64,000 bases of DNA from Verrucomicrobiia bacterium (lineage in GTDB: Bacteria; Verrucomicrobiota; Verrucomicrobiia; Verrucomicrobiales; DEV007), in assembly GCA_030425385.1 (NCBI GenBank), contig JAUIAH010000028.1, forward strand, positions 40,605 through 104,604. The letters run 5' to 3'. Below are positions 1-64,000 of this stretch, one piece after another (within the stretch, counting starts at the first letter, position 1; every line of letters begins with the position of its first letter). The position numbers and the translations under genes are program-made. The notes under the pieces were generated by a model that did not search any database, was not told where the DNA came from, and was given only the letters and a program-made list of their open reading frames with translations.

Positions 1-1206
1 GCAACCTTTCCCGCCGGACTCGACATCGTTCCCGGCCAAGCAGGCGGCTTCGACCTTCTCTTCGAACGCGCCCTGCTTGGTAGCGACGCCGTGACGCACA
101 CCATCGAGCTCAGTTCTAATCTGGTCGATTGGCAACCACACGCCTTCGCCTTCGGATCGCATCCACTAGTACACGTGATCGGGATCGACCAACGCATCCC
201 GGCTCTGCGCGAGCGTGGGTTTGCCCGCTTGCGGATCACGGCGGGCTCTGAGATGACGCACACGGGAGCCGTCGGCTGGTATCGAACCGCCCTTCGAGAG
301 GGCTACCAGACACATGGTATCAGCCTCACGCGTGCCCCCGTTGCCGTGGGACAGATCGTTGCCGTGGCCGAAGACGGCGGCTTCGTCCTCGAAATGGAAA
401 CTGGTGCACCGATTCCCCATACCTCTGCCTATGTGGAAGTGGTGGCCGGGCCATTGGAAGGCCACCGCTTTGATCTCAAGCGTGCTGAAATTCGCAACGA
501 GCGTTGGCACATCCACACGGACCTCGTCCACAGCACCCTGCCCATTCTCAATGACGACATTCTTGGCGCACCGATCGTCGTCCGTCCCCATTGGACCCTA
601 TCACAAGCCTATACCATCCCCGCCATGCGCCCGGGCCGTGAAGCCGCCTTGGCAGGCCAAGTACTGTGCTTCCGTGAGGATCACTACGAATCCTTCTACC
701 GCGTCGCTGCCCCGACGGGTCCCTACTGGGTGCGCGCGGGCGATGATCGATTGGAGGATGCGGGCCAACGAATTCTCCGCCCGGGAGAAGGTGTCTTCCT
801 CGCCCTTCCTCCCGATGTCTCGGGCGAATGCGCCATCGCCGGTCATGTCCGTGCTCATCGTTTCCACCAACCATTGACCGCCGGGCATCATCTGCTCGCT
901 CAACCCTTTCCCGTCACTCAATCCCCGTTTGAACGTGAGCTCAACCGGGCGCGCGGCTTCGAGCCTGCGCTCGATCCGACACAGGCCGATGTGATTCAGC
1001 GGTGGCTAGGCGACTTGGCTACAGAGGTGGAAGCCTTTGACAGCTACTTCTACTTCCGCGCCAATCCCTCCACTGCCTATTGGGTCAAAGAAGCGGACAC
1101 CCTGCTCACGCCACATAGCCTCGCTCCGCTCTTCGTCCACGACCGAGCCGTGTTTCTGCAAGTGCGAGAAGATCGCCCTGACTATCATCTCAACAACCTT
1201 CGATAG
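1..1206 (+). CDS. Exported-type hypothetical protein, 5' end outside window
   Basis: The frame is open from base 1 through the GTG at 91 to the TAG at 1204-1206, so this is the 3' part of a longer gene and not a gene starting at 91. About 401 residues are visible. They include a motif SNLVDWQP near the left edge, which resembles a family of verrucomicrobial exported proteins, but no catalytic motif that I recognise. Followed by a non-coding stretch with a terminator at 1474-1506. Function unknown. Confidence 0.7.
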   Translation, partial: ATFPAGLDIVPGQAGGFDLLFERALLGSDAVTHTIELSSNLVDWQPHAFAFGSHPLVHVIGIDQRIPALRERGFARLRITAGSEMTHTGAVGWYRTALREGYQTHGISLTRAPVAVGQIVAVAEDGGFVLEMETGAPIPHTSAYVEVVAGPLEGHRFDLKRAEIRNERWHIHTDLVHSTLPILNDDILGAPIVVRPHWTLSQAYTIPAMRPGREAALAGQVLCFREDHYESFYRVAAPTGPYWVRAGDDRLEDAGQRILRPGEGVFLALPPDVSGECAIAGHVRAHRFHQPLTAGHHLLAQPFPVTQSPFERELNRARGFEPALDPTQADVIQRWLGDLATEVEAFDSYFYFRANPSTAYWVKEADTLLTPHSLAPLFVHDRAVFLQVREDRPDYHLNNLR

Positions 1207-1288
1207 CGCCTAACGAAATAAGATTGAATTCAAACTTGATTCCCCGCGTCACTGTGTTAAGCTTGGCGCACCACAAAAACACGAAACA

Positions 1289-1447
1289 ATGCTTTCAAGA
1301 AACAACATACCAAACACCAACTCCCAGCAAGGAGTGGATCCGTTGAGTCGGATGCCGCATATTGCGCAAGTTGGTTGTGCCCTTGAGGGTCTCCGTTGGT
1401 ATGAAGATTTTGAGGGTAAACTGACAGCGGTAAGGAGGTTCATGTAA
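1289..1447 (+). CDS. Possible small protein, 52 aa or 34 aa
   Basis: An ATG ORF of 52 codons ends 27 nt before a strong terminator. Inside it, AAGGAG lies a suitable distance upstream of an in-frame TTG that would give a 34-residue peptide ending EGKLTAVRRFM. Composition is mixed, with no membrane segment. The independent small transcript is inferred from the terminator. No family recognised, and it may be part of a non-coding RNA instead. Confidence 0.3.
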   Translation: MLSRNNIPNTNSQQGVDPLSRMPHIAQVGCALEGLRWYEDFEGKLTAVRRFM

Positions 1448-1473
1448 GTAGTTCTTCAATAGAACGTTATGTG

Positions 1474-1506
1474 AACCCTGCTTACCGGAAGGTAACAGGG
1501 TTTTTT
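1474..1506 (+). terminator. Rho-independent terminator
   Basis: The arms AACCCTG plus TTACC pair with GGTAA plus CAGGG around a GGAA tetraloop, and six T follow. This is a textbook intrinsic terminator reading rightwards. Confidence 0.85.
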
Positions 1507-1602
1507 CATGTCCATCGCTCGGTCGATGCGACCCTCAACTCCGAGATCTACGCTTCACCCAACCCACATTTTAACCAATTTGACATAGCCACAAACGAAG
1601 AA

Positions 1603-1632
1603 GCCCGCTAGCAGCGGCAACTGCTAGCGGGC
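1603..1632. other. Perfect 12-bp hairpin
   Basis: GCCCGCTAGCAG (1603-1614) and CTGCTAGCGGGC (1621-1632) are exact inverted repeats around CGGCAA. There is no T-tract. A second perfect 7-bp hairpin (AGGCACC/GGTGCCT) follows at 1721-1736. No gene lies here, so these probably belong to non-coding RNA or processed transcripts ahead of the tRNA array. Confidence 0.6.
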
Positions 1633-1910
1633 GGAGAGGCAAACCGATCGATAATGACTATCGATGCGATCAGGACTCAAGTCTGGCGACTAGAACCTAG
1701 CACCGCATCTTTCATAGTCAAGGCACCTTGGTGCCTCGTTCCCTAACGGAACACAATCATCGCTTTCCTCTCATTTCTTCAAATCATGGCGAAATGAGAG
1801 GCTTCCCCCTGGGAGGTGTGCCGGAAACACCGAAACGTCCGTCGAGAAATCCTGCGGCTGTCCATCATGGGCAACGGTGTTCGTTCTTTATCTCTAAGTG
1901 AAAGTAGAGT

Positions 1911-1958
1911 GAAGGGCGGGCGCGACCCCACCGGCATGGCGAGGTCCGTCCGCCCTTC
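1911..1958 (+). other. Long GC-rich stem-loop ahead of tRNA array
   Basis: GAAGGGCGG (1911-1919) pairs with CCGCCCTTC (1950-1958). Further pairing continues inside (CG, GACC/GGTC) and ATTCATTTTA follows. It could be the terminator or 3' end of an upstream RNA, or the head of the array transcript. Nothing protein-like is visible in 1509-2020. Confidence 0.55.
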
Positions 1959-2022
1959 CATTCATTTTACCTAACCAACAAGCTCAGCCTACATTGGCAG
2001 AGCTTGTCTTCTTCTTTCATGC

Positions 2023-2096
2023 ATGCCGCGCACCAGCCTGTGCACTCTGGTCTCCAAAACCGGATGCTCTCGGGGCAGCACCGAGGCGGCATGCCA
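2023..2096 (+). tRNA. tRNA-Trp(CCA)-like, first element of array
   Basis: Acceptor ATGCCGC/GCGGCAT is perfect with G discriminator and encoded CCA. The anticodon arm CTGGT/ACCGG has loop CTCCAAA (anticodon CCA). The T-stem CTCGG/CCGAG has the unusual loop GGCAGCA. The D region is only 17 nt and forms GCAC/GTGC directly after the acceptor, so U8/A9 are missing. A function as tRNA is likely but not certain. Confidence 0.55.
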
Positions 2097-2106
2097 AACC
2101 TTTAAC

Positions 2107-2960
2107 CCACTTTGATCTAACGATCATGGTGGCCTGGCATCACCAGATACCACACCTGTCGCAAGGCAGGGAAAGGAAACAACGTGCTCTGACGTTGTTC
2201 GCCTCTGAAACCTCGTTTCCGGGGACACCCAGGCAAACCCAGTCCTGTAAGCGTCGACGCCCTGTTCGGGATCGGCGCTATGTTGGAAGATGGGAGACGC
2301 TCCCGCCGCGGATGGCAAATGCTCACGCGGCGGTCGGGGGTAGCACCCTGAAGACTCTCCACGCCAAACATCGACAACCGAGGACCAAGGGCAGTCATGC
2401 AGTGCGAGGCGTTGCCGCCAAGAGCCGCATGGCAGTTGATCGGTAAGAGCGGAAACGGCTTCCAAGCCATCACGTTTCCGCTCAAGTCGCGTAAACCGTT
2501 CGAGACCTGCCAGCAACAGGCCGGACAAGAGGCGTGTGGCATTCCGTGATCCAAACGATCATGGACCCACCGGACGTGCACGTCTCTCTCAGAAGCGCCA
2601 ACTGCACATTGGTCTAACGCAAAGACGCGTCCACGATCATGACGAGAAATGGCTTAATGCCTGGGCACTCACGGGTGCAATCAGGTGGCAAGGGAGCCCG
2701 CAAAGCTCCTGAGCCTCGACGTCACGCCGCACGGTGGGGTAGCCCCCCTTCATGGCCCGCGAGGGTCGACGGTAGGCCGACCGTTGAGTAGTCATGATCG
2801 CATGGGAGACTCGCCACTCCCGAAAAACAAAGGCAGTCATGTCGTGAGACGTGGTGTGGGCTCCGGCCCTGCCACGTGGAAGAGTTGGCAACGCGAGGCC
2901 CGCAAGCCTCCGCGGTAATCCAACGCACGTCGCGATCGAAACGGGTGGCCTTCTCAACCC
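2107..2960 (+). ncRNA. Cluster of structured non-coding RNA segments
   Basis: No convincing gene is present, but the stretch is packed with perfect inverted repeats. Examples: CCACTTTGATC/GATCATGGTGG (one mismatch) at 2107-2132; CCGCCGCG/CGCGGCGG at 2303-2333; an 11-bp stem GAGCGGAAACG/CGTTTCCGCTC at 2447-2483; TCCGTGATC/GATCATGGA at 2543-2565; and a 10-bp long-range stem CGATCATGAC (2634-2643) with GTCATGATCG (2791-2800). CGATCATG and GGCAGTCATG (2390, 2832) recur, and several hairpins have a CGCAA loop. I read this as two or three diverged copies of an RNA family, possibly Ro-binding Y-like RNAs. That identity is an inference from the neighbouring TROVE gene and the end-to-end stem. Confidence 0.5.
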
Positions 2961-2973
2961 GTTCTAACACAAG

Positions 2974-3050
2974 CGTGTCGAGGTCGAAGTAGACGAGATG
3001 CGTGCCTTGGAAGCACGAGAAAGCAGGTGCGAGTCCTGCCGACGCGACCA
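2974..3050 (+). tRNA. tRNA-Pro(TGG), G55 type
   Basis: Acceptor CGTGTCG/CGACGCG, A73 and CCA encoded. The anticodon arm CGTGC/GCACG has loop CTTGGAA. The T-loop is TGCGAGT (G55), and the D-loop carries A-G where G18-G19 is expected. Confidence 0.85.
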
Positions 3051-3056
3051 ATTTCC

Positions 3057-3131
3057 TGTGGGATAAGTGTTGGTACTTGTCTCGGTCTCATAAGCCGAGG
3101 TTCGAGGGTTCGATTCCCTCTCCCGCAACCA
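3057..3131 (+). tRNA. tRNA-Met(CAT), canonical elbow
   Basis: Acceptor TGTGGGA/TCCCGCA with CCA. Anticodon arm TCGGT/GCCGA, loop CTCATAA. The T-loop TTCGATT and the D-loop GG are both canonical, unlike most of the array. A T1-A72 end pair argues against a standard initiator. A CAT anticodon could also be a lysidine Ile tRNA. Confidence 0.85.
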
Positions 3132-3139
3132 TTACATTG

Positions 3140-3240
3140 CGCAATTCCAGTTGGCGGAGCGCCCGCAAATCACTCGGCGAATGACGCCCCTAGAGCAGCA
3201 CTGCTGCTCAAATCCCAATCATCATTCATCATTCATCAAT
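3140..3240 (+). ncRNA. Spacer with perfect hairpin between tRNAs
   Basis: About 100 nt without tRNA or ORF. It contains the near-palindrome GAGCAGCACTGCTGCTC (about 3193-3209) and a CGCCCGCAAA segment like the loops of the 2.1-2.9 kb RNA cluster. It may be another member of that RNA family or a processing spacer. Confidence 0.3.
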
Positions 3241-3246
3241 GCCTAG

Positions 3247-3321
3247 TCTCCTGTGGTGAAACAGTATCACACGGCCCTGTTAAGGCCTGAGTTCTTGGTG
3301 CGAATCCAAGTGGGAGAGCCA
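3247..3321 (+). tRNA. tRNA-Asn(GTT), G55 type
   Basis: Acceptor TCTCCTG/TGGGAGA (two wobbles), CCA encoded. D-stem GTGA/TCAC with loop AACAGTA (A-G for G18-G19). Anticodon loop CTGTTAA. T-loop TGCGAAT. Confidence 0.85.
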
Positions 3322-3345
3322 TTTCATCGCCACAACGATAGAGCC

Positions 3346-3443
3346 GGGAGGGTAAGCCGAGAATCATAGGTCTATCGGCAACTGTCTTGAAAACAGTCGG
3401 TCCTTCAACGGGTGTGCAGGTTCGAGTCCTGTCCCTCCCGCCA
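3346..3443 (+). tRNA. tRNA-Ser(TGA), canonical elbow
   Basis: Acceptor GGGAGGG/CCCTCCC is perfect, CCA encoded. Anticodon loop CTTGAAA. It has a long class II variable arm, a T-loop TTCGAGT, and D-loop GG. One of the few array members with normal elbow residues. Confidence 0.9.
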
Positions 3444-3456
3444 ACATCCTTTCCAT

Positions 3457-3530
3457 GGTCGCATAGCTCACGTAGGAGAGCGCTAGCCTGAAGAGCTTGA
3501 GGGCAGGGTGCAACTCCCTAGCGGCCACCA
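3457..3530 (+). tRNA. tRNA-Phe(GAA), G55 type
   Basis: D-stem GCTC/GAGC, D-loop with A-G, anticodon loop CTGAAGA, T-loop TGCAACT. The acceptor can be drawn as GGTCGC/GCGGCC plus a mismatch, with A73 and CCA. The exact 5' end is one nucleotide uncertain. Confidence 0.75.
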
Positions 3531-3546
3531 ATCTCCTTTCCTTTCT

Positions 3547-3620
3547 TGCCCTGTAGCTCAAAAGCAGAGCACCCGGCCGATAACCGGAAGACCTCGGAGC
3601 GTTACCGAGCAGGGCGACCA
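3547..3620 (+). tRNA. tRNA-Ile(GAT) with C33, G55 type
   Basis: Acceptor TGCCCTG/CAGGGCG, A73 and CCA. D-stem GCTC/GAGC with A-G loop. The anticodon loop CCGATAA has C at position 33 in place of the near-invariant U. The T-loop AGCGTTA is of the second unusual class. Confidence 0.8.
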
Positions 3621-3633
3621 CACTTCTAACAGA

Positions 3634-3707
3634 GGTCCATTGGTGTAATAGCAACATGCCTGTCTGTCGAACAGGAGCCACCGGAGCATAACCGGTATGG
3701 ACCGCCA
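3634..3707 (+). tRNA. tRNA-Asp(GTC), G55 type
   Basis: Acceptor GGTCCAT/ATGGACC is perfect, G73 and CCA. D-stem GTGT/ACAT, loop AATAGCA. Anticodon loop CTGTCGA. T-loop AGCATAA. Confidence 0.88.
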
Positions 3708-3720
3708 TCTCATTTCAATT

Positions 3721-3794
3721 GTCCTCGTGGTGTAACAGAAGCATGACTCTGTGCGAAGGAGTCGGATCAGGTGCAAATCCTGGCGAGGATACCA
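3721..3794 (+). tRNA. tRNA-Arg(GCG), G55 type
   Basis: Acceptor GTCCTCG/CGAGGAT, A73 and CCA. D-loop AACAGAA. Anticodon loop GTGCGAA. T-loop TGCAAAT. A GCG anticodon is unusual for bacterial Arg, where ACG is the norm. Confidence 0.83.
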
Positions 3795-3797
3795 TAT

Positions 3798-3872
3798 GCT
3801 GGCCATGATGTAAGAGTCGCATTACGCCCTGTGAAGGCGTCCGTACGGGTGCAAATCCCGTTGGCCAGCCCA
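3798..3872 (+). tRNA. tRNA-His(GTG), G55 type
   Basis: Acceptor CTGGCCA/TGGCCAG is perfect. An extra G(-1) at 3798 faces C73, the identity feature of tRNA-His. Anticodon loop CTGTGAA. T-loop TGCAAAT. Retention of G(-1) argues that array tRNAs are under selection for aminoacylation. Confidence 0.88.
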
Positions 3873-3879
3873 CTTTCAT

Positions 3880-3952
3880 GCCTCTCGACCGAGCAAGTGA
3901 ACGGCCTGGATTGCAAATCCATGGTCGGTGGGAGCATTACCCACGAGAGGCT
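3880..3952 (+). tRNA. tRNA-Cys(GCA), G55 type, no encoded CCA
   Basis: Acceptor GCCTCTC/GAGAGGC is perfect, and CAC follows the discriminator instead of CCA. Anticodon loop TTGCAAA. D-loop with A-G. T-stem GTGGG/CCCAC with loop AGCATTA. Position 8 is G, not U. Confidence 0.78.
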
Positions 3953-3970
3953 CACTTCTATCTAGCAAAC

Positions 3971-4044
3971 GTACCATTCGTCCAACAGCAAGATGCCTGG
4001 CTTCCACCCAGGAGACGCCGGGGCAGCACCGGCATGGTACACCA
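3971..4044 (+). tRNA. tRNA-Gly(TCC), G55 type
   Basis: Acceptor GTACCAT/ATGGTAC is perfect, A73 and CCA. D-loop AACAGCA. Anticodon loop CTTCCAC. T-stem GCCGG/CCGGC with loop GGCAGCA. Confidence 0.85.
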
Positions 4045-4055
4045 GTTTCAACCAA

Positions 4056-4159
4056 CAGCCGCCGTCGCAAGGAAGGCAGATGTCTCTGGGAAGGGGAATC
4101 ATCACATCTGTCAGCAAATCGTCTTGAGGATGGTCATGGTTCAAAGACGGCGGCGGCTG
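4056..4159 (+). ncRNA. Y-RNA-like structured RNA inside tRNA array
   Basis: The two ends pair. GCCGCCGTC (4058-4066) is exactly complementary to GACGGCGGC (4146-4154), with an alternative register through a repeated CGG. An internal hairpin GCAGATGT/ACATCTGT lies at 4076-4111. An end-to-end stem enclosing a hairpin resembles Y RNAs, which Ro60-like proteins bind. A TROVE gene lies 1.8 kb downstream. A further hairpin GGATTCC/GGAATCC follows near 4173-4195. The Y-RNA identity is an inference. Confidence 0.5.
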
Positions 4160-4210
4160 ACGGGCCGAGACCGGATTCCCCACAAGCGGAATCCTGCCAG
4201 CATTCAAAAC

Positions 4211-4281
4211 GGGGGATTAGTTCAATAGAAGAACACCTGTCTTACAAACAGGAGGCGGTGGAGCATAACCACCATTCCCTA
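4211..4281 (+). tRNA. tRNA-Val(TAC), G55 type, no encoded CCA
   Basis: Acceptor GGGGGAT/ATTCCCT with wobbles, followed by A then CGCC, so CCA is not encoded. D-loop AATAGAA. Anticodon loop CTTACAA. T-stem GGTGG/CCACC with loop AGCATAA. Confidence 0.8.
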
Positions 4282-4299
4282 CGCCTTTTCGAGATTCAC

Positions 4300-4373
4300 G
4301 CGGCATTCGTTCAATAGTAGGATACGGGTATGCCAAGCCTGAGACCCCGGAGCGTTACCGGGATGCCGCACCA
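4300..4373 (+). tRNA. tRNA-Gly(GCC), G55 type
   Basis: Acceptor GCGGCAT/ATGCCGC is perfect, A73 and CCA. D-loop AATAGTA. Anticodon loop ATGCCAA. T-stem CCCGG/CCGGG with loop AGCGTTA. Confidence 0.87.
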
Positions 4374-4381
4374 CATTCCAT

Positions 4382-4469
4382 ACGAGGTGCTCCCACAGCG
4401 GCCTTCTAAGCCGCCGACATCAAACCGTGGGCAGGAAGTCAGGAGGTTCGAGTCCTCCACCTCGTGCCA
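4382..4469 (+). tRNA. Aberrant tRNA-Arg(TCT)-like, no D-arm
   Basis: Acceptor ACGAGGT/ACCTCGT is perfect with G73 and CCA. T-arm GGAGG/CCTCC has the canonical loop TTCGAGT. An arm GCGGC/GCCGC has loop CTTCTAA. Only 9 nt separate the acceptor from this arm, so there is no D-arm, and 27 nt follow it. CCCAC before the arm pairs with GTGGG after it, extending a stem. Either a rearranged pseudo-tRNA or a tRNA-like RNA with another role. Confidence 0.5.
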
Positions 4470-4495
4470 ACGCATCACTTAAATCAAATTTCCAC

Positions 4496-4572
4496 GCTTC
4501 TGTAGCTCAACGGACGAGAGCGTCTGGCTTCGAACCAGAAGGTTGTAGGTTCGAATCCTACCAGAAGTGCCA
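4496..4572 (+). tRNA. tRNA-Arg(TCG), canonical elbow
   Basis: Acceptor GCTTCTG/CAGAAGT, G73 and CCA. D-loop with GG. Anticodon arm TCTGG/CCAGA, loop CTTCGAA. T-loop TTCGAAT. One of the normal-elbow members. Confidence 0.9.
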
Positions 4573-4597
4573 GTCACCGAAGCATCAACTTTCCAAT

Positions 4598-4673
4598 TCC
4601 TCCGTGGCCGAGAAAGAAAGGCACTCCTCTCGTAAAGGAGCCCATGCCGGTGCAACGCCGGCCGGAGGATCCA
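4598..4673 (+). tRNA. tRNA-Thr(CGT), G55 type
   Basis: Acceptor TCCTCCG/CGGAGGA is perfect, T73 and CCA. D-stem GCC/GGC with A-rich loop including A-G. Anticodon arm CTCCT/AGGAG, loop CTCGTAA. T-stem GCCGG/CCGGC with loop TGCAACG. Confidence 0.83.
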
Positions 4674-4684
4674 CTTTAAACGTC

Positions 4685-4757
4685 GCTCGCGTAGCCCAAT
4701 AGCAGAGGCCACCGACTTAAAATCGGTTCAGTGCGGGTGCAACTCCCGCCGCGAGCA
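4685..4757 (+). tRNA. tRNA-Leu(TAA) with short variable arm, G55 type
   Basis: Acceptor GCTCGCG/CGCGAGC is perfect, then A-GCA in place of CCA. D-loop AATAGCA. Anticodon arm ACCGA/TCGGT, loop CTTAAAA. T-loop TGCAACT. Bacterial tRNA-Leu normally has a long class II variable arm. Here only about five nucleotides are present. Confidence 0.8.
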
Positions 4758-4763
4758 GCAAAC

Positions 4764-4840
4764 GGCCATGTAGCCCAACCAGCAGAGGCGCCGGTCTTAG
4801 AAACCGGAGGTTGTGGGTGCAAATCCCACCATGGCTACCA
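4764..4840 (+). tRNA. tRNA-Leu(TAG) with short variable arm, G55 type
   Basis: Acceptor GGCCATG/CATGGCT, A73 and CCA. D-loop AACCAGCA. Anticodon arm CCGGT/ACCGG, loop CTTAGAA. Short variable loop AGGTT. T-stem GTGGG/CCCAC with loop TGCAAAT. Again class I in shape although the anticodon is Leu. Confidence 0.83.
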
Positions 4841-4851
4841 CTTTCCTTGGA

Positions 4852-5025
4852 TCACGCTTCCAACTCAGCCCCATCAGGGCGATCAGCCATCGACGGCCGT
4901 TTCCCGGCAAGGGAAAGGAGGGTCTGCACGCCAAAGTAAGCTCCAATGAGCATCAAAAGCGGAACAAACACGACACTTAGGAAGACTGTGATATCTATGA
5001 AAAGCTGTTTAATTTCGGGATGCAT
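4852..5025 (-). CDS. Small single-pass membrane protein antisense in tRNA array
   Basis: A 57-codon ORF opposite to the tRNAs encodes MHPEIKQLF, then a hydrophobic segment (about residues 9-40, with FLSVVFVPLLMLIGAYF), then a charged tail ending GAELEA. The clean hydrophobic helix and the fit in the only wide tRNA-free gap favour a real gene. No Shine-Dalgarno is evident. Function unknown. A membrane toxin or sensor is possible but not shown. Confidence 0.5.
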   Translation of the reverse strand: MHPEIKQLFIDITVFLSVVFVPLLMLIGAYFGVQTLLSLAGKRPSMADRPDGAELEA

Positions 5026-5134
5026 GACTATCGATTGGGAGGATCACTGTCTAAGAGCACGATGATGGCATGAAAGTCACGTACTTTTGTAGTTATTCTC
5101 ATACAAGCTCTCGCGTGTTCCGAAAAGTTTAGAG

Positions 5135-5210
5135 GGGCGCCCATGTTCCAAAGGGGCGATGCTGCCTTGCAAGCAGCGTGTGGCGGGTGCAAGTCCCGTG
5201 GCGTCCACCA
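5135..5210 (+). tRNA. tRNA-Ala(TGC), G55 type
   Basis: Acceptor GGGCGCC/GGCGTCC, A73 and CCA. Anticodon arm GCTGC/GCAGC, loop CTTGCAA. T-loop TGCAAGT. The D region is odd, forming GTTCC/GGGGC around AAA instead of a standard D-arm. Confidence 0.75.
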
Positions 5211-5231
5211 ATCGCAGACCCGCTCATTTCG

Positions 5232-5324
5232 GGAGTCTTAACCGGGCAAGCGTACCGGCATCGTCTGCTAAGCGAATGGTCCCACCCATCGTGGGATGGG
5301 GTGCAAGTCCTCAGGACTCCGCCA
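5232..5324 (+). tRNA. tRNA-Ser(GCT), G55 type with long variable arm
   Basis: Acceptor GGAGTCT/GGACTCC, G73 and CCA. The D-loop includes A-G. Anticodon loop CTGCTAA. The variable arm TCCCAC/GTGGGA keeps class II Ser form. T-loop TGCAAGT. Confidence 0.82.
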
Positions 5325-5333
5325 ATTTAACTC

Positions 5334-5409
5334 AGGCTCGTAGCTCAAACAGTGGAGCAGCGGTCTTTTAATCCGCTGGGTGAGAGTGCAAGTCTCTCCG
5401 AGCCTACCA
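5334..5409 (+). tRNA. tRNA-Lys(TTT), G55 type
   Basis: Acceptor AGGCTCG/CGAGCCT is perfect, A73 and CCA. D-stem GCTC/GAGC with A-G in the loop. Anticodon loop CTTTTAA with a T-T closing mismatch. T-stem GAGAG/CTCTC with loop TGCAAGT. Confidence 0.83.
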
Positions 5410-5437
5410 CTTTCCGCAATTGCTTGGAAGCTTGGAG

Positions 5438-5513
5438 TCCCCTGTGGCAGAAATAGTAATGCGCCGGCCTTTGAAGCCGGAGTGTGTGGGTGCAAGTCCC
5501 TCCGGGGGTGCCA
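5438..5513 (+). tRNA. tRNA-Gln(TTG), G55 type
   Basis: Acceptor TCCCCTG/CGGGGGT with an unpaired first position, G73 and CCA. D-loop AAATAGTA. Anticodon arm CCGGC/GCCGG, loop CTTTGAA. T-loop TGCAAGT. Confidence 0.8.
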
Positions 5514-5521
5514 CTTTGTCA

Positions 5522-5596
5522 GTCCCTGTAGTGTAGTGGCCAGCACGACAGACTTTCGATCTGTAGTCGCGGGTTCGATTCCCGCCAGGGATGCCA
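5522..5596 (+). tRNA. tRNA-Glu(TTC), canonical elbow
   Basis: Acceptor GTCCCTG/CAGGGAT, G73 and CCA. D-loop AGTGGCCA with GG. Anticodon arm ACAGA/TCTGT, loop CTTTCGA. T-stem GCGGG/CCCGC with loop TTCGATT. Confidence 0.9.
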
Positions 5597-5601
5597 CATT
5601 T

Positions 5602-5658
5602 CCAATGAGTCAATGGATGATCGATGATGCCCTCTTCGATCATGTGATCTCGCATTGG
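5602..5658 (+). ncRNA. Nested stem between tRNA-Glu and tRNA-Gln
   Basis: CCAATG (5602-5607) and CATTGG (5653-5658) close a segment. Inside it, ATGATCGA (5617-5624) pairs perfectly with TCGATCAT (5636-5643). The inner arm carries the CGATCATG word that recurs in the 2.1-2.8 kb RNA cluster. A small structured RNA or processing signal, function unproved. Confidence 0.4.
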
Positions 5659-5732
5659 TCCGGGTCGTTCAATAGTGAGGACGTCGGTCTCTGAAACCGA
5701 AGATGATGGTGCAACTCCATCCCCGGATGCCA
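5658..5732 (+). tRNA. tRNA-Gln(CTG), G55 type
   Basis: Acceptor GTCCGGG/CCCGGAT, G73 and CCA. D-stem GTTC/GGAC, loop AATAGTGA. Anticodon arm TCGGT/ACCGA, loop CTCTGAA. T-stem GATGG/CCATC with loop TGCAACT. Confidence 0.85.
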
Positions 5733-5743
5733 CTCAAGAACAA

Positions 5744-5819
5744 AGGTCCGTAGCTCAACAGTGAGAGCAACCGCCTCTTAAGCGGAAGGTTGCGGGTGCG
5801 AATCCCGCCGGGCCCACCA
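5744..5819 (+). tRNA. tRNA-Lys(CTT), G55 type, last array member
   Basis: Acceptor AGGTCCG/CGGGCCC with an A-C mismatch at 1-72, A73 and CCA. D-stem GCTC/GAGC with A-G in the loop. Anticodon loop CTCTTAA. T-stem GCGGG/CCCGC with loop TGCGAAT. Confidence 0.83.
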
Positions 5820-5965
5820 GTTTCATAGCGCCCGGCGCCTCAGATATCCCCAAAGCCATCTGTGTCTTCGGTGACATCTGTGGTCCACCGGAACGCTTTG
5901 ATCGCACATGGCCATCATCAATCCCCCCATTCTAACACATCAACTCGAAAGGAGGCTCTTTCCTC

Positions 5966-7747
5966 ATGCACCCTAACAACACACTCTCTCCCGAATCTCT
6001 TGGTCCAGCCGAGAAACTCCTGGATTTGATCATCAACTTTCCTGATCACCTCTGGCACCACCGCCCCGGCGTGATCGTTGAGGGCAAATGGCGCGCGGCT
6101 CGCCCAGAAGAGATTCGCACGTTTCGAACGCAGGGACGTCTCCGCGCGGGAACGTTTCGGCCGCCTGGCCCTAACACCGAAGCCATCGAGCAGGTATACG
6201 CGACGCTTGGCGACATCTGGCAAACGAACAACGATCTGGCAGCCCGCTTAGCTTCCTATGTGATGCATCACACGGATTGGCGCGACATGAAAGTCGTTTG
6301 CGCAGCCTTCATGCTCGTGCAATCACGCTGTGGCCAACCCGTGACCGAGGACCTTCATGGCGAACGCCATGTTCTCTTCCACGATGACGATTTCCGAGAA
6401 ATCGGTGAAGCCATGGTCAAGGCCTACGAGCGTGGTTCTGCGAAGATGCTGAACCCGAAACTGATCCGGCGAATCGGTGATGTGTTAGCGCTTCCTGGCG
6501 TCGTAGAAATCAATCGTCTGTTAGGCTTCGGCCACGCGCAGAAGCGCAAGCCCTTCACTGGCCGCTATGACAAAGCGGTCCGCGACTGGCTGGCCTTTCG
6601 CGAGGCGAACCCTTCGCTTCTCGAGGGACTCCGCAAAGGCGGCTATGCGTCTACGGTGCGCGTTCTCGCCCGAAGAGTGGGTTACAAGCCCAAGTCACAA
6701 GCCTTCTTTGAAGCGCTGGCCTGGCCTCAGAAGCAACACGCGAACGGTCACCGAACAATTGGCCTTGAAGGCTTACAGATCCACAAGATCTCGTTTGAGG
6801 GACTCACCGAAACGCAGATCTGTGAGATCATCGATCGTGAGACGCTGGGGTGGAAACAGGTCATGGGGCTTTTGCCCAAAGACATCGGTCTGACGCCGGC
6901 GATCTTTGTCGCGCTGATTGATAGGATGTCTGACAAAGACCTCGTGATTCTCACCCCAACCCTTGACGAGTTCCAACTGCTCAAGCATGCTCCCATCCGG
7001 GAGCGTTGGGAAGCCGCCCTACGCGGACAAGAGGATCAACGCGCACGCAACGTGGCGAAGAACCTGAAAGATCGCGAAACGGCATTAGCGCTAGAGAATG
7101 CGGCCGATGGAGTTGTCACCAAGGCCGTGCAAGAAGCCACGAAAGATCGTGATGTTCACGTCATGTTCCTCATCGACGTCAGCGCCTCTATGGAAGGCGC
7201 CATCGCGCTTTCTCGTGAAGCGCTCTCGATGATGGTGCAAGGGTTTCCGCAAGAGAAGCTCTACATCTCGTGCTTCAACACGGTGGGCAACTGGCTCAAA
7301 CCACGCCACTACTCAGCAGCGGGCATCGCACACATGCTAGGGCACGTGCGCGCCGCAGGCGGGACCAACCACAGTGTGGGTGTGCAAGTGTTCCAGATGA
7401 ATCGTGTTCGGATTCCCCAAGACGCGGAGTTGATCCTCTTCGTCGTCGGTGATGAAGCAGGCGAATCGGGACGTCAGTTCGCCCGGGCCATACGGGATTC
7501 CGGCTACCATCCGACCGCCTTCGCCCACATGGTAAACGTGGCGCCCGGTTGGGCCCGTGGATCCACCGTGCGAGATGCGGCTTCCGAACTCGGCTTGCCT
7601 TACACCGAAGTCGTCGTGGACCAGTTCTGCGATGTCTATCAAGTGCAACGCACGCTTAAAGCAGTGCTCGAAGCCACGCCTCATCGGACGGGAATCTCGC
7701 TCGTAGAGAAGATCCTCCAGACCGAGTTGCTCGTGAAACCTTACTAA
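5966..7747 (+). CDS. TROVE/vWA (Ro60-like) RNA-binding protein
   Basis: 593 aa. ATG is preceded by AAAGGAGG at a good distance. Residues about 15-390 are alpha-helical. A stretch around 195-260 (W..FREANP, then RRVGYKPKS) recalls the TROVE HEAT-like ring. Residues 395-575 form a von Willebrand A domain with MIDAS motif DVSAS (404-408), T467 and D496. Ro60 proteins use this ring-plus-vWA layout to bind misfolded RNA and Y RNAs. It follows the tRNA array and is followed at once by a Y-RNA-like gene, which supports a Ro role. TROVE assignment is by pattern only. A hairpin at 7776-7805 may end the transcript. No signal peptide, so cytosolic. Confidence 0.7.
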   Translation: MHPNNTLSPESLGPAEKLLDLIINFPDHLWHHRPGVIVEGKWRAARPEEIRTFRTQGRLRAGTFRPPGPNTEAIEQVYATLGDIWQTNNDLAARLASYVMHHTDWRDMKVVCAAFMLVQSRCGQPVTEDLHGERHVLFHDDDFREIGEAMVKAYERGSAKMLNPKLIRRIGDVLALPGVVEINRLLGFGHAQKRKPFTGRYDKAVRDWLAFREANPSLLEGLRKGGYASTVRVLARRVGYKPKSQAFFEALAWPQKQHANGHRTIGLEGLQIHKISFEGLTETQICEIIDRETLGWKQVMGLLPKDIGLTPAIFVALIDRMSDKDLVILTPTLDEFQLLKHAPIRERWEAALRGQEDQRARNVAKNLKDRETALALENAADGVVTKAVQEATKDRDVHVMFLIDVSASMEGAIALSREALSMMVQGFPQEKLYISCFNTVGNWLKPRHYSAAGIAHMLGHVRAAGGTNHSVGVQVFQMNRVRIPQDAELILFVVGDEAGESGRQFARAIRDSGYHPTAFAHMVNVAPGWARGSTVRDAASELGLPYTEVVVDQFCDVYQVQRTLKAVLEATPHRTGISLVEKILQTELLVKPY

Positions 7748-7775
7748 CAATCCTTCAATCTTACCTTAGGCACAT

Positions 7776-7805
7776 GCCGGGGCGGAGAATCGGCTCCGTC
7801 CCGGC
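7776..7805 (+). terminator. Strong GC hairpin after TROVE gene
   Basis: GCCGGGGCGGAG pairs over 12 bp (one G-T) with CTCCGTCCCGGC around AATCGG, 28 nt after the stop codon. There is no long T-tract, so it is a terminator-like or processing hairpin rather than a proven terminator. Confidence 0.5.
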
Positions 7806-7820
7806 GAACACGACTCTTTC

Positions 7821-7947
7821 CTGCGGGATGCAATCGGCCGGAAGTTACAAGCTAGCTCATTCGGTAGAGCATCTGATCAGAACTCAGAATGTGGTTGGTT
7901 CGAATCCAACGCTGATACAAACACTTCTCTCCACTCGCATCCCGCAG
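7821..7947 (+). ncRNA. Y-RNA-like RNA: 11-bp end stem enclosing a tRNA mimic
   Basis: CTGCGGGATGC (7821-7831) is perfectly complementary to GCATCCCGCAG (7937-7947). Between them, 7846-7917 folds like a tRNA: D-arm GCTC/GAGC with GG, anticodon-like arm TCTGA/TCAGA, and T-arm GTTGG/CCAAC with loop TTCGAAT. The acceptor is imperfect (5 of 7 pairs), the anticodon-like loop TCAGAAC lacks U33, and no CCA follows. So it is a mimic, not a tRNA. Published bacterial Y RNAs combine a Ro-binding end stem with a tRNA-like module and lie beside the Ro gene. This element matches both points. The direct repeat GACTCTTTCCT flanks it (7812, 7947). Confidence 0.75.
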
Positions 7948-7984
7948 ACTCTTTCCTCAGAACGCTAACGAAAACCACGACACC

Positions 7985-8809
7985 ATGAACTACACCGCCT
8001 TTCTCCAAACAGGGATCCAGGAACAAATCCTCCCCTACTTCGAAGGGAAGACAGTGTGTGACCGCGAGCGCACCTATCGCTTGCGTCAACGCCTTGCTCC
8101 CGGCTGGTATCGCTTTCACATCTCGGGACGTTACGCAGACGCTCTCAGCCCTGCCGATTCCGATGCGGAGACCTGGAGTCTGCGCACGACGCAAGGCTAC
8201 ATGGTCCAGGATCGACTGATCACACAGACGCAGTCCGAGAAGCTTCACGGGATTCCCGTAGACGAGCATCTGCCTCGATTCGCGCCCGTCGTAGCGTGGC
8301 GCTGGTTTGATGGCCACCTGTTCTTCGCCCATCAAGCCTTTGAAACGGAAGTCGACCTCGCCGTCCGCATCGCCTACGAAGATGAACTAGCCATCACCGC
8401 GATCAAAGGTGTGACGCCAGCACTGGCTCAGGCGTTTGTGTTAGAAACCGCGCGACGCACCTTGCAACGAGAACTCGCCGCACGCCAGCGTCAGGAAAGC
8501 ATTCTCCGCGATCAACGGAAGGCCATACGGCGTGCTCACACCACGCTGCAGGATCGCCTCACTCTGGCACTCGCACATTCGGGAGCCCAGCTCATGGATT
8601 TCCGATCCGCACAGGGCACAGAAGTGGTGGTTCGCTACCGGCTAGACCGCCAGCGCTACGAATGCGTCGTCGACACCGAGTCCCTTCAGATCCTCGATGC
8701 TGGCATCTGCCTGGAAGGCGCGGACCGGGAGCTCAGCCTCTCGAGCCTCCCCTCTGCCGTCCGTGAAGCCTCACAAAGCGGCGAACTCCATGTCTTTCGG
8801 CATGGCTAA
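7985..8809 (+). CDS. Unknown 274-aa protein of the Ro/tRNA-array locus
   Basis: No family recognised. The N-terminal half is mixed alpha/beta, with a GWYRFHISGRYA segment near residue 40. About residues 145-195 form a charged helical or coiled-coil stretch (TARRTLQRELAARQRQ). The C-terminal part is beta-rich (VVVRYRLDRQRYECVVD). No signal peptide or membrane segment is visible. It starts 38 nt after the Y-like RNA and is followed 26 nt later by the 79-aa gene, so it probably shares a transcript with that gene and the ThiF-like gene. It could be a partner or substrate carrier of the E1-like enzyme, but that is only inferred from position. Confidence 0.7.
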   Translation: MNYTAFLQTGIQEQILPYFEGKTVCDRERTYRLRQRLAPGWYRFHISGRYADALSPADSDAETWSLRTTQGYMVQDRLITQTQSEKLHGIPVDEHLPRFAPVVAWRWFDGHLFFAHQAFETEVDLAVRIAYEDELAITAIKGVTPALAQAFVLETARRTLQRELAARQRQESILRDQRKAIRRAHTTLQDRLTLALAHSGAQLMDFRSAQGTEVVVRYRLDRQRYECVVDTESLQILDAGICLEGADRELSLSSLPSAVREASQSGELHVFRHG

Positions 8810-8835
8810 CTCAACAAGACTCACACAATCCATCT

Positions 8836-9075
8836 ATGAAATCAGCAACGATCAACATCACCTATCAAGGCCTCAGCGCCAACTACCTCACCCCACTTCC
8901 CAAGAACGCGAGCGATGCCATGATTCGACGTGTCTGTGAGGAAGCGATCCGCGGCGGCGAGGTACCAGAGCTTCCTCGCGCCATTCCCGCCAACGCCTTC
9001 GCCGCTCACGTGGTGGACCGCTTCCAGGGCGCCAAGAACCAGTTCATCGTGCGCCCGCAAGTGCCGTTCGGCTAA
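8836..9075 (+). CDS. 79-aa protein with C-terminal Gly, possible ubiquitin-like partner
   Basis: Begins with a strand-like ATINITYQG, then a helix (DAMIRRVCEEAI), a second helix (AFAAHVVDRF), and a final strand NQFIVRPQVPFG ending in glycine at the stop codon. Small size, strand-helix-strand order, a terminal Gly and the E1-like gene 22 nt downstream are what one expects of a ubiquitin-like or sulfur-carrier protein. ParB/ThiF-related (PRTRC) cassettes also pair a protein of about 70 aa with a ThiF protein. Only one terminal Gly is present, so the ubiquitin-like reading is a hypothesis. Confidence 0.65.
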   Translation: MKSATINITYQGLSANYLTPLPKNASDAMIRRVCEEAIRGGEVPELPRAIPANAFAAHVVDRFQGAKNQFIVRPQVPFG

Positions 9076-9097
9076 CATTGAACCACTAACCACCCGC

Positions 9098-9679
9098 ATG
9101 AAGATCACCATCTGCGGCGGGGGAGCCCTCGGCTCTCACGTCCTCTACCTGTCCCGCAGCCTCTCCAATGCTCGCTTTGGAGTCATCGATAACGACCGCG
9201 TGGAGACGAAGAATTTGGCAGCTCAATGGTTTGTGAAACCGATGCTCGGCAAGAACAAGGCCACCGCCCTGAAGTTGCAGATGGCCAACTTCTTCGGCTG
9301 CGCGATCGATGCCTCCCCTGTCCGACTCAGCAAAGTGAACATGCAGGAATTGTTAGGGTCCACCGATCTCGTCGTTGATTGTTTCGACAACGGCGCTAGC
9401 CGCCAGTTAATTCAGGACTTTGTCAGAGAAACGTCCACACCCTGTGTCCACGCGGGGCTGGCAGCGGATGGGACCTTCGGAGCCGTCCGCTGGGACCGCG
9501 ACTTCGTCATCGATCACGAACCGGTGGAAGGACAGGCCACCTGCGAAGGAGGCGCGTTTCTGCCTCTTATCGTGCAGGCGTCAGTGTCTTTAGTCGAAGC
9601 GATTCGCACGTTTCAAACGGAGCGTTCCGAAACCAACTGGAACATCCGACCAGGGAGAACGGAGAAGCTCGAAACGTGA
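9098..9679 (+). CDS. ThiF/E1-like adenylating enzyme
   Basis: 193 aa from the ATG at 9098, chosen because it opens directly with the Rossmann strand MKITICGGGALGSH. Family features: glycine-rich nucleotide loop (residues 7-12), acidic D31-N-D followed by KNLAAQWF where E1s have NLNRQ, K53 in LGKNKA, and DLVVDCFDN around residue 93. Cysteines at CVH and TCEGG could be catalytic. There is no CxxC zinc pair. E1/ThiF enzymes adenylate the C-terminal Gly of ubiquitin-like proteins, and the gene just upstream ends in Gly. The arginine-finger position is altered, so activity is not certain. Its pairing with a Ro/tRNA-array locus is unusual. Confidence 0.85.
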   Translation: MKITICGGGALGSHVLYLSRSLSNARFGVIDNDRVETKNLAAQWFVKPMLGKNKATALKLQMANFFGCAIDASPVRLSKVNMQELLGSTDLVVDCFDNGASRQLIQDFVRETSTPCVHAGLAADGTFGAVRWDRDFVIDHEPVEGQATCEGGAFLPLIVQASVSLVEAIRTFQTERSETNWNIRPGRTEKLET

Positions 9680-9692
9680 GACAACTCCGAAG

Positions 9693-9787
9693 GGGCGACA
9701 TTCCTGTCGCCCACCTGTGGGTTTACCTAACAGAAGGAAGCGAAGGGAAACGTGTCAGTCTTCGTTTCCTTTGCTGCCTTCTGTTAG
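9693..9787 (+). other. Two strong stem-loops after the ThiF-like gene
   Basis: GGGCGACA/TGTCGCCC (9693-9712) has loop TTCC. A much longer imperfect stem closes with CTAACAGAAGG (9727-9737) and CCTTCTGTTAG (9777-9787), and inside it GGAAACG pairs with CGTTTCC. No T-run follows. Could be a terminator pair or another structured RNA of the locus. Confidence 0.5.
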
Positions 9788-9799
9788 ACCCTCACTAGC

Positions 9800-10000
9800 G
9801 AGCGCTTGGGAGAACACTATTTCTTTCCAATGCTCTAGCCGAGGAGATCCTATCACTGCCCGAGGTCATCGCACGCGATTTCGATGAGCAATTCTGCGAT
9901 GGACGCCCGCGGCTTCGTTTAGAGCTTTACTCGCAGCATGGGCTTGCCCCCCTTACCGGGATTCTTCTCAGCATATCGCAAGGCGCTTCCTGATGTCGTG
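9800..10000 (+). pseudogene. Possible protein-gene remnant
   Basis: A frame without a start reads LAEEILSLPEVIARDFDEQF and onwards with protein-like composition, then stops. Around a run of C near 9950 another frame continues protein-like (SAYRKALPDVVIQV). This looks like a decayed, frameshifted gene, but the evidence is weak. Confidence 0.25.
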
Positions 10001-10142
10001 ATCCAAGTGCGCAACGGCACCGGTGATCTTGACCATTCCTTTCATTCTAACAAACCACTTTCGGTAGCCTGCGGCCTGGAAAGCATCCTGGAAAGGTCCC
10101 GCGTATCGGTCCCGGAAACTACGGGGACTTCAAATCCTCCAG

Positions 10143-10199
10143 TAGCTCATTGGTAGAGCATCTGACTCATCATCAGAAGGTAGCTGGTTCGAATCCAGC
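10143..10199 (+). ncRNA. tRNA-like module without acceptor stem
   Basis: D-arm GCTC/GAGC with GG, anticodon arm TCTGA/TCAGA with loop CTCATCA (reads CAT), and T-arm GCTGG/CCAGC with loop TTCGAAT are all perfect. The flanks that should form the acceptor do not pair, and there is no CCA. It closely resembles the mimic in the 7821-7947 RNA. I read it as the tRNA-like domain of a second Y-like RNA joined to the stem at 10212-10378, not as a working tRNA-Met. Confidence 0.6.
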
Positions 10200-10211
10200 C
10201 GTACATCCATT

Positions 10212-10378
10212 CGTTTGGCGACGCGGCCTGCGTTGCCTCGCGCAGCGCAACCGTGCGTGGTGCCTTGCAAAGTGGGCCTCTCGGGCGCGGCCGATGCCTC
10301 GTCTGGAAACAGACAAGGCGTTTCCCCTGCCATGACGCCCGCTTTCCGCATGCACGGCGGGGTCTGCGTCGCCAAGCG
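10212..10378 (+). ncRNA. Large structured RNA with 13-bp end stem
   Basis: CGTTTGGCGACGC (10212-10224) pairs along its whole length (one G-T) with GCGTCGCCAAGCG (10366-10378). Inside, GTCTG-GAAA-CAGAC (10301-10314) is a GNRA-capped hairpin extended by GCCT/AGGC, and GTTGC/GCAAC forms another arm. The segment lies between the ThiF-like gene and the SPFH gene, directly after the tRNA-like module. The architecture suits a Ro-associated RNA. Function is inferred. Confidence 0.6.
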
Positions 10379-10430
10379 AACCCTTTCAAACACACCATCT
10401 ACTCAATAACTATCAACCACAACCACTATC

Positions 10431-11231
10431 ATGAACACGATCCAACTCCTTCTTTTCGTGGTGGTAGCGCTCGTGTTATGGGGCGCGGCCCACGCTGCTC
10501 TCCGACATTGGTGCCAAAGCCATACCATCTGGGACTACCAGACCGCCTTACATTACAAGAACGGCCAGTTTGTCCAAACTTTGACGCCGGGGCGCCACCG
10601 CCTTTGGGGGCGTGGGCACACGGTTGTCGTCTACGAGAATCGCGTGATGGAGCTCGTCGTCCAGAGCCAGGAACTCATCACGAGTGATTCGGCGACGATC
10701 AAGCTAAGCGCGGTGGCCCACTATCGCATCGGCGATGCACGGCGTTTCCACGAAACCGTCGCCGATGGACACCAGGCGCTCTACACGCAGGTCCAGCTGG
10801 CCCTGCGCGAGGTGCTGGGTTCTCTCGACCTCGATGCCGTCCTGGCGGAGAAAGGGGGCTTTTCCAAGCCGCTCCTGGAGGCTATCTGCAAGAGCGGCGT
10901 GCCTGAAGCCATGGGCATCGAACTGCAACGCGTCGTGTTGCGCGATCTCATGCTGAGCGGTGAATTGAAAGCCGCCTTCGCCAGTGTGCTAGGTGCACGC
11001 AAAGAAGCCCAGGCCAAGCAGGAACGTGCTCGCGGAGACGCGGCCGCCCTGCGCACCATGGCCAATGCGGCTCGTGTCCTGGAGAACAATCCAGAACTGT
11101 TGCGCCTACGCTACCTCGACACGCTCAAGGAGTTGGGCGCCGGCTACGGCAGCTCGCTCTTCATCGGGCTTCCTGACGATTTGGCCAAAGCGGCTCTTGT
11201 CGACTCAGGAAAGCGTCAGGGTTCGGTTTAG
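10431..11231 (+). CDS. SPFH/Band 7 (slipin-like) membrane protein
   Basis: 266 aa with an N-terminal membrane helix (LLLFVVVALVLWGAAHAAL, residues about 6-24), then an SPFH core (TLTPGRHRLWGRGHTVVVYE, SQELITSDSATIKLSAVAHY, then VQLALREVLGSLDLDAVL). The C-terminal helix is alanine- and charge-rich (ARKEAQAKQERARGDAAAL), typical of slipins that oligomerise at the membrane. Slipins recur beside RNA-repair and TROVE genes in other bacteria, which fits this location, but I cannot verify homology here. Downstream of the structured RNA and upstream of a lipoprotein gene. Confidence 0.85.
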   Translation: MNTIQLLLFVVVALVLWGAAHAALRHWCQSHTIWDYQTALHYKNGQFVQTLTPGRHRLWGRGHTVVVYENRVMELVVQSQELITSDSATIKLSAVAHYRIGDARRFHETVADGHQALYTQVQLALREVLGSLDLDAVLAEKGGFSKPLLEAICKSGVPEAMGIELQRVVLRDLMLSGELKAAFASVLGARKEAQAKQERARGDAAALRTMANAARVLENNPELLRLRYLDTLKELGAGYGSSLFIGLPDDLAKAALVDSGKRQGSV

Positions 11232-11352
11232 GTCCCGGTTGGGTCAGTGGACCCGCACGGCCGCGTCTTCGTGAGTGCGCTCACGGGGCGCGGTCGTGCG
11301 TTTCATCGATAAATCCTGCGGAGATCGCAGTGGGATCACGCGTATCACACCA

Positions 11353-12216
11353 ATGAAGTTCATTCACACTTGGTGTATTCTCGGCTGCAGTTGCGTGGCC
11401 CTGTTAAGTTGCGATCAATCGGAGAAGGCTCCCGAGGGGCCTACCCCAGAGGAGCTCGCTGAAAGGCAGGCGGAAGAACGCGCTCTCCGAGAGGCGCAGC
11501 GCGAAGAACGGGAGGCCGCGAGGCGCGAGAAGGTGATGGAGGAGATGCGTCAGAAAGAATTGGCACGCACCAAGGCCCGCGAAGAGGCCAAGCAACGGAA
11601 GGCCGAGCGTGAACAAGCGGCTGCGGAAGCGAAGGCGGAGGCGGCCAAGAGCGAGGAAGGATCCGACATCGATTGGGAAGCCTGGGAAGATAAGATGGTG
11701 ATGCGGCTGGGATCACGCGGCATGGATCTGGGAACGGTGCGCACCGTGCGCGGGAAAGTCTTTCGCGAAGCAGTCGTCCAAGGGGCGACCGCCAAGGCCC
11801 TCACGCTATACCATTCCAAGGGGGTGGATGAGATTCCTTACGGGGATCTGCAAGGCAACTTGCAGGAGAAATTTCTCTTTGATGCGGAAGAGCGCGCCAT
11901 GCTAGCGGCTGGCGGCGAGCCACCCAATCTGCGCGGTGAGGTCTATCATCGCGTCAAGGAGCGCGTGGAAATGGCACAACGCGCTTCTTTGGACGAAGCA
12001 CTCGCAAACGAAGAGCCACCCGCAGGCGAAACCGCCCTTGAACGCCGACGTCGCCTCGCTAATGAGGTGAATCAACAGCGCGTCCGCCTGACCCGCATGA
12101 AAGAAGCCGGAAGCCGCGAGGTCGGCGACCAGCAGCGCTTGGTAGCTCAGTTGGAACAGCAACTGAAGACGGCAGCCCAAGAGGTCATCCGTCAGCGTAA
12201 AGCGCAAGTCCGCTAG
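11353..12216 (+). CDS. Coiled-coil lipoprotein
   Basis: 287 aa from the ATG at 11353, chosen because it gives a lipoprotein signal peptide (MKFIHTWCILGCSCVALLSC) with a lipobox LLSC. Residues about 30-105 are almost entirely Glu/Arg/Lys/Ala, a long charged coiled coil. The middle part (GMDLGTVRTVRGKVFREAVV and onward) is globular, and the C-terminus is again helical. Likely an envelope-anchored rod or adaptor. Lies 121 nt after the SPFH gene and ends at a perfect 9-bp hairpin. Relation to the Ro locus is unknown. Confidence 0.75.
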   Translation: MKFIHTWCILGCSCVALLSCDQSEKAPEGPTPEELAERQAEERALREAQREEREAARREKVMEEMRQKELARTKAREEAKQRKAEREQAAAEAKAEAAKSEEGSDIDWEAWEDKMVMRLGSRGMDLGTVRTVRGKVFREAVVQGATAKALTLYHSKGVDEIPYGDLQGNLQEKFLFDAEERAMLAAGGEPPNLRGEVYHRVKERVEMAQRASLDEALANEEPPAGETALERRRRLANEVNQQRVRLTRMKEAGSREVGDQQRLVAQLEQQLKTAAQEVIRQRKAQVR

Positions 12217-12220
12217 AGGA

Positions 12221-12246
12221 CGCAAATCCCTTTCCACGGATTTGCG
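12221..12246 (+). terminator. Hairpin after lipoprotein gene
   Basis: CGCAAATCC (12221-12229) and GGATTTGCG (12238-12246) form a perfect 9-bp stem five nucleotides after the stop codon. No T-tract, so terminator-like. Confidence 0.55.
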
Positions 12247-12419
12247 GCTAGAATACGCAGCGATGTAGGCAGCGGATTCCAACCGCCGTCCCAACTTTCG
12301 AAACAGGCTCTCACCTGTGATTGGCAGCCCTTGAAGAACGAACACCAACCCGCGAAGAAGCGCCGAGGCGATGCATTCATTCTTCTAACATCACCATTAC
12401 CTTCAACTACCATCATCAC

Positions 12420-13004
12420 ATGAGCTGCCTGCACAAGCATATCGTCCTCGTTCTCAACCGGAACTGGCAAGCCATCAACACGACCAGCCCAGCCATGGCG
12501 TTCGCCCAGATGGCGACGGATGTGGCCACCGCCTTGGACATCCAGGGCACGGACTCGATGGTTCCCACTCCGTGGGAGGACTGGCAGGACTTGCCCGTGC
12601 GCAACACGGATGCCTTCATTGGAACGGTGCATGGCAGCGTGCGCGTGCCCACGGTGATCGTGCTGGCCAACTTCAACCGGGTGCCGCTCAAACGTCCCAA
12701 GTTCAGTGCTCGCGCCATCCGCGAACGCGATGGTGGTCGCTGCCAATACACGGGACGACCGTTGGCTCCCGAAGAGGGGAACATCGACCACGTCGTCCCG
12801 CGCTCGCGCGGTGGTGCCACCTCCTGGGACAACTGCGTGCTCGCCGCCAAGGACGTGAATTCGCGAAAAGCAGATCGCCTTCCCAAGGAAGCGGGCCTGC
12901 GGCTCCTCGCCGAACCTCGCGCCCCTCGGGAAGTGCCCATGACCTTTCTGCTCCGCAATTTCCACGGCATCTCCGACTGGGACCCCTTCCTGGTCAGGCG
13001 TTGA
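12420..13004 (+). CDS. HNH endonuclease
   Basis: 194 aa from the ATG at 12420 (MSCLHKHIVLVLNRNW). The C-terminal half holds a standard HNH core: RDGGRCQYTGRPL, then IDHVVPRSRGG (the catalytic His of the DH pair), then SWDNCVLAAKDVNSRK with the metal-binding Asn. The second zinc-knuckle Cys pair is absent. Proteins of this layout are usually free-standing nucleases related to McrA. The gene follows the Ro locus, separated by 200 nt of non-coding sequence. It may be part of a defence-type neighbourhood, but no methylase or other restriction gene is near. Confidence 0.85.
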   Translation: MSCLHKHIVLVLNRNWQAINTTSPAMAFAQMATDVATALDIQGTDSMVPTPWEDWQDLPVRNTDAFIGTVHGSVRVPTVIVLANFNRVPLKRPKFSARAIRERDGGRCQYTGRPLAPEEGNIDHVVPRSRGGATSWDNCVLAAKDVNSRKADRLPKEAGLRLLAEPRAPREVPMTFLLRNFHGISDWDPFLVRR

Positions 13005-13154
13005 CGCGGATCTCTCGGGCTGGCCCGCCCCCCCGGGCCAGCCCGATCGCGGTGCTCGATCATGGAAATCTGCCAATTCAGTAACTTTCCTAGAAAGTCC
13101 GGCCTTGTTCTTGCTTCCTCTGCCAATGGTTGCTGAGCTGGCAGCCTCGGAACC

Positions 13155-16100
13155 ATGAGAGATCCCAAGACAACCATCGGACTAAATCAGGGCTACACCC
13201 CAGAAGGCAAGGACACCCAAACGATCAAAGAATACGTCAATTTGAAGCTGGCCGCCCGCGGCTTCAGCATCGTTGGCGACGAAGCGGACTTTCCCTTCCT
13301 TGAGATGGGACGTTCGCTTCTGGCAAATTTCCAGGAGCGGATGCGTCTGTTGTCCGATCGTCTGGCGCCCGTGGATCAGCGGATCGATCAATTCCTCCGC
13401 GACTACCTGACAGGCATCCCGGACGACATCTTTGACAAGGACACGCCGCGAATTCCTAACAATGCTCTTATCCTAGAGAAGCACGGCATTGCGCGGATGC
13501 TCAGTTTGCCTGCCAATGAGGATCGCTTCACGTCTGACATTGTCTCCTCTTTCCGCGTGGACCAGGGAGTCATTCACAATCCGGCAAAGGATCGACGTAC
13601 GACCAAAGGCGTCTTCCATGTGACGGAAGGTGGGTTGCCCATTCCAGCTGACAAGAAGGCCATTCCCAAAGTGACCTTTGCCCACCTGCTTAAAGCCGCT
13701 CTGAATCCGCCAGAATCGCTGCTCACCGTACCCTATACGGTCAATCAGGAAAAGCCTGCCCACGCGTTTCTAGGCCTCCTCCTCCGCCCTATCGTCACTC
13801 CCGAGGTCCCTGGCATTCATCCACAACGCAGCATGGAAATGCGTTTCTTTGCCCCAGGCAACCTCGTCAGCAATCTCGACTTTGTGGAATCGATCTTTGG
13901 CAATGCAGGCGATCCCTTTCTTCCGGAGAATAATGCCGCCCTGGATTCGGAACAGTGGACCGGGCACACGGGGTGCGCCATCCTCGCGCCCCATCTCATC
14001 TATTTGCGCAAGAAAGATGTGGGCCTACCCCACATCAACGACGCCACGGATCGCCAGAAACGCGACGGCATGTGCTGGGAGAATGAGGACGAACTCTACA
14101 ATGATGGCGGCGCTTTCAAGATCACCTGCCGCGACAAGACCGGCGTGATGGTGACCATCATTGCCGATAACTACTTTGGCTACTGCAAGAAGGAGGTGAA
14201 GACCCAGATCAGCTACGCCGCCAATTTGTTAGGCAACGCCGAAGAGGAACATGCGGGGGGCGCCATTGCGTTTCCTTGCTTTGATCATGGCGAATACTTT
14301 GCCCTCAATCGTCGCGACTCCGCGCTCGACCATTCTTATGAAGATGCTCTTAGCATTCTCGGCGATTCGGCCGATGTGCGCCCCGAGGGATACGCCATCG
14401 ACAAGCGATTTCCCGAGATCTTCTATGTGAGTGAGAACACCGAGATCGATCTCCATCAGCAACGGGTCACGTGGACAGACAGCCAGGGCATTGAGCATGA
14501 AATGCGCCTCCGCCCCAATGGGCACTATGTGTATCCGTCAGGTTACAAAGTCTCCATGAGGCAGCCCATGGAGGGAGCGCGTTGGCGCTTGGTGGGCACG
14601 CAGGCAGAAGGCACCTTCTGTCATAAGCCCTGCACGGTATCCGGTGGAGGGAAATCAGAGATCTCCAAATCGCTCGCCGATGCGATGAATTCCGGTCCTG
14701 TCATCATCCCTAATTTCCACTCGGTGATGGAGAAAGTGAAAGAGGTCTTGGAACGCAATTACTGGGATCGTTATCCCAATCCGCGCAAGAATGCCGAGGA
14801 GAGCCGCTCCATTCTCGATACCAAACGCTCTCTTGGCTCCGTGCTACGCCTTCTGACGCCGCACGAAGAGTGCACGGATGAGCACAATCAATACATCAGA
14901 TCGTTGCCAAAGGAGGTCATTGAAATGGCGCTGATCATCAAGCGTTTCTACAAAGACGACTGGGGTGATTGGGATCAATGGCATCACCGCTTCAGCGTTG
15001 ATGTCATTGATGGTTCACCGGGTTATGAACTCAAGTATCAGAATCAACTCCTGCTGAATCGTTATCTCCGCGTGGGTTATGATCCTCAAGGCGGTGCCTG
15101 GCGCACCTTTCGTCTGCGCAAAGACTTTCTCCCTGCGCAAAAGCTGCAACGAGAAGATGATATTTCGGCGAGCATGGTGCTTCCCGTCAGCGGTGATGAT
15201 GGGCTCCACCCCGAGCTGCCGGCGGGCACTTACAAATTCATCGCCAACTGCGAATGCCGTTTCTTCCAGCGTCCCGACGACGCCATCCATCGCGGCTATG
15301 ATAAAGTGACCGAACAAGACTTTTCCAAGCCAGGAAATTTCTTCTCCAACTACGAACCCATCACTCGGGAGCAGGCCCGCAAGATGGTGGCGGATACCAT
15401 CCGCTTTGGACATTTCACCAAGCCAGTCAAACGACGTATTCGCGCCTTTGTGAAAGCGGATTCGCCCGAGTATGTGGCCTCGCCAGACCAGCCGCGTTTG
15501 GTCGAAGGCAAGCCGTCCAAGAACCCACGCTATTTGCAAGACCGCCTCGATCTTCACGATGAGGAGGGCGAATACTTGGCAGATGTCGGCATGCGCCTTT
15601 ATCGACGCTTGCCCGCGGGCAAGCCAGCACTCACGCCCGTGAATGCGGTCCTCCCCGGCAGACGCAACAATCCCCCCAATGTCGACCAGGGCATCCGCGC
15701 GCTCGCCGTCTTTAATCCTATCCATTACCAAGAGCTGCCTGAGCTCTTTATGGACTTCATTGCCAGCCTGACCGGCAAGTCGCCCTCGACGACCGGAGCG
15801 GGATCAGAGGGCGCCCTCACTAAAGGCCCCTTCAATGCGCTCTTGCCCATTGTGGACCTGAATAACGCCCTCTTGGCTTTCATTCTCACCAAACAAGCTT
15901 GTTATGTCAGCGCCGCTGCCTATATCGGCCCCAAATACCGGGTGGACCATGATATCAGCCTCCTGGTGCCAGAAGTATGGTCGCGTATGCACATCCGCGA
16001 ACGCGATCCGCAGCATTTGATCGAGCACGGCATGCTCGAACTCTGTGAGGACTTCGAGCATCAAGGCAAGACCGTGCTTGCGAGCCGCTTGGGCTACCGC

Positions 16101-16637
16101 ATCACGGAGAAATTTGTCGATCGTTTCTTCGGACGTCTCTTTAGCGATCCTTTATCAGTCTTTCCTGAAGAAATGCTCCGGCCCGAGAAGCAAGATGCAG
16201 ACGCTTTCGCTGATGGCGTGGCCAATATCGTTGAAGCGCAACAGCGGGTGGCCAAGCTCTATTTCGATGACCAAGCCGTCCGCGATGCCTGCCCGCCTCT
16301 CAAAGCCCTGCTCACTATCATGGCCCATGGCGATTGCGATGGCATGACGGCGACTAGTCCTGAATTGCGTGCGCTCTTTGACTATGACGCCGTCATTGAG
16401 AGTGATTGGTATCGCCACCGTCTCGCCGCCAAAGTACAAGTCGACGCTCAACTCTGGCGACGCCATATCGAGAACTTGCAGAATTTCTCACGACAAGGCG
16501 TCTACCAGAAAGAGATCGAACGCCTCGGCATTCAATCCCGATTGGAAAGCGCTCGGCTTCACCTAGCAAAGGTTGAAAGCACTGAGTATCTCGAATCGCT
16601 GCGAGGAACGATTGGAGCCGACCCGTCCGTTGTATAA
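13155..16637 (+). CDS. Very large protein resembling PPi-type PEP carboxykinase
   Basis: 1160 aa, cytosolic, no signal peptide. Around residue 495-505 a phosphate-loop-like motif TVSGGGKSEISKSL occurs, comparable to the kinase-1 loop of PEP carboxykinases. Acidic and His/Lys-rich motifs flank it (FCHKPCTV, then SGPVIIPNFHSV). The size, far above the 520-620 aa of ATP/GTP enzymes, matches the pyrophosphate-dependent PEPCK known from amoebae and propionibacteria, which interconverts oxaloacetate plus PPi and PEP plus CO2 plus Pi. The assignment is from memory of motif and length, so it stays moderate. Monocistronic. Confidence 0.55.
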   Translation: MRDPKTTIGLNQGYTPEGKDTQTIKEYVNLKLAARGFSIVGDEADFPFLEMGRSLLANFQERMRLLSDRLAPVDQRIDQFLRDYLTGIPDDIFDKDTPRIPNNALILEKHGIARMLSLPANEDRFTSDIVSSFRVDQGVIHNPAKDRRTTKGVFHVTEGGLPIPADKKAIPKVTFAHLLKAALNPPESLLTVPYTVNQEKPAHAFLGLLLRPIVTPEVPGIHPQRSMEMRFFAPGNLVSNLDFVESIFGNAGDPFLPENNAALDSEQWTGHTGCAILAPHLIYLRKKDVGLPHINDATDRQKRDGMCWENEDELYNDGGAFKITCRDKTGVMVTIIADNYFGYCKKEVKTQISYAANLLGNAEEEHAGGAIAFPCFDHGEYFALNRRDSALDHSYEDALSILGDSADVRPEGYAIDKRFPEIFYVSENTEIDLHQQRVTWTDSQGIEHEMRLRPNGHYVYPSGYKVSMRQPMEGARWRLVGTQAEGTFCHKPCTVSGGGKSEISKSLADAMNSGPVIIPNFHSVMEKVKEVLERNYWDRYPNPRKNAEESRSILDTKRSLGSVLRLLTPHEECTDEHNQYIRSLPKEVIEMALIIKRFYKDDWGDWDQWHHRFSVDVIDGSPGYELKYQNQLLLNRYLRVGYDPQGGAWRTFRLRKDFLPAQKLQREDDISASMVLPVSGDDGLHPELPAGTYKFIANCECRFFQRPDDAIHRGYDKVTEQDFSKPGNFFSNYEPITREQARKMVADTIRFGHFTKPVKRRIRAFVKADSPEYVASPDQPRLVEGKPSKNPRYLQDRLDLHDEEGEYLADVGMRLYRRLPAGKPALTPVNAVLPGRRNNPPNVDQGIRALAVFNPIHYQELPELFMDFIASLTGKSPSTTGAGSEGALTKGPFNALLPIVDLNNALLAFILTKQACYVSAAAYIGPKYRVDHDISLLVPEVWSRMHIRERDPQHLIEHGMLELCEDFEHQGKTVLASRLGYRITEKFVDRFFGRLFSDPLSVFPEEMLRPEKQDADAFADGVANIVEAQQRVAKLYFDDQAVRDACPPLKALLTIMAHGDCDGMTATSPELRALFDYDAVIESDWYRHRLAAKVQVDAQLWRRHIENLQNFSRQGVYQKEIERLGIQSRLESARLHLAKVESTEYLESLRGTIGADPSVV

Positions 16638-17003
16638 ATAGAGCGCCCCTCACTCGACTCCATCCAGTCGTCTATGGTCAGTGCTCGATGGCGCGAAATG
16701 CGCCTGAAGGGCAATGGTCTCGCGCCACCCACGACTGCGGCCCGCACATCGTTGTCATCTACCGAGTCTGCATCCATGTGAGGACCTCCTGTGGAATTAT
16801 CGGGCTGCGGCAATCCATGCTCTTCGGTTTGATTGTGGCACCAACAGTAGGCTATCCACAAGACTCAACTGTTCCACTGTGTCTCTCACCGTTTCTCACC
16901 ATCCATTTGGAACTGGAAGGAATATAAGACGCAGCGGTGCCATCGCACCGTGAGGGACTGTTTCCAACTTGAGGGTATCATGAGTGCAATCTAGCTTGAA
17001 TGC
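16638..17003. other. Intergenic stretch, nothing recognised
   Basis: No ORF, tRNA or clear hairpin stands out in these 366 bases. GC content starts to fall here compared with the preceding gene. Confidence 0.5.
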
Positions 17004-20000
17004 ATGAATAGGTTTTTGATTATCGTTGCGCTGATAGCTCCTTCGGTTGGAATCTGCGCGCCAGGAGACTTGCTCTGGGAAAAGCAACTTGCCCAAGAAA
17101 GCATCATCACTAGCCCGGCCATCGATGACGATGGCAATCTGTATATCTGCTCGATCGACTACCTCCACGCGGTTGATAGCAATGGCAATGATCTTTGGAA
17201 ATATCACGCGGATGGAATCTTACGCGGGCCTGCCCTGCATGCTGCTGGCAATTCTCTCTTTGTCGCGAGTCAGGAAGGAATGATCCACGCTGTGGAGCAA
17301 GATAGCGGCAAGCGCTTATGGACATTTGAAGGGGGGAAGCCTTTCCGGAGCAATCTGACAATCGGCTCAAATAGCACTTTATTCGCAAGCGATTCAGGAG
17401 GGACTGTCTTTGCGCTTCGTACCAGCGATGGATCTATCGTTTGGGAAACCGTCACTCAAAGCTTTGGAGCCACCATCGTCGTTGATCGTGATGGTCGGCT
17501 GTATGCAGGTGGCGACATTGTTCTCACAGCCCTTGATGCTGCAAATGGGGAAGCAATCTGGGAGCTTCCTTTTTCATTTACGGAGTCCATTTTTACCGAT
17601 ATCGCCATTGGGAATCGTGCTCTCTATTTTGGCGGGCCTCGATCCCTCTTTAGTGTAGATAAAGATTCAGGGAAGCCAAACTGGACACTCGGAGATTTCT
17701 TCTCTGATTGGTCGTCACCTACAATTGGCCCTGGAGGAACGCTGTATATTGCCGGGCAGCGACATCTTCACGCTCTCGATGGAGATACTGGGACATCCAT
17801 TTGGAAGACTCCTATTCATGGGTTGACGTTCTCGGCGTGTCCTGCTGTGACTACTGGAGGTATTATCTATATAGGATCGAGAAATGGGATCAAGGCTATT
17901 GAGGCTGAAGGTGGCGCTGAGGTTTGGAGTCACGCACTCGATGATGATCTTGAGGCAGGCGTCGCCGTCGGCGCAAACGGAACCGTATATATCGGTTCCG
18001 AGTCAGGGAAGCTTTATGCTTTTGAAGGTGACAATCCTCTAGCCGAGGGAGGGTGGCCCAAGCAGAACCGGGATTTGACGAATTCGAATTCGGCACTTGC
18101 TGACGGCAGTCCCTTACAAATCCACGATCAATCGCGCGATCAGACGGTGATTCACGGTGATTCGGTTCATTTCTTTGTTTCTGCGTCAGGTGGAGAATCT
18201 CTTGACTTTCAATGGTATCACAATGGGAATCTGTTGGACGGCGAAACGGCTCCAGACCTGCGCATTCCTATCTTCGAGGAACGCCACATAGGCAGTTATG
18301 AGGTCGAGATGCGATCTGGGAATACCATCCTGCGAGGAGATCCTTTTGAAGCTAAATTGGCGTTTCGAGTAACTACCCGAGTCGTGGGCCGAGGATCAAT
18401 CGATATCTCCGATGCGATTGTTCCTGCGGGGAATAGTCTTGAGCTGACGGCCACTGCAGCTGAGGGCTATGTGTTTGAGGGTTGGACAACGTCGACCAGA
18501 GGCGGTAGCTTCATCTCAGATACACCCATCTTGCACCTTGTTCCGACTTCCACCATGGAGGTGATTCCTGTTTTCACGCTTCCGGTTGGAGAAGAACGTT
18601 GGAGGCTTCGAGTCGGCGACGCTATTAATGGCTTCCCCGCAGCTTCTGTTCAAGGAGACCGCGTCTTTATTGCTTCTGGCAATGATATAGTGGCGGTTGA
18701 TGCAACGACTGGAATCATCGCATGGCGGCATCAATTTGATCTCGCTGTTGTAGCGGTTTCAGTCGGCGCAGACGAAAAGGTGTATGCTCAATTGGCCGAT
18801 GGAAGATTGGCGACTTTAGATCCAAATGGGAAGGTTCTTTGGAAGACGAGCCATGAATTGACGTCAATTCCTGCCATAGGTGGCAATGGAAACGTCTATG
18901 GCGGTATCAAGGACGAGTTCGTGTCACTTTCCAGTATGGAGGGCCTGGAGAATTGGAGAATCAAGTTCGAATCGCAGGTGCTTTCGCAGCCAGTTTTACG
19001 TGAGGATGGGAAGCTGATTGTCAGTACGGATTCGAATCGAATCTATGTCCTCTCAGCGTCTTCAGGGGAGATTCTGAACAGATTACTCGGAGGAGCCGTT
19101 CCTTTTGAGACCCCATCTTTAGCCATTGACGGGGATCAGGCTGTTTTTCAGTTCTCACCATTGAATGCTTCCATGACGAAGTATGCGCCTGACCTGACAA
19201 AGATTCTTTGGTATGACAATCTCCATTTTTCTAGGCTCTATACGGTTAATCCGATCGGTGAATTGAGTGGCATTGGTTTCCCGAACGACTCCACGTTGCT
19301 TAGCTACGATACCGACCTCCCTGACAATCGATCACCAGGGATCGGCTGGGGAACGGTCAGCTTCACCTCTTCATATGGCTATGGGTTGATTGATCGACAA
19401 TTAGTAACCTATTCGATTGAAACTGGGAACGAAGTCGCTCGTCGACGACTCACTGGGGAAGTTAGGGATTTTTATGGTTCTCCCGTCGTTGCTGGCGACG
19501 GCACGGTAGTTTGTGCGAGCACGGACGGCTGGCTCTACGCCGTCTCTGGGGAGGAAGCTCTCGCGGTGAATGGGTGGCCAAGGGTCCGAGGCGCAGGCAA
19601 TCGTGGGTCTAATGAAGTCGTTAAGGGTCCTCCGAGCGTTGTTCCTATTCGTCAAACCCTATCCCTTGAATCTGAAGGACCGACTACGATCACTGTGATT
19701 GTCCGAGGGCAGCGGCCGATAGACTATCGTTGGTTCCGAGATGGCGTGGAGCTGGAAGCCACTGTGAGTTCACTACAGGTGGAACAACCTGGAAGTTTCA
19801 CGGTTGAGATTCAGAACGCTCTCGGCGTGGCTCGAAGCGAGCGAGTGGTAGTGACCCCCGAGATCAAACTAGACCTGACGATCGAAGGGGATGGCCAGGT
19901 GAGCCGATTCCCTTTCATCCATGAGGAGACGGGAGCGCCCGCTCTAACGCTTCATGCCTTCCCTGAAGATTCCTTTCTTGGTTGGGAAGGAACAGTTAAG

Positions 20001-21386
20001 AGCAGTCAACCCATAGTCACTCTGTCAGGGCCAGGGCCTCACGCCGTGAGAGCAACGTTTTCTTTCTTGCCTGGCCATCTCAAGTGGGCTTTTGAGACAG
20101 AGGCGCCCATCACTGCATCGCCTGCCTTGGGTGGGGATGGACGTTTGTATGTCGGTTCTCACGATGGCAAGCTTTACGCGCTGGACGAGGCATCGGGAGA
20201 GTTGCAGTGGCAGTTCCAGTCCATGGAATCTATCACAAATTCTCCAATTGTGTATGATGGCCTTGTCTTGTTCAGTGTTCCTTCAGGATGGCTTTATGCA
20301 CTTAAGGCCGAGGATGGAAGTGTCGTTTGGTCAATGGCTCCTGCTGATGGTGCATTTCAGGGTCCGGTTGAGTTTGATGTCTCATCACCTGTCACCGAGC
20401 TGACGGTAAGCGAAGAGGGGGTGTTATTTGTATCAACAGCACGGGGCATTCTAGCCCGCAGCGCTGGTAGTGGGGAAATCCTCTGGGAGGTCGCTACGGA
20501 CACAATTTCGGCTGGATGCGCACTAACAACTGAGGGGCTATTGCTTGTGCCACAAGAATCTGGGGAATTGATTGCCATCGATACGGACGAGCAAGTGGTT
20601 GCGTGGCGCAACGAGGCGATCGCTGGACCGGCGAGTGCACCAACAGTAGGGAACAATGATTGGATACTTCTTGGAAGGGGAGAGAATGGAAGCATTGGAC
20701 TTTTGAGCGACGGTAGTCCCGTTTGGGAATCCTTTAGTGGATCTAATGGAAGAAATGGTTCCACTTTCGCGATAGATCCCCGGGGGAGAGTCTATCGAGG
20801 ATTGTGGTCGCGATTGAGTAGCCTAAAGGGTTGGAGTGGTGTAGGGAGCGGAGGCAGTTTCAATGTAGGGGGAACTGTTCGTTCAACGCCTGCAGTCGCC
20901 GCTGACGGGATCGTTTATTTCGGCTGTGATGATTGGTGGCTTTACGCATTTGACTCGATTCGAAAGGAGGTGGCTTGGCGCTTTCCTACTGGAGGCGTGA
21001 TCGTCTCATCCCCGAACGTTGGGCGTGATGGAACCGTGTATGTGGGATCAATGGACGGGATGCTTTACGCCGTACGTGGCAAGGCTGGCCTCGCAGAAAG
21101 TTCTTGGCCGCGCTACCGTGGAAACCCTGGAAATACGGGAATGCCGTATCGTCAGCAACGGGGAAAGCTTCCTAACATGAACATTATATTCACAGCACCA
21201 CAGACGTATGGTTTACAATCGGATGCCACTCTCCCCGTTCCATGCGTCTTGCAACGATGCCGGATTCAACTACACAATTTCTACTTCGAAGACGTCGAAG
21301 AGTCGCTTTCAATGGAAAGGCTTTCGAGAATCCGCATTCGGCCTTCGTGGCCTTTCGAACTTTATAGATTGGTGACCAAGCCATAG
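17004..21386 (+). CDS. Secreted triple PQQ-propeller/Ig protein
   Basis: 1460 aa with signal peptide MNRFLIIVALIAPSVGICA. The same module occurs three times: a PQQ-like beta-propeller (blades such as G.LYA.DG..G..WR) ending in a marker like LYAFEGDNPLAEGGWP, LYAVSGEEALAVNGWP or LYAVRGKAGLAESSWP. The first two are followed by an Ig-like domain and an InlB-type B-repeat (VFEGWTT, SFLGWEG). Extracellular structural or binding role likely. The last 70 residues after NTGMPYRQQ do not continue the pattern and look like read-through into unrelated DNA, so the original C-terminus may be lost. Base composition is poorer in GC than its neighbours. Confidence 0.85.
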   Translation: MNRFLIIVALIAPSVGICAPGDLLWEKQLAQESIITSPAIDDDGNLYICSIDYLHAVDSNGNDLWKYHADGILRGPALHAAGNSLFVASQEGMIHAVEQDSGKRLWTFEGGKPFRSNLTIGSNSTLFASDSGGTVFALRTSDGSIVWETVTQSFGATIVVDRDGRLYAGGDIVLTALDAANGEAIWELPFSFTESIFTDIAIGNRALYFGGPRSLFSVDKDSGKPNWTLGDFFSDWSSPTIGPGGTLYIAGQRHLHALDGDTGTSIWKTPIHGLTFSACPAVTTGGIIYIGSRNGIKAIEAEGGAEVWSHALDDDLEAGVAVGANGTVYIGSESGKLYAFEGDNPLAEGGWPKQNRDLTNSNSALADGSPLQIHDQSRDQTVIHGDSVHFFVSASGGESLDFQWYHNGNLLDGETAPDLRIPIFEERHIGSYEVEMRSGNTILRGDPFEAKLAFRVTTRVVGRGSIDISDAIVPAGNSLELTATAAEGYVFEGWTTSTRGGSFISDTPILHLVPTSTMEVIPVFTLPVGEERWRLRVGDAINGFPAASVQGDRVFIASGNDIVAVDATTGIIAWRHQFDLAVVAVSVGADEKVYAQLADGRLATLDPNGKVLWKTSHELTSIPAIGGNGNVYGGIKDEFVSLSSMEGLENWRIKFESQVLSQPVLREDGKLIVSTDSNRIYVLSASSGEILNRLLGGAVPFETPSLAIDGDQAVFQFSPLNASMTKYAPDLTKILWYDNLHFSRLYTVNPIGELSGIGFPNDSTLLSYDTDLPDNRSPGIGWGTVSFTSSYGYGLIDRQLVTYSIETGNEVARRRLTGEVRDFYGSPVVAGDGTVVCASTDGWLYAVSGEEALAVNGWPRVRGAGNRGSNEVVKGPPSVVPIRQTLSLESEGPTTITVIVRGQRPIDYRWFRDGVELEATVSSLQVEQPGSFTVEIQNALGVARSERVVVTPEIKLDLTIEGDGQVSRFPFIHEETGAPALTLHAFPEDSFLGWEGTVKSSQPIVTLSGPGPHAVRATFSFLPGHLKWAFETEAPITASPALGGDGRLYVGSHDGKLYALDEASGELQWQFQSMESITNSPIVYDGLVLFSVPSGWLYALKAEDGSVVWSMAPADGAFQGPVEFDVSSPVTELTVSEEGVLFVSTARGILARSAGSGEILWEVATDTISAGCALTTEGLLLVPQESGELIAIDTDEQVVAWRNEAIAGPASAPTVGNNDWILLGRGENGSIGLLSDGSPVWESFSGSNGRNGSTFAIDPRGRVYRGLWSRLSSLKGWSGVGSGGSFNVGGTVRSTPAVAADGIVYFGCDDWWLYAFDSIRKEVAWRFPTGGVIVSSPNVGRDGTVYVGSMDGMLYAVRGKAGLAESSWPRYRGNPGNTGMPYRQQRGKLPNMNIIFTAPQTYGLQSDATLPVPCVLQRCRIQLHNFYFEDVEESLSMERLSRIRIRPSWPFELYRLVTKP

Positions 21387-21428
21387 GGGCCTTGGCGGAC
21401 GGCCATCTCTGCCATTATTCTTAGTATT

Positions 21429-22187
21429 TCAGATCTGCAGAAGGGCTTCGATGACGACGGCAGCGGCGGTGAAGCCGAGGGTGCCGGTGACGGCGGCGGC
21501 GGTGCCGAAACCACTGGCGCAGTCGAGTTGGAGACTGGATCCGGGCTCTGGTCGGTCGCAGATGCGACCGTCGCTCCAGGGGAAGACGGGGTTCTCCGTC
21601 GTGAAGACCGCCGGAACGCCGAAGGGTTCACGGAGATCTCGGGAAAAGCCGTGCTCTTGGCGGAGCTTCTTGCGAAGACGCTTGAGCAAGGGGTCGTTGG
21701 TGGCTTTGCCGAGATCAGCAGTCGCCACTTTGCTAGGATCACGTTTCCCGCCGCCGCCTCCCGAGACCACAAGAGGGATGCCTTGCTGGCGGCAGGCGCA
21801 CACGAGCTGACATTTGTCCCGAATGCTGTCGATGGCGTCAACGCAATGATCGATGCCTGGCTCTAACAATGCGGTGGCGTTGGCGGCGGTAAGATAGGTT
21901 TTGTGAACATGGATGGTGGCTTCTGGGTGGATGAGAGCGGTGCGATCGGCGAGGGCTTGGGCTTTCGATTGGCCGATGGTCCCGTCATGCGCATGAATTT
22001 GCCTGTTGACGTTGGTGACGCAGATGTCATCGAGATCGATAAGCGTTAGGGTGCCAACACCCGATCGCGCGAGGGCTTCCACGGCCCAGGACCCGACGCC
22101 GCCCAGACCGATGACGGCCACGTGTGCCGACTGGAGGCGTTCGAGAGCGCCTTTCCCGTAGAGACGTTCAATGCCCCCAAAGCGCAT
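21429..22187 (-). CDS. tcdA: tRNA threonylcarbamoyladenosine dehydratase TcdA
   Basis: 252 aa ThiF-family E1-like enzyme that makes cyclic t6A37 in ANN-decoding tRNAs using ATP. Seen: RFGGIERLYG at the start, nucleotide loop IGLGGVGSWAVEALARSG, LIDLDDICVTNVNRQIHA with the family Arg, and DAIDSIRDKCQL. The Cys of the KCQL segment and CASGFGTAAAVTG near the end are typical. First gene upstream on this strand is the phosphatase, 8 bp away, so they may be cotranscribed. A second, divergent ThiF-like gene sits in the Ro locus at 9098. Confidence 0.93.
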   Translation of the reverse strand: MRFGGIERLYGKGALERLQSAHVAVIGLGGVGSWAVEALARSGVGTLTLIDLDDICVTNVNRQIHAHDGTIGQSKAQALADRTALIHPEATIHVHKTYLTAANATALLEPGIDHCVDAIDSIRDKCQLVCACRQQGIPLVVSGGGGGKRDPSKVATADLGKATNDPLLKRLRKKLRQEHGFSRDLREPFGVPAVFTTENPVFPWSDGRICDRPEPGSSLQLDCASGFGTAAAVTGTLGFTAAAVVIEALLQI

Positions 22188-22195
22188 GGGCGAGA

Positions 22196-24001
22196 CTACT
22201 TCTCGATGACGAACTCGTCGCGGAGCTTGCCGTCGATATCGTAAGCTTTGTAGACGAGGCGATCGCCATCAATCATGAGATCGAGCGCTTGGAAGGTTGG
22301 CGTGTTCGTCATGCCGAATTCGGTGTAATCGCGTTTGTCTTGCTGGTACATCTTGGTGCCAGAAACGGAGACGACGTAGATGGTGCCTTCCTTGGCGGAA
22401 CCGACGCGTTTGCCATCTTTCATCGGGAAGGTGCGCAGGTAAGCGTGGTCGTGGCCTTGGAGCGCGACGTCCACATGATGCTTGTCAAAGAGATCCCCCC
22501 ACAGCTTGCGGATGTCCGCATTGTCCCGGGACGGCGCGGAGGAATACGCGGGGTGGTGGTAGATGGCGAATTTCCAAGTGGCATCGCTCTCACCAAGCGT
22601 GCGATCAAGCCAAGCGGTCTGCGTCTTGGGATCAATGTTGGTGTCGAGGACGACAAAGAGGGCGTTGCTGTATTCGAAGGAATAGGCTCGCTCTTTCTCC
22701 ACGTCATCTGGCCCATTCTCTAACAAATTCATGAGTTCGAGATACATGGTAGGATGGCCGCCCTGATTCTCGTGGTTTCCGATGGCGGGAACGAGCTGTT
22801 TGTGCTCGTAAACACCCTTACAATTATACCAGAAGGCATCCCAATCATCACGGTCATTGCCTCGATCCACAAGATCTCCGGCCATGATGTAGAAGGAAGC
22901 ATCCGGGCGCATGCGATTGGCTAGATCAAGGAGGGATCCCCAGCGATAGAGCCCATTCTGCGCATCGCCCATGTAGATGAAGGAGAACGGCTGGGTCTTG
23001 GATGGTGCGGTGGTGAATTCAGCGAGTTCCGTCCACCCATCTTCGGATCCATCGCCGATGGAATACACGTAAGTCGTGTTTGGCTCCAGCCCGTTGAGAT
23101 CGACCCGGTGCAGATGAATGATAGGGTCATTGATAATGTCAGGTGTTTCCATGGTGCGCGTGACGGCTTCAAGACGCTGGAGTGGCTTGGGCTGGAAGCG
23201 ATTGTAGAGTGCCTTCTTCTGATAGAGGATCGCGCCCTGTTTCACCTTGGGAGAGGTTCGCCACTGGATGGTCTGCGTGGTTTGCGGATCACTGGTCCAG
23301 TTGAGGAAGACTTGATCCGGTTGAGTGCTGCTCACATGATTCGTCCAGCGGAAATACTGGACGAGGCGAGCATCCTTCGCACTTTGAGATTCGGTGCGGA
23401 TCATGAGCTGATCCTTCAGTTCCTCAGGGACGTCAGGAAGCCTTTCGTCAGCATCCACGTAGGGCTTCTCATCTTTCTTAAACGTGCCGAGACGCAGAGT
23501 GGCAGGATACAAACTGGAAACCTGAATGCGATCACCATCATTCACAGGCGACATGGTGACAATGTAATGGCGCCCCCGTCCGAAGGAGTTCACGCCCAGC
23601 CCGATCACTCCAGCTTCAAACTCTTTCTCCCAGACATCGAACTGGTTGCGCCCGACATTCATGAGAATCCCCGTGAGGTCGAAGCCACGGTCGCGCATCC
23701 AGAAAGGCTCCGATCCAATGGAGCGGTCACGGATGATGGACACCTTGACCGGCACATTGACCTTGAAGGTGATATGCTGGCTGCCGAGCACGAGCTTCTC
23801 GCGATCTGTGAGGATCTTGTAGATGTCGTAGGCTTTGAGAGCCTTCAGTTCTTCCTCCTTGAATTTCTCTTTCAGGCGGGTAGCGATGCCAGCCACGGTA
23901 TCGTGCACCGAGGGATACTGACCCACATGGGCCAAGGCTCCATTGCTGAAGAAAGCCGCGGCGAAGCAGCTGAGGAGAATGCGAGAGACGATGGATTTCA
24001 T
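22196..24001 (-). CDS. Secreted purple-acid-phosphatase-like metallophosphoesterase
   Basis: 601 aa from the ATG at 24001, chosen because it opens a signal peptide (MKSIVSRILLSCFAAAFFSN, cleavage after GALA). A fibronectin-III-like N-domain (DQVFLNWTSDPQTTQTIQWR) precedes the catalytic domain with metal motifs YMGDAQ, AGDLVDRGND, GNHENQGG and LQGHDHAY. This is the purple acid phosphatase order. Acts on extracellular phosphoesters. Part of a minus-strand run with the OB-fold and vWA genes upstream. Confidence 0.88.
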   Translation of the reverse strand: MKSIVSRILLSCFAAAFFSNGALAHVGQYPSVHDTVAGIATRLKEKFKEEELKALKAYDIYKILTDREKLVLGSQHITFKVNVPVKVSIIRDRSIGSEPFWMRDRGFDLTGILMNVGRNQFDVWEKEFEAGVIGLGVNSFGRGRHYIVTMSPVNDGDRIQVSSLYPATLRLGTFKKDEKPYVDADERLPDVPEELKDQLMIRTESQSAKDARLVQYFRWTNHVSSTQPDQVFLNWTSDPQTTQTIQWRTSPKVKQGAILYQKKALYNRFQPKPLQRLEAVTRTMETPDIINDPIIHLHRVDLNGLEPNTTYVYSIGDGSEDGWTELAEFTTAPSKTQPFSFIYMGDAQNGLYRWGSLLDLANRMRPDASFYIMAGDLVDRGNDRDDWDAFWYNCKGVYEHKQLVPAIGNHENQGGHPTMYLELMNLLENGPDDVEKERAYSFEYSNALFVVLDTNIDPKTQTAWLDRTLGESDATWKFAIYHHPAYSSAPSRDNADIRKLWGDLFDKHHVDVALQGHDHAYLRTFPMKDGKRVGSAKEGTIYVVSVSGTKMYQQDKRDYTEFGMTNTPTFQALDLMIDGDRLVYKAYDIDGKLRDEFVIEK

Positions 24002-24096
24002 GGAGAATGGGAGCGTTAAACGCCCGGGACGTTCCGTGGTAGCATTTGGAATCGAGAAATGGAAATCAACCGGAATTTCCCGAAGCTTGGGAAAAG

Positions 24097-24627
24097 TCAC
24101 GGCTTTCCACCGTCATCGAAGAACTGACCTGGATCCACTGGCGTGGATTCCCCCTTGGTGGGCGCCGCCTTCTTGGGGGGCGTTGGCGTTGGCGGATTGT
24201 CAGAGTTGGGAATGTTCGCGGAGCTCGACGTTGAGTCCGCTTCATCTTTCTCAGCAAGAATCCTGATCTGATCGGGCGAACGGAGTTTGACTTGATACTG
24301 ATCGCGATACGTCTCAATGAAGCCCGTGATCTCCACCATCTGCCCGCGGTAACGCTCGATAGGAGGCTTGCCTTTGAAAGTAGCCACCGCTTCCGGGAAG
24401 CAGACAATGACGAAACGCCCATCCGTGAAGTTGAGAAACTGAATGCCGTACTTGGACTGGCCGGTACGGATGACTTTGCCCTTCACCGTGGCCACCTTGC
24501 CTAACTGCGCGGCGATCTGGTCGACCTCTGCGACAGGAATGCTGTCCTTCTTCTCCTCGCCGAGCGCCGGAAGGAGACTAACAAGGCACCCCAAGGCGAC
24601 AAGGAAAGCGTTAGCGAGCCTCTTCAT
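24097..24627 (-). CDS. Secreted OB-fold protein
   Basis: About 176 aa from the Met at 24627, giving the signal peptide MKRLANAFLVALGCLVSLLP. One OB-fold of the tRNA-anticodon type (VATVKGKVIRTGQSKYGIQF, YRGQMVEITGFI, YQVKLRSPDQIRIL) is followed by a Pro/Ser/Thr-rich tail. Such exported OB-folds bind nucleic acid or oligosaccharide, and the ligand is unknown. The start overlaps the 3' end of the vWA gene, indicating translational coupling. Confidence 0.75.
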   Translation of the reverse strand: MKRLANAFLVALGCLVSLLPALGEEKKDSIPVAEVDQIAAQLGKVATVKGKVIRTGQSKYGIQFLNFTDGRFVIVCFPEAVATFKGKPPIERYRGQMVEITGFIETYRDQYQVKLRSPDQIRILAEKDEADSTSSSANIPNSDNPPTPTPPKKAAPTKGESTPVDPGQFFDDGGKP

Positions 24628-26395
24628 CGTATTTGTCATCGCCAAAGCGTAAGGCGCGTTTGCCTGTGTAAGTCTTGCCCTCGTAGACTATGCTAAAGTC
24701 GCCACCGGTCTTCTGTGCCAACTCCGCGAGGCGCGCTGCGACCGTCCCTGGCACTTCCATGGCAATCGTATTGACCGCTACCCCGACGGGCACGAGCTCG
24801 ACCATGGATTGGAGAAATGTTTCCCACGCCTTGGTATTCTTGATGAATTCCGCCACGTATTCTTCGTAACTCGCATTGGGCATATTGATATAATCCTGAC
24901 ACATACCGTCCGTGAGCAAGAAGACGAGGTCTGGCTTGGGGGAGATGCCCATGGCGGGACGGAAGCCGCTCATCCATATCGTGCCGCCACCCGTTGCTTG
25001 CCCCGCAAGGGCCATGCCCTGAATGGCATCGATGGTCGCCTGTTTATTCTTCTTGCTCGCATCATACCAAGTGACATCGAGGCTGATGTCTTGCATGCCC
25101 TGCCGCCCGACCACTGCCCGATCCCCAGGGCGTTCGCCTTGCAGCCAGGGCATGCCGGAAAAGAAGATGACGGTGTAGCGCATGGAAGGGTCCAGTTTAT
25201 TGATCGATTCCACCAATTCCCGCTTCAACACTTCGCGTCGCGTTTCCCCTTCGACATTCCCACTATTCATGCTGTAGGAGAAATCGACGATGTAACAAAC
25301 GCGCTTGGCTTTCTTCTCCTCACCAAAGAATTGAACGGAACCCCCACCGCCGCCGCCCATGCCATCGCCCCAACCGCTACCCATGCCGAAACTATCCCCC
25401 GCCCCAAGAATATCGTCGGTGATGTTCTCAATCTCGATCTCTGGAACGGCCAATGGTGAGGTGGTCTTGGCCGCCAATACCTGCGCTCGACTGGCACTCG
25501 ACGATGACGGTCGTTGCGGGAGATTCTGAGCGATGGCTTTCTTCTCCACCTTCTCGGTCATCGTCTCTGGAGCCTTCATCGCCATGATGACAGACGGCTC
25601 TGGCAACGGGCCTGGTTTGAGGATCCAGAAAAGGCAGAGGAGAATGACGAGGGCATGGAGAATGCCCGCGAAGAGAACGGAAACGACTCGATTCTTCTTC
25701 TTGGCCTCCTGCTGACTGCGCTCCATCCGCTGGGCCAAGGAGGCAGCCGACCACGCGGTGGCCTCGGGAACCGCGACTTGAGGCGCCACGGCTTGCGCTG
25801 TTTGCCGGACCGGGGCCGCCCCCGTCACCAATGCGGGTGCGGCGATCCCTTCCCTTTCAGAATCGGGCTCAGGTTCAGTCTCGAATTCAGCCTCAGGTTC
25901 GGGCTCGGAAATCGTGGTCGGCTCCAGATCTGACGCGGCTACCGGAGCGCGGGGCTCCTCAGGAATCGCGACCACGGGAGCGCCAGCAGATGGAACAGCA
26001 GGCAACTCCCCTTCAAGAGCGGCTTCGAAAGCGGCATCCTGAAAGGTTTCATCCAGCACCGTGGCGGTGGTGTAGTGTTTCCGTGCATCCTCAGAGAGCC
26101 CCAGCGTTTGAAAGATCTGCGCCTTCAGCCAGTGTGCCCTGGCATCACTCTTGTCGCGGCGCAGTGCCCGATCCACGAGGGGCGCGGCCTTCGATGGGTG
26201 CGCAGGAAGCAGGCGCTCGGCCGCAAAGAGTTCGTCATCTGCCTCTAGAGGGACCGCGGGTGCCGCCAAGAGGAGATCCATCGCTCCATCGGTATCACCT
26301 TCTTCTTCAAGGAGTTCGACAAGATGCCGACGGGTCTCCCAGTTATCCGGACTCGCGTCGAGGGCCGTCCGGAGGATCTTCAAAGTCTTGTTCAT
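24611..26395 (-). CDS. Membrane-anchored vWA protein with TPR-like N-domain
   Basis: 594 aa from the ATG at 26395 (MNKTLKILRTALDASPDNWE). An N-terminal helical repeat region of TPR type is followed by an acidic Glu/Pro linker, a membrane segment (VVSVLFAGILHALVILLCLF), a Gly-rich stretch, and a C-terminal vWA domain with MIDAS motif DFSYS (VCYIVDFSYSMNSGN). An upstream in-frame start at 26506 is possible but lies inside the 56-bp repeat. Likely an envelope scaffold. Coupled to the OB-fold gene downstream. Confidence 0.8.
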   Translation of the reverse strand: MNKTLKILRTALDASPDNWETRRHLVELLEEEGDTDGAMDLLLAAPAVPLEADDELFAAERLLPAHPSKAAPLVDRALRRDKSDARAHWLKAQIFQTLGLSEDARKHYTTATVLDETFQDAAFEAALEGELPAVPSAGAPVVAIPEEPRAPVAASDLEPTTISEPEPEAEFETEPEPDSEREGIAAPALVTGAAPVRQTAQAVAPQVAVPEATAWSAASLAQRMERSQQEAKKKNRVVSVLFAGILHALVILLCLFWILKPGPLPEPSVIMAMKAPETMTEKVEKKAIAQNLPQRPSSSSASRAQVLAAKTTSPLAVPEIEIENITDDILGAGDSFGMGSGWGDGMGGGGGGSVQFFGEEKKAKRVCYIVDFSYSMNSGNVEGETRREVLKRELVESINKLDPSMRYTVIFFSGMPWLQGERPGDRAVVGRQGMQDISLDVTWYDASKKNKQATIDAIQGMALAGQATGGGTIWMSGFRPAMGISPKPDLVFLLTDGMCQDYINMPNASYEEYVAEFIKNTKAWETFLQSMVELVPVGVAVNTIAMEVPGTVAARLAELAQKTGGDFSIVYEGKTYTGKRALRFGDDKYDEEAR

Positions 26396-26476
26396 GGCAA
26401 CGGCATCGAAGGGATCGGTATTCGACCCGCCATCTTGGCATTGCCCCTGGGCGATTACCAGGAAAACCCGTCGAAG

Positions 26477-26592
26477 GCTCTTCCGCTCCACTGCAAGGTC
26501 AATCATAATAAGGTCTGACCCTAATTTGGTTCGCTCTTCCGCTCCACTGCAAGGTCAATCGTAATAAGGTCTGACCCTAATTTGGTTCGCTG
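26477..26592. repeat. 56-bp tandem duplication with REP-like core
   Basis: Two units (26477-26532 and 26533-26588) differ by one base and contain AATAAGGTCTGACCCTAATT. It lies at the 5' end of the vWA gene and ahead of the divergent protease gene. The core resembles short repeats found at REP/transposon ends. May carry promoters for both genes. Confidence 0.8.
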
Positions 26593-26667
26593 GAGTCTCG
26601 CTGCGATGAGTTGGCGAGCTGTTCACCTGGGTCTTGTTCTCGACGATCTTGAGCGCATAGTCGCCTC

Positions 26668-28938
26668 ATGTTGCCACGACTCGCAGGTGCTACGTGTTCA
26701 CTGGTGTTGGTGAATGTGCTCGTGGCGATGTGCTGCGCAGCTTTGGGGGAACGCGATCGCGTACCTGTTGCTGAGGCCACGCCCAAGATTGTTGGCGGTA
26801 AGGAAGCGGAACGCGGGAAGTATCCTTGGATGGTCGCCCTTCGCTTGAAGGACGCCGAGGACCACTTCGAAGGGCACTTCTGTGGAGGCACACTGATCCA
26901 CCCCTACTGGGTCCTTACGGCAGCCCATTGCCTGGAAGGGGTGGAGACTCATGACCTGCAGGTCGTGATTGGGGCCCACGATCTTCGTGACGCTACCAAT
27001 ACCCAGGTGATCGATGTCGTCGACATCATCACTCACGATTCCTACCAAGACGACACCCCTGGGAGTGACATCGCGTTGCTTCTCCTGGCAGTAGCGCCGT
27101 CTCCATTGCCTGCCATCATCGACCTAGCTTCCGATCCCGACACCCATCCACCCGGTTCTAGCGGAATCATCTTGGGCTGGGGCCGGACGATCGATGAGGA
27201 TCGGAACTCTTCGCCACCCGTCCTTCAATCTGCTCGTGTCCCGTATGTCTCGGTCGATGTGGCCAATGAACCAGATGCCTATGACGGTGACGTTCTGGAG
27301 TCGATGATTCCAGCCGGTCAAACAGGGGTCGACACATGCTCAGGCGACTCTGGAGGGCCGCTCGTGAACATGCATCCGGCGACCGGAAAGTTTGAGTTGG
27401 TTGGCGTAACCTCGTCCGGCGCTGGCTGCGGACTGCCTAACAAATACGGAATCTACACACGCGTGACGACGTTTCTTCCTTGGATCAAGTCCTTCATCAG
27501 CCCAAACCTGGCCCGCTGGGAGGCAGCACACCAGACGTCCCTGAACGGAAACGAACGGAACGATGGCGATCAGGATGGCCAGGCCGACCTGTTAGAATTT
27601 GCGGGAAACGCCGATCCATTCTCGCCCGCATCGATGGCGCAGATGACTTCGGAGCCAGCGCTGGATGGCGTGGCGATGGCGACATACTCTCGCTATCGAT
27701 TCCCTTCCGAAATCTCCTATGCCGCGCAGTGGACTCCGTCCCTCCATTTCGAAACCGACTGGAGAGATGCCGCGGTCGTTGACGTCATTGCGGATGAGAT
27801 TAGTCCGTATTTGGAGCGGGTCACGGTTCGGGCCGCTTCACCCGGATCCATGGGGTTCTTTCGCATGACTGCTAGCGTCAACCAAATCTTCGTGCCTTCC
27901 ATCGAATCCCTTCGGCATCCTGGCTTTAAGATTCGGACGATCACACCGCACGATCTCCCCGCCACCGAGGAGGGCTCGGGCAAACGAAAGCTGTTTCATC
28001 TACAGCCATCCGTGGAGTCGACGATGATCAATCTCACGGTCCGAACGAGCGCGTTCACACCCCTCGTTCGCTTACTGCCAGTGGGCGAAGGGGCTGCGTT
28101 GGCTACAGCCATTGGAGATGGTGCTAGGATCCACTATCAAACAGCCGCAGAGCAGGCGTATCTCATCGAAATCAGTTCCTCCACCGAGTCCGATCTTGGT
28201 AGATTCACCCTGGCATTATTCGACGATTTGGATCTGAATCGGCTTCAAACGATTGCGTCCGGAGCGGAGGTTGGTAGCGCACTCACGGAGACCCATCCCT
28301 TTGACCCTATCTATCTTCCAGACGAGTACCACAAAGAGGACTACTTGCTATCCGCCACACCGGGCACATTTCTGGAACTCACGATGACCTCCACAGCCAT
28401 CGATCCGTTTCTTGCCGTGGTCAACGCCGAGACCGGAGTCGCGGTGGACTACGATGATGACAGTTTCGCAGCAAACCAACTCCACGCTTACCTAACACTT
28501 GTCGTTCCAGAAAGCACCGCGCCGCTTCTCGTGCGGACCTCCACGGCCGAACCCCTGACGACAGGGGCTTACACCCTCACGGCGAATCCCGGACCAGAGG
28601 TCGCGGTAGGCACCGATAAAGGAGGCGCACTCTCGGCCACTGACCCGGTGAATTCCGATGGCTCGCACCGCGACACTTACCTCCTCACCGGCCATACCTT
28701 CGGTCGAGCACTCACCGTGTCCCTCAACTCAACGGCGATCGATGCTTACCTGCAGGTCTTCGATGGCAACAACACGCTACTACACGCCAATGACGATATC
28801 CCAGGGCAAGAGACCACCAACGCATCCCTCACCTTCACTCCTACTAAAGGGAGATACTATCTCATTCAAGCCACGTCGTTCTCCGGCGACGAGACCGGCA
28901 ACTACACACTTCACGTCACCCCAGCCGATGCCGAGTGA
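26668..28938 (+). CDS. Secreted trypsin-like (S1) serine protease with PPC-type tail
   Basis: 756 aa. Signal peptide, then propeptide and mature start IVGG (41-44). Catalytic triad visible: H87 in LTAAHC, D134 in SDIALL, S228 in GDSGGP. The Cys pairs expected for chymotrypsin-fold proteases are largely present. Residues about 430-756 form repeated beta-sandwich modules of the bacterial pre-peptidase type (FDDLDLNRL, YLLTGHTFGRALTVSLNSTA). An extracellular protease. Convergent with the RHS gene. Confidence 0.92.
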   Translation: MLPRLAGATCSLVLVNVLVAMCCAALGERDRVPVAEATPKIVGGKEAERGKYPWMVALRLKDAEDHFEGHFCGGTLIHPYWVLTAAHCLEGVETHDLQVVIGAHDLRDATNTQVIDVVDIITHDSYQDDTPGSDIALLLLAVAPSPLPAIIDLASDPDTHPPGSSGIILGWGRTIDEDRNSSPPVLQSARVPYVSVDVANEPDAYDGDVLESMIPAGQTGVDTCSGDSGGPLVNMHPATGKFELVGVTSSGAGCGLPNKYGIYTRVTTFLPWIKSFISPNLARWEAAHQTSLNGNERNDGDQDGQADLLEFAGNADPFSPASMAQMTSEPALDGVAMATYSRYRFPSEISYAAQWTPSLHFETDWRDAAVVDVIADEISPYLERVTVRAASPGSMGFFRMTASVNQIFVPSIESLRHPGFKIRTITPHDLPATEEGSGKRKLFHLQPSVESTMINLTVRTSAFTPLVRLLPVGEGAALATAIGDGARIHYQTAAEQAYLIEISSSTESDLGRFTLALFDDLDLNRLQTIASGAEVGSALTETHPFDPIYLPDEYHKEDYLLSATPGTFLELTMTSTAIDPFLAVVNAETGVAVDYDDDSFAANQLHAYLTLVVPESTAPLLVRTSTAEPLTTGAYTLTANPGPEVAVGTDKGGALSATDPVNSDGSHRDTYLLTGHTFGRALTVSLNSTAIDAYLQVFDGNNTLLHANDDIPGQETTNASLTFTPTKGRYYLIQATSFSGDETGNYTLHVTPADAE

Positions 28939-28973
28939 GCCATGAAACGCGTCAACGTGGATTACGAGGCCCG

Positions 28974-31900
28974 TCACTTGGAGCATCCAATTTCTTCTTC
29001 GCCCGTCTCGATACCGACATTCTTTCCGCATTCGACGACCACGTCGATAATCTTAAAGACTTTCCCGGAGGCTTCTTTGGCCGCGTCACCTCCTGATCCA
29101 GCGAGGAACTTCCAGACGCCACCAATGGCTTCGTCACGTTTATCATCGAGATAGTCTTCCACCTTACCTTTCACATACTCACAGGCCGATGGCGGCCAAT
29201 CGGGAATGGGAATCAGATCGATCACACAATCTACCGAATCGCCTAACGGATCCGTTGACTCCACATTGATGACCCCTTTGACCACACCGCCCCAGAGATT
29301 TCCGACACACTCGGAAAGGCTACAGAGTGTTTCTACAAGCGCTAGATTCGCATCGAAGAGCCCTTGCTCCAAAGCAGCCGTTGTCCCAAGGGGATCCGTG
29401 AAACTGCCAGGGTTATTTCCCACATAACGATAGAGATTGAAATCGCCACCATGCATGCGGATGGGATCTTCTTGCGTGAATCTCCCGATGAGCGGGTCGT
29501 AGAAGCGCATCCGATTGTCGTAAAGACCGATCTCCGATAAGTAAGGGCGTGCTCCAAATCGCACAGGCTCATCGGCGGCGGGGGTATTGCCCGGCTGCAG
29601 ATTCCCAAACGCATCATAATCGACCCAGGACAAAAGCGCGCCGTTCTCATCCGTGATCCCCCGTATCGAGCCCAGGTGATCCTGGAGAAACCAACGCTCG
29701 CCGGTAGCCTCGCGCCAAACCCCGTGAACTCTATCCACCTGATCCACTTCATAAAAATACATCGCCGAGGGCTCATCGGCACCGTCGGCGAATTCTGCAA
29801 TGGGCATGTAGCGATCATGAACGATCCAGGTGACCGTTCCATTAATCTCGCGCCAGATCATCCTATCAAAGAAGTCATAGTCGAATCGAAGGACATCTGA
29901 GGCAGCCGCGCCATTGCTAGGATGCACCGTCGCTTCGATCAATCGATTACGATGATCGTAAGCGAAATGCGTTTCTTCGCCCGTAGTCGTGTCTGTTCGC
30001 CGTGTGATATTGCCCTCCGCATCGTAGAGAAACGAGAGATTCCCGATGGAGGTGATGCGGTTGGCATCCCCAATCACGGCGGCCGTTGTCAACACATGTG
30101 ACGATGTCCGATTCCCAGCATCGTCATAACTGTAGGTCTCGTCTGGGTAAGAGGCCTTCGTGTGCGTGGCCGATGTCATTTGGCCCATCCCGTCATAGGC
30201 ATAGGTCGCGGCGTTGGCTGCTTGCGTCACCGATGTCAAGCGATTCTCTGCATCGCGCGCATACACCAATTCAGAAGCAGGATCTAGCAGTGCTCCAGCA
30301 CTATCTTCATGACGAATACTCGCAATGCGTCCCGTGGAATCGTAGGTATAGCGCGAAATAGAATGCGTGGTTCCACCGGTTCCAATCTTCCGATGCAGAT
30401 GATTGATCGTCCCGTCATCATTACGGCGCACTTGGATCACATTGTTCTTTCCACCAGTCCCAGGACGTTCCCAGCGGTGATGTGACGTTCTTCCCCCAAA
30501 GTAATCGGCTTCAAGACGCCCTATCTCCACACCATTGGCCCTCAGAATCACCCGATCCGCTGACGGCGTGGCATCGCCTCTCTCCGTCCAATTGTATTCA
30601 ATGCGCCAATTGACCTGGCCATGATATGACGTGACGGCATTGTTCGGACGAGGTGTGGTGCCACCAAAGTCGATGGTGTGCACGGTCGTCCCTTGGGTAT
30701 CGATCACCTTATCCAAGGCTCCAGAGCCCCCTGAATACGTCAGTTCCATTTCGCGCACCACTGCTCCCGTACCATCGTGCCAGCGCTCGAATTGGAGTCG
30801 CCGGTTCTCGTCATACACAAAGGTGCGTCTCAAGCCATTCCGATTGACCATTTCAGACACATTGCCAACGGCATCATAAGCTGCGGTGGCGATCCCTCCC
30901 GCATCATCCGTGAGTGACGTGACCCGATTCATGGCATCATAGCCATACGTCGTCATGTTGTTGTTAGGATCGGTGATGGTGCTCAGGTTACGATTAGGGT
31001 CATAGGATGGGATGATCTGCTTTCCATTCGACATCGTATAGGATTCGAGCACACCGTCGCTACTCACCTTGAGGGAGTCTGTATTGCCCAAACGATCCGT
31101 CCGCTCATAAGAACCATCTGGCTGCTCGACGGCGGTAAGGCTATTCCCATTGGGATCTTCCTGATCCAAGGGAACCCCGCTGCGATCATAAACAAACGCG
31201 TAGTCTTGCCCCCGAGCATCCGTTCCTCCTTTGGGCTGACCACTCTTGGTGAACTCAACGGCTACGTCATAACCGATCGTATCACTGACACCAGCAAACA
31301 AGCCATTGGCGTCGTAGCGATAGTTGAGAGCGTACCCAGAACCCGTGTCATCTTCACTCGCGATGAGCAGACCCTCTGGTGAATAGCGATTGTTCTCTGC
31401 CTGCGCGGTGGGAGGATCATACTTGGTCAACTTCCCCATCTCGTCATACTCGAAATCCCACACGCGATTTCGGAAATCACGAACCTTGGTTAGATTTCCC
31501 GCGTCATCATAAGTGTAGTCGAGGCGATTGGCCCCCGCGATGCCCGTGGTTAGTGGGAGCTTGTAGCGGGTGAGCTGCCCCCGCTCGTTATAGGTCATTT
31601 CATAACGTTCCCCGCGCGCATCGATCACCGCCGTCTGCTTGTCTGGGTTGGCGGGATCTCCGTATTCCAATGTCGTGACATTTCCCATCGGATCCGTACG
31701 CTGGATGACGTTGCCTCGTTCGTTGTAGACCACATTCGTGGTGTTGCCTCGCCGATCCGTCACGCTCCCAGTGAAACTAGCAGGATCCCAGTTGACTTCA
31801 TGGCGATTACCAGCCTCATCAATCGTGGCAATCAGACGGCCGCTATCGTTGTCATATTCGTAGCGCACGGGCATCCTTCCCAAAGGATCCATGATGCCGT

Positions 31901-34900
31901 CCAGATAGTGCGCTGGGTTAGAGAGATACGTGTAAGTGGTCACGCGCGCATCGGGATCGGTGACACTGACAAGATCACCATTTGTGTCGTAGCCATAGGT
32001 CCAAACGTCTCCTTCTGGATCGGTGACGGAAGTGATTCTCCCTTGAGCATCTCTCCCAAAGGTCAGCCCTAAGCCCAACGAGTGGTCGACTCCATCTCTT
32101 CCGAGCGTCACGGTATTCCCATGGGCATCCTCCGCCTGCAGAAAGCCTTTGTCTTCATGATAGGTATAACGCTGCCCATTGGGAGCGGTCAGCACATACT
32201 TCGTTGGGTTATACGGCAGGCTGAAGAAGAATAGACCCACAGTGCCATCATCGCGCACTTCCAAGAAGGCACGGTCCCCCTCGGGAACGGTGAGTTGATG
32301 GTAATTGCCAGTGTCTGGTTCGAACACTGCCTTATAAATTGCCCCAAAGGCCGAAGCCGCCCCTGGTTCGGGCATGAATGTGAACCCCAGCCGCTCTCCC
32401 GTTGGTGCTGTGATGTAGACACGCGTTCCCACTCGAAAAGGCGTGGCTCCGAAGATGCCCGCCACCCCGGTATCAGGCACCGTTTCGCGAATGTCAGGGT
32501 CCTGCAGATCAAGCGACCACCCATAGCCCAATTCACCATCCTCTTCGGCTTGGATCGAATCGTAAACGCGTGTGAATGTGAGAGGAAAGCCTGCCAGATT
32601 CACCGAAATATCATTAAACTCCAGCCGATTACGCCCCAGCTTCGACTCGCCGACAACATTTAATGGCAGAGGCTCCGCCCAGCCCAAGCCGATGTCATTC
32701 CAAGCGACCACGCGAAGGAGGTAGCTGTTATTCTTCAACATAGTGCCATCAAACGTGGCGATCACCGAGGAAGTGTTGATGGGATCGGTCCCTTCAGCGA
32801 TCCGTTTCCAATCGGGATCAGGCGCGTTGAGATAGTTGAGGTCTACCTGATCCGCGCGAGCGTATTCCACATACCATTCACGAAGCGGACGCGCCGACGT
32901 AATCGTTCCGACGATATCCTTTGTCAGCATGACGTCCTCATTCTGCGACGGCGAGTCAATCACCACCTGAGGCCGAAGATCTGCCTCGACGACATTCTTT
33001 GCTAGCACTTGCCCAAAGCAGGCGTGCTTCGTGGGAGAGTTTTGAGCACAAAGACGGACAAAGTAGATCCCATCAGCCAAGGTGGAGAGGGGAATGGTAC
33101 CGATGGGCTCTGAGTAGACATTGCCACTCCCCGCCGCCACCTGAATGTAATCGGAATCCGCAGCATTGAGATCGTAGGGATCCACGAGATCGACCGGAGC
33201 ATACTCCAATGTCCAAGAGGTCACCGCCGGATCGCCCACCATTTCCGCAATGATTTCCACATCAGCCGAGGACACGGTTCCTGGACCGGGCGTGAGGATG
33301 CGCGCATTGGGGACCGTCGCATCCGAAGCGAATCCTGGTCCCAGGTCACTCGCGTCGAACGGAAACGAGCCATCGGGATGGAGTATGTAGTAGCGGGCTT
33401 TCGCCGTTGCCGATTGCCCTCCCGTATCAGTCGTAGACGCTTCCAGAATCACCGTTCCGGGATTCGTTAGGTTCACAGTCGCTTCATTGTCCGCGTTTAG
33501 CGCGACCGTCTGCCCATTGACTTTAAGGGAGACACTGGCAATCCCCAAATCATCAAAGGCATTGACCCTAGCAGTCATCGTTTCGCCAGCACGAAAGCCC
33601 TCCGTGCTTGGCATGTCGTCGCGTCCATTGACGAGGATGCCAGGTGGGAGATCGCGGAAATAACGTCCAAAGTCTTTGTCTTCAAACACCTCCGTCGACA
33701 GGATGGAAACCACATGAGCCGAGGGGTCTGGAAGTGCGGTGTTCACCGCTTCCACCCCGACGAGTTCGAAGCCTTTCCTCGATCCTTTCAGATCCATTCC
33801 CACACACTCGACAAAGTGTACGGGACCAGTAATCCCATGGTCTGAGAGATCGATCGCAATGATGTTATCATTCTCTTCGATGGTTCCCAAGGAGGTCATG
33901 GAATCCGCATCTGGCCCGACCAGAAGCTCGGCTTGCTCCCCTGCCGTCCGGCTATCAATCGAATAGACCAATAGATCGGGGCCGGGCCCATCCACAATAG
34001 CTTCATCAAACCGCATCATGACACGGGCTCCCAATGGGAGAGTGATAAACTCGCTGCCGAGCGTTGCAAAGGTTGAGAATCGATTACGAACTCCGATGGG
34101 TTTGACCAGAATGGCCCCCGGATCCACCAAGTCGACAGACGCCCCAAAGTCGATGTTCCTCCATTCGCCAGGCCAATCGGAGGCCAGATGGCCATAAGGC
34201 ACATCGCGGTCTCCCAGTCCGGGGGCGGCGTGCGTGTAGTCTGTCACTTCGTCAGGGAGCAAGTCCTCGGCATCGACTCTACCATTGGCGGGAAAGGTTT
34301 GAACCATCGGAGCGGTCAAGACCTGGCGCACATGATAGACACCGGGCTGCACGGCAAGGAACTCGTAGTTTCCTGACGCATCGGTCATCTCCACGCGCTC
34401 ATTCTCATCCAGCGTTCGATTGTAGTTGCTGTCCAAATAGACGGCCACGCCTTCAGCTGCCACGCCATCGCTGAGCTCACCATCGCCATTCAAGTCATTG
34501 ACCAAAGTGCCGCGTATGGTGCCCCCGGCCGGATTGGGAACCAGAGGATCGGTGAAATAGACACACACTTCATCTCCGTCTGAAAGCCCATCGCCATCGG
34601 TATCCAAGAGGTCAGAGCGCGTCCCCAGCATGACTTCCTCAATGGAAGACAACCCGTCACCGTCCCCATCGAGAGGTGCGCGTACATCGAGACGATAGAA
34701 ATGGCGATCCTCATTCGCCGTCGCATAGCTGCGCTCTTTCAGCAGCCCATCACCGGAAACGAGCTCCAGCGCAATGAATGATTGCTCCAGGCTGGGAGTC
34801 TCCATGACTGCGTACTCAGCCCCCAACACGGACTCCCACGAGAGGGTGAGTTCCTCGGCGGCCACATCGAGCGCATGATTCAGCTCGAATTTCGACTCGG

Positions 34901-35090
34901 GATCGAACGGATTGGTCCCCGCATAGTACTCTTCGCGAGCCGTGCGATTGTCGAAATCGTGGTCCACGTCCAGTTCCCACGCCTGAAGCCCAGCAGACTT
35001 GAGCCAGTAGGAGCCAGGGTCAAGTTGAGCAACGACTGAAGGCGTGATCCCCACCGCACACGCCAGCATTCCAAGATAGAGTCCTTTCAT
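28974..35090 (-). CDS. RHS/YD-repeat surface protein with variable C-terminus
   Basis: 2038 aa with signal peptide MKGLYLGMLACAVGITPSVVA. In order: Ca-binding thrombospondin-3-like repeats (DGDGDGLSS, DTDGDGLSD, about 140-175), an SdrD-type B domain (IRGTLVNDLNGDGELSDGVA), Ig-like domains, then RHS repeats (Y.YD..GN....D) over about 1000-1800. The conserved core RFTQEDPIRMHGGDFNLYRY and SFTDPLG follows. After DPLG come about 130 residues without a family I recognise. In polymorphic RHS toxins this tip is the effector. No immunity gene is evident, so a structural role is equally possible. Confidence 0.9.
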   Translation of the reverse strand: MKGLYLGMLACAVGITPSVVAQLDPGSYWLKSAGLQAWELDVDHDFDNRTAREEYYAGTNPFDPESKFELNHALDVAAEELTLSWESVLGAEYAVMETPSLEQSFIALELVSGDGLLKERSYATANEDRHFYRLDVRAPLDGDGDGLSSIEEVMLGTRSDLLDTDGDGLSDGDEVCVYFTDPLVPNPAGGTIRGTLVNDLNGDGELSDGVAAEGVAVYLDSNYNRTLDENERVEMTDASGNYEFLAVQPGVYHVRQVLTAPMVQTFPANGRVDAEDLLPDEVTDYTHAAPGLGDRDVPYGHLASDWPGEWRNIDFGASVDLVDPGAILVKPIGVRNRFSTFATLGSEFITLPLGARVMMRFDEAIVDGPGPDLLVYSIDSRTAGEQAELLVGPDADSMTSLGTIEENDNIIAIDLSDHGITGPVHFVECVGMDLKGSRKGFELVGVEAVNTALPDPSAHVVSILSTEVFEDKDFGRYFRDLPPGILVNGRDDMPSTEGFRAGETMTARVNAFDDLGIASVSLKVNGQTVALNADNEATVNLTNPGTVILEASTTDTGGQSATAKARYYILHPDGSFPFDASDLGPGFASDATVPNARILTPGPGTVSSADVEIIAEMVGDPAVTSWTLEYAPVDLVDPYDLNAADSDYIQVAAGSGNVYSEPIGTIPLSTLADGIYFVRLCAQNSPTKHACFGQVLAKNVVEADLRPQVVIDSPSQNEDVMLTKDIVGTITSARPLREWYVEYARADQVDLNYLNAPDPDWKRIAEGTDPINTSSVIATFDGTMLKNNSYLLRVVAWNDIGLGWAEPLPLNVVGESKLGRNRLEFNDISVNLAGFPLTFTRVYDSIQAEEDGELGYGWSLDLQDPDIRETVPDTGVAGIFGATPFRVGTRVYITAPTGERLGFTFMPEPGAASAFGAIYKAVFEPDTGNYHQLTVPEGDRAFLEVRDDGTVGLFFFSLPYNPTKYVLTAPNGQRYTYHEDKGFLQAEDAHGNTVTLGRDGVDHSLGLGLTFGRDAQGRITSVTDPEGDVWTYGYDTNGDLVSVTDPDARVTTYTYLSNPAHYLDGIMDPLGRMPVRYEYDNDSGRLIATIDEAGNRHEVNWDPASFTGSVTDRRGNTTNVVYNERGNVIQRTDPMGNVTTLEYGDPANPDKQTAVIDARGERYEMTYNERGQLTRYKLPLTTGIAGANRLDYTYDDAGNLTKVRDFRNRVWDFEYDEMGKLTKYDPPTAQAENNRYSPEGLLIASEDDTGSGYALNYRYDANGLFAGVSDTIGYDVAVEFTKSGQPKGGTDARGQDYAFVYDRSGVPLDQEDPNGNSLTAVEQPDGSYERTDRLGNTDSLKVSSDGVLESYTMSNGKQIIPSYDPNRNLSTITDPNNNMTTYGYDAMNRVTSLTDDAGGIATAAYDAVGNVSEMVNRNGLRRTFVYDENRRLQFERWHDGTGAVVREMELTYSGGSGALDKVIDTQGTTVHTIDFGGTTPRPNNAVTSYHGQVNWRIEYNWTERGDATPSADRVILRANGVEIGRLEADYFGGRTSHHRWERPGTGGKNNVIQVRRNDDGTINHLHRKIGTGGTTHSISRYTYDSTGRIASIRHEDSAGALLDPASELVYARDAENRLTSVTQAANAATYAYDGMGQMTSATHTKASYPDETYSYDDAGNRTSSHVLTTAAVIGDANRITSIGNLSFLYDAEGNITRRTDTTTGEETHFAYDHRNRLIEATVHPSNGAAASDVLRFDYDFFDRMIWREINGTVTWIVHDRYMPIAEFADGADEPSAMYFYEVDQVDRVHGVWREATGERWFLQDHLGSIRGITDENGALLSWVDYDAFGNLQPGNTPAADEPVRFGARPYLSEIGLYDNRMRFYDPLIGRFTQEDPIRMHGGDFNLYRYVGNNPGSFTDPLGTTAALEQGLFDANLALVETLCSLSECVGNLWGGVVKGVINVESTDPLGDSVDCVIDLIPIPDWPPSACEYVKGKVEDYLDDKRDEAIGGVWKFLAGSGGDAAKEASGKVFKIIDVVVECGKNVGIETGEEEIGCSK

Positions 35091-35182
35091 ACTAATGAAA
35101 GGTAGGGAGCCTCTCTCGAAATCCTTACACCCAAATCACCGATCCACCCGAAAAGGGACGCGATTGCTCACTCGCTGCCACT

Positions 35183-35198
35183 CAGGGAGCCCTGAGGC
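35183..35198. terminator. Short perfect hairpin between infA and RHS gene
   Basis: CTCAGGG/CCCTGAG with two loop bases, located just after the infA stop on the minus strand. No T-run. Terminator-like. Confidence 0.4.
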
Positions 35199-35222
35199 GG
35201 CCACGTCCGATCCTCCCGCTGA

Positions 35223-35549
35223 CTAGCGGAGTCGGAAGACGATCCGAGCCTTGTCGGTATCGTAGGGAGACATTTCCAGTTTCACCCGGTCTCCAATGAC
35301 GAGACGAATGAACCGTTTGCGCATCTTCCCGGAAATGTGAGCCAATACAACGTGTTCTGTCCCATCAAGTTTCACACGAAACATGGTGCCCGCGAGAACC
35401 GCAGTGATGGTTCCCTCGACCTCAAAGCACTCCTCAGCGGGATCCTTATCAGGATTGGACTTGCGAGGGCGTTCTAGGTCGAAACGGCGTCGGCGACGCC
35501 CGCCTCCACCTCTCCCTCGATTGGAAGATTTCTTCTTCTTTGGCGGCAT
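35223..35549 (-). CDS. infA: Translation initiation factor IF-1 with basic N-terminal extension
   Basis: 108 aa from the ATG at 35549. The OB-fold core (FEVEGTITAVLAGTMFRVKL, VLAHISGKMRKRFIRLVIGD, then RVKLEMSPYD) is IF-1, which binds the ribosomal A site. Ordinary IF-1 is about 72 aa. Here some 40 residues rich in Lys, Arg and Gly precede the core (PKKKKSSNRGRGGGGRRRRR). An earlier in-frame start is less likely. The extension may bind rRNA or the factor may be a specialised paralogue. Confidence 0.9.
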   Translation of the reverse strand: MPPKKKKSSNRGRGGGGRRRRRFDLERPRKSNPDKDPAEECFEVEGTITAVLAGTMFRVKLDGTEHVVLAHISGKMRKRFIRLVIGDRVKLEMSPYDTDKARIVFRLR

Positions 35550-35635
35550 AAGTGAAAGATGAGCAGCACTCAACCGAGCGCCGCGAGGTGCGGACCATGC
35601 CGAAGAATCGCGTCTTTGCAATGCCCATTTGCAAT

Positions 35636-35965
35636 TCAGAGCAGTTGCCGGCCATTTCGTAGCCCCATCGCGCTCACGCGGCTCTGGGTACGCGCCGCCA
35701 CTTGATCAATGTAATTCTGCCACTGCATGGGTCTGAGCACCTGCCGATCAGACGAAAGTGGCTCGACAATCTCCCAGCCGAACTCTGATCGGCGGTGACC
35801 GTAATCCAGCCGATAGATCCAGGCCCCAAACTCGTCTTTCCGCCAAAGTGCCGGGTCATTTCCAGGCACTCGCTCTCCATTCTCCCAGGCGGCATCTTGC
35901 CAATCACGAGCCAAGCCAGCCGACCGCCATTCTGAAACGGACTCCTCCATCGCAAGCGTCGCCAT
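35636..35965 (-). CDS. Degenerate HNH-fold protein
   Basis: 109 aa starting at the ATG that overlaps the upstream stop (TGATG at 35963-35967), a translational coupling that fixes the start. The segment WRKDEFGAWIYRLDYGHRRSEFGWEI followed by LRPMQWQNYI matches a small HNH nuclease family. There the next residues should be DHI.P and GG, but here WEIVEPL replaces the catalytic DH. So the fold is likely kept and activity lost. Function unknown. Confidence 0.7.
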   Translation of the reverse strand: MATLAMEESVSEWRSAGLARDWQDAAWENGERVPGNDPALWRKDEFGAWIYRLDYGHRRSEFGWEIVEPLSSDRQVLRPMQWQNYIDQVAARTQSRVSAMGLRNGRQLL

Positions 35966-36414
35966 CAGCCCCGCGTCCAGGTCTGTCCGCGTTGCCGCCC
36001 CTTGGACCACACACACGTCCCCGGGCCAAAGAAGAAGACCATGACGATCAGCGCGAACATGGGAGCGTGCTCCACAATCCGGCGGAAGAAAGGCCCCGCC
36101 TCAGCGTGCGCCACCCACCAAAGAAACAGCAGGAGCACGATTTGCACGAGGGCGGCGAAGTGATGCGCCCATCCAGAAATCAACCACAGCGCCATGAGGC
36201 AGCACAGGGCTCCAAGAATGAGGGAGAACACCTGGGGATTGACCCCTAACGAAGTGGCAAGACCATCAGCTCGTGTTCCGGCGCCCAATTCCTGAAGAAA
36301 GACACCATCGCGCACGCCCCAGAAGAGCCACACCGCGGCCAACACCAACCGAAGAATAAAGATGGTGCTACGACCGAGTCGAGGGGCTTGACTATCCTTG
36401 GCTAACGAGATCAT
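35965..36414 (-). CDS. DoxX-like membrane protein
   Basis: 149 aa with four hydrophobic helices (FILRLVLAAVWLFWGV, VFSLILGALCCLMALWLISG, FAALVQIVLLLFLWWV, MFALIVMVFFF). Length and spacing fit the DoxX-like family of small inner-membrane proteins, whose substrate is unknown. Coupled by overlap to the degenerate HNH gene. Confidence 0.7.
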   Translation of the reverse strand: MISLAKDSQAPRLGRSTIFILRLVLAAVWLFWGVRDGVFLQELGAGTRADGLATSLGVNPQVFSLILGALCCLMALWLISGWAHHFAALVQIVLLLFLWWVAHAEAGPFFRRIVEHAPMFALIVMVFFFGPGTCVWSKGRQRGQTWTRG

Positions 36415-36520
36415 TCGGCCGAAGACTAAGGCTCATTCGTCGCGCTTTCCAAGTCGTATTTCCCGCAATTAGACGCCCTCACCATTGGCAAGGACGCGCA
36501 TCTGGGCCAGGCTCTGCGCC

Positions 36521-37105
36521 ATGGCCGAGCCTCACCCTATCACTCCTCTCATCCGAAGCCGTCGGAGCGTGAAACCAACCCTGATGTGCCCGGATCCCGT
36601 TCCCCGGGAGCTCCTGGAGGAAATCTTGGAGAATGCCAACTGGGCCCCTACTCACGGCATGACGGAGCCCTGGCGATTTCAACTCTTCGTTTCAGAGGGG
36701 TCTCGACAACGCTTGGCAGAAGCCTTGCAGCAGCTCTATCAAGCACACACGCCCGAAGATCAATTCCGTCCCGAGAAATTCGAAAAGCTTGGTCGCAATC
36801 CGCTCCTTGCTCCTGTCATCATCACCATCGGCATGCACCCCGATCCCACAGGGAAGATTCCTGAAATCGAGGAGATCGCCGCCGTGGCCTGTGCGGTGCA
36901 GAACATGCATCTGACCGCCGCCGCCCACGGTCTGGGTGGTTTCTGGTCCTCGCCCGCGGTCGTCTACACAGACGCCATGCGAAGCTTTCTGGAAATGCCA
37001 GAGGGCGATCGCTGCCTGGGGCTCTTCTACCTCGGTTGGCCACAGGAAGGGCTCGAACTTGCGAGCCGCCGAGGACCCGTGGCTCAGAAATCCAGGTGGC
37101 AATAG
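36521..37105 (+). CDS. Nitroreductase-family flavoprotein
   Basis: 194 aa from the ATG at 36521 (MAEPHPITPLIRSRRSVKP). FMN-binding signatures: RSRRSVKP near the start, ANWAPTHGMTEPWRF, and HLTAAAHGLGGFWSSP. Uses NAD(P)H and FMN to reduce nitro compounds or quinones. Length fits the single-domain YdjA-type subgroup. Its 3' end overlaps the convergent aldehyde dehydrogenase by 22 bp. Confidence 0.9.
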   Translation: MAEPHPITPLIRSRRSVKPTLMCPDPVPRELLEEILENANWAPTHGMTEPWRFQLFVSEGSRQRLAEALQQLYQAHTPEDQFRPEKFEKLGRNPLLAPVIITIGMHPDPTGKIPEIEEIAAVACAVQNMHLTAAAHGLGGFWSSPAVVYTDAMRSFLEMPEGDRCLGLFYLGWPQEGLELASRRGPVAQKSRWQ

Positions 37106-38574
37106 GCAGCCAACCCGTGGCGTCCCCCTTCCCGACCAAATCCACTCTCCTGATACCCCCCAAAGGGACTGGCCGGATCAAATTGGTTGTAGGTATTGGC
37201 CCAAAGCACGCCGCCTTTGAGTCCCTGCGCCATGGCAAAGATCTTGCTCCCTTTCTGCGTCCACACGCCCGCGCTGAGACCGTAGGGCGTGTTGTTTGCC
37301 CGCTCCAAGGCTTCCTTGGGTGTGCGGAAGGTCATGACGCTGAGCACAGGGCCAAAGATCTCTTCTCTCGCGATGGTTTGTTCCCCGGTGACATCCGTGA
37401 AGATGCTAGGGGCAAACCAATACCCTTTCTCTGGCAATGACACCGTTGAAGACTGGATCAGGGTGGCGCCTTCCTCACAGCCGCAAGCCACGTGTCCTCG
37501 AATCCGCTCCAACTGCTCCCGCGAATTGATCGCGCCCACATCCGTGTTCTTGTCTAACGGATTCCCCACCCGCAAGGTTTGTAGGCGATTCGTCAAGCGC
37601 GTCATCACGTCATCCACGATGCTCTCTTGCACAAAGAGACGTGATCCCGCGCAACACACATGCCCTTGATTGAAGAAGATGCCTCGAATCACGCCTTCCA
37701 CCGCCTGATCGATCGCGGCGTCATCCATGAGAATATGCGCCGCTTTCCCGCCTAACTCCAAGGTTAAGCGCTTGGAACTGCCCGCCACTTCCCGCGCGAT
37801 CTGTTTCCCGACTTCCGTCGATCCCGTGAAGGCAATTTTATCAATGCCAGGATGCTTGACCAATGCCGCGCCCGTCTCCCCATGGCCCGTGACCACATTC
37901 ACCACTCCGGGAGGCAAATCAGCCTCCTCGCAGAGGCGCATGAGATGGAGTGCCGTTAGGGATGTGGTCTCGGCTGGCTTGAGCACCACCGTATTCCCAC
38001 AGGCCAAGGCTGGCGCGAGTTTCCAGGCTGCCATGAGCAGTGGGAAATTCCATGGAATGATCTGCCCACAAACACCGACGGGACGTGGGTTTCGGTTAGG
38101 GAAAGCGTAGTTAAGCTTGTCCGCCCACCCCGCGTGATAGAAGAAATGCGCCGCCACCAGCGGAAGATCGATGTCGCGACTTTCCTTGATTGGCTTCCCG
38201 CCATCCAGCGACTCTAGCACGGCCAACTCTCGCGCACGCTCCTGGATGATGCGGGCGAGGCGAAAGAGAAACTTGCCACGCTCCCGGGCAGGCATCGGCC
38301 CCCAAGTCTTATCGTACGCCTTGCGAGCCGCTTTCACCGCGCGATCAACGTCTTTGTGAGAGCCTTCCGCCACGTCTGCCAACGTGTCTTCATTGGCCGG
38401 GTTGGCAGTGGAAAAGTAGGTCCCCTCTTCAGGAGCTTTCCATTTGCCGTTGATGAAATGGTCGTAGCGTTCCCGCAATGTCAACGCGCCCAGGCTCTCC
38501 GGGGCAGGCGCGTATTCCCACGCATTCCCGAACTGCAGTTCAGGACGCGAGACCGAGGAGGAAGAATCAGACAT
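37084..38574 (-). CDS. NAD(P)-dependent aldehyde dehydrogenase
   Basis: 496 aa, full length. Catalytic Glu in LTLELGGKAA (about 273) and Cys in FFNQGHVCCAG (about 307). The Rossmann motif FTGSTEVGK and PWNFPLLMAAWKLAPAL are standard. 30 bp downstream of deoC on the same strand, so a joint transcript is probable. DeoC releases acetaldehyde, which this enzyme could oxidise. Confidence 0.93.
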   Translation of the reverse strand: MSDSSSSVSRPELQFGNAWEYAPAPESLGALTLRERYDHFINGKWKAPEEGTYFSTANPANEDTLADVAEGSHKDVDRAVKAARKAYDKTWGPMPARERGKFLFRLARIIQERARELAVLESLDGGKPIKESRDIDLPLVAAHFFYHAGWADKLNYAFPNRNPRPVGVCGQIIPWNFPLLMAAWKLAPALACGNTVVLKPAETTSLTALHLMRLCEEADLPPGVVNVVTGHGETGAALVKHPGIDKIAFTGSTEVGKQIAREVAGSSKRLTLELGGKAAHILMDDAAIDQAVEGVIRGIFFNQGHVCCAGSRLFVQESIVDDVMTRLTNRLQTLRVGNPLDKNTDVGAINSREQLERIRGHVACGCEEGATLIQSSTVSLPEKGYWFAPSIFTDVTGEQTIAREEIFGPVLSVMTFRTPKEALERANNTPYGLSAGVWTQKGSKIFAMAQGLKGGVLWANTYNQFDPASPFGGYQESGFGREGGRHGLAAYCHLDF

Positions 38575-38604
38575 AGCGCTTCAGTCAGTCAAACAAACAA
38601 TCAG

Positions 38605-39561
38605 TTAGGAAAGGGAATGATAGTCGGCACTTTGATAGGGTCCATCTTGGAGCTTGGCGATTTGGAAACACACGTCCGTGAGGAGAGAAGACGCCCCGAA
38701 GCGAAACCAATCCGGACTGAGCCAAGCATCTCCCAGCGTCTCCTTCACCATGACCAGATAATGCAGCGCCTCCTTGGCCGTGCGAATGCCCCCGGCAGGC
38801 TTCATGCCGATCATCTGCCCCGTTTCCAAATAATGGTCGCGGATCGCCTCTAACATCACCAGCGTGACGGGCATGGTCGCCGCCGGACTCACTTTCCCCG
38901 TGGAGGTCTTGATGAAATGCGCCCCCGCCCGAATCGCGATAGCGCTAGCAAACCTGACATTGTCATAGGCTTCCAATTCCCCTGTCTCCAGGATGACCTT
39001 CAAATGCGCCTCTCCACAGGCTTCACGCGTTGCGGCGATCTCATCCGCAACCACTTGGTAGCGCCCCGCAAGAAAGGCTCCCCGCGGGATGACCATGTCA
39101 ATCTCGGTCGCGCCATCCTCCACCGCCTGCCGCACTTCGGCGAGCTTCATTTCCAAGGGCACTTGACCACTGGGAAACGCGGTCGCTACCGAGGCAATGG
39201 CGATCGTCGTGCCACGCAACCGCTCCATCGTCTCCCGCACCAGACTCGGGTAGACACACACCGCGGCGCACGGCGGCACCTCATAGCGCGACGCCATCGG
39301 TCGGCGCGCTTTGTGACAAAGATAGGCGATCTTGCCCGGGGTGTCTTTCCCTTCCAGCGTGGTCAGATCCATCATGGAAACGACCCGCCGCAGCCCTGAC
39401 GCTTTGGCGTACTTCTTGATGCTTCTCTTGGTGAAACTGGCCGCGCGCTCATGGACGGCGACGCGATCCACGCTCGGCGCGGTGAGCCGCACGGATTGGC
39501 CATCTATTTGGAGAGTTGCGTCCACAGGTCTCCAGACTCGGAGAGATCCCTTGCAGTTCAA
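38605..39561 (-). CDS. deoC: Deoxyribose-phosphate aldolase
   Basis: 318 aa, class I aldolase that cleaves 2-deoxyribose 5-phosphate into glyceraldehyde 3-phosphate and acetaldehyde. Schiff-base Lys in FIKTSTGK and the second Lys in GMKPAGGI are present, with VCVYPSLV and IDMVIPRG. The length equals the animal-type DERA rather than the 250-260 aa E. coli form. Start is a TTG after AAGGA, somewhat uncertain. Upstream of the aldehyde dehydrogenase. Confidence 0.92.
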   Translation of the reverse strand: MNCKGSLRVWRPVDATLQIDGQSVRLTAPSVDRVAVHERAASFTKRSIKKYAKASGLRRVVSMMDLTTLEGKDTPGKIAYLCHKARRPMASRYEVPPCAAVCVYPSLVRETMERLRGTTIAIASVATAFPSGQVPLEMKLAEVRQAVEDGATEIDMVIPRGAFLAGRYQVVADEIAATREACGEAHLKVILETGELEAYDNVRFASAIAIRAGAHFIKTSTGKVSPAATMPVTLVMLEAIRDHYLETGQMIGMKPAGGIRTAKEALHYLVMVKETLGDAWLSPDWFRFGASSLLTDVCFQIAKLQDGPYQSADYHSLS

Positions 39562-39604
39562 GGAAATCCTTTCGTTCCCCCCTCCCCCTTGCTAGAGGAC
39601 GCCC

Positions 39605-40330
39605 ATGAACACCGTCGATTCTCTCTTCAAAGCCACCCGACGTCTCAACCGTCAGCTGGCCGAGATCAGCATCGGACCCCCTGTCACCCATGTCTACAAC
39701 CCCCTGGAATACGGGTGGGACGCTCACGAAATCTACCTCCAGCGCTTCGCATCCGAACCCAAACGGGTCCTCTTTCTCGGCATGAATCCAGGCCCCTTCG
39801 GCATGGCCCAGACCGCCGTACCCTTCGGCGAGATCGCCGCTGTGCGGGACTGGATGGAAATCGAGGCCCCCATCCGCAAGCCGCCCAACGAGCACCCGAA
39901 ACGCCCCATCACTGGATTCGCCTGCACCCGATCGGAAGTGAGCGGGCGACGCCTTTGGGGGCTCTTCTCCGAGCGCTATCCCCAAGCGAAGGACTTCTTC
40001 AAGGAGCACTTCGTGGCCAACTACTGTCCCCTCGTCTTCATGGAAGAAACCGGCCGCAACCGCACCCCTGACAAATTAGCCAAAGAAGAACGCGAAGCCG
40101 TCCACGCGCAATGCGACGCCTACCTGCGCGAACTCGTCAGAATTCTCCAGCCGGAATGGCTCATCGGTGTGGGCGACTTCGCCCTTGGCCGAGCCACCCG
40201 CGCCTTGGGTGACGCCACCAACGTCCGTCTGGGGAAGGTCCTCCATCCCAGCCCGGCCAGCCCCGCCGCTAATCGCGGCTGGGCCGAACAAGCGACAGCG
40301 CAACTGACAGAGCAAGGCATTTGGAGCTAG
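39605..40330 (+). CDS. SMUG1-type uracil-DNA glycosylase
   Basis: 241 aa. Motif 1 GMNPGPFGMAQTAVPFG (59-75) and motif 2 HPSPASPAANRGW near the C-terminus are diagnostic of single-strand-selective monofunctional uracil-DNA glycosylase, otherwise best known from animals and scattered bacteria. Removes uracil and oxidised pyrimidines in base excision repair. Its stop codon overlaps the convergent helical-repeat gene (CTAG shared). Confidence 0.95.
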   Translation: MNTVDSLFKATRRLNRQLAEISIGPPVTHVYNPLEYGWDAHEIYLQRFASEPKRVLFLGMNPGPFGMAQTAVPFGEIAAVRDWMEIEAPIRKPPNEHPKRPITGFACTRSEVSGRRLWGLFSERYPQAKDFFKEHFVANYCPLVFMEETGRNRTPDKLAKEEREAVHAQCDAYLRELVRILQPEWLIGVGDFALGRATRALGDATNVRLGKVLHPSPASPAANRGWAEQATAQLTEQGIWS

Positions 40331-42153
40331 TGACCGATTGGCGAATCTGCCTCGTTCGATGGCTGACCCAGACGTTTCCAGGTGGCAAATTCCTCGGCCC
40401 GTTTGTTCAGCCGTTCTCGAGTTTCCGGAGAAAGATCGAGATCCTCGATGAAGGCCTGGGCATCCTCGGGCTGTTTCCAAAGCATGCCTTCAAGGGCGTC
40501 GCGCATGGCTTGTTCACGCAGGTCGTCACCCTGGATCGACTGGCTGGCTTCCCAGGCGAAAGCAGGATCACCCAAGGCATAAAGCGAGGACAGTTCTCTC
40601 AGTCCCGCGTCGCGACTGGAGGAGTGCGGCTGTTCCTCTAACCATGCCATCGCCCCTTGGGCGTCCTGCCGAGACCACGCGTTGATCATGTTCTGATAGG
40701 ACAATTCGCGGGCCTCGCCCTCAGGTTGAGTCGCCACCCAAGCACCAGCAGCTTGAGGATCTTCCTTTGCCCAATCCACGACGATCGATTGCATGCCTCT
40801 GCCTTGGGCCAGCTCAAGCTCTGGCAACTGTTCAAGGACGGCGATGGCTTCAAGGGGTTCCATTTGCTTTCCGAGATCTCGGATCCACCTGTCCGCTGCA
40901 TTCTTAAGACGATCGGGGTAGCGCTCCAGGAGATCGATGACTTCTGCGGTTTCTAACTTTGCTAGAAAGGAGCCCGATAGATAGAAGTGCTCATTTCCAA
41001 CCTGCTCGAGGAGTGGCTCGACGTGCTCTCGAATCACACGAGCAGGTTCGTTGTGGAGCTCTTCAAGCAACCCTTTGATCGCATTGGGTTGCAAATCTTC
41101 ACCTAGTTCCATCGCAGCGGCGTGCGCACGATGCCAGTCCTTTCGAGCGAGCGCTTTAAAGGTGGCCTGATAGGCATCGGCTGGTTCACCACGATCAGCC
41201 AAGAGCTGTAGAGCGAGTTCCGATTGATCCGCCTCAACAAGCGCTGTGGCGGTATCCGAAACGAGTCGTTGCATGCTACTTATCGCCATCGCGTCTGGCG
41301 GGATCGCCTGCAGCCACTCTAACACACTTCCCGGATGGTTCTCGACGACGGAATTACAAATGCTTTGAATGACGCTGTTCCGCTCGTATTCCTCCATGAC
41401 ACGGTCGGAGTTCAGCAGGTAGTCGAAAGCCGCGAAGGGATCGTCCTTGGCCCAACTCTGGATCGCTTGGCGGTAAGGGCCATGGCCATTGAACTGCTTG
41501 GCCATCTCGAGGGATTCAGCTGGAGACGCGGCAGCCCAATTGCGAAAGAGCGTGGTGAATTGGTAGTCAGATTCGTCAAAGCCGAATTCCAAGGCCATTT
41601 CGACCGCCTTCTGAGGGGAATGCTTGGCACCACCATTGAGCACCGCAGCTTGTAGGCTCGCGTAGATGGGATCTGCCTTCAATGTCTCAATTGCCTCTAG
41701 CGCTGCCTCGAAGTCGATCTCTGCCCAGACAAGGCAAAGCTGACCCATCAATCGTTCTTTAATCTCAACTGGCAGACCATTGCAAATGGCCCACGCGGCG
41801 AGCGGGTCCTTCTCCACAGCCCTGCGAATCAAGGCCATCCTTAGATGGTTGCGATACGAAGAGTTGGAAAGATCTTCCAAGGCCTGCAATTCGGCAGCAA
41901 GATCTTGGGATGGAACGGCGAGGGCCAAAGCCAACGCGCGTAGTCTGGCGACTTCATCCACGGGTCCGTCTTCATTTAAAAGGTCTAACCATGCCGGATG
42001 CTGGGAGGATTCTGATCGCGTCAAGTCAAGCGTTCGACTAACAGGAGCACTTCTGGCTTGGCTGGAGGCGTGAGACGATGATAGGACCCGTTCTCCTACC
42101 CAACCGATGGCGACTCCCGCAACAATCACGATGATAGGGTTGCAAGCCCTCAT
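40327..42153 (-). CDS. Membrane-anchored helical-repeat protein
   Basis: 608 aa. An N-terminal anchor (NPIIVIVAGVAIGWVGERVL) is followed by roughly twenty helical units with a recurring W...DP..A pattern (WAEIDFEAALEAIETL, WAKDDPFAAFDYLL, WAKEDPQAAGAWVATQ). Such SEL1/HEAT-like exported repeats are common in Verrucomicrobiota and function is unknown. The start overlaps the upstream stop by ATGA, so it is coupled to the related gene before it. Confidence 0.8.
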   Translation of the reverse strand: MRACNPIIVIVAGVAIGWVGERVLSSSHASSQARSAPVSRTLDLTRSESSQHPAWLDLLNEDGPVDEVARLRALALALAVPSQDLAAELQALEDLSNSSYRNHLRMALIRRAVEKDPLAAWAICNGLPVEIKERLMGQLCLVWAEIDFEAALEAIETLKADPIYASLQAAVLNGGAKHSPQKAVEMALEFGFDESDYQFTTLFRNWAAASPAESLEMAKQFNGHGPYRQAIQSWAKDDPFAAFDYLLNSDRVMEEYERNSVIQSICNSVVENHPGSVLEWLQAIPPDAMAISSMQRLVSDTATALVEADQSELALQLLADRGEPADAYQATFKALARKDWHRAHAAAMELGEDLQPNAIKGLLEELHNEPARVIREHVEPLLEQVGNEHFYLSGSFLAKLETAEVIDLLERYPDRLKNAADRWIRDLGKQMEPLEAIAVLEQLPELELAQGRGMQSIVVDWAKEDPQAAGAWVATQPEGEARELSYQNMINAWSRQDAQGAMAWLEEQPHSSSRDAGLRELSSLYALGDPAFAWEASQSIQGDDLREQAMRDALEGMLWKQPEDAQAFIEDLDLSPETRERLNKRAEEFATWKRLGQPSNEADSPIGH

Positions 42154-43941
42154 GGTTGGCCTCCTTCTGCATTGATGAGGTCTTCACGGATGTGATCGGA
42201 AACAGGCAGTGCCCACAACATGGTTTCAGCAGCCTCCGCATCGATCTTCTTCCATCGGGTGAAGACTTTCCGCAATTGCGATTCCCGCTGACCTTCGTCA
42301 CCGACTGTTTGCGACCAAAGCATCGCCGCTTCGTAGTCTGGACGTCCGCGATCGATCAGATGATCCACGAGCTGGTCAATGGTCCGGTCTTTCACGGAGC
42401 CGTCTTCCAAGGTGCTGATCCACCGAGAAGCCTCCACCGAGTCCGTCTTGAGCCACTCCTCAGCAACTCTTGGGATGAGAGTGTCGGCTTCAGAAATGAC
42501 ACCCTGGTCGATCTGCTCGCTCACCCACCGGAGAGCCTCGGCCGGAGCCCCTTGAACGGCCCCATTGAGTTTCGACAACCCATTGTTAGGAAGTTGCTCT
42601 AACAGAGAAATGAGCTCCGTATCTCGCTGATCCCCATGGAGCCAGGCCTTGGTGGCTTGGTGAAGGAGATCATCTTTCGGATGAAAGTCATCGGGCCCGA
42701 TCCGAGGCGGGAAGGCTGCCGCCATGCGCAGCGCCTTCTCGGGATCGTCCTTAGCCAGTTTGACCACGGCCTGCCTGTATTCCGTTCCGAGATCACTACC
42801 GTGGGAATAGCCCCCACTCGAGCCGTTCTTGCGTCTGGTGCGGGTGACCGCTCTCGGGTTAGGCAGAGCCATTTCCAAGCCTATCTCTGACATCATGGTT
42901 AACTGGGATTCGGAATCGGCAAATGGCATCGCGTTGAAGGCTTCCGTGATCGACGCCTGTCGTTCTGTAGGATCCTCCAAGCCCTGAGCCCAGCGCATGG
43001 CGGCTTCTGGATCACGTTTGGCTTTCTCCTTTGCTAGCATCTTCATAAGGTCATAGCGCGACTTCGAATTCGGCATGGCTTCGATGTGTCGGGCTGCATC
43101 CTCCGGGTCCTCTGAAATCAAATCGGGCAGAATCTGGCGGAGAGCGGCGAGCCGTCGGGTCGTGTCTTCCTCATGCTGTGCTCGTGCGAGAGCCTCATCA
43201 CGGTTATCCCTGCTCAGGCCCTCATAGAGCGCGTCAAAGGCAAGTTGGCGTCGATTACCCGTCAACGAGAGAGCATAGCGATGGGCGGCATCATAGTCGT
43301 CAACGCCCCAAGCTCGAAAAACACTTCGCATGACATTGCGATTGTCAGGATAGCGCTTCATGATACTCACAGCCGCATTGAGATCCTGACGGATGATTTC
43401 ATCGACTACACGGTGGATGAGATTATCTGGATCTTTCTCTGCCTCAGCAAGAGCACTGGGCCAGTCGTCTTGAGCCCACACCTGAAGGCACCAGCCCTCG
43501 TAGTCTCTCGTGCTCCATTCATCGCTGGTGCGCAAGGCGGACAACGCCCTTTGAGGCTCCAAAGCGACCCAGCGCGCCAGTGCGAGCCTCACTGAATACG
43601 AAAACCACGGGTTCCATTTCACCGTTTCCCACTTTCTGCTGAGACGACAATCCTTCTAACAGAGCTCTCGATTCTTCAGCGTTCGCCGCCTCGGTGAAGC
43701 GGGCAACGAGTCGGAACTGCAGAGTGTCTGAGGATGCCAAGATCTCGTCTAGGGTTGGACGAGGAAGTGGGCTTGCTACCGTTTCGTCAGAGGGCTCATT
43801 CGCGATCCCCTCATGCGAAGGCGGGGCAGGGTCCGTACGGTCCGCGTGAGTATGATGTGCCCAATGAGAGAGAATCGCCCCAACTGAGATTGAGAGAATC
43901 CCTAAAACGATCGGTATGCCTATCGACGCCCCTCCTCGCAT
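42150..43941 (-). pseudogene. Helical-repeat gene split by a +1 frameshift
   Basis: One reading frame (43941 down to 43519) gives an anchor and linker ending in LLEGLSSQQK and then runs out of pattern. A frame one base further (from about 43650 to 42150) continues RKWETVKWNPWFSYSVRLAL and the W...DP..A repeats for some 490 residues. Joined at about 43640 they make a protein parallel to the 608-aa neighbour. Either a real mutation, an assembly error or +1 frameshifting. Overlaps the next gene by ATGA. Confidence 0.7.
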
Positions 43942-44124
43942 CCTCTGATTCTATCCGGGGCACTTGGGATGAACAGAGATTTCCGCATGGCTGTGGGATT
44001 GTTTGTGGAGTATGCACGGGAAAAGGTCGTGGGAGGTCGGTCCTGGAAACTATAGAAATCTGCATCAATCTTCCAAGCACTCCTCATTCTAACTGGCATT
44101 GCTTGTTGTGAGAGGAGGCAATAC

Positions 44125-44769
44125 GTGGGAGCCCTGAGCCCGGTGCTCGGCATTTCCGAATTTCCCGCTCGACAGCGGGAGCTTGTTGGCTATTTCAAGT
44201 CAATGTCGGATACGAACCAAGACGCTGCTTCATCGAACACGATGGAGGTGCTCTTGCGGCCAGACGACATCGCCCACAAGATGCGGCGCCTGGCTCTGCA
44301 GATCTTGGAGCGGCATGCCAAAGCACCGCTACGATTCATCGGCATCCACACGCGCGGAGTCATCATCGGCGAACGCGTGCGCGAGCTTCTCCGCGAGGAT
44401 TTGGGCGAGATTCCCTACGGCACGCTCGATATTTCCCTTTACCGCGATGATCTCGACAACATGGGAGCCATGCCTTCGTTAAAGGGAACGGACATTCCTT
44501 TCTCCGTGGAAGGTGCCCATATCATCCTCTTCGACGATGTCCTCTTCACCGGACGCACCATCAAGGCGGCCATTGATGCCCTCACCGATTACGGACGCCC
44601 ACAACTGATCGAGCTGGCGGTGCTCATCGATCGAGGCAATCGCGAACTCCCCATCGCCCCTAATTACGTGGGGCTCACCGTCCCCACGGACAAACACGAC
44701 TACATTCGGGTGCGTTTGCGAGAGCACGATGGCGAAGACGGCATCTACCAGACCAAGAAACCTGACTAA
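44125..44769 (+). CDS. pyrR: PyrR bifunctional regulator / uracil phosphoribosyltransferase
   Basis: 214 aa from the GTG at 44125, preferred because AGGAGG lies six bases upstream. The ATG at 44203 lacks such a site but would give a more usual length. Core: FIGIHTRGVIIGERV, DISLYRDDLD and the PRPP loop ILFDDVLFTGRTIKAA. PyrR binds pyr mRNA in the presence of UMP to attenuate transcription, and in some species makes UMP from uracil. First gene of pyrRBCF. A hairpin TCCCGCT/AGCGGGA (about 44163-44180) lies between the two possible starts. Confidence 0.9.
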   Translation: MGALSPVLGISEFPARQRELVGYFKSMSDTNQDAASSNTMEVLLRPDDIAHKMRRLALQILERHAKAPLRFIGIHTRGVIIGERVRELLREDLGEIPYGTLDISLYRDDLDNMGAMPSLKGTDIPFSVEGAHIILFDDVLFTGRTIKAAIDALTDYGRPQLIELAVLIDRGNRELPIAPNYVGLTVPTDKHDYIRVRLREHDGEDGIYQTKKPD

Positions 44770-44779
44770 CGCTACGTTT

Positions 44780-45703
44780 ATGGAACCTCGCAAAGACCTT
44801 CTCGATATCGCCTCCCTCAATTTGGAAGAGATCGAGTTTGTCTTGAAGACAGCCGGGCCTTTCAAAGAACTCTTTCGCAAGTCCATCAAGAAAGTGCCCC
44901 CCTTGCGAGGCAAGACGGTCCTGACACTCTTCTACGAGCCCTCCACGCGCACGCGCTCCTCTTTTGAGATCGCCGCCAAGCGGGTCTCCGCGGACGTGAC
45001 AAACTTTACGGTGGGCAGTTCCTCCGTGGTGAAAGGAGAATCCGTGCTCGATACCATCGATACCCTGCAGGCGATGAAATGCGACTACATCGTCGTGCGT
45101 CATCAGGCTGCGGGTGTTCCTAACATGATCGCGAAGCATACCAAGGCTTCCGTGGTCAATGCTGGGGATGGCTTTCACGCGCATCCCACCCAGGCCCTGC
45201 TCGATGCCTTCACTCTGCGAGAGACCTTTGGAGATCTTGAGAACAAGAAGATCCTCATCGTTGGCGACATCCTCCATTCCCGCGTGGCCCGTTCGGTCGG
45301 ACGCATCTGTGAGAAGCTGGGCATGAAGATCGGTGTGTTAGGCCCGGGATCCCTCATTCCCCGGCATCGCCCAGCGTTCATGCGCACCTTCTCCAGTTAC
45401 GACGAGGCGCTCGATTGGAAACCGGACACCATCTATCTCCTGCGGGTGCAATTGGAACGGCAGAAGGATCAGTTCTTCCCGAGCCTCAACGAGTACCACA
45501 ATGTTTACGGACTCACGGACGAGCGCTTCCGCCGCATCGAGGGGGAGGGCACGTGGGTGATGCATCCTGGCCCCGTCAATCGCGGCGTGGAACTGGGAGA
45601 CGCCGTCATGAATTACGAGCGCACGCTCATCAATCAGCAAGTCGAGAACGGGATCGCCGTGCGCATGGCGGTGCTTTATTGGCTCAAACCGCAAACCGAC
45701 TGA
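44780..45703 (+). CDS. pyrB: Aspartate carbamoyltransferase catalytic subunit
   Basis: 307 aa from the ATG at 44780, ten bases after pyrR. Carbamoyl-phosphate loop FYEPSTRTRSSFE, then HPTQALLDAF, MHPGPVNRG near the end. First committed step of pyrimidine synthesis. No pyrI is adjacent. Operon with pyrR and pyrC. Confidence 0.97.
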   Translation: MEPRKDLLDIASLNLEEIEFVLKTAGPFKELFRKSIKKVPPLRGKTVLTLFYEPSTRTRSSFEIAAKRVSADVTNFTVGSSSVVKGESVLDTIDTLQAMKCDYIVVRHQAAGVPNMIAKHTKASVVNAGDGFHAHPTQALLDAFTLRETFGDLENKKILIVGDILHSRVARSVGRICEKLGMKIGVLGPGSLIPRHRPAFMRTFSSYDEALDWKPDTIYLLRVQLERQKDQFFPSLNEYHNVYGLTDERFRRIEGEGTWVMHPGPVNRGVELGDAVMNYERTLINQQVENGIAVRMAVLYWLKPQTD

Positions 45704-45708
45704 CTCCC

Positions 45709-47007
45709 ATGGACGCCTTCATTCTCCGCAACGGCCAACTCGCCCAAGAAGACAGCCCCGACCTCACCGAGACCGATCTCTTCATTGAGTCCGGCAAGCT
45801 GAAAGCGATTGGGCCGCAGTTGCCCGCGGTCGATGGCGTTCCCGAATTCGATGTCACGGGGCGGGTGTTGCTCCCGGGGCTCTTCGACGTGCATGTGCAT
45901 CTGCGAGAGCCAGGACGCGAGGACAAGGAAACCATCAAGACGGGTTCCGAGGCCGCCATCAATGGCGGCGTGACTGGCATTGTCGCCATGCCAAATTGCA
46001 CCCCCGCCATTGATAGTGGGGGCATGGTGCAGTCCGTCCTCGACATCGCCTCACGCGACGCCCGCATTCCTGTCTACACGACTGGATGCATCACCAAAGG
46101 GCGATTAGGGAAAGAGTTAGCCAATATCGGTGGGATGCACGCTCGTGGTGCCGTGATGATCACGGATGACGGGGACCCCGTGGGCAATCACCAGATTCTC
46201 CGTCGCGCCATGGAGTATGCACGCGAGTTTGGCCTCATCGTGGCGAGCCACTGCGAGGTGAAAGAACTCTCTGGCGTGGGTGCCATGAACGAAGGGGAAG
46301 TATCCTACCGCCTCGGCATCCCTGGCATCCCAGCTGAAAGTGAAGAAATCTGCATCAGTCGCGACATCCGTTTGGCGCATCTGACAGGGGCCCACGTTCA
46401 CATTCAACACGTCACTTCTGGCGAAGGCATGCGCATCATTGAACGCTTCAAAGAGGACGGCATACACGTCACCTGCGAGGTATCCCCCCACCATCTCATC
46501 TTCAATGAAACGCACATCCAGGACTATGACACCCACTACAAGATGAATCCGCCGCTGCGTCGACCGGAAGACAATGCCATCTTGTTAGACGGACTCAAGC
46601 GCGGGATCTTCGATGTCATCGCCACGGATCACGCCCCACATACAGACTTCGAGAAACAGCTCGATTTCGGGAGTGCCCCCTTCGGCATCACCGGCCTGGA
46701 AACAGCCTTACCTTCCCTCTATCAAGAATTCATCAAGCCTGGTCACTTCGGATGGGATCTCTTGGTAAAACGCTATTCCGCCGAGCCTCGCCGTCTCTTG
46801 GGTCACGACCCCGTCGTCTTCAAGGAAGGATCCCCTGTCAATCTCACCATCTTTCATCCTGACAAAGAGACGCACTTCACGACCAGCTTCATGCAGTCCA
46901 AGAGCAAGAACACGCCTTTCTTAGATCAGCATGTGCAGGGCCACGTTGAGATGGTTGTGCTTGATGATGCCATCTTGTTAGATCGACTCACAGCCAACGC
47001 CTCATGA
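45709..47007 (+). CDS. pyrC: Dihydroorotase
   Basis: 432 aa from the ATG at 45709, five bases after pyrB. Metal motif DVHVHLREPG, HIQHVTSGEG and ATDHAPH identify a class I dihydroorotase. Cyclises carbamoyl-aspartate. The stop overlaps the pyrF start (ATGA). A longer frame upstream only reads through pyrB and is discarded. Confidence 0.96.
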   Translation: MDAFILRNGQLAQEDSPDLTETDLFIESGKLKAIGPQLPAVDGVPEFDVTGRVLLPGLFDVHVHLREPGREDKETIKTGSEAAINGGVTGIVAMPNCTPAIDSGGMVQSVLDIASRDARIPVYTTGCITKGRLGKELANIGGMHARGAVMITDDGDPVGNHQILRRAMEYAREFGLIVASHCEVKELSGVGAMNEGEVSYRLGIPGIPAESEEICISRDIRLAHLTGAHVHIQHVTSGEGMRIIERFKEDGIHVTCEVSPHHLIFNETHIQDYDTHYKMNPPLRRPEDNAILLDGLKRGIFDVIATDHAPHTDFEKQLDFGSAPFGITGLETALPSLYQEFIKPGHFGWDLLVKRYSAEPRRLLGHDPVVFKEGSPVNLTIFHPDKETHFTTSFMQSKSKNTPFLDQHVQGHVEMVVLDDAILLDRLTANAS

Positions 47008-47768
47008 CCTACGCCGACCGCCAGAACGCACGTATCCAGCAAGCACAGTCCCATCTCTGTGTCGGGCTCGATCCTCGCCCCGAGCGCATTCCTGGTGGAG
47101 ACATTGAGGGTTTTGTCAGGCAAGTAATGGAAGAAACAGCTCCTTACGCCGCCGCGTTCAAGCCCAACATGGCCTACTTTGAAGCGCAGGGCTCAGCCGG
47201 ACTCGCCATCCTTGAGCGCGTTCTCGCAGACCGGCCCCGCGAGATTCCCATCATCCTGGATGCCAAGCGCAGCGACATTGGCGAAACACAGAAATACTAT
47301 GCCAAGGCCTGTTTCGAGCACTTGGACGTCGAGGCAGTCACCCTCAATCCTTTCCTTGGCTACGATTCGCTCGAACCTTTCCTCGCCTACGAAGGGCGCG
47401 GCATCTTCATTCTCACCATCACATCCAATCCAGGATCCCAAGACGTCCAACGTCAGCCTTGCGGGGACGGCCAGGTCTATCAGAAGATCCAAGAGATGGC
47501 CCTGCGCGCACCGCAAGGGTCCACCGGCATGGTCGTGGGACTTACCAATGCTGAGCCTACCGTGCTAGAGACGCTCGCCGACTTGCCTCTCCTTCTCCCG
47601 GGGCTTGGCGCTCAGGGAGGCGATCTTAAAGCCCTCGCCGAACAGAAACGCCGCGCCCCGATCGTCGTCAATGTCAGCCGAGGCATCCTCTTCGCCGACG
47701 ACGACCGCTCCTTCGCGCAGCGCGCTCAAGACTATCAGAATCAAATCAACGCCGTCCTCCATCCCTAA
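47004..47768 (+). CDS. pyrF: Orotidine 5'-phosphate decarboxylase, type 2
   Basis: 254 aa. CVGLDPRPERIP and the active-site IILDAKRSDIGET are of the PyrF type 2 subfamily. Converts OMP to UMP. Coupled to pyrC by an ATGA overlap. guaB follows after 27 bp. Confidence 0.96.
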   Translation: MTYADRQNARIQQAQSHLCVGLDPRPERIPGGDIEGFVRQVMEETAPYAAAFKPNMAYFEAQGSAGLAILERVLADRPREIPIILDAKRSDIGETQKYYAKACFEHLDVEAVTLNPFLGYDSLEPFLAYEGRGIFILTITSNPGSQDVQRQPCGDGQVYQKIQEMALRAPQGSTGMVVGLTNAEPTVLETLADLPLLLPGLGAQGGDLKALAEQKRRAPIVVNVSRGILFADDDRSFAQRAQDYQNQINAVLHP

Positions 47769-47795
47769 CACCAGTCGCTACCACCCCCCTTCATC

Positions 47796-49259
47796 ATGAA
47801 TTCCGATATTCCCTTAGGCCTCAGTTTCGATGACGTCCTCGTCTTGCCCGGACTCAGTGAGATCTTGCCAGGGGAGGCTGACATTTCCACCCAACTCACG
47901 GCCAAGATCCCTCTCAATATTCCCATCGTGTCCTCCGCCATGGACACGGTGACGGAGCCCGAGTTGGCCATTGCGTTAGCACGCGAGGGCGGCATCGGCG
48001 TCATTCACCGCAACAACAAGGTGGATGATCAGGCCGAGCAAGTGGCCCGTGTGAAGCGTTCGGAGAATGCAGTCATCTACGACCCGCTCACGGTGAAGGC
48101 AGACCTTCCCATGGATGCTCTCCAACAGGTCATGGACACTCACGGAGTTTCCGGCTTTCCCGTCGTCGATGCAGACGGCCGCCTCGAAGGGATGGTGACA
48201 AGTCGTGACATGTGGAATATCTCTGACGAAACCACACGCGTGGCGGAAATCATGACACCACGCGAACGCCTCATCACCGGCCAATCAAATACGGATTTGG
48301 AAGAGGCCCTGCGCATCCTCGCCAAGGGGCGCATTGAGAAGCTTCCTTTGATCGATGGCGATGGCAAGCTCACAGGGCTCATCACGCGTCAGGATATTGA
48401 GAAGCGGCACATGTTTGGCAATGCTAGCAAAGACCCTCAAGGGCGCCTTCGCGTCGGTGGTGCCATTGGCGTGGGACCGGATTGGGAAGACCGCGCGAAA
48501 GCGCTCGTCCAGGCCGGGGCCGATGGCCTCTTTATCGATGCCGCCACGGGCCACACCAGCCGTGTCATGGATCTCGTGGAGAAATTGAAATCCACCCACG
48601 GGAATGCCATCGCGGTCGTCGCTGGCAATGTTGTCACCGAGCAAGGGGCCAAAGACCTCGTCAGCGCCGGGGCAGATGCGGTGAAGATTGGCGTGGGACC
48701 CGGCTCGATCTGTACCACGCGCGTCATTTCTGGCGTGGGCATGCCTCAGTTCAGCGCGGTGCGCGACGTCTCCCGCTATTGCCGCGAACACGGAGTCGTC
48801 ACCATCGCCGATGGTGGCATCCGCTACTCGGGCGATATCGTGAAAGCGTTAGCAGCCGGCGCCGATTGCGTCATGTTAGGATCGCTGCTCGCTGGCACCA
48901 AGGAAAGCCCCGGGGCCATGGTGAACTGGCAAGGACGTCGCTTCAAAGAATATCGTGGCATGGGCTCTCTCAAAGCCATGCGCAAAGGATCAGGTGACCG
49001 CTATGGGCAGAATGCCAGCGGCAAGCTCGTTGCTGAAGGCGTGGAAGCCCGCGTTCCCTACAAAGGCCCCTTGTCTGAAATGGTCTACCAACTCCTCGGT
49101 GGACTCCGATCCGGCATGGGCTACGTGGGCGCCCACAACCTCCCTGAGTTACGGGAAAAGGCGCAATTCGTTCGGATCACCGCAGGTGGGCTGCGCGAAA
49201 GCCATCCTCACGACATCACCATCACCGAGGAGCCGGTCAACTATCAGAGCCCCAAGTAG
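47796..49259 (+). CDS. guaB: IMP dehydrogenase
   Basis: 487 aa with barrel, two CBS domains (about 95-205) and the catalytic loop [11 protein letters not shown] containing the active Cys. [10 protein letters not shown] and the flap motif are present. Oxidises IMP to XMP for GTP synthesis. Placed directly after pyrF, so purine and pyrimidine genes probably share a transcript. Confidence 0.97.
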
Positions 49260-49273
49260 CTCTAGCAGGCACG

Positions 49274-49618
49274 CTAACGCTTCATTCCTATCCGCTCGCG
49301 ACACTCCGCAATCTCGCGGATGGTCATGCTGATACTCCAAGCAAGTGCCCCTAGCAACGCCACGATCACCGCAAAGGGAAAAGCAAAGCCCACCCCTGCA
49401 CGCATCATGTAAAGGCGTCGCACCACGCGCGACATGCCGCTCACCTCCTCTCGTAAGGCCAGGATACGCGCCTGAATCTCGCCTTCACCAGGCAATAAGA
49501 TTAGGCAGGCCAGGAATAAAACGAGCACGACCAGCAACCCCTGCGCCGTCAGCCAGACGAACAACGAACGGAGATTGGCCGATGATTTCGACTTTGAATG
49601 AACAGCAACTTCCCTCAT
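49274..49618 (-). CDS. Small two-helix membrane protein
   Basis: 114 aa. Two hydrophobic helices (WLTAQGLLVVLVLFLACLIL and FAFPFAVIVALLGALAWSIS) separated by a charged, probably coiled segment. No family recognised. Convergent with guaB. Confidence 0.6.
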   Translation of the reverse strand: MREVAVHSKSKSSANLRSLFVWLTAQGLLVVLVLFLACLILLPGEGEIQARILALREEVSGMSRVVRRLYMMRAGVGFAFPFAVIVALLGALAWSISMTIREIAECRERIGMKR

Positions 49619-49654
49619 GAGACAATTCTAGGGAAAGGAAGCCGCCCAGCGCAA

Positions 49655-51112
49655 TCACGAATCGAGGATGCCGTGCACCACCTTGGCTTCTTCCACCCCC
49701 GTCAGCTTCTGATCCAGTCCCTGAAACGGGAAAGTCAGCCTTTCGTGATCGATTCCTAACTGATGCAACATGGTGGCGTGTAGATCACGCACAGACACGG
49801 GATTCTCCGCCACATTGTAGCTGAAATCGTCGGTTTGCCCGTAGGACAGCCCCCCTTGGATACCCCCACCGGCCGCCCACGCCGTGAAACAGCGAGGGTG
49901 ATGATCCCGCCCGTAATCCGACCGCTCCAATTTCCCCTGACAATAAACCGTCCGGCCAAACTCACCCGCAAAGACAATCATAGTGTCCTCCAGCAACCCT
50001 CGCTGCTTGAGATCTCGGATCAATGCCGCCGAAGGCTGGTCCACATCATAACACTGCCCCGGCAACTGTTGCGGTAGAATGCTATGATGATCCCACCCAC
50101 GATGAAAGACCTGCACGAACCGTACCCCGCGCTCGACCATGCGACGCGCCAAGAGACAATTGCGCGCAAACGATCCCGGCTTCTCTACCTCTGGACCGTA
50201 GAGATCCAAAGTAGACCTCTTTTCCCCTGACACATCCGTTAATTCGGGCACCGACGCCTGCATGCGGAACGCCATCTCCTGCTGGGCAATGGTCGTTTGG
50301 ATCTCCGCATCACCGATCTCTTGGTAGTGCTTCCGATTCACCGTCCCGACCGCATCAAGCATGCGACGGCGCACGCGCTCATCCACTCCTTGTGGGTTTG
50401 ATAGGAACAAGACGGGATCGCCGGATGTCTGGAAAGCCACGCCCTGATGCTTCGAAGGAAGGAATCCACTCCCCCACAACCGACTGTAAAGCGCCTGCGT
50501 GTTCCGCGTGCCTCCCGTCCAGAAAGCGGAATTCAAGACCACGAAGTCTGGCAGATCACGATTCATCGATCCTAACCCATAACTTAACCATGCGCCCATG
50601 CTTGCATTACCCGGTATTTCCGAGCCGGTGCAGATGAATGTCTTCCCGGGATCGTGATTGATCGCATTCGTATGCATCGACTTGATGAGGCACAAATCGT
50701 CCGCCACCTCGGATAGGTGCGGCAACAACTCGCTCATCCACAGCCCGGATTTCCCCGATGGACGAAAGCAAAACATCGTCGGCGCCACCAGTTGGGTACG
50801 CCCCCGGGTCATCGCTGTGACCCGTTGCCCTTGACTAATACTCGGGGGCAAGGGCTCGCGGAAACGCTTCTCCAGATCCGGCTTGTAATCAAAGAGATCC
50901 AACTGACTCGGTGCGCCCGCCATGAACAGAAAGATCACTCGGCTCGCCCGCGGCTTGGGTTGCCCCAGCGCACGGGCCAGACTGTTCTGGGGCAGAAGCG
51001 ATCCCAAGACGGGGACGCCTAAACCCATGCCCGAAGTCTTGAGAAACTGACGCCTCGCCAGCCTTCTATTTGCCTCGAAACGGAGATCGTGAATCTGGGG
51101 CATCGATGCCAT
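49655..51112 (-). CDS. Tat-exported DUF1501 (sulfatase-fold) protein
   Basis: 485 aa. Twin-arginine leader [35 protein letters not shown] and [15 protein letters not shown] are typical of the DUF1501 family abundant in planctomycetes and verrucomicrobia. Usually next to a DUF1549/DUF1553 cytochrome-like partner, which is absent here. Exact substrate unknown. Confidence 0.9.
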
Positions 51113-51238
51113 GCCCCAAGCCTACGCAAGCCGCCCCCCGATGTCACGAGGCGAATGCAGAAGGATCAAGCCTTCCACAAACGCCCCAACACCAGGCCGG
51201 GCGCTGCTGGTTAGTGGGTCCGTCAGGACCTCACATCC

Positions 51239-52555
51239 CTAAAGGAAATCGTTGACCAAATTCTCGAGCATCTCTTGGCGCCCGCTCGGCGTCATGCCAG
51301 GCTCGCCATTCTCGAGCACATGCGCTTCCAATTCTTTGAAGCCTACCTCACCATTCGCAATCTTGAGGCCAATGCCAGAATCATAGCTGGAATAACGTTC
51401 ACTCACAAACGCATCCAAACGACCGTCATCGATGATCGCCTGCGCAATCTTCAAGCCGCGCGCAAAGGCATCCATGCCGCCAATGTGCGCGTGAAACAGA
51501 TCCACCGGCTCGAAGCTCTCACGTCGCACTTTCGCATCGAAATTCAATCCGCCCGTCGTAAAGCCACCCATCCGCAGCAAGGACAGCATGATCTGCGTCG
51601 TCATGTAGATATTGGTCGGAAACTGATCCGTATCCCAGCCTAACATTTCGTCACCTGTGTTCGCATCCACGGAGCCAAGCGCGCCAGCAGCCGCCGCGAC
51701 CTCCAGCTCATGCTGCACCGTATGGCCTGCCAAGGTCGCATGGTTTGTCTCAATGTTAAGCTTCAAGTGGTCCAGGAGATCAAATTCCCGGAGGAAATTC
51801 AAACACGCTGCCGCATCGGAATCGTATTGATGCTTCGTCGGCTCCTTCGGCTTGGGCTCGATGTAGAATTGCCCGCCAAAACCGATAGCCTTTGCATAGT
51901 CCACCGCCATGTGGAGAAACCGTGCGAGGTGCTTCAGCTCGCGGCCAATGTCGGTGTTCAGCAGCGTCTGGTAGCCTTCGCGTCCGCCCCAGAACGTGTA
52001 GCCCTCACCACCCAACCGCAGGGTGACATCCATCGCCGTCTTCACCTGGGCTGCCGCGTAGGCAAACACATCGGCATACGGACTTGTCGCCGCCCCCTGA
52101 TTGTAGCGGGGATGCGCAAACAAACACGCCGTGCCCCACAACAGCTTGATTCCCGTCCGCTTCTGTTCCTCCTCCAACACATCCGCCACCGCATGGAGAT
52201 TCGCATTCGATTCCGCCAGGGTCGCTCCCTCGGGAGCCACGTCGCGGTCATGGAAACAGTAATACTTGATGCCGGTCTTCTCCATGAACTCGAACGCCAC
52301 CCGCACGCGATGCTGGGCATTCTCCACAGAATCCTCAGCGCCCTCCCAGGGACGCACCGCCGTGGGCACCCCAAACGGATCCGCCAATCCATTCCGAAGC
52401 GTGTGCCAGTATGCCATGGAGAAGCGCAAATGCTCCTCCATCGTCTTGCCACCTACCGTCGCTTGCGCGTCGTAGTGCTTGAACGCCAGAGGGTTCTTGG
52501 AATCGGGCCCTTCGTAGGCAATGACAGGGATCTCAGGAAAGAATTCGGAAGACAT
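51239..52555 (-). CDS. xylA: Xylose isomerase
   Basis: 438 aa. Active-site FHDRD, metal and substrate segments [18 protein letters not shown] and [13 protein letters not shown]. Converts xylose to xylulose. No xylB or regulator is next to it. Confidence 0.97.
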
Positions 52556-52665
52556 CCGCGCATCATTCCGAGCCTCGCGAGAAACTCAAGCCAAACCTAG
52601 AACTTGCTCGCAACCCACCTGCGATCATAGTAGCCGAGCGGGATCAGGCCTCCCGCACCAGATTC

Positions 52666-52742
<77 letters not shown>

Positions 52743-52861
52743 CTCTAAAGTCCTCACCATAAGGAAGTGGTGGCGCGCATGCACCCGAGTCCTCCACTCC
52801 TCTGCTCGGTGCCAAGAGCCGATCCTTGACCGCCCTCTCACATTCTGGACAACTCAGAAGC

Positions 52862-55564
52862 ATGCGTGCCCATGCCAAGATCGCGAAGAAGTCCGCCCGT
52901 CTGACACTGAGTGACCGCCTCTCTCGTCTCACCCTACCGAAGGCTGAGAAGTTGCTAGGCGGGAATGGAAGGAAGTTGATGCTTGAGGGTGGGAAGATCG
53001 AGGTTGATCCCAACCATGATGTGACCTTCGAGCGCGATCTGTTCACGCTTCGCATCCCCTCCCAGGGTGCGAAAGTCACGATTGCGTTAGACCCCAGTCG
53101 CCCTAACAGGCTCGCCATCACCTGTTCTCGTTGCACGCACCATTGCGAGCATCAAGGCGCGGCGTTGGCATTCATGATGGAGGAAAAGATGTTATTAGGA
53201 CTGGCCGCACCGCCACCGGAACGGGTTCCGATTGAGAGCCTGAGCGAGAAAGAACTCGTCCAACAGGCCATCGCGGAACGCCAGGAACGGGCCAAGGTCG
53301 AGAACATGCGCTTGAAGGCGGACGATCCGAAGGAGCCGTGGACCGACTACACCCTGACAAGCACCGCATCCGGCAAGACCTACCGCGTGGCTTTGCGTGG
53401 TCCCGAAGTGGGCCAATCCTTCTGTTCCTGCCCCGACTTCCGCAAGAACACGCTTGGAGTGTGCAAGCACATCTATTATGCGCTCGATCGCGTCAAAGCT
53501 AAGTTTCCCGCAAAGAAACGGACCCGCACCTATCAAGCGGATCGACACTACCTCGCCCTTTCTTATGGAAAGACGTTAGAGTTGTATCTCCACGCTCCGA
53601 AAGACGTGCATCCCACGGCAGCGCAACTGACGGCTCCCTTTCTCGATAAGGGCATTCGCAAACCACGCCCCATTCGCCAACTCCTCTCCATGTTGCGCAA
53701 GCTGGAAATGCTAGGTGAAGAGGTGACGATCTATCCTGACGCGGAGGAATTCATTGGCCGGATACTGCAACAGGATCGGCTTTCGAGCCGCATGGAAAGC
53801 GTGCGCGAAGAGCGCCATTCCAGCAACCTCCGGCGGGATCTGTTGCAAACCGAACTCTTACCCTATCAGTTAGACGGGATCGCATTCGCCGTCGGTGCTG
53901 GACGGGCGATTCTGGCGGACGACATGGGCTTGGGTAAAACCATCCAAGGCATCGGTGTCGCCGAAATGTTATCCCGAGAGGCGGCCATCGAACGCGTCTT
54001 GGTAGTGTGCCCCGCTTCAGTGAAATCTCAATGGGCGAATGAGATTCACAAATTCGCCCCTCATCGCAATAGCCAAATTGTCCTCGGCACCGCCAAGGAT
54101 CGAGTGACCCAGTATCGCGAAAGCGTCTTCTTCACCGTGTGCAACTACGAGCAGGTCATGCGCGATTTGCCTCACATTGAGCAAATCCCTTGGGACTTGG
54201 TGATCCTCGACGAAGCTCAACGGATCAAGAACTGGGAAGCCAAGACCACCGCTGCCATCAAGGCCCTTCGTTCACCCTACGCGCTCGTCCTCACCGGCAC
54301 ACCGTTGGAGAACCGTCTCGATGAACTCTACTCGATCATCGAGTTCATTGATGATCGGCGTCTAGGGCCCGCGTTTCGTTTCTTCAACCGGCACCGAATC
54401 GTGGACGAGAAAGGAAAGGTGTTAGGCTACAAGAACCTCACGGAGCTACGGCAAAAGTTAGAACCCGTGCTCTTGCGGCGCACTCGCGCCTCTGTCCTGC
54501 AAGAACTCCCGCCGCGAACCACCGAGATCATCCGCATTGCCCCCACGGAAGAACAGGCGGGCTTCGATCACAGTCAGATGCTGACGATCCAGAGTATCGT
54601 GAACAAGAAGTATCTCACGGAAGTCGATCTCATGCGGCTGCAGAAAGCCCTCCTCCTCTGCAGGATGAATGCCAATAGCACTTACCTCGTCGACCGCCAA
54701 CTGCCAGGCCACTCCTCGAAGCGCGAGCGTTTGTTTGAATTGTTAGAGCACCTCACGGCAGAAGAAGACCGCAAGATCGTCCTCTTTTCGGAATGGACCC
54801 GGATGCTCAATCTCATCGAGGAGGATCTCCAAGCGCTCAATGTCCGGTATGTGCGCCTCGATGGCTCTGTGTCTCAGAAGAAACGTCAGCAACTGGTTCA
54901 CGAGTTTCAGAATGAGCCCGATTGCCAACTCTTCATCACGACCAATGCCGGCTCCACCGGGCTCAATTTGCAAGCGGCGAACACGGTGATCAATGTGGAC
55001 TTGCCTTGGAATCCGGCTCTGTTAGAGCAACGCATTGGCCGTGCCCACCGCATGGGTCAGCAACGCCCCGTGCATGTGTTCATCCTCGTTACCGAGAAGA
55101 CGCTCGAAGAACGGATCCTCGACACTCTCTCTGCCAAACACGAGTTGAGCCTGGCGGTGCTCGATCCCGATTCCGAGACGGACACCATTGATCTCACCTG
55201 CGGCATGGAAGAGCTTCGCCGACGACTAGAAGTCTTGTTAGGCGCTCAAGAAGCCGCTCCCGTGGACGCGAGCCAACAACAAGTTCCGACTGAGGAAGAA
55301 TCTAACACGCAAGCCCATCAGCAGCGAGTGAGCGAAGCGGGTGGGCAACTGCTCACTGCCGCCTTCGGCTTTCTCAGTGAAATGCTCCCCACGCAAGATG
55401 GGGACGCGAAGGGATCAGAACCTGCCGCTCAGTTCATCCGGGAGAGCCTGACCCAATGCCTGAAGGAAGACGAACAAGGAAGACCTCAGCTCACAGTCAC
55501 CCTCCCCAATGCCGAGGCCCTCGACAATCTCGCCCAGACACTGGCACAGCTCATCCCGAAGTAA
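52862..55564 (+). CDS. SWIM zinc-finger SNF2/SWI2 helicase
   Basis: 900 aa from the ATG at 52862. SWIM motif CSCPDFRKNTLGVCKH (about 190). SNF2 core: ADDMGLGKTIQ, LDEAQRIKN (DEAQ box), LTGTPLENRLDEL. The C-lobe has NAGSTGLNLQAAN and RIGRAHRMGQ. A dsDNA translocase remodelling protein-DNA complexes. Standalone here, next to tRNA-Arg. Confidence 0.93.
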   Translation: MRAHAKIAKKSARLTLSDRLSRLTLPKAEKLLGGNGRKLMLEGGKIEVDPNHDVTFERDLFTLRIPSQGAKVTIALDPSRPNRLAITCSRCTHHCEHQGAALAFMMEEKMLLGLAAPPPERVPIESLSEKELVQQAIAERQERAKVENMRLKADDPKEPWTDYTLTSTASGKTYRVALRGPEVGQSFCSCPDFRKNTLGVCKHIYYALDRVKAKFPAKKRTRTYQADRHYLALSYGKTLELYLHAPKDVHPTAAQLTAPFLDKGIRKPRPIRQLLSMLRKLEMLGEEVTIYPDAEEFIGRILQQDRLSSRMESVREERHSSNLRRDLLQTELLPYQLDGIAFAVGAGRAILADDMGLGKTIQGIGVAEMLSREAAIERVLVVCPASVKSQWANEIHKFAPHRNSQIVLGTAKDRVTQYRESVFFTVCNYEQVMRDLPHIEQIPWDLVILDEAQRIKNWEAKTTAAIKALRSPYALVLTGTPLENRLDELYSIIEFIDDRRLGPAFRFFNRHRIVDEKGKVLGYKNLTELRQKLEPVLLRRTRASVLQELPPRTTEIIRIAPTEEQAGFDHSQMLTIQSIVNKKYLTEVDLMRLQKALLLCRMNANSTYLVDRQLPGHSSKRERLFELLEHLTAEEDRKIVLFSEWTRMLNLIEEDLQALNVRYVRLDGSVSQKKRQQLVHEFQNEPDCQLFITTNAGSTGLNLQAANTVINVDLPWNPALLEQRIGRAHRMGQQRPVHVFILVTEKTLEERILDTLSAKHELSLAVLDPDSETDTIDLTCGMEELRRRLEVLLGAQEAAPVDASQQQVPTEEESNTQAHQQRVSEAGGQLLTAAFGFLSEMLPTQDGDAKGSEPAAQFIRESLTQCLKEDEQGRPQLTVTLPNAEALDNLAQTLAQLIPK

Positions 55565-55632
55565 GGAGCGATTCTTCGGTTCACCCAAATGCGAACTGGA
55601 ACATGGGAGCAGGTCATCACCGCTCAGACGAT

Positions 55633-56988
55633 TCATGGCGACTCCACGGGCCACCGCTCGATGAGGCGGTTCTCTCCTGTGGTCGCGTCCCAGACATTGC
55701 GATTGGCCAGGCGAACTGAGAAGCGGGCATCTTTGGCAAGTCTGTCAGAGGCATCGGGCAGTGCGAGGTGCCAGGTGTAATCAGCGGCAGGGAGATCTTG
55801 CGGCAAGGTGACCTGAGCGGCGAAGCGGGTGCAGACCCCAGGTTTCCACGCCCGGGGATCGGTATCAGCGAGTGGGAAACGCGCGCATTCGGTGCCTTCC
55901 GCATCTCGAAGGACGAGGTGAACAGGACGCGCGTTGTAGAGCGCGGCGAAACCATGATTGGTTAGGGTGAACGCAAGAGCCACGGCCTCTCCTGCCGTGC
56001 CTTTGTTGGGAAGCGTGACCGTCTCAAGAACGATTCGAGCTCCCATGCGTTTCTTGATAGTGTCCATCACGTCGAGGGCATTCCAACGCTGCAAGACCTC
56101 AGGATGGTAAGCGGAATTAAGGTAGCTGAGATGCAGCCGCTCCATCTCGGCTAACGCATTCTCAGGCAAACTACGAGGGTGGAGGGCACAGCTCTCTCCA
56201 CCAAAGAGCGTGTGCAACGTATCTGTCTCCAAATACGCCAATTCTTGCGGCATGGTCAGGCCTTCACGGTTGTAGGTGCCCACATCATTCGGTGAGGAAA
56301 GAAAGCAATCGTTGTGGTGTCCCGTGCGCGCTCGATGACTGCCATCATACGCTTCCACTGCTGTCAAAGGCTCTATCGTTTGGAAAAGGGACTGCTTGAG
56401 TGCGGGATAGCGTACCACGACCATGCGATCCTTCGGCGTGCGCTCTAGCAGATATTCAAAGAGCGCCCGACGCACTTCAGGCGTCTTGGCCGCCTGAGTG
56501 GTGTGCCATTCTCCCCATGGCCCGAGAAAGCCCGCTTCGAAGAAGGCGATCCGGTCGGCATTGCGCGCAAAGAGCGGCGCCAACTGATCCATGTGCCCAC
56601 GGATGATGTCGAGATCGGGATCTTCGTAGGTTTGATAGTCTCCGCCTGGGCCGCGATGTCCATACGAGACCCTAACCATGACCTTGACCCCAGCCGCCTG
56701 GGCGGTTTCAAAGCCTTCTTGCAGCTTGTCTAGGTAACTCGCGGGAAGCTCAGGCGTCGTCCGGTAGGGTTCGAGAAAGATCTTGCCTCCGATCAAGGTG
56801 AGATGGCGCTCGCGCATGGTGGTGACTGCATCCGTGAGCGCAGCGAGATTCTGATAGAGGTAGAACCCGCTTTCCGGTTTAGGGAAGATCCTATCATCTT
56901 CCTGAAAGGTGACGTCAACGGCATGCAACGCCGTGACCGCCGAGGCGAGGATGACCATCTCTCGCCACGCGTGTGCAAGTGGGTTCAT
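55633..56988 (-). CDS. DUF4874/DUF4832 glycosidase-like exported protein
   Basis: 451 aa from the ATG at 56988, or 453 from 56994, which directly adjoins the upstream stop. N-terminal hydrophobic leader. GKIFLEPYRTTPELPASYL and VKVMVRVSYGHRGPGGDY with FLGPWGEWHTT are a TIM-barrel type like DUF4874, followed by DUF4832. Likely acts on carbohydrate. Cotranscribed with the CBM9/Ig gene. Confidence 0.75.
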   Translation of the reverse strand: MNPLAHAWREMVILASAVTALHAVDVTFQEDDRIFPKPESGFYLYQNLAALTDAVTTMRERHLTLIGGKIFLEPYRTTPELPASYLDKLQEGFETAQAAGVKVMVRVSYGHRGPGGDYQTYEDPDLDIIRGHMDQLAPLFARNADRIAFFEAGFLGPWGEWHTTQAAKTPEVRRALFEYLLERTPKDRMVVVRYPALKQSLFQTIEPLTAVEAYDGSHRARTGHHNDCFLSSPNDVGTYNREGLTMPQELAYLETDTLHTLFGGESCALHPRSLPENALAEMERLHLSYLNSAYHPEVLQRWNALDVMDTIKKRMGARIVLETVTLPNKGTAGEAVALAFTLTNHGFAALYNARPVHLVLRDAEGTECARFPLADTDPRAWKPGVCTRFAAQVTLPQDLPAADYTWHLALPDASDRLAKDARFSVRLANRNVWDATTGENRLIERWPVESP

Positions 56989-56994
56989 GATCAT

Positions 56995-59637
56995 TCAGTC
57001 CGTCCGGCGGAAGAATTTGGCACCTTGGTGAGGATCTGTCCGCCACGGGCTAACGGCGTCTGGGACAGGTATCCAGCTTTCCTGGGTAAGGGATTCGCTC
57101 ATTTCCAATGTTCCAGAGGACCACTCAATCTCCACTTGAGCACCTACCTTGCGGATGGCGATCGCGGCCGCATCCACAGGGGGCTCGGGCTCGGGATCCC
57201 CTGGCAATTCCCATTCGGTAAGAGGATGCACGATGGCCTCTGCGGGGCCAGTCGCGAGCACTTCCCAACTCGGGGAGACCAGGTTCATGGCGATCCCTAC
57301 CGCGTCACCTGTCACCAACGCGAGGCCGTCCTTGCTACTCGCAAGCGCAATGCGGCATTCAAACTCGGTAGAGGATCCCGTTGGAGCCAACAGAAAGTCC
57401 ACATCACTCACACTTCCCTCATTGAATCCTCCATCCGTTTGCTTCCAACCACTGCCATTCTCGATCATCAAGGACGATCCAATGGTCGACACTCCCAAGC
57501 CCGTAGCAGCATCGTTATCACCATCGATGAAGATCTGGTAGAAATGGTCAATCGGTAGCGACGTCTCTCCATGCACACTGAAACGGAGATATAGATAGTC
57601 GGCATCATTCGCCACCCAGAATTGGTGGAAACCGAGATCTCCGCCACCATCTGCCTCCGTGGCGACGGGGTCGATGCCCGTCCAATCACTGAAATCGCCG
57701 TCAATGCGAATGGACGCCCGAAAGGCGTGTGCACTTGTGAGGGTATTTCCAAACCGGTCCTCGACTCCGGCAATCGCCAACGAGTAAGTCTCTGCAAAGC
57801 TGAGTGGCGCGGTTTCCAACGTGACCGTCCGCCCACTCTCATCTAACACAGCCCCCAAGACGTCGATCCCCTCAATGCCAAACATCGAGGGAGCCACCTC
57901 CGGCAACGGCTCAGAAAAGTGAATCAGCACGCTTCCTGCACCCGCAGAAACCGACACCACGGCGGGAGGACGCGCATCCGTCTCAACCGCGATGACAGCC
58001 TCGCGAGTCGTCACCGCATTGACACGATTGCTCGCCCTCAGCTGGTAGCGACCCGCGTCTTCCAACTGAACCGCCTCGATCATCCACGTCGGTCCCGTGG
58101 CCTCCGGGATGGGAGCGCCATTGTGGAACCATTGATAGGCGAGGGGTGGAGACCCTATCACTTCAGTTGACAATTCCAACCGTTCTCCTTGCGCCACCGT
58201 CACGTCCGCAGGTAACGTCTCCGACGCCAGTTGCACCTCGGTGGCGATGGTCGTGAGACTCACATCGCGGCTCCGCACGATGCCACTCGCATTGCTCACC
58301 TCCACCGCATAGGTGCCCGCATCTTCCTGCAAGACGACGGGGATCTCCAATCGCGGTCCATGGACATCAGGAATGGGAACGCCATTCTTGAACCACTGAA
58401 AGACGAAGGGTTCGGTACCCGCAATCGTCCCAAGCGCCAACACGGTCCCCTGCCCCTCCACGATTTCGCGATCTTCCGGCTGATCAAGATCCTCGAATGT
58501 GGGCGGGACACTGTCATTTGCAGACAAGCGGAGTCCGAAAGCCAAGGTTTGAGGGGAAGCCACCGCTTGATGCACTGCCACCCCTAACAAATTCTCGCCC
58601 ACAATCAACGCCCCGGCTGGCAAGCTGAAGGTCTCCAGCTCTCCAGGAGCAGAGGCCTCACCCTCGGCTGCCGTCTCGGCAGTGATCTCTCCATCGGGAA
58701 GCCGAATCCGGCGCACTTCTTCACCATTCAAATAAAGGACGGCCCCATCAGAGAGATAGGTCTCCGCGAGGAGCGCCACCCCTTCTGCCGCGTGTTCCCA
58801 CAGGAAGGACGTGCGGAAATAGATCGTCGTTCGTTCTCCCTCGAGAACGACTTGAGAAGCGATAGGATAGGCGCCTGCATCGCCTCCCAACCGAAAGAAG
58901 CCATTTCCACCCTGCCAGGTCTCGTCCAAGCCCTGTACGACTTCACCCGTGTAATCTGGCAAGAGCCAATCTGGGGCCACCGGATCGGCTATTTCTTGAT
59001 AGAACCAGAACGTGTCTTCGAAGTTCGTCAGGATCTTAGAGCCTTGAAACAACTCCGGCTGAGTGACCAATGTGTAGGGAAGGGCCTCCACGGAATCATT
59101 CAGTTGCCAGTCCAACGTCTGTGACAGGACAGTCAAGGCGATGGCATCTTGCTGGAAGAATGTCAGTCCTTCGGCATCCAGCGCGCTTCTGGACAAGCGC
59201 ATTTCAAACTGATCACTCAATCCGCTAGGGGCCACTTGCCATCCTAAGTCAGACCCTGCGCCTTCATTGAATTGCCCATTCTTCTGCTGATAGCTTGCGC
59301 CATTCTCAATAAAGAGTTCTGACCCCAAACCGCCCCATGGATGTCCCGTGGCCCCATCGGCATCGGTATCCACCAAGACTTGATGGTGGAAGTTCGCATA
59401 GGAAGCTGGCGCATGGAGACGGACACGCACATAGAGAAAGTCATCGTCATTCGCAATGGCGACATCGCGGTAATCCAAATCTCCCGTGGCGTCCATTTCA
59501 TCAATCTCCGTCACTGGCACGCCTAACCAATCCTCAAAACCTCCATCCACTGTGATCCGTTTGAAGGTTCCCGCAGTAGCCGTGATGGGAAAGAGGGATG
59601 CAGCAACAAGAACAAGGACGGCGAAGGCAACTTTCAT
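56995..59637 (-). CDS. Secreted CBM9-like/Ig-domain protein
   Basis: 880 aa from the ATG at 59637, which opens the signal peptide MKVAFAVLVLVAASLFPITA. Two similar sugar-binding-type domains (VDGGFEDWLG with DFLYVRVRLHA; IDGDFSDWTG with DYLYLRFSVHG) bracket two Ig-like domains (PFVFQWFKNG, PLAYQWFHNG) and an SwmB-like domain. An extracellular polysaccharide-binding role fits. Stop codon abuts the start of the downstream DUF4832 gene. Confidence 0.8.
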   Translation of the reverse strand: MKVAFAVLVLVAASLFPITATAGTFKRITVDGGFEDWLGVPVTEIDEMDATGDLDYRDVAIANDDDFLYVRVRLHAPASYANFHHQVLVDTDADGATGHPWGGLGSELFIENGASYQQKNGQFNEGAGSDLGWQVAPSGLSDQFEMRLSRSALDAEGLTFFQQDAIALTVLSQTLDWQLNDSVEALPYTLVTQPELFQGSKILTNFEDTFWFYQEIADPVAPDWLLPDYTGEVVQGLDETWQGGNGFFRLGGDAGAYPIASQVVLEGERTTIYFRTSFLWEHAAEGVALLAETYLSDGAVLYLNGEEVRRIRLPDGEITAETAAEGEASAPGELETFSLPAGALIVGENLLGVAVHQAVASPQTLAFGLRLSANDSVPPTFEDLDQPEDREIVEGQGTVLALGTIAGTEPFVFQWFKNGVPIPDVHGPRLEIPVVLQEDAGTYAVEVSNASGIVRSRDVSLTTIATEVQLASETLPADVTVAQGERLELSTEVIGSPPLAYQWFHNGAPIPEATGPTWMIEAVQLEDAGRYQLRASNRVNAVTTREAVIAVETDARPPAVVSVSAGAGSVLIHFSEPLPEVAPSMFGIEGIDVLGAVLDESGRTVTLETAPLSFAETYSLAIAGVEDRFGNTLTSAHAFRASIRIDGDFSDWTGIDPVATEADGGGDLGFHQFWVANDADYLYLRFSVHGETSLPIDHFYQIFIDGDNDAATGLGVSTIGSSLMIENGSGWKQTDGGFNEGSVSDVDFLLAPTGSSTEFECRIALASSKDGLALVTGDAVGIAMNLVSPSWEVLATGPAEAIVHPLTEWELPGDPEPEPPVDAAAIAIRKVGAQVEIEWSSGTLEMSESLTQESWIPVPDAVSPWRTDPHQGAKFFRRTD

Positions 59638-60017
59638 AAGATGAGACGGTAAGTGACTCACGCGACAGTCTAGCATCTCTTGGGCCAACAGAAAGGCCCG
59701 AGTTTGCCTATGCGCCCTAGCAAGAGCCCCTAGCGCTGAGCAAGTCGTGTTCGCGTGGTAGCGATTGATAGCAGTATTCTGAGTCTTTGCCCCCCTCCGT
59801 CGGACCAGTGGACGCGGACATCCCTTACTTCGGGGAATCTGCCGAGACCAAGGCTCCATGGGCTGCCAATCGCCTCCCACTACAATCCACCCAACTCCTA
59901 TCTTTCACCCTCATCGTCATCTCTCTGCTTCATCGTCATCAGCCTCCTCCCAGTCACTGCCTTCCTCACGCTCCCCCTCTCGTCCCCATTCGATTTGGCT
60001 TCATTCGAGGCTCCCTA
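59638..60017. other. Intergenic stretch, nothing recognised
   Basis: About 380 bases, pyrimidine-rich on the plus strand, without tRNA, hairpin with T-run or convincing ORF. Marks the border between the exported-protein operon and the transposase. Confidence 0.5.
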
Positions 60018-61037
60018 TCACTCCAACCGTTCCCGCAAGTCGCGCAACGACCGCAACTCTCCCCAATCCCCCCCGCGCATCTTCCGTCCTCCATCCTTAC
60101 GCTTCGGCCCAAAGTATTCTCGCTTCGCCTCAAAGAATCCATCCACAAATCCCTTTGACCCAATCACCACCCCATCCGTGAAATAGCGCACCCGACACCG
60201 CAATAGCGCCGCCAGCGACAGCGCCCCACCTGCCTCACGCACCGCCGCCACCGCTTCCGCAGACGCCCCCTTCCGCACCACCTCTCCAGAAGCCGTCACC
60301 TGCGCCTCCCCCATCCCAAACAACACCCGCCGATACTCCCGACCCACCACGCGCCAATTCGGAATCGCCCGCCCCTCGCGCAACGCTTCCTCCTGCATCA
60401 GAAAGCCCAACCCACGACGCGCCGCCTGTTTCCCCGCCACCGCCTCCGCATACCCGCACCACCGATAATCCTTCGGATCCTCCACCATCCCCGCACGCAC
60501 CGCGTTCAAATCCACATACCCCGCCACCGTCATCAACGCGTCCCAACCGCCCTCAATCACCACGCTCTTAAAACGCTGTTCCCAAAGCCGCCCCACCCGT
60601 TCATGACGCTTGTTAAACCACACCGTGAACCGCTGCATAAGCGTCTTCATAAACTCCGAAAGATCATGCATCCGGCTCACGAAATCCTGCCGATACGCCT
60701 TCTCCTGCACCACCGCCGTCGCCCCCCCATTCAGTTCATAAAACGACGCGATCCGCGCCCGAATCGCATCCATCTCCTCCCGAGAATACAACGCACTCAA
60801 CCGCTCCCAGAACTCCTCCTCTGGCAAATCATCCACCCCAATCGTCTCCGGCACCTGCAGCACCAAATGCAGGTGGTTGTCCAGCATCGTCCAGGTCACC
60901 ACGGTCACGTTCGCAAAGCGCTCCACCTTCCGCAGCAGCTTCGCAAACCGCTCCTTCGCCTCCTCATCCAACAGGAAATGCCGCCCATTGACACGTACCA
61001 CGACGTGAAAACACTGCGCCCCTTTGACTAACAGCAT
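60018..61037 (-). mobile_element. REP-associated tyrosine transposase (Y1/HUH)
   Basis: 339 aa from the ATG at 61037 (MLLVKGAQCFHVVVRVNGRH). HUH motif in MLDNHLHLVLQV (His55, His57), then RFTVWFNKRHERVGRLWEQRFK as in the IS200/RAYT family. Single-strand transposase that mobilises REP sequences. Copies of a TCTCCTGTCCCTTTC repeat occur just upstream (about 61100) and at 63.2-63.9 kb, its probable substrates. Confidence 0.88.
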
Positions 61038-61216
61038 GCGACGCGGCTTCCTCCTAATCTGTAAATACACCCACCTCTTGATCTTGACAACTGCTTTCTC
61101 ATTATCTCTCCTGTCCCTTTCTTCTGTCCCTGTTTGCGACCAAGGCCCTGTCCCTTTATTTTGTGCTTGTATTCTGCCGAATCCGGCAGAAGCCTGTTTG
61201 TGCGATACACACAACG

Positions 61217-62020
61217 ATGCGAACTGCATTAATAGCTATATTGATAGTCATTGCTGCTCTAACGGTGTACACCATTAACAAAGGTCAGCCCGAGGGCTAC
61301 AACAGCGAGGATAGTGTTCAGAGGCAAGTGTCGAAGTTGCCGCAAGATGAGAACACAGACGATATCAGATCTACTCCACTGGAGCAACTATCTGACGGTG
61401 CTGCCGAGGCTAAAGCACGAAAGACTACACGCGAAGATTTTTCGGATGGCCTGACTCCGAATCTCATTCTAAAACTATCCAAATGTGGTGATCTGATACA
61501 GCCTGACGGAGGTATAGGAGGATGTGATGGAGAAGAGCTTTTCACCGAGAGTGAGAAAGAAGAATTAGAAGCTCTACTCAAGGAGAGACTATTCAGCCTA
61601 AAGCAACATCAAGCTGATAATGCCGTAGTAAGAGGTGAACTCGGAGAGCAAGTTTTTGAAGTGCCTCCATTCCCCGATGATGTATTTTCTCAGATAGCTG
61701 AGCAGGCATACCAAGTTATTGTTGAAGAGAAAGCCGACCTATTTTTGACGCAGCTTGCTATGCTAAGCGATAACTTTGATTATTTTGGGGCATATTCGCA
61801 AAAGGTCTGGCTAGATAAGGGTTCAGATCCACCTGCATTGCTGAGGGAATACCATGATCAACGTGGTAAGAGCAAAGGCAGTTCAAGAGTCTTGCTTGAT
61901 GTTCAGAAGGAAGCTTTGTCTGGAGAAATGGTTCCAGCGGCGCTATTAGATGTTCAACATATTATTACTACTAATGGTGAGGATGGATGGGGCTTCTTAG
62001 AGAAAGAAACAAAAAGCTAA
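61217..62020 (+). CDS. AT-rich membrane-anchored protein A
   Basis: 267 aa from the ATG at 61217. Membrane helix TALIAILIVIAALTVYTI, then an acidic, helical domain. A block NFDYFGAYSQKVWLDKG also occurs, diverged, in the next gene (LFNYFGKYRVEMWIEEI), so the two are paralogues. Lower GC than neighbours suggests transfer. No family recognised. Confidence 0.7.
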   Translation: MRTALIAILIVIAALTVYTINKGQPEGYNSEDSVQRQVSKLPQDENTDDIRSTPLEQLSDGAAEAKARKTTREDFSDGLTPNLILKLSKCGDLIQPDGGIGGCDGEELFTESEKEELEALLKERLFSLKQHQADNAVVRGELGEQVFEVPPFPDDVFSQIAEQAYQVIVEEKADLFLTQLAMLSDNFDYFGAYSQKVWLDKGSDPPALLREYHDQRGKSKGSSRVLLDVQKEALSGEMVPAALLDVQHIITTNGEDGWGFLEKETKS

Positions 62021-62034
62021 AACGTTAGTCCGGC

Positions 62035-62712
62035 ATGAAAATTATATATATATGCTTAGTGGCTGCTTGTTTAGTTGCTGTTTATAAATTCTGGATTTCA
62101 GGTTCTATATTGCACAAAGAGGAGCAAATAGGTGTAGTCGAAAATAGAGCAGCAGCGGCTTCTATAGTAGAAAATAGTCCTAGGAGTGGCCGAGTGCGTG
62201 AGCAATTGCAACTTCTTAGCTCGGCATTAGATCCGGATAGTCGTAAACTATCAGAGAGTCTCGCAAGTGATATTGGGCTAACAGATGCGGAAAAGAGAAT
62301 AACTGACGAGCTTTTGCAGGATTCTTATGCACGCATCCGAGAGCACCACCTTCGATCCTATAAAGAAGTAGAAGATGAAAAAGGAATATACTTTGAGATT
62401 CCAAAGATAGTTGATGCAGAAATAAGTAAAGAATACCTTTCGCAAAGACTTGCAGAGGGAATTGGTGATGCGAAAGCCAAAAAAATTATGAAAGCGGTGG
62501 GAAAAGGCAGGCTTTTTAACTATTTTGGGAAATATCGCGTAGAGATGTGGATTGAAGAGATTTCTGAAAGTGTTTTTCAGTTTCGCGAAAAATATTTAGA
62601 TGATGAAGATCAACCGGCGGTGCGAGTAGCGCCGGCCGAACTTAGCGCAAATATAGACGCGATAAATGAGCTTTGGGGGCATATTCTATCTCGCGCATCC
62701 GATGATAGATAG
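62035..62712 (+). CDS. AT-rich membrane-anchored protein B
   Basis: 225 aa. Membrane helix at the N-terminus (IIYICLVAACLVAVYKFWI), then LTDAEKRITDELLQDSYARI and the FNYFGKYRVEMWIEEI block shared with protein A. It starts 14 bases after A, so same transcript. Function unknown. Confidence 0.7.
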   Translation: MKIIYICLVAACLVAVYKFWISGSILHKEEQIGVVENRAAAASIVENSPRSGRVREQLQLLSSALDPDSRKLSESLASDIGLTDAEKRITDELLQDSYARIREHHLRSYKEVEDEKGIYFEIPKIVDAEISKEYLSQRLAEGIGDAKAKKIMKAVGKGRLFNYFGKYRVEMWIEEISESVFQFREKYLDDEDQPAVRVAPAELSANIDAINELWGHILSRASDDR

Positions 62713-62871
62713 AACATACGTAATAGCTTACTTAAGAGACTTCTATGGAATAGTGTGTAACAGTGTGGAATTGGTGGCGTGCAAGACAAAATTGAAGTGC
62801 AGGTGGCGTATTTGCTGTGAGAAGGAGGATTACTTAGTAACTCACATTACATCGGTAGTACATGTTAGGAT

Positions 62872-63351
62872 TCAGGGCTCGCCAATGGATTCGGCGTGTA
62901 GCTGTCCCGCGATTTGTGCTGAATCGATTTGGAGTGCCCGATTGAGGAATGAATCTACGGCTTCGTCGATAGCATCGACAACTTTCTCAATCACTTCATC
63001 GCCTAAGATGGAGGATAGTTGGTCGAGGGCTCCCTCGATAAGCCCTCGGAATAGCTGCCACATCAATCCCGCATAACTCAGTATGGTGAGCCTTCCGCTT
63101 TGCTTGTCTCGCACTTCTCCATAACTCAATCCACCGCTTCGTAGCATCGTCTCAAATATCAGGGCATACCTGATCGCTGCTAGGTGAACCGATGCATACA
63201 ACCCCTTTCGCATTATTTCTCCTGTCCCTTTCTCTTGCATCGTTGACAACCCCTTTCGCATTATTTCTCCTGTCCCTTTCTCTTGCATCGTATCGTTTCC
63301 TATGCGCGTCTCCATCTGCTGAACGCACTCTTCCACCGTACCCTCACCCAC
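62872..63351 (-). CDS. Hypothetical fragment overlapping REP repeats
   Basis: Up to 159 aa. The first 50 residues are translated tandem REP sequence (TMQEKGTGEIMRKGL twice) and are unlikely to be real. From about 63190 on, an amphipathic helical domain (ALDQLSSILGDEVIEKVVDA) looks protein-coding. Probably the 3' remnant of a gene interrupted by the repeats. Confidence 0.4.
   Translation of the reverse strand: MGEGTVEECVQQMETRIGNDTMQEKGTGEIMRKGLSTMQEKGTGEIMRKGLYASVHLAAIRYALIFETMLRSGGLSYGEVRDKQSGRLTILSYAGLMWQLFRGLIEGALDQLSSILGDEVIEKVVDAIDEAVDSFLNRALQIDSAQIAGQLHAESIGEP
63199..63291. repeat. Tandem 47-bp REP-like repeat
   Basis: Two copies (63199-63244 and 63246-63291) of a unit with CCCCTTTCGCATTATTTC and TCTCCTGTCCCTTTC. 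Shares its core with the sequence upstream of the RAYT gene. Probably REP elements of that transposase. Confidence 0.8.
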
Positions 63352-63417
63352 GCTCAGCCAGTGACAACCTCTTTGCGACTACAGACGTGGCCCTCTACTG
63401 CGCGCTCTTGTCGTTGT
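63258..63417. repeat. 160-bp direct repeat, copy 1
   Basis: Identical to 63841-64000 over its whole visible length. Contains the REP core and a 43-bp unit (ACAACCTCTTTGCGACTACA...) that is itself repeated at 63423-63465. Confidence 0.85.
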
Positions 63418-63840
63418 GAAAGGGACAACCTCTTTGCGACTACAGACGTGGCCCTCTACTGCGCGCGCCAGAGCGTTTTTAACGACTTTAAAAAGGCGTA
63501 GGGTCGATATTTCTGTAAAACACCAAAACTGCACTTCCGGCTTTACATAATGTTTGTTGTGTCGGGTTCCCTAATCTTAAAATATATATTAGCGTTTCAT
63601 TTTGAGCATGCTAGACAGTTTTCAGAGTTCCGCCAATTCGATCACTCCGGCAACGTCACCACCCGATCGATCATCTTCTGAGCCTTGTTCCGAATCCATG
63701 GAATCGGCCCCGACCCCGAGGTTACGGGAAGCTCCGTGATCGATGAGCCTCGAATGAAGGAATCTGTCTTTAGAGCCGAGTGGTGGAAATGTTAGCATGC
63801 CCTAGCCACTCTTGAACTTCTTCGATGTCGGCAGCATTGC

Positions 63841-64000
63841 GCATTATTTCTCCTGTCCCTTTCTCTTGCATCGTATCGTTTCCTATGCGCGTCTCCATCT
63901 GCTGAACGCACTCTTCCACCGTACCCTCACCCACGCTCAGCCAGTGACAACCTCTTTGCGACTACAGACGTGGCCCTCTACTGCGCGCTCTTGTCGTTGT
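63841..64000. repeat. 160-bp direct repeat, copy 2, reaches window end
   Basis: Exact second copy of 63258-63417 at a distance of 583 bp. It runs to the last base of the window, so its true length is not visible. The 63470-63840 interval between copies has no recognisable gene. Confidence 0.85.

Follow-up and report, generated by a model that had tools for sequence, protein, structure and literature searches.

The contact between G18 of the D-loop and pseudouridine-55 of the T-loop is, to our knowledge, an almost universal feature of the tRNA elbow. In Escherichia coli, leucine identity is reported to depend on G18:U55 (PMC9976931). Long single-strand runs of tRNA genes that serve most amino acids and are redundant with the chromosome, as in the array described here, are known from mycobacterial GOLLD and/or HNH array units; the accounts of these units describe an HNH gene, a GOLLD RNA in several cases and a proposed anti-defence role (PMC9569102, PMC6582537, PMC12803027). 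We also liken the present array to the trn operon of Anabaena, a 26-gene plasmid tRNA operon described as silent until translational stress, and to the array of Nostoc sp. ATCC 53789, which has an HNH gene upstream (both PMC10272220). Phages are reported to be saved from tRNA-degrading defences by tRNAs of their own (PMC11555353), and the work on phage tRNA evasion covered in PMC10264068 centres on anticodon loops. Damaged tRNAs, in turn, are described as inducers of the Salmonella rsr-yrlBA-rtcBA operon (PMC7790460).

Array content and elbow state

The array occupies positions 2023–5819 of the window, the whole 64,000-nt stretch that was analysed, and packs 26 tRNA-like genes onto one strand within 3.8 kb, with gaps of only 4–28 nt between neighbours in 20 of 25 cases; in number and density of tRNA genes it is a tRNA array unit. 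The first-pass annotation had the member count right, but placed the start at 2974 instead of at the tRNA-Trp gene at 2023.

2023–2096, plus strand: tRNA-Trp(CCA), first array member, with T-loop GGCAGCA (G55), an encoded CCA and an odd D-arm
2527–2960, plus strand: GOLLD RNA-like element (RF02032, 91.2 bits, E 3.3e-23, below the 150-bit curated cut-off)
2974–5819, plus strand: 25 further tRNA-like genes, 20 of them with G55, starting at 2974 (Pro-TGG), 3057 (Met-CAT), 3247 (Asn-GTT), 3346 (Ser-TGA), 3457 (Phe-GAA), 3547 (Ile-GAT), 3634 (Asp-GTC), 3721 (Arg-GCG), 3799 (His-GTG), 3880 (Cys-GCA), 3971 (Gly-TCC), 4211 (Val-TAC), 4300 (Gly-GCC), 4383 (Arg-TCT), 4496 (Arg-TCG), 4598 (Thr-CGT), 4685 (Leu-TAA), 4764 (Leu-TAG), 5135 (Ala-TGC), 5232 (Ser-GCT), 5334 (Lys-TTT), 5438 (Gln-TTG), 5522 (Glu-TTC), 5658 (Gln-CTG) and 5744 (Lys-CTT)

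In related loci, the GOLLD model scores 151.9 bits (L085, over the cut-off) and 142.4 bits (L076).

The array departs from the G18-U55 pair of ordinary tRNAs: our recount agrees with the first-pass annotation in finding G55 in 21 of the 26 members and U55 in five (Met 3057, Ser-TGA 3346, Arg-TCT 4383, Arg-TCG 4496 and Glu 5522). The G55 members combine T54 with A58 (TGCRA) in 14 cases, A54 with T58 (AGCRT) in five (Ile, Asp, Cys, Val and Gly-GCC) and G54 with G58 (GGCAG) in two (Trp and Gly-TCC). Read by eye, the D-loops of the 21 G55 members show A18-G19 in 19 cases; the other two, Trp and Ala, already listed as ambiguous by the earlier reading, have unusual D-arms in which AG is likewise found. 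All four U55 members with a D-arm (Met, Ser-TGA, Arg-TCG and Glu) have G18-G19, again as first described. The 42 other tRNAs called by ARAGORN in the genome stretches fetched (41 elsewhere and one at 52666 of the window) are all TTCRA with GG, in line with the earlier view that G55 is not genome-wide. Two members are irregular in other respects, with a one-base irregularity in Phe and no D-arm in Arg-TCT.

Covariation of positions 18 and 55

We scanned 97 related loci with a cloverleaf search of our own and obtained 1,634 distinct genes, of which 1,512 were countable; the other 122 were left out because position 56 was not C, position 55 was neither G nor U, or no D-arm was called. At the count threshold, the scan recovers 23 of the 26 array genes of the window. 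Because a G55 pattern was used to choose some of the loci, the G55 fraction is not a prevalence; the state of position 18 played no part in the choice. Genes with U55 have G18-G19 in 230 cases, A18-G19 in none and neither in 26. Of the 1,256 G55 genes that have C56 and in which a D-arm was called, 1,133 have A18-G19, 19 have G18-G19 (15 of these also fit AG) and 104 have neither. This exceeds the chance baseline, which, obtained by shuffling the D-loop letters, is 19% for AG at the allowed places and 8.5% for GG. In 7-nt D-loops, for which the register is fixed, the 55/18 combinations are G/A (379), U/G (64), G/G (22), G/C (9) and U/A (0). Seven of the 22 G/G loops have AG one place earlier and two have GG; the remaining 13 are all G55 tRNAs for Leu in relatives (e.g. 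AATGCAG), from which A18 is apparently missing.

Both elbow states occur for all 20 amino acids in the 97 loci. Moreover, near-identical tRNA pairs, at most 95% identical elsewhere, switch positions 18 and 55 together; such double switches between near relatives are seen for Leu-GAG (95% identical elsewhere), Arg-TCG (91% and 89%) and Gln-TTG (89%). Positions 54 and 58 covary as well, being T-A in 937, A-T in 129, G-G in 126 and C-A in 56 of 1,289 G55-C56 tRNAs, and a non-C at position 56 is often accompanied by a changed position 19 (U55-G56 with GC in 5 of 6; G55-G56 with AC in 12 of 23). The coordinated, two-sided switch that had been proposed from the window thus extends over all 20 amino acids and many genomes with clear mixed states being rare, and this pattern in the sequences points to selection on the 18/55 contact itself. 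More than 1,000 tRNA genes with both sides switched provide a natural experiment on the role of this contact and its modification.

Signs of working tRNAs

With their charging signals kept, the array members appear to be functional tRNAs in which the elbow pair has been exchanged. In 999 of 1,221 tRNAs the discriminator matches that of the own chromosome (31 tRNAs tabulated), compared to 462 (sd 14) with shuffled labels. G3:U70 is kept in 56 of 58 Ala tRNAs and found in 3 of 1,231 tRNAs of other isotypes, and C1:G72 is kept in 95 of 97 Pro tRNAs. Among the 1,289 G55-C56 tRNAs, G53-C61 is nearly invariant (1,283), as is R57 (1,288), C56 goes with G19 in most, and CCA is encoded in 904. Conservation of U8 and U33 is weaker in array tRNAs than in the chromosome.

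Genomic neighbourhood

Downstream of the array, the window contains the following features:

5966–7747, plus strand: 593-aa VWA protein with a predicted Ro60/TROVE-like fold and no TROVE Pfam match
7821–7947, plus strand: candidate Y RNA with stem arms 7821–7845 and 7923–7947 (76% complementary) enclosing a tRNA mimic at 7846–7918
8930–9679, plus strand: ThiF-family (E1-like) protein
10136–10206, plus strand: second tRNA mimic, with no acceptor stem, located 5' of the SPFH gene, with counterparts in L076 and L093
10431–11231, plus strand: SPFH/Band_7 protein, a recurrent neighbour of related arrays
12321–13004, plus strand: HNH endonuclease (HNH_4), the commonest neighbour of related arrays

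By its predicted fold, the VWA protein would supply the Ro60-family component of a Ro60/Rsr RNA-repair operon; TROVE Pfam finds no match anywhere in the genome at E 1. In the mimic at 7846–7918 the elbow is ordinary (GG/TTC) and the acceptor is mispaired. Rfam makes no YrlA call on the stem-enclosed mimic, and five YrlA matches in L076, L080, L094 and L085 reach 31–45 bits, under the 69-bit cut-off. The nearby HNH gene is as expected for a GOLLD/HNH-type tRNA array. RtcB and RlaP are not beside the window array but on other contigs (RtcB only on C60 and C37); RtcB adjoins the arrays of some relatives.

Swapped-elbow arrays occur in Verrucomicrobiota, Planctomycetota, deltaproteobacteria/Myxococcota and large tailed phages, and their neighbours are often Ro60/TROVE, HNH, RtcB, SPFH or RlaP genes. 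Carriers in culture include Verrucomicrobium sp. BvORR034 and Geminisphaera colitermitum TAV2. Across 103 array loci, HNH is found in 40, TROVE in 24, RtcB in 22, SPFH in 13 and RlaP in 12, compared to none of these families in 71 loci that carry a single tRNA or none. In the 76 independent array loci, which neither fed the neighbour profiles nor repeat a locus that did, the counts are HNH 22, RtcB 16, TROVE 10, SPFH 2 and RlaP 1, with at least one family in 36 and none of the five in the short stretch covered for the other 40. Of 23 virus records that carry such arrays, 11 have a T4-type portal, compared to 0 of 14 control genomes. Several deltaproteobacterial/Myxococcota arrays keep U55 in half or more of their members.

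Other arrays keep U55 throughout or nearly so. The Mycolicibacterium pCBMA213_1 and Methylibium plasmid RPME01 arrays, each with an HNH gene, have U55 in 26 of 26 called tRNAs (one RPME01 tRNA is read as U55/AG, with GG also present in its 11-nt loop). On the array strand of Virus Rctr197k, all 38 called tRNAs have TTC, 37 of them with GG, and the Tunturi_5 phage array has TTC with GG in 24 of 26 on the plus strand. Since the Mycolicibacterium, Methylibium and Rctr197k arrays with HNH keep U55, the swap is a new variant and not a property of tRNA arrays. For the same reason no neighbour explains the swap, and a resistance mechanism tied to the neighbours is disfavoured by the sequences of the HNH arrays and of Rctr197k, which also has Ro60-like and ThiF proteins.

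Proposed role of the swapped elbow

The best reading of the locus is a mobile cassette of spare tRNAs and RNA repair. We give a probability of about 0.5 to the proposal that the re-keyed elbow of this 26-tRNA locus, mostly G55/A18, keeps the spare set working when elbow-reading enzymes attack, or fail to modify, host tRNAs. A18 would slot between residues 57 and 58 and pair with G55, and the L-shape would therefore hold without pseudouridine-55. Damage to tRNAs or infection would turn the cassette on, and the swap would make its tRNAs hard for elbow-reading nucleases to target or free them from the need for TruB-type modification. The U55 retained by 5 of the 26 window members counts against this proposal, as do the U55 arrays with like neighbours, the lack of RtcB and RlaP beside the window array and of a TROVE Pfam match in the genome, the 40 independent loci with none of the five neighbour families, the apparent loss of A18 in 13 Leu tRNAs and the weaker conservation of U8 and U33. 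The Leu members might also serve poorly as substrates because of the reported weight of G18:U55 in E. coli leucine identity (PMC9976931). More tentatively, A18-G55 (with U-A, A-U or G-G at 54-58) may be a second natural elbow solution that acts as an all-isotype barcode, by which the translation set of a phage or element survives a single elbow-reading nuclease that removes the cell's ordinary tRNAs. With swapped arrays it can be asked directly whether the tRNA sets of phages and plasmids carry a mark for escape from attack on host tRNAs, and the tie to repair genes (Ro60, Y-RNA-like and RNA ligase) gives tRNA arrays a testable job.

Possible, if doubtful, is an elbow that merely dispenses with modification, in which a purine-purine A18-G55 pair is stable without pseudouridine-55 or m5U54 and no nuclease is involved, as would suit tRNAs made in bursts when modification enzymes are limiting. 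The genome of the window encodes a TruB homologue, for which G55 cannot serve as a substrate, the m5U54 target is removed by a non-U 54 in 345 of the 1,289 G55 tRNAs, and large phages carry such arrays; however, U54 is kept in about three quarters, and the phage arrays of Tunturi_5 and Rctr197k keep U55. It is unlikely that A18/G55 is a historical accident, a pair with one or very few origins in an array lineage that was dispersed by transfer, and by duplications in which the anticodon changed, and that brings no benefit but persists because the intermediates are costly. The best same-anticodon match in another locus has a median of 0.88 for G55 (first 230) compared to 0.68 for U55, the closest own-chromosomal relative is of the same isotype in only 305 of 1,071 G55 tRNAs, and among 53 named array loci only three phyla or groups show the swap. 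Yet the presence of both states in 20 amino acids and the recent double switches would need a repeated bad intermediate or repeated co-conversion.

We consider it very improbable that the tRNAs are dedicated to a non-ribosomal task, although two Staphylococcus loci matched by pattern (L110 and L159) each hold three G55 tRNAs without AG. All isotypes are involved and G19-C56 is retained in most. The T-stem pair 51-63 matters for EF-Tu and is not shifted to a weak pair, with G51-C63 being the commonest (483 of 1,289). The model for such a task, the staphylococcal peptidoglycan tRNA-Gly, is likewise described without GG at 18-19 (PMC4052509). Decaying pseudogenes or misaligned loops, which the odd members might suggest (Arg-TCT without a D-arm, the one-base irregularity of Phe and the 13 Leu tRNAs of relatives without A18), are scarcely credible given the kept charging signals and paired changes, and are contradicted by the covariation.

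Comparison with known systems

The staphylococcal non-proteinogenic tRNA-Gly has G55. This tRNA lacks the usual G18-G19 and, according to reports, evades EF-Tu (PMC4052509, PMC9976931), but is a single isotype with UU or CU at 18-19, which does not fit the swapped-elbow arrays with their matched A18-G19 in all isotypes. The rsr-yrlBA-rtcBA operon, as described in PMC7790460, has a Ro60-family protein, which the window shares by predicted fold, and a Y RNA with a tRNA-like domain, for which the window offers a candidate, and RtcB is found in relatives; in contrast to that operon, the window has a tRNA array attached and RtcB does not adjoin it. Virus Rctr197k (KX853510; 41 tRNAs annotated in the stretch fetched) encodes a Ro60-like protein 36% identical to that at 5966–7747, and HNH and ThiF are common to both. 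The Nostoc ATCC 53789 array differs in that 21 of its 23 called tRNAs are ordinary and two have G55/A18. As for the mycobacterial units, the Mycolicibacterium plasmid array has U55 in 26 of 26 called tRNAs, whereas the window array has G55 in 21 of 26.

The tRNA array and its elbow

The genome carrying the window, probably of the order Verrucomicrobiales, comprises 8.0 Mb in 74 contigs. ARAGORN detects 14 members of the array, to which the Rfam tRNA model adds further ones, while our own cloverleaf scan detects 24 and direct reading adds Ser-TGA and Arg-TCT, giving 26 members that cover every amino acid except Tyr.

2023-5819, + strand: tRNA array (ARAGORN, Rfam tRNA model, cloverleaf scan and sequence reading)
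3971-4044 and 4300-4373: array Gly tRNAs, both with A73, compared to U73 in the three chromosomal Gly tRNAs read
4057-4157: long hairpin RNA-like stretch within the array, which the scans applied do not call as a tRNA
4383-4469: array Arg-TCT, without a D-arm; a long variable region contains GTGGG, a possible pairing partner for the 5' CCCAC
4685-4757 and 4764-4840: array Leu-TAA and Leu-TAG, with short variable loops
13155-16637: protein of 1,160 aa adjoining the HNH gene, without a Pfam or PADLOC match

The T-loops bear out the count given for position 55 in the first-pass annotation, with G in 21 of the 26 members and U in five. The accompanying claim, that G55 members carry A-G in place of G18-G19, stands for 19 of the 21; the other two, Trp and Ala, already marked there as ambiguous, have unusual D-arms in which AG is also present. 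As had been noted, all four U55 members possessing a D-arm have G18-G19. Positions 54 and 58 are linked in the G55 members (T-A in 14, A-T in five, G-G in two). Around the other tRNA genes of the genome, ARAGORN reads 41 tRNAs in the stretches fetched, plus one at 52666 in the window; all 42 combine TTCRA with GG, confirming that G55 is not a genome-wide habit.

Paired change of positions 18 and 55

Covariation was assessed in 97 loci related to the array, containing 1,634 distinct genes, of which 1,512 combine a called D-arm with C56 and either G or U at position 55. The state at position 18 was left free, but the loci were selected by G55, so that the share of G55 among them does not measure prevalence.

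D-loop state by base at position 55 (1,512 genes)
U55: GG 230, AG 0, neither 26
G55: AG 1,133, GG 19, neither 104

With shuffled D-loops AG arises at a chance level of 19%, and 15 of the 19 G55/GG genes also fit AG in another register. Restricted to 7-nt D-loops, the 55/18 combinations are G/A 379, U/G 64, G/G 22, G/C 9 and U/A 0. The 22 G/G genes comprise seven with AG one place earlier, two with GG and 13 apparently lacking A18. These 13 are all Leu tRNAs with the D-loop AATGCAG or alike and G19 kept (e.g. locus L079 at 9077 and L173 at 1768).

Both elbow states are found for all 20 amino acids, in line with the earlier claim that the switch spans acceptors. Near relatives sharing an anticodon have both positions changed at once with up to 95% identity elsewhere, and for 43 of 230 U55 genes a partner with G55 exists at ≥75% identity. 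In addition, a second paired change is seen across the 97 loci, in which position 19 tends to follow where 56 is not C: GC occurs in 5/6 U55-G56 genes, AC in 12/23 G55-G56 genes, and U at a possible position 19 in 13/25 G55-A56 genes.

Signs of working tRNAs

Across the loci, array tRNAs keep their identity signals. The discriminator base is kept in 999 of 1,221, compared to 462 with shuffled labels; Ala G3:U70 is found in 56/58 Ala tRNAs versus 3/1,231 others, Pro C1:G72 in 95/97 and His G-1 in 31/55. Among 1,289 G55 tRNAs, G53-C61 (1,283) and R57 (1,288) are near-invariant and CCA is encoded by 904, whereas U8 (952) and U33 (1,114) fall short of the chromosomal 30/30 obtained with the same scan, a shortfall that may in part be scan error. 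Our parser called a short variable loop in 88 of 125 G55 Leu tRNAs across loci; in 94 G55 Gly tRNAs, position 73 is U in 47 and A in 44.

Distribution

Two neighbouring TGCRA T-arms, used as a search pattern, match 55 of 189 genomes of the same order, an upper bound because the backwards control matches 12 and some matches are plainly non-tRNA. Twenty loci were picked from the matching genomes so as to be widely spread, and fetched up to 20 kb each; all 20 contain at least one G55 tRNA, and 19 contain at least nine tRNAs, at least six of these G55-C56. A three-in-a-row pattern gives at least 117 matching stretches in named genomes, along with 42 in virus contigs. Among these 159 matches listed, 83 have at least four tRNAs (30 virus-contig, 53 named-genome), and most of the remainder contain no tRNA. 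The 53 named-genome loci among the matches listed belong to Verrucomicrobiota (40), deltaproteobacteria/Myxococcota (seven, including Nannocystis exedens DSM 71), Planctomycetota (four) and Staphylococcus (two); each Staphylococcus locus has three G55-C56 tRNAs, none with AG, among ordinary tRNAs. Phage genes were sought in 23 of the 26 existing virus records with array loci: a T4-type portal gene is present in 11, terminase in five and at least one of these in 13. Large tailed phages therefore carry the re-keyed (G55 with A18) tRNA type.

Proposed function

In the ordinary elbow, residue 18 pairs with residue 55 after inserting into the gap that separates 57 from 58 (PMC4810234, PMC7912444). 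An A18-G55 contact is believable by analogy, since in interlocked T-loops of other RNAs the fifth residue, typically A, fills that same gap against residue 2 of the partner loop (PMC4810234). Damaged tRNAs trigger the response of the Salmonella Ro60 operon (PMC7790460), an Anabaena array is turned on by stress (PMC10272220) and defence-destroyed tRNAs are replaceable by phage tRNAs (PMC11555353). On these precedents the locus is read as a putative cassette of spare tRNAs and RNA repair, probably moved by phages, whose re-keyed elbow would, we infer, hide array tRNAs from enzymes reading G18-U55. The main rival explanation is that the swap gives freedom from pseudouridine-55; a TruB homologue is present in the genome.

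Comparison with known systems

Weak matches to YrlA, a Y RNA, lie beside TROVE genes in four related loci (L076, L080, L085 and L094), and matches to the GOLLD RNA fall within the L076 and L085 arrays. Unlike the window array, those of Mycolicibacterium pCBMA213_1 and Methylibium have U55 in 26/26 tRNAs each. Tunturi_5 has TTC with GG in 24/26, and a Nostoc plasmid array contains 21 ordinary versus two re-keyed tRNAs. The phage Virus Rctr197k (L271, 160000-197311) closely mirrors the gene plan of the window, encoding a Ro60-like protein, HNH, ThiF and 41 annotated tRNAs, but has ordinary elbows (TTC in all 38 tRNAs called on the array strand). The cassette and the elbow swap are thus separable.
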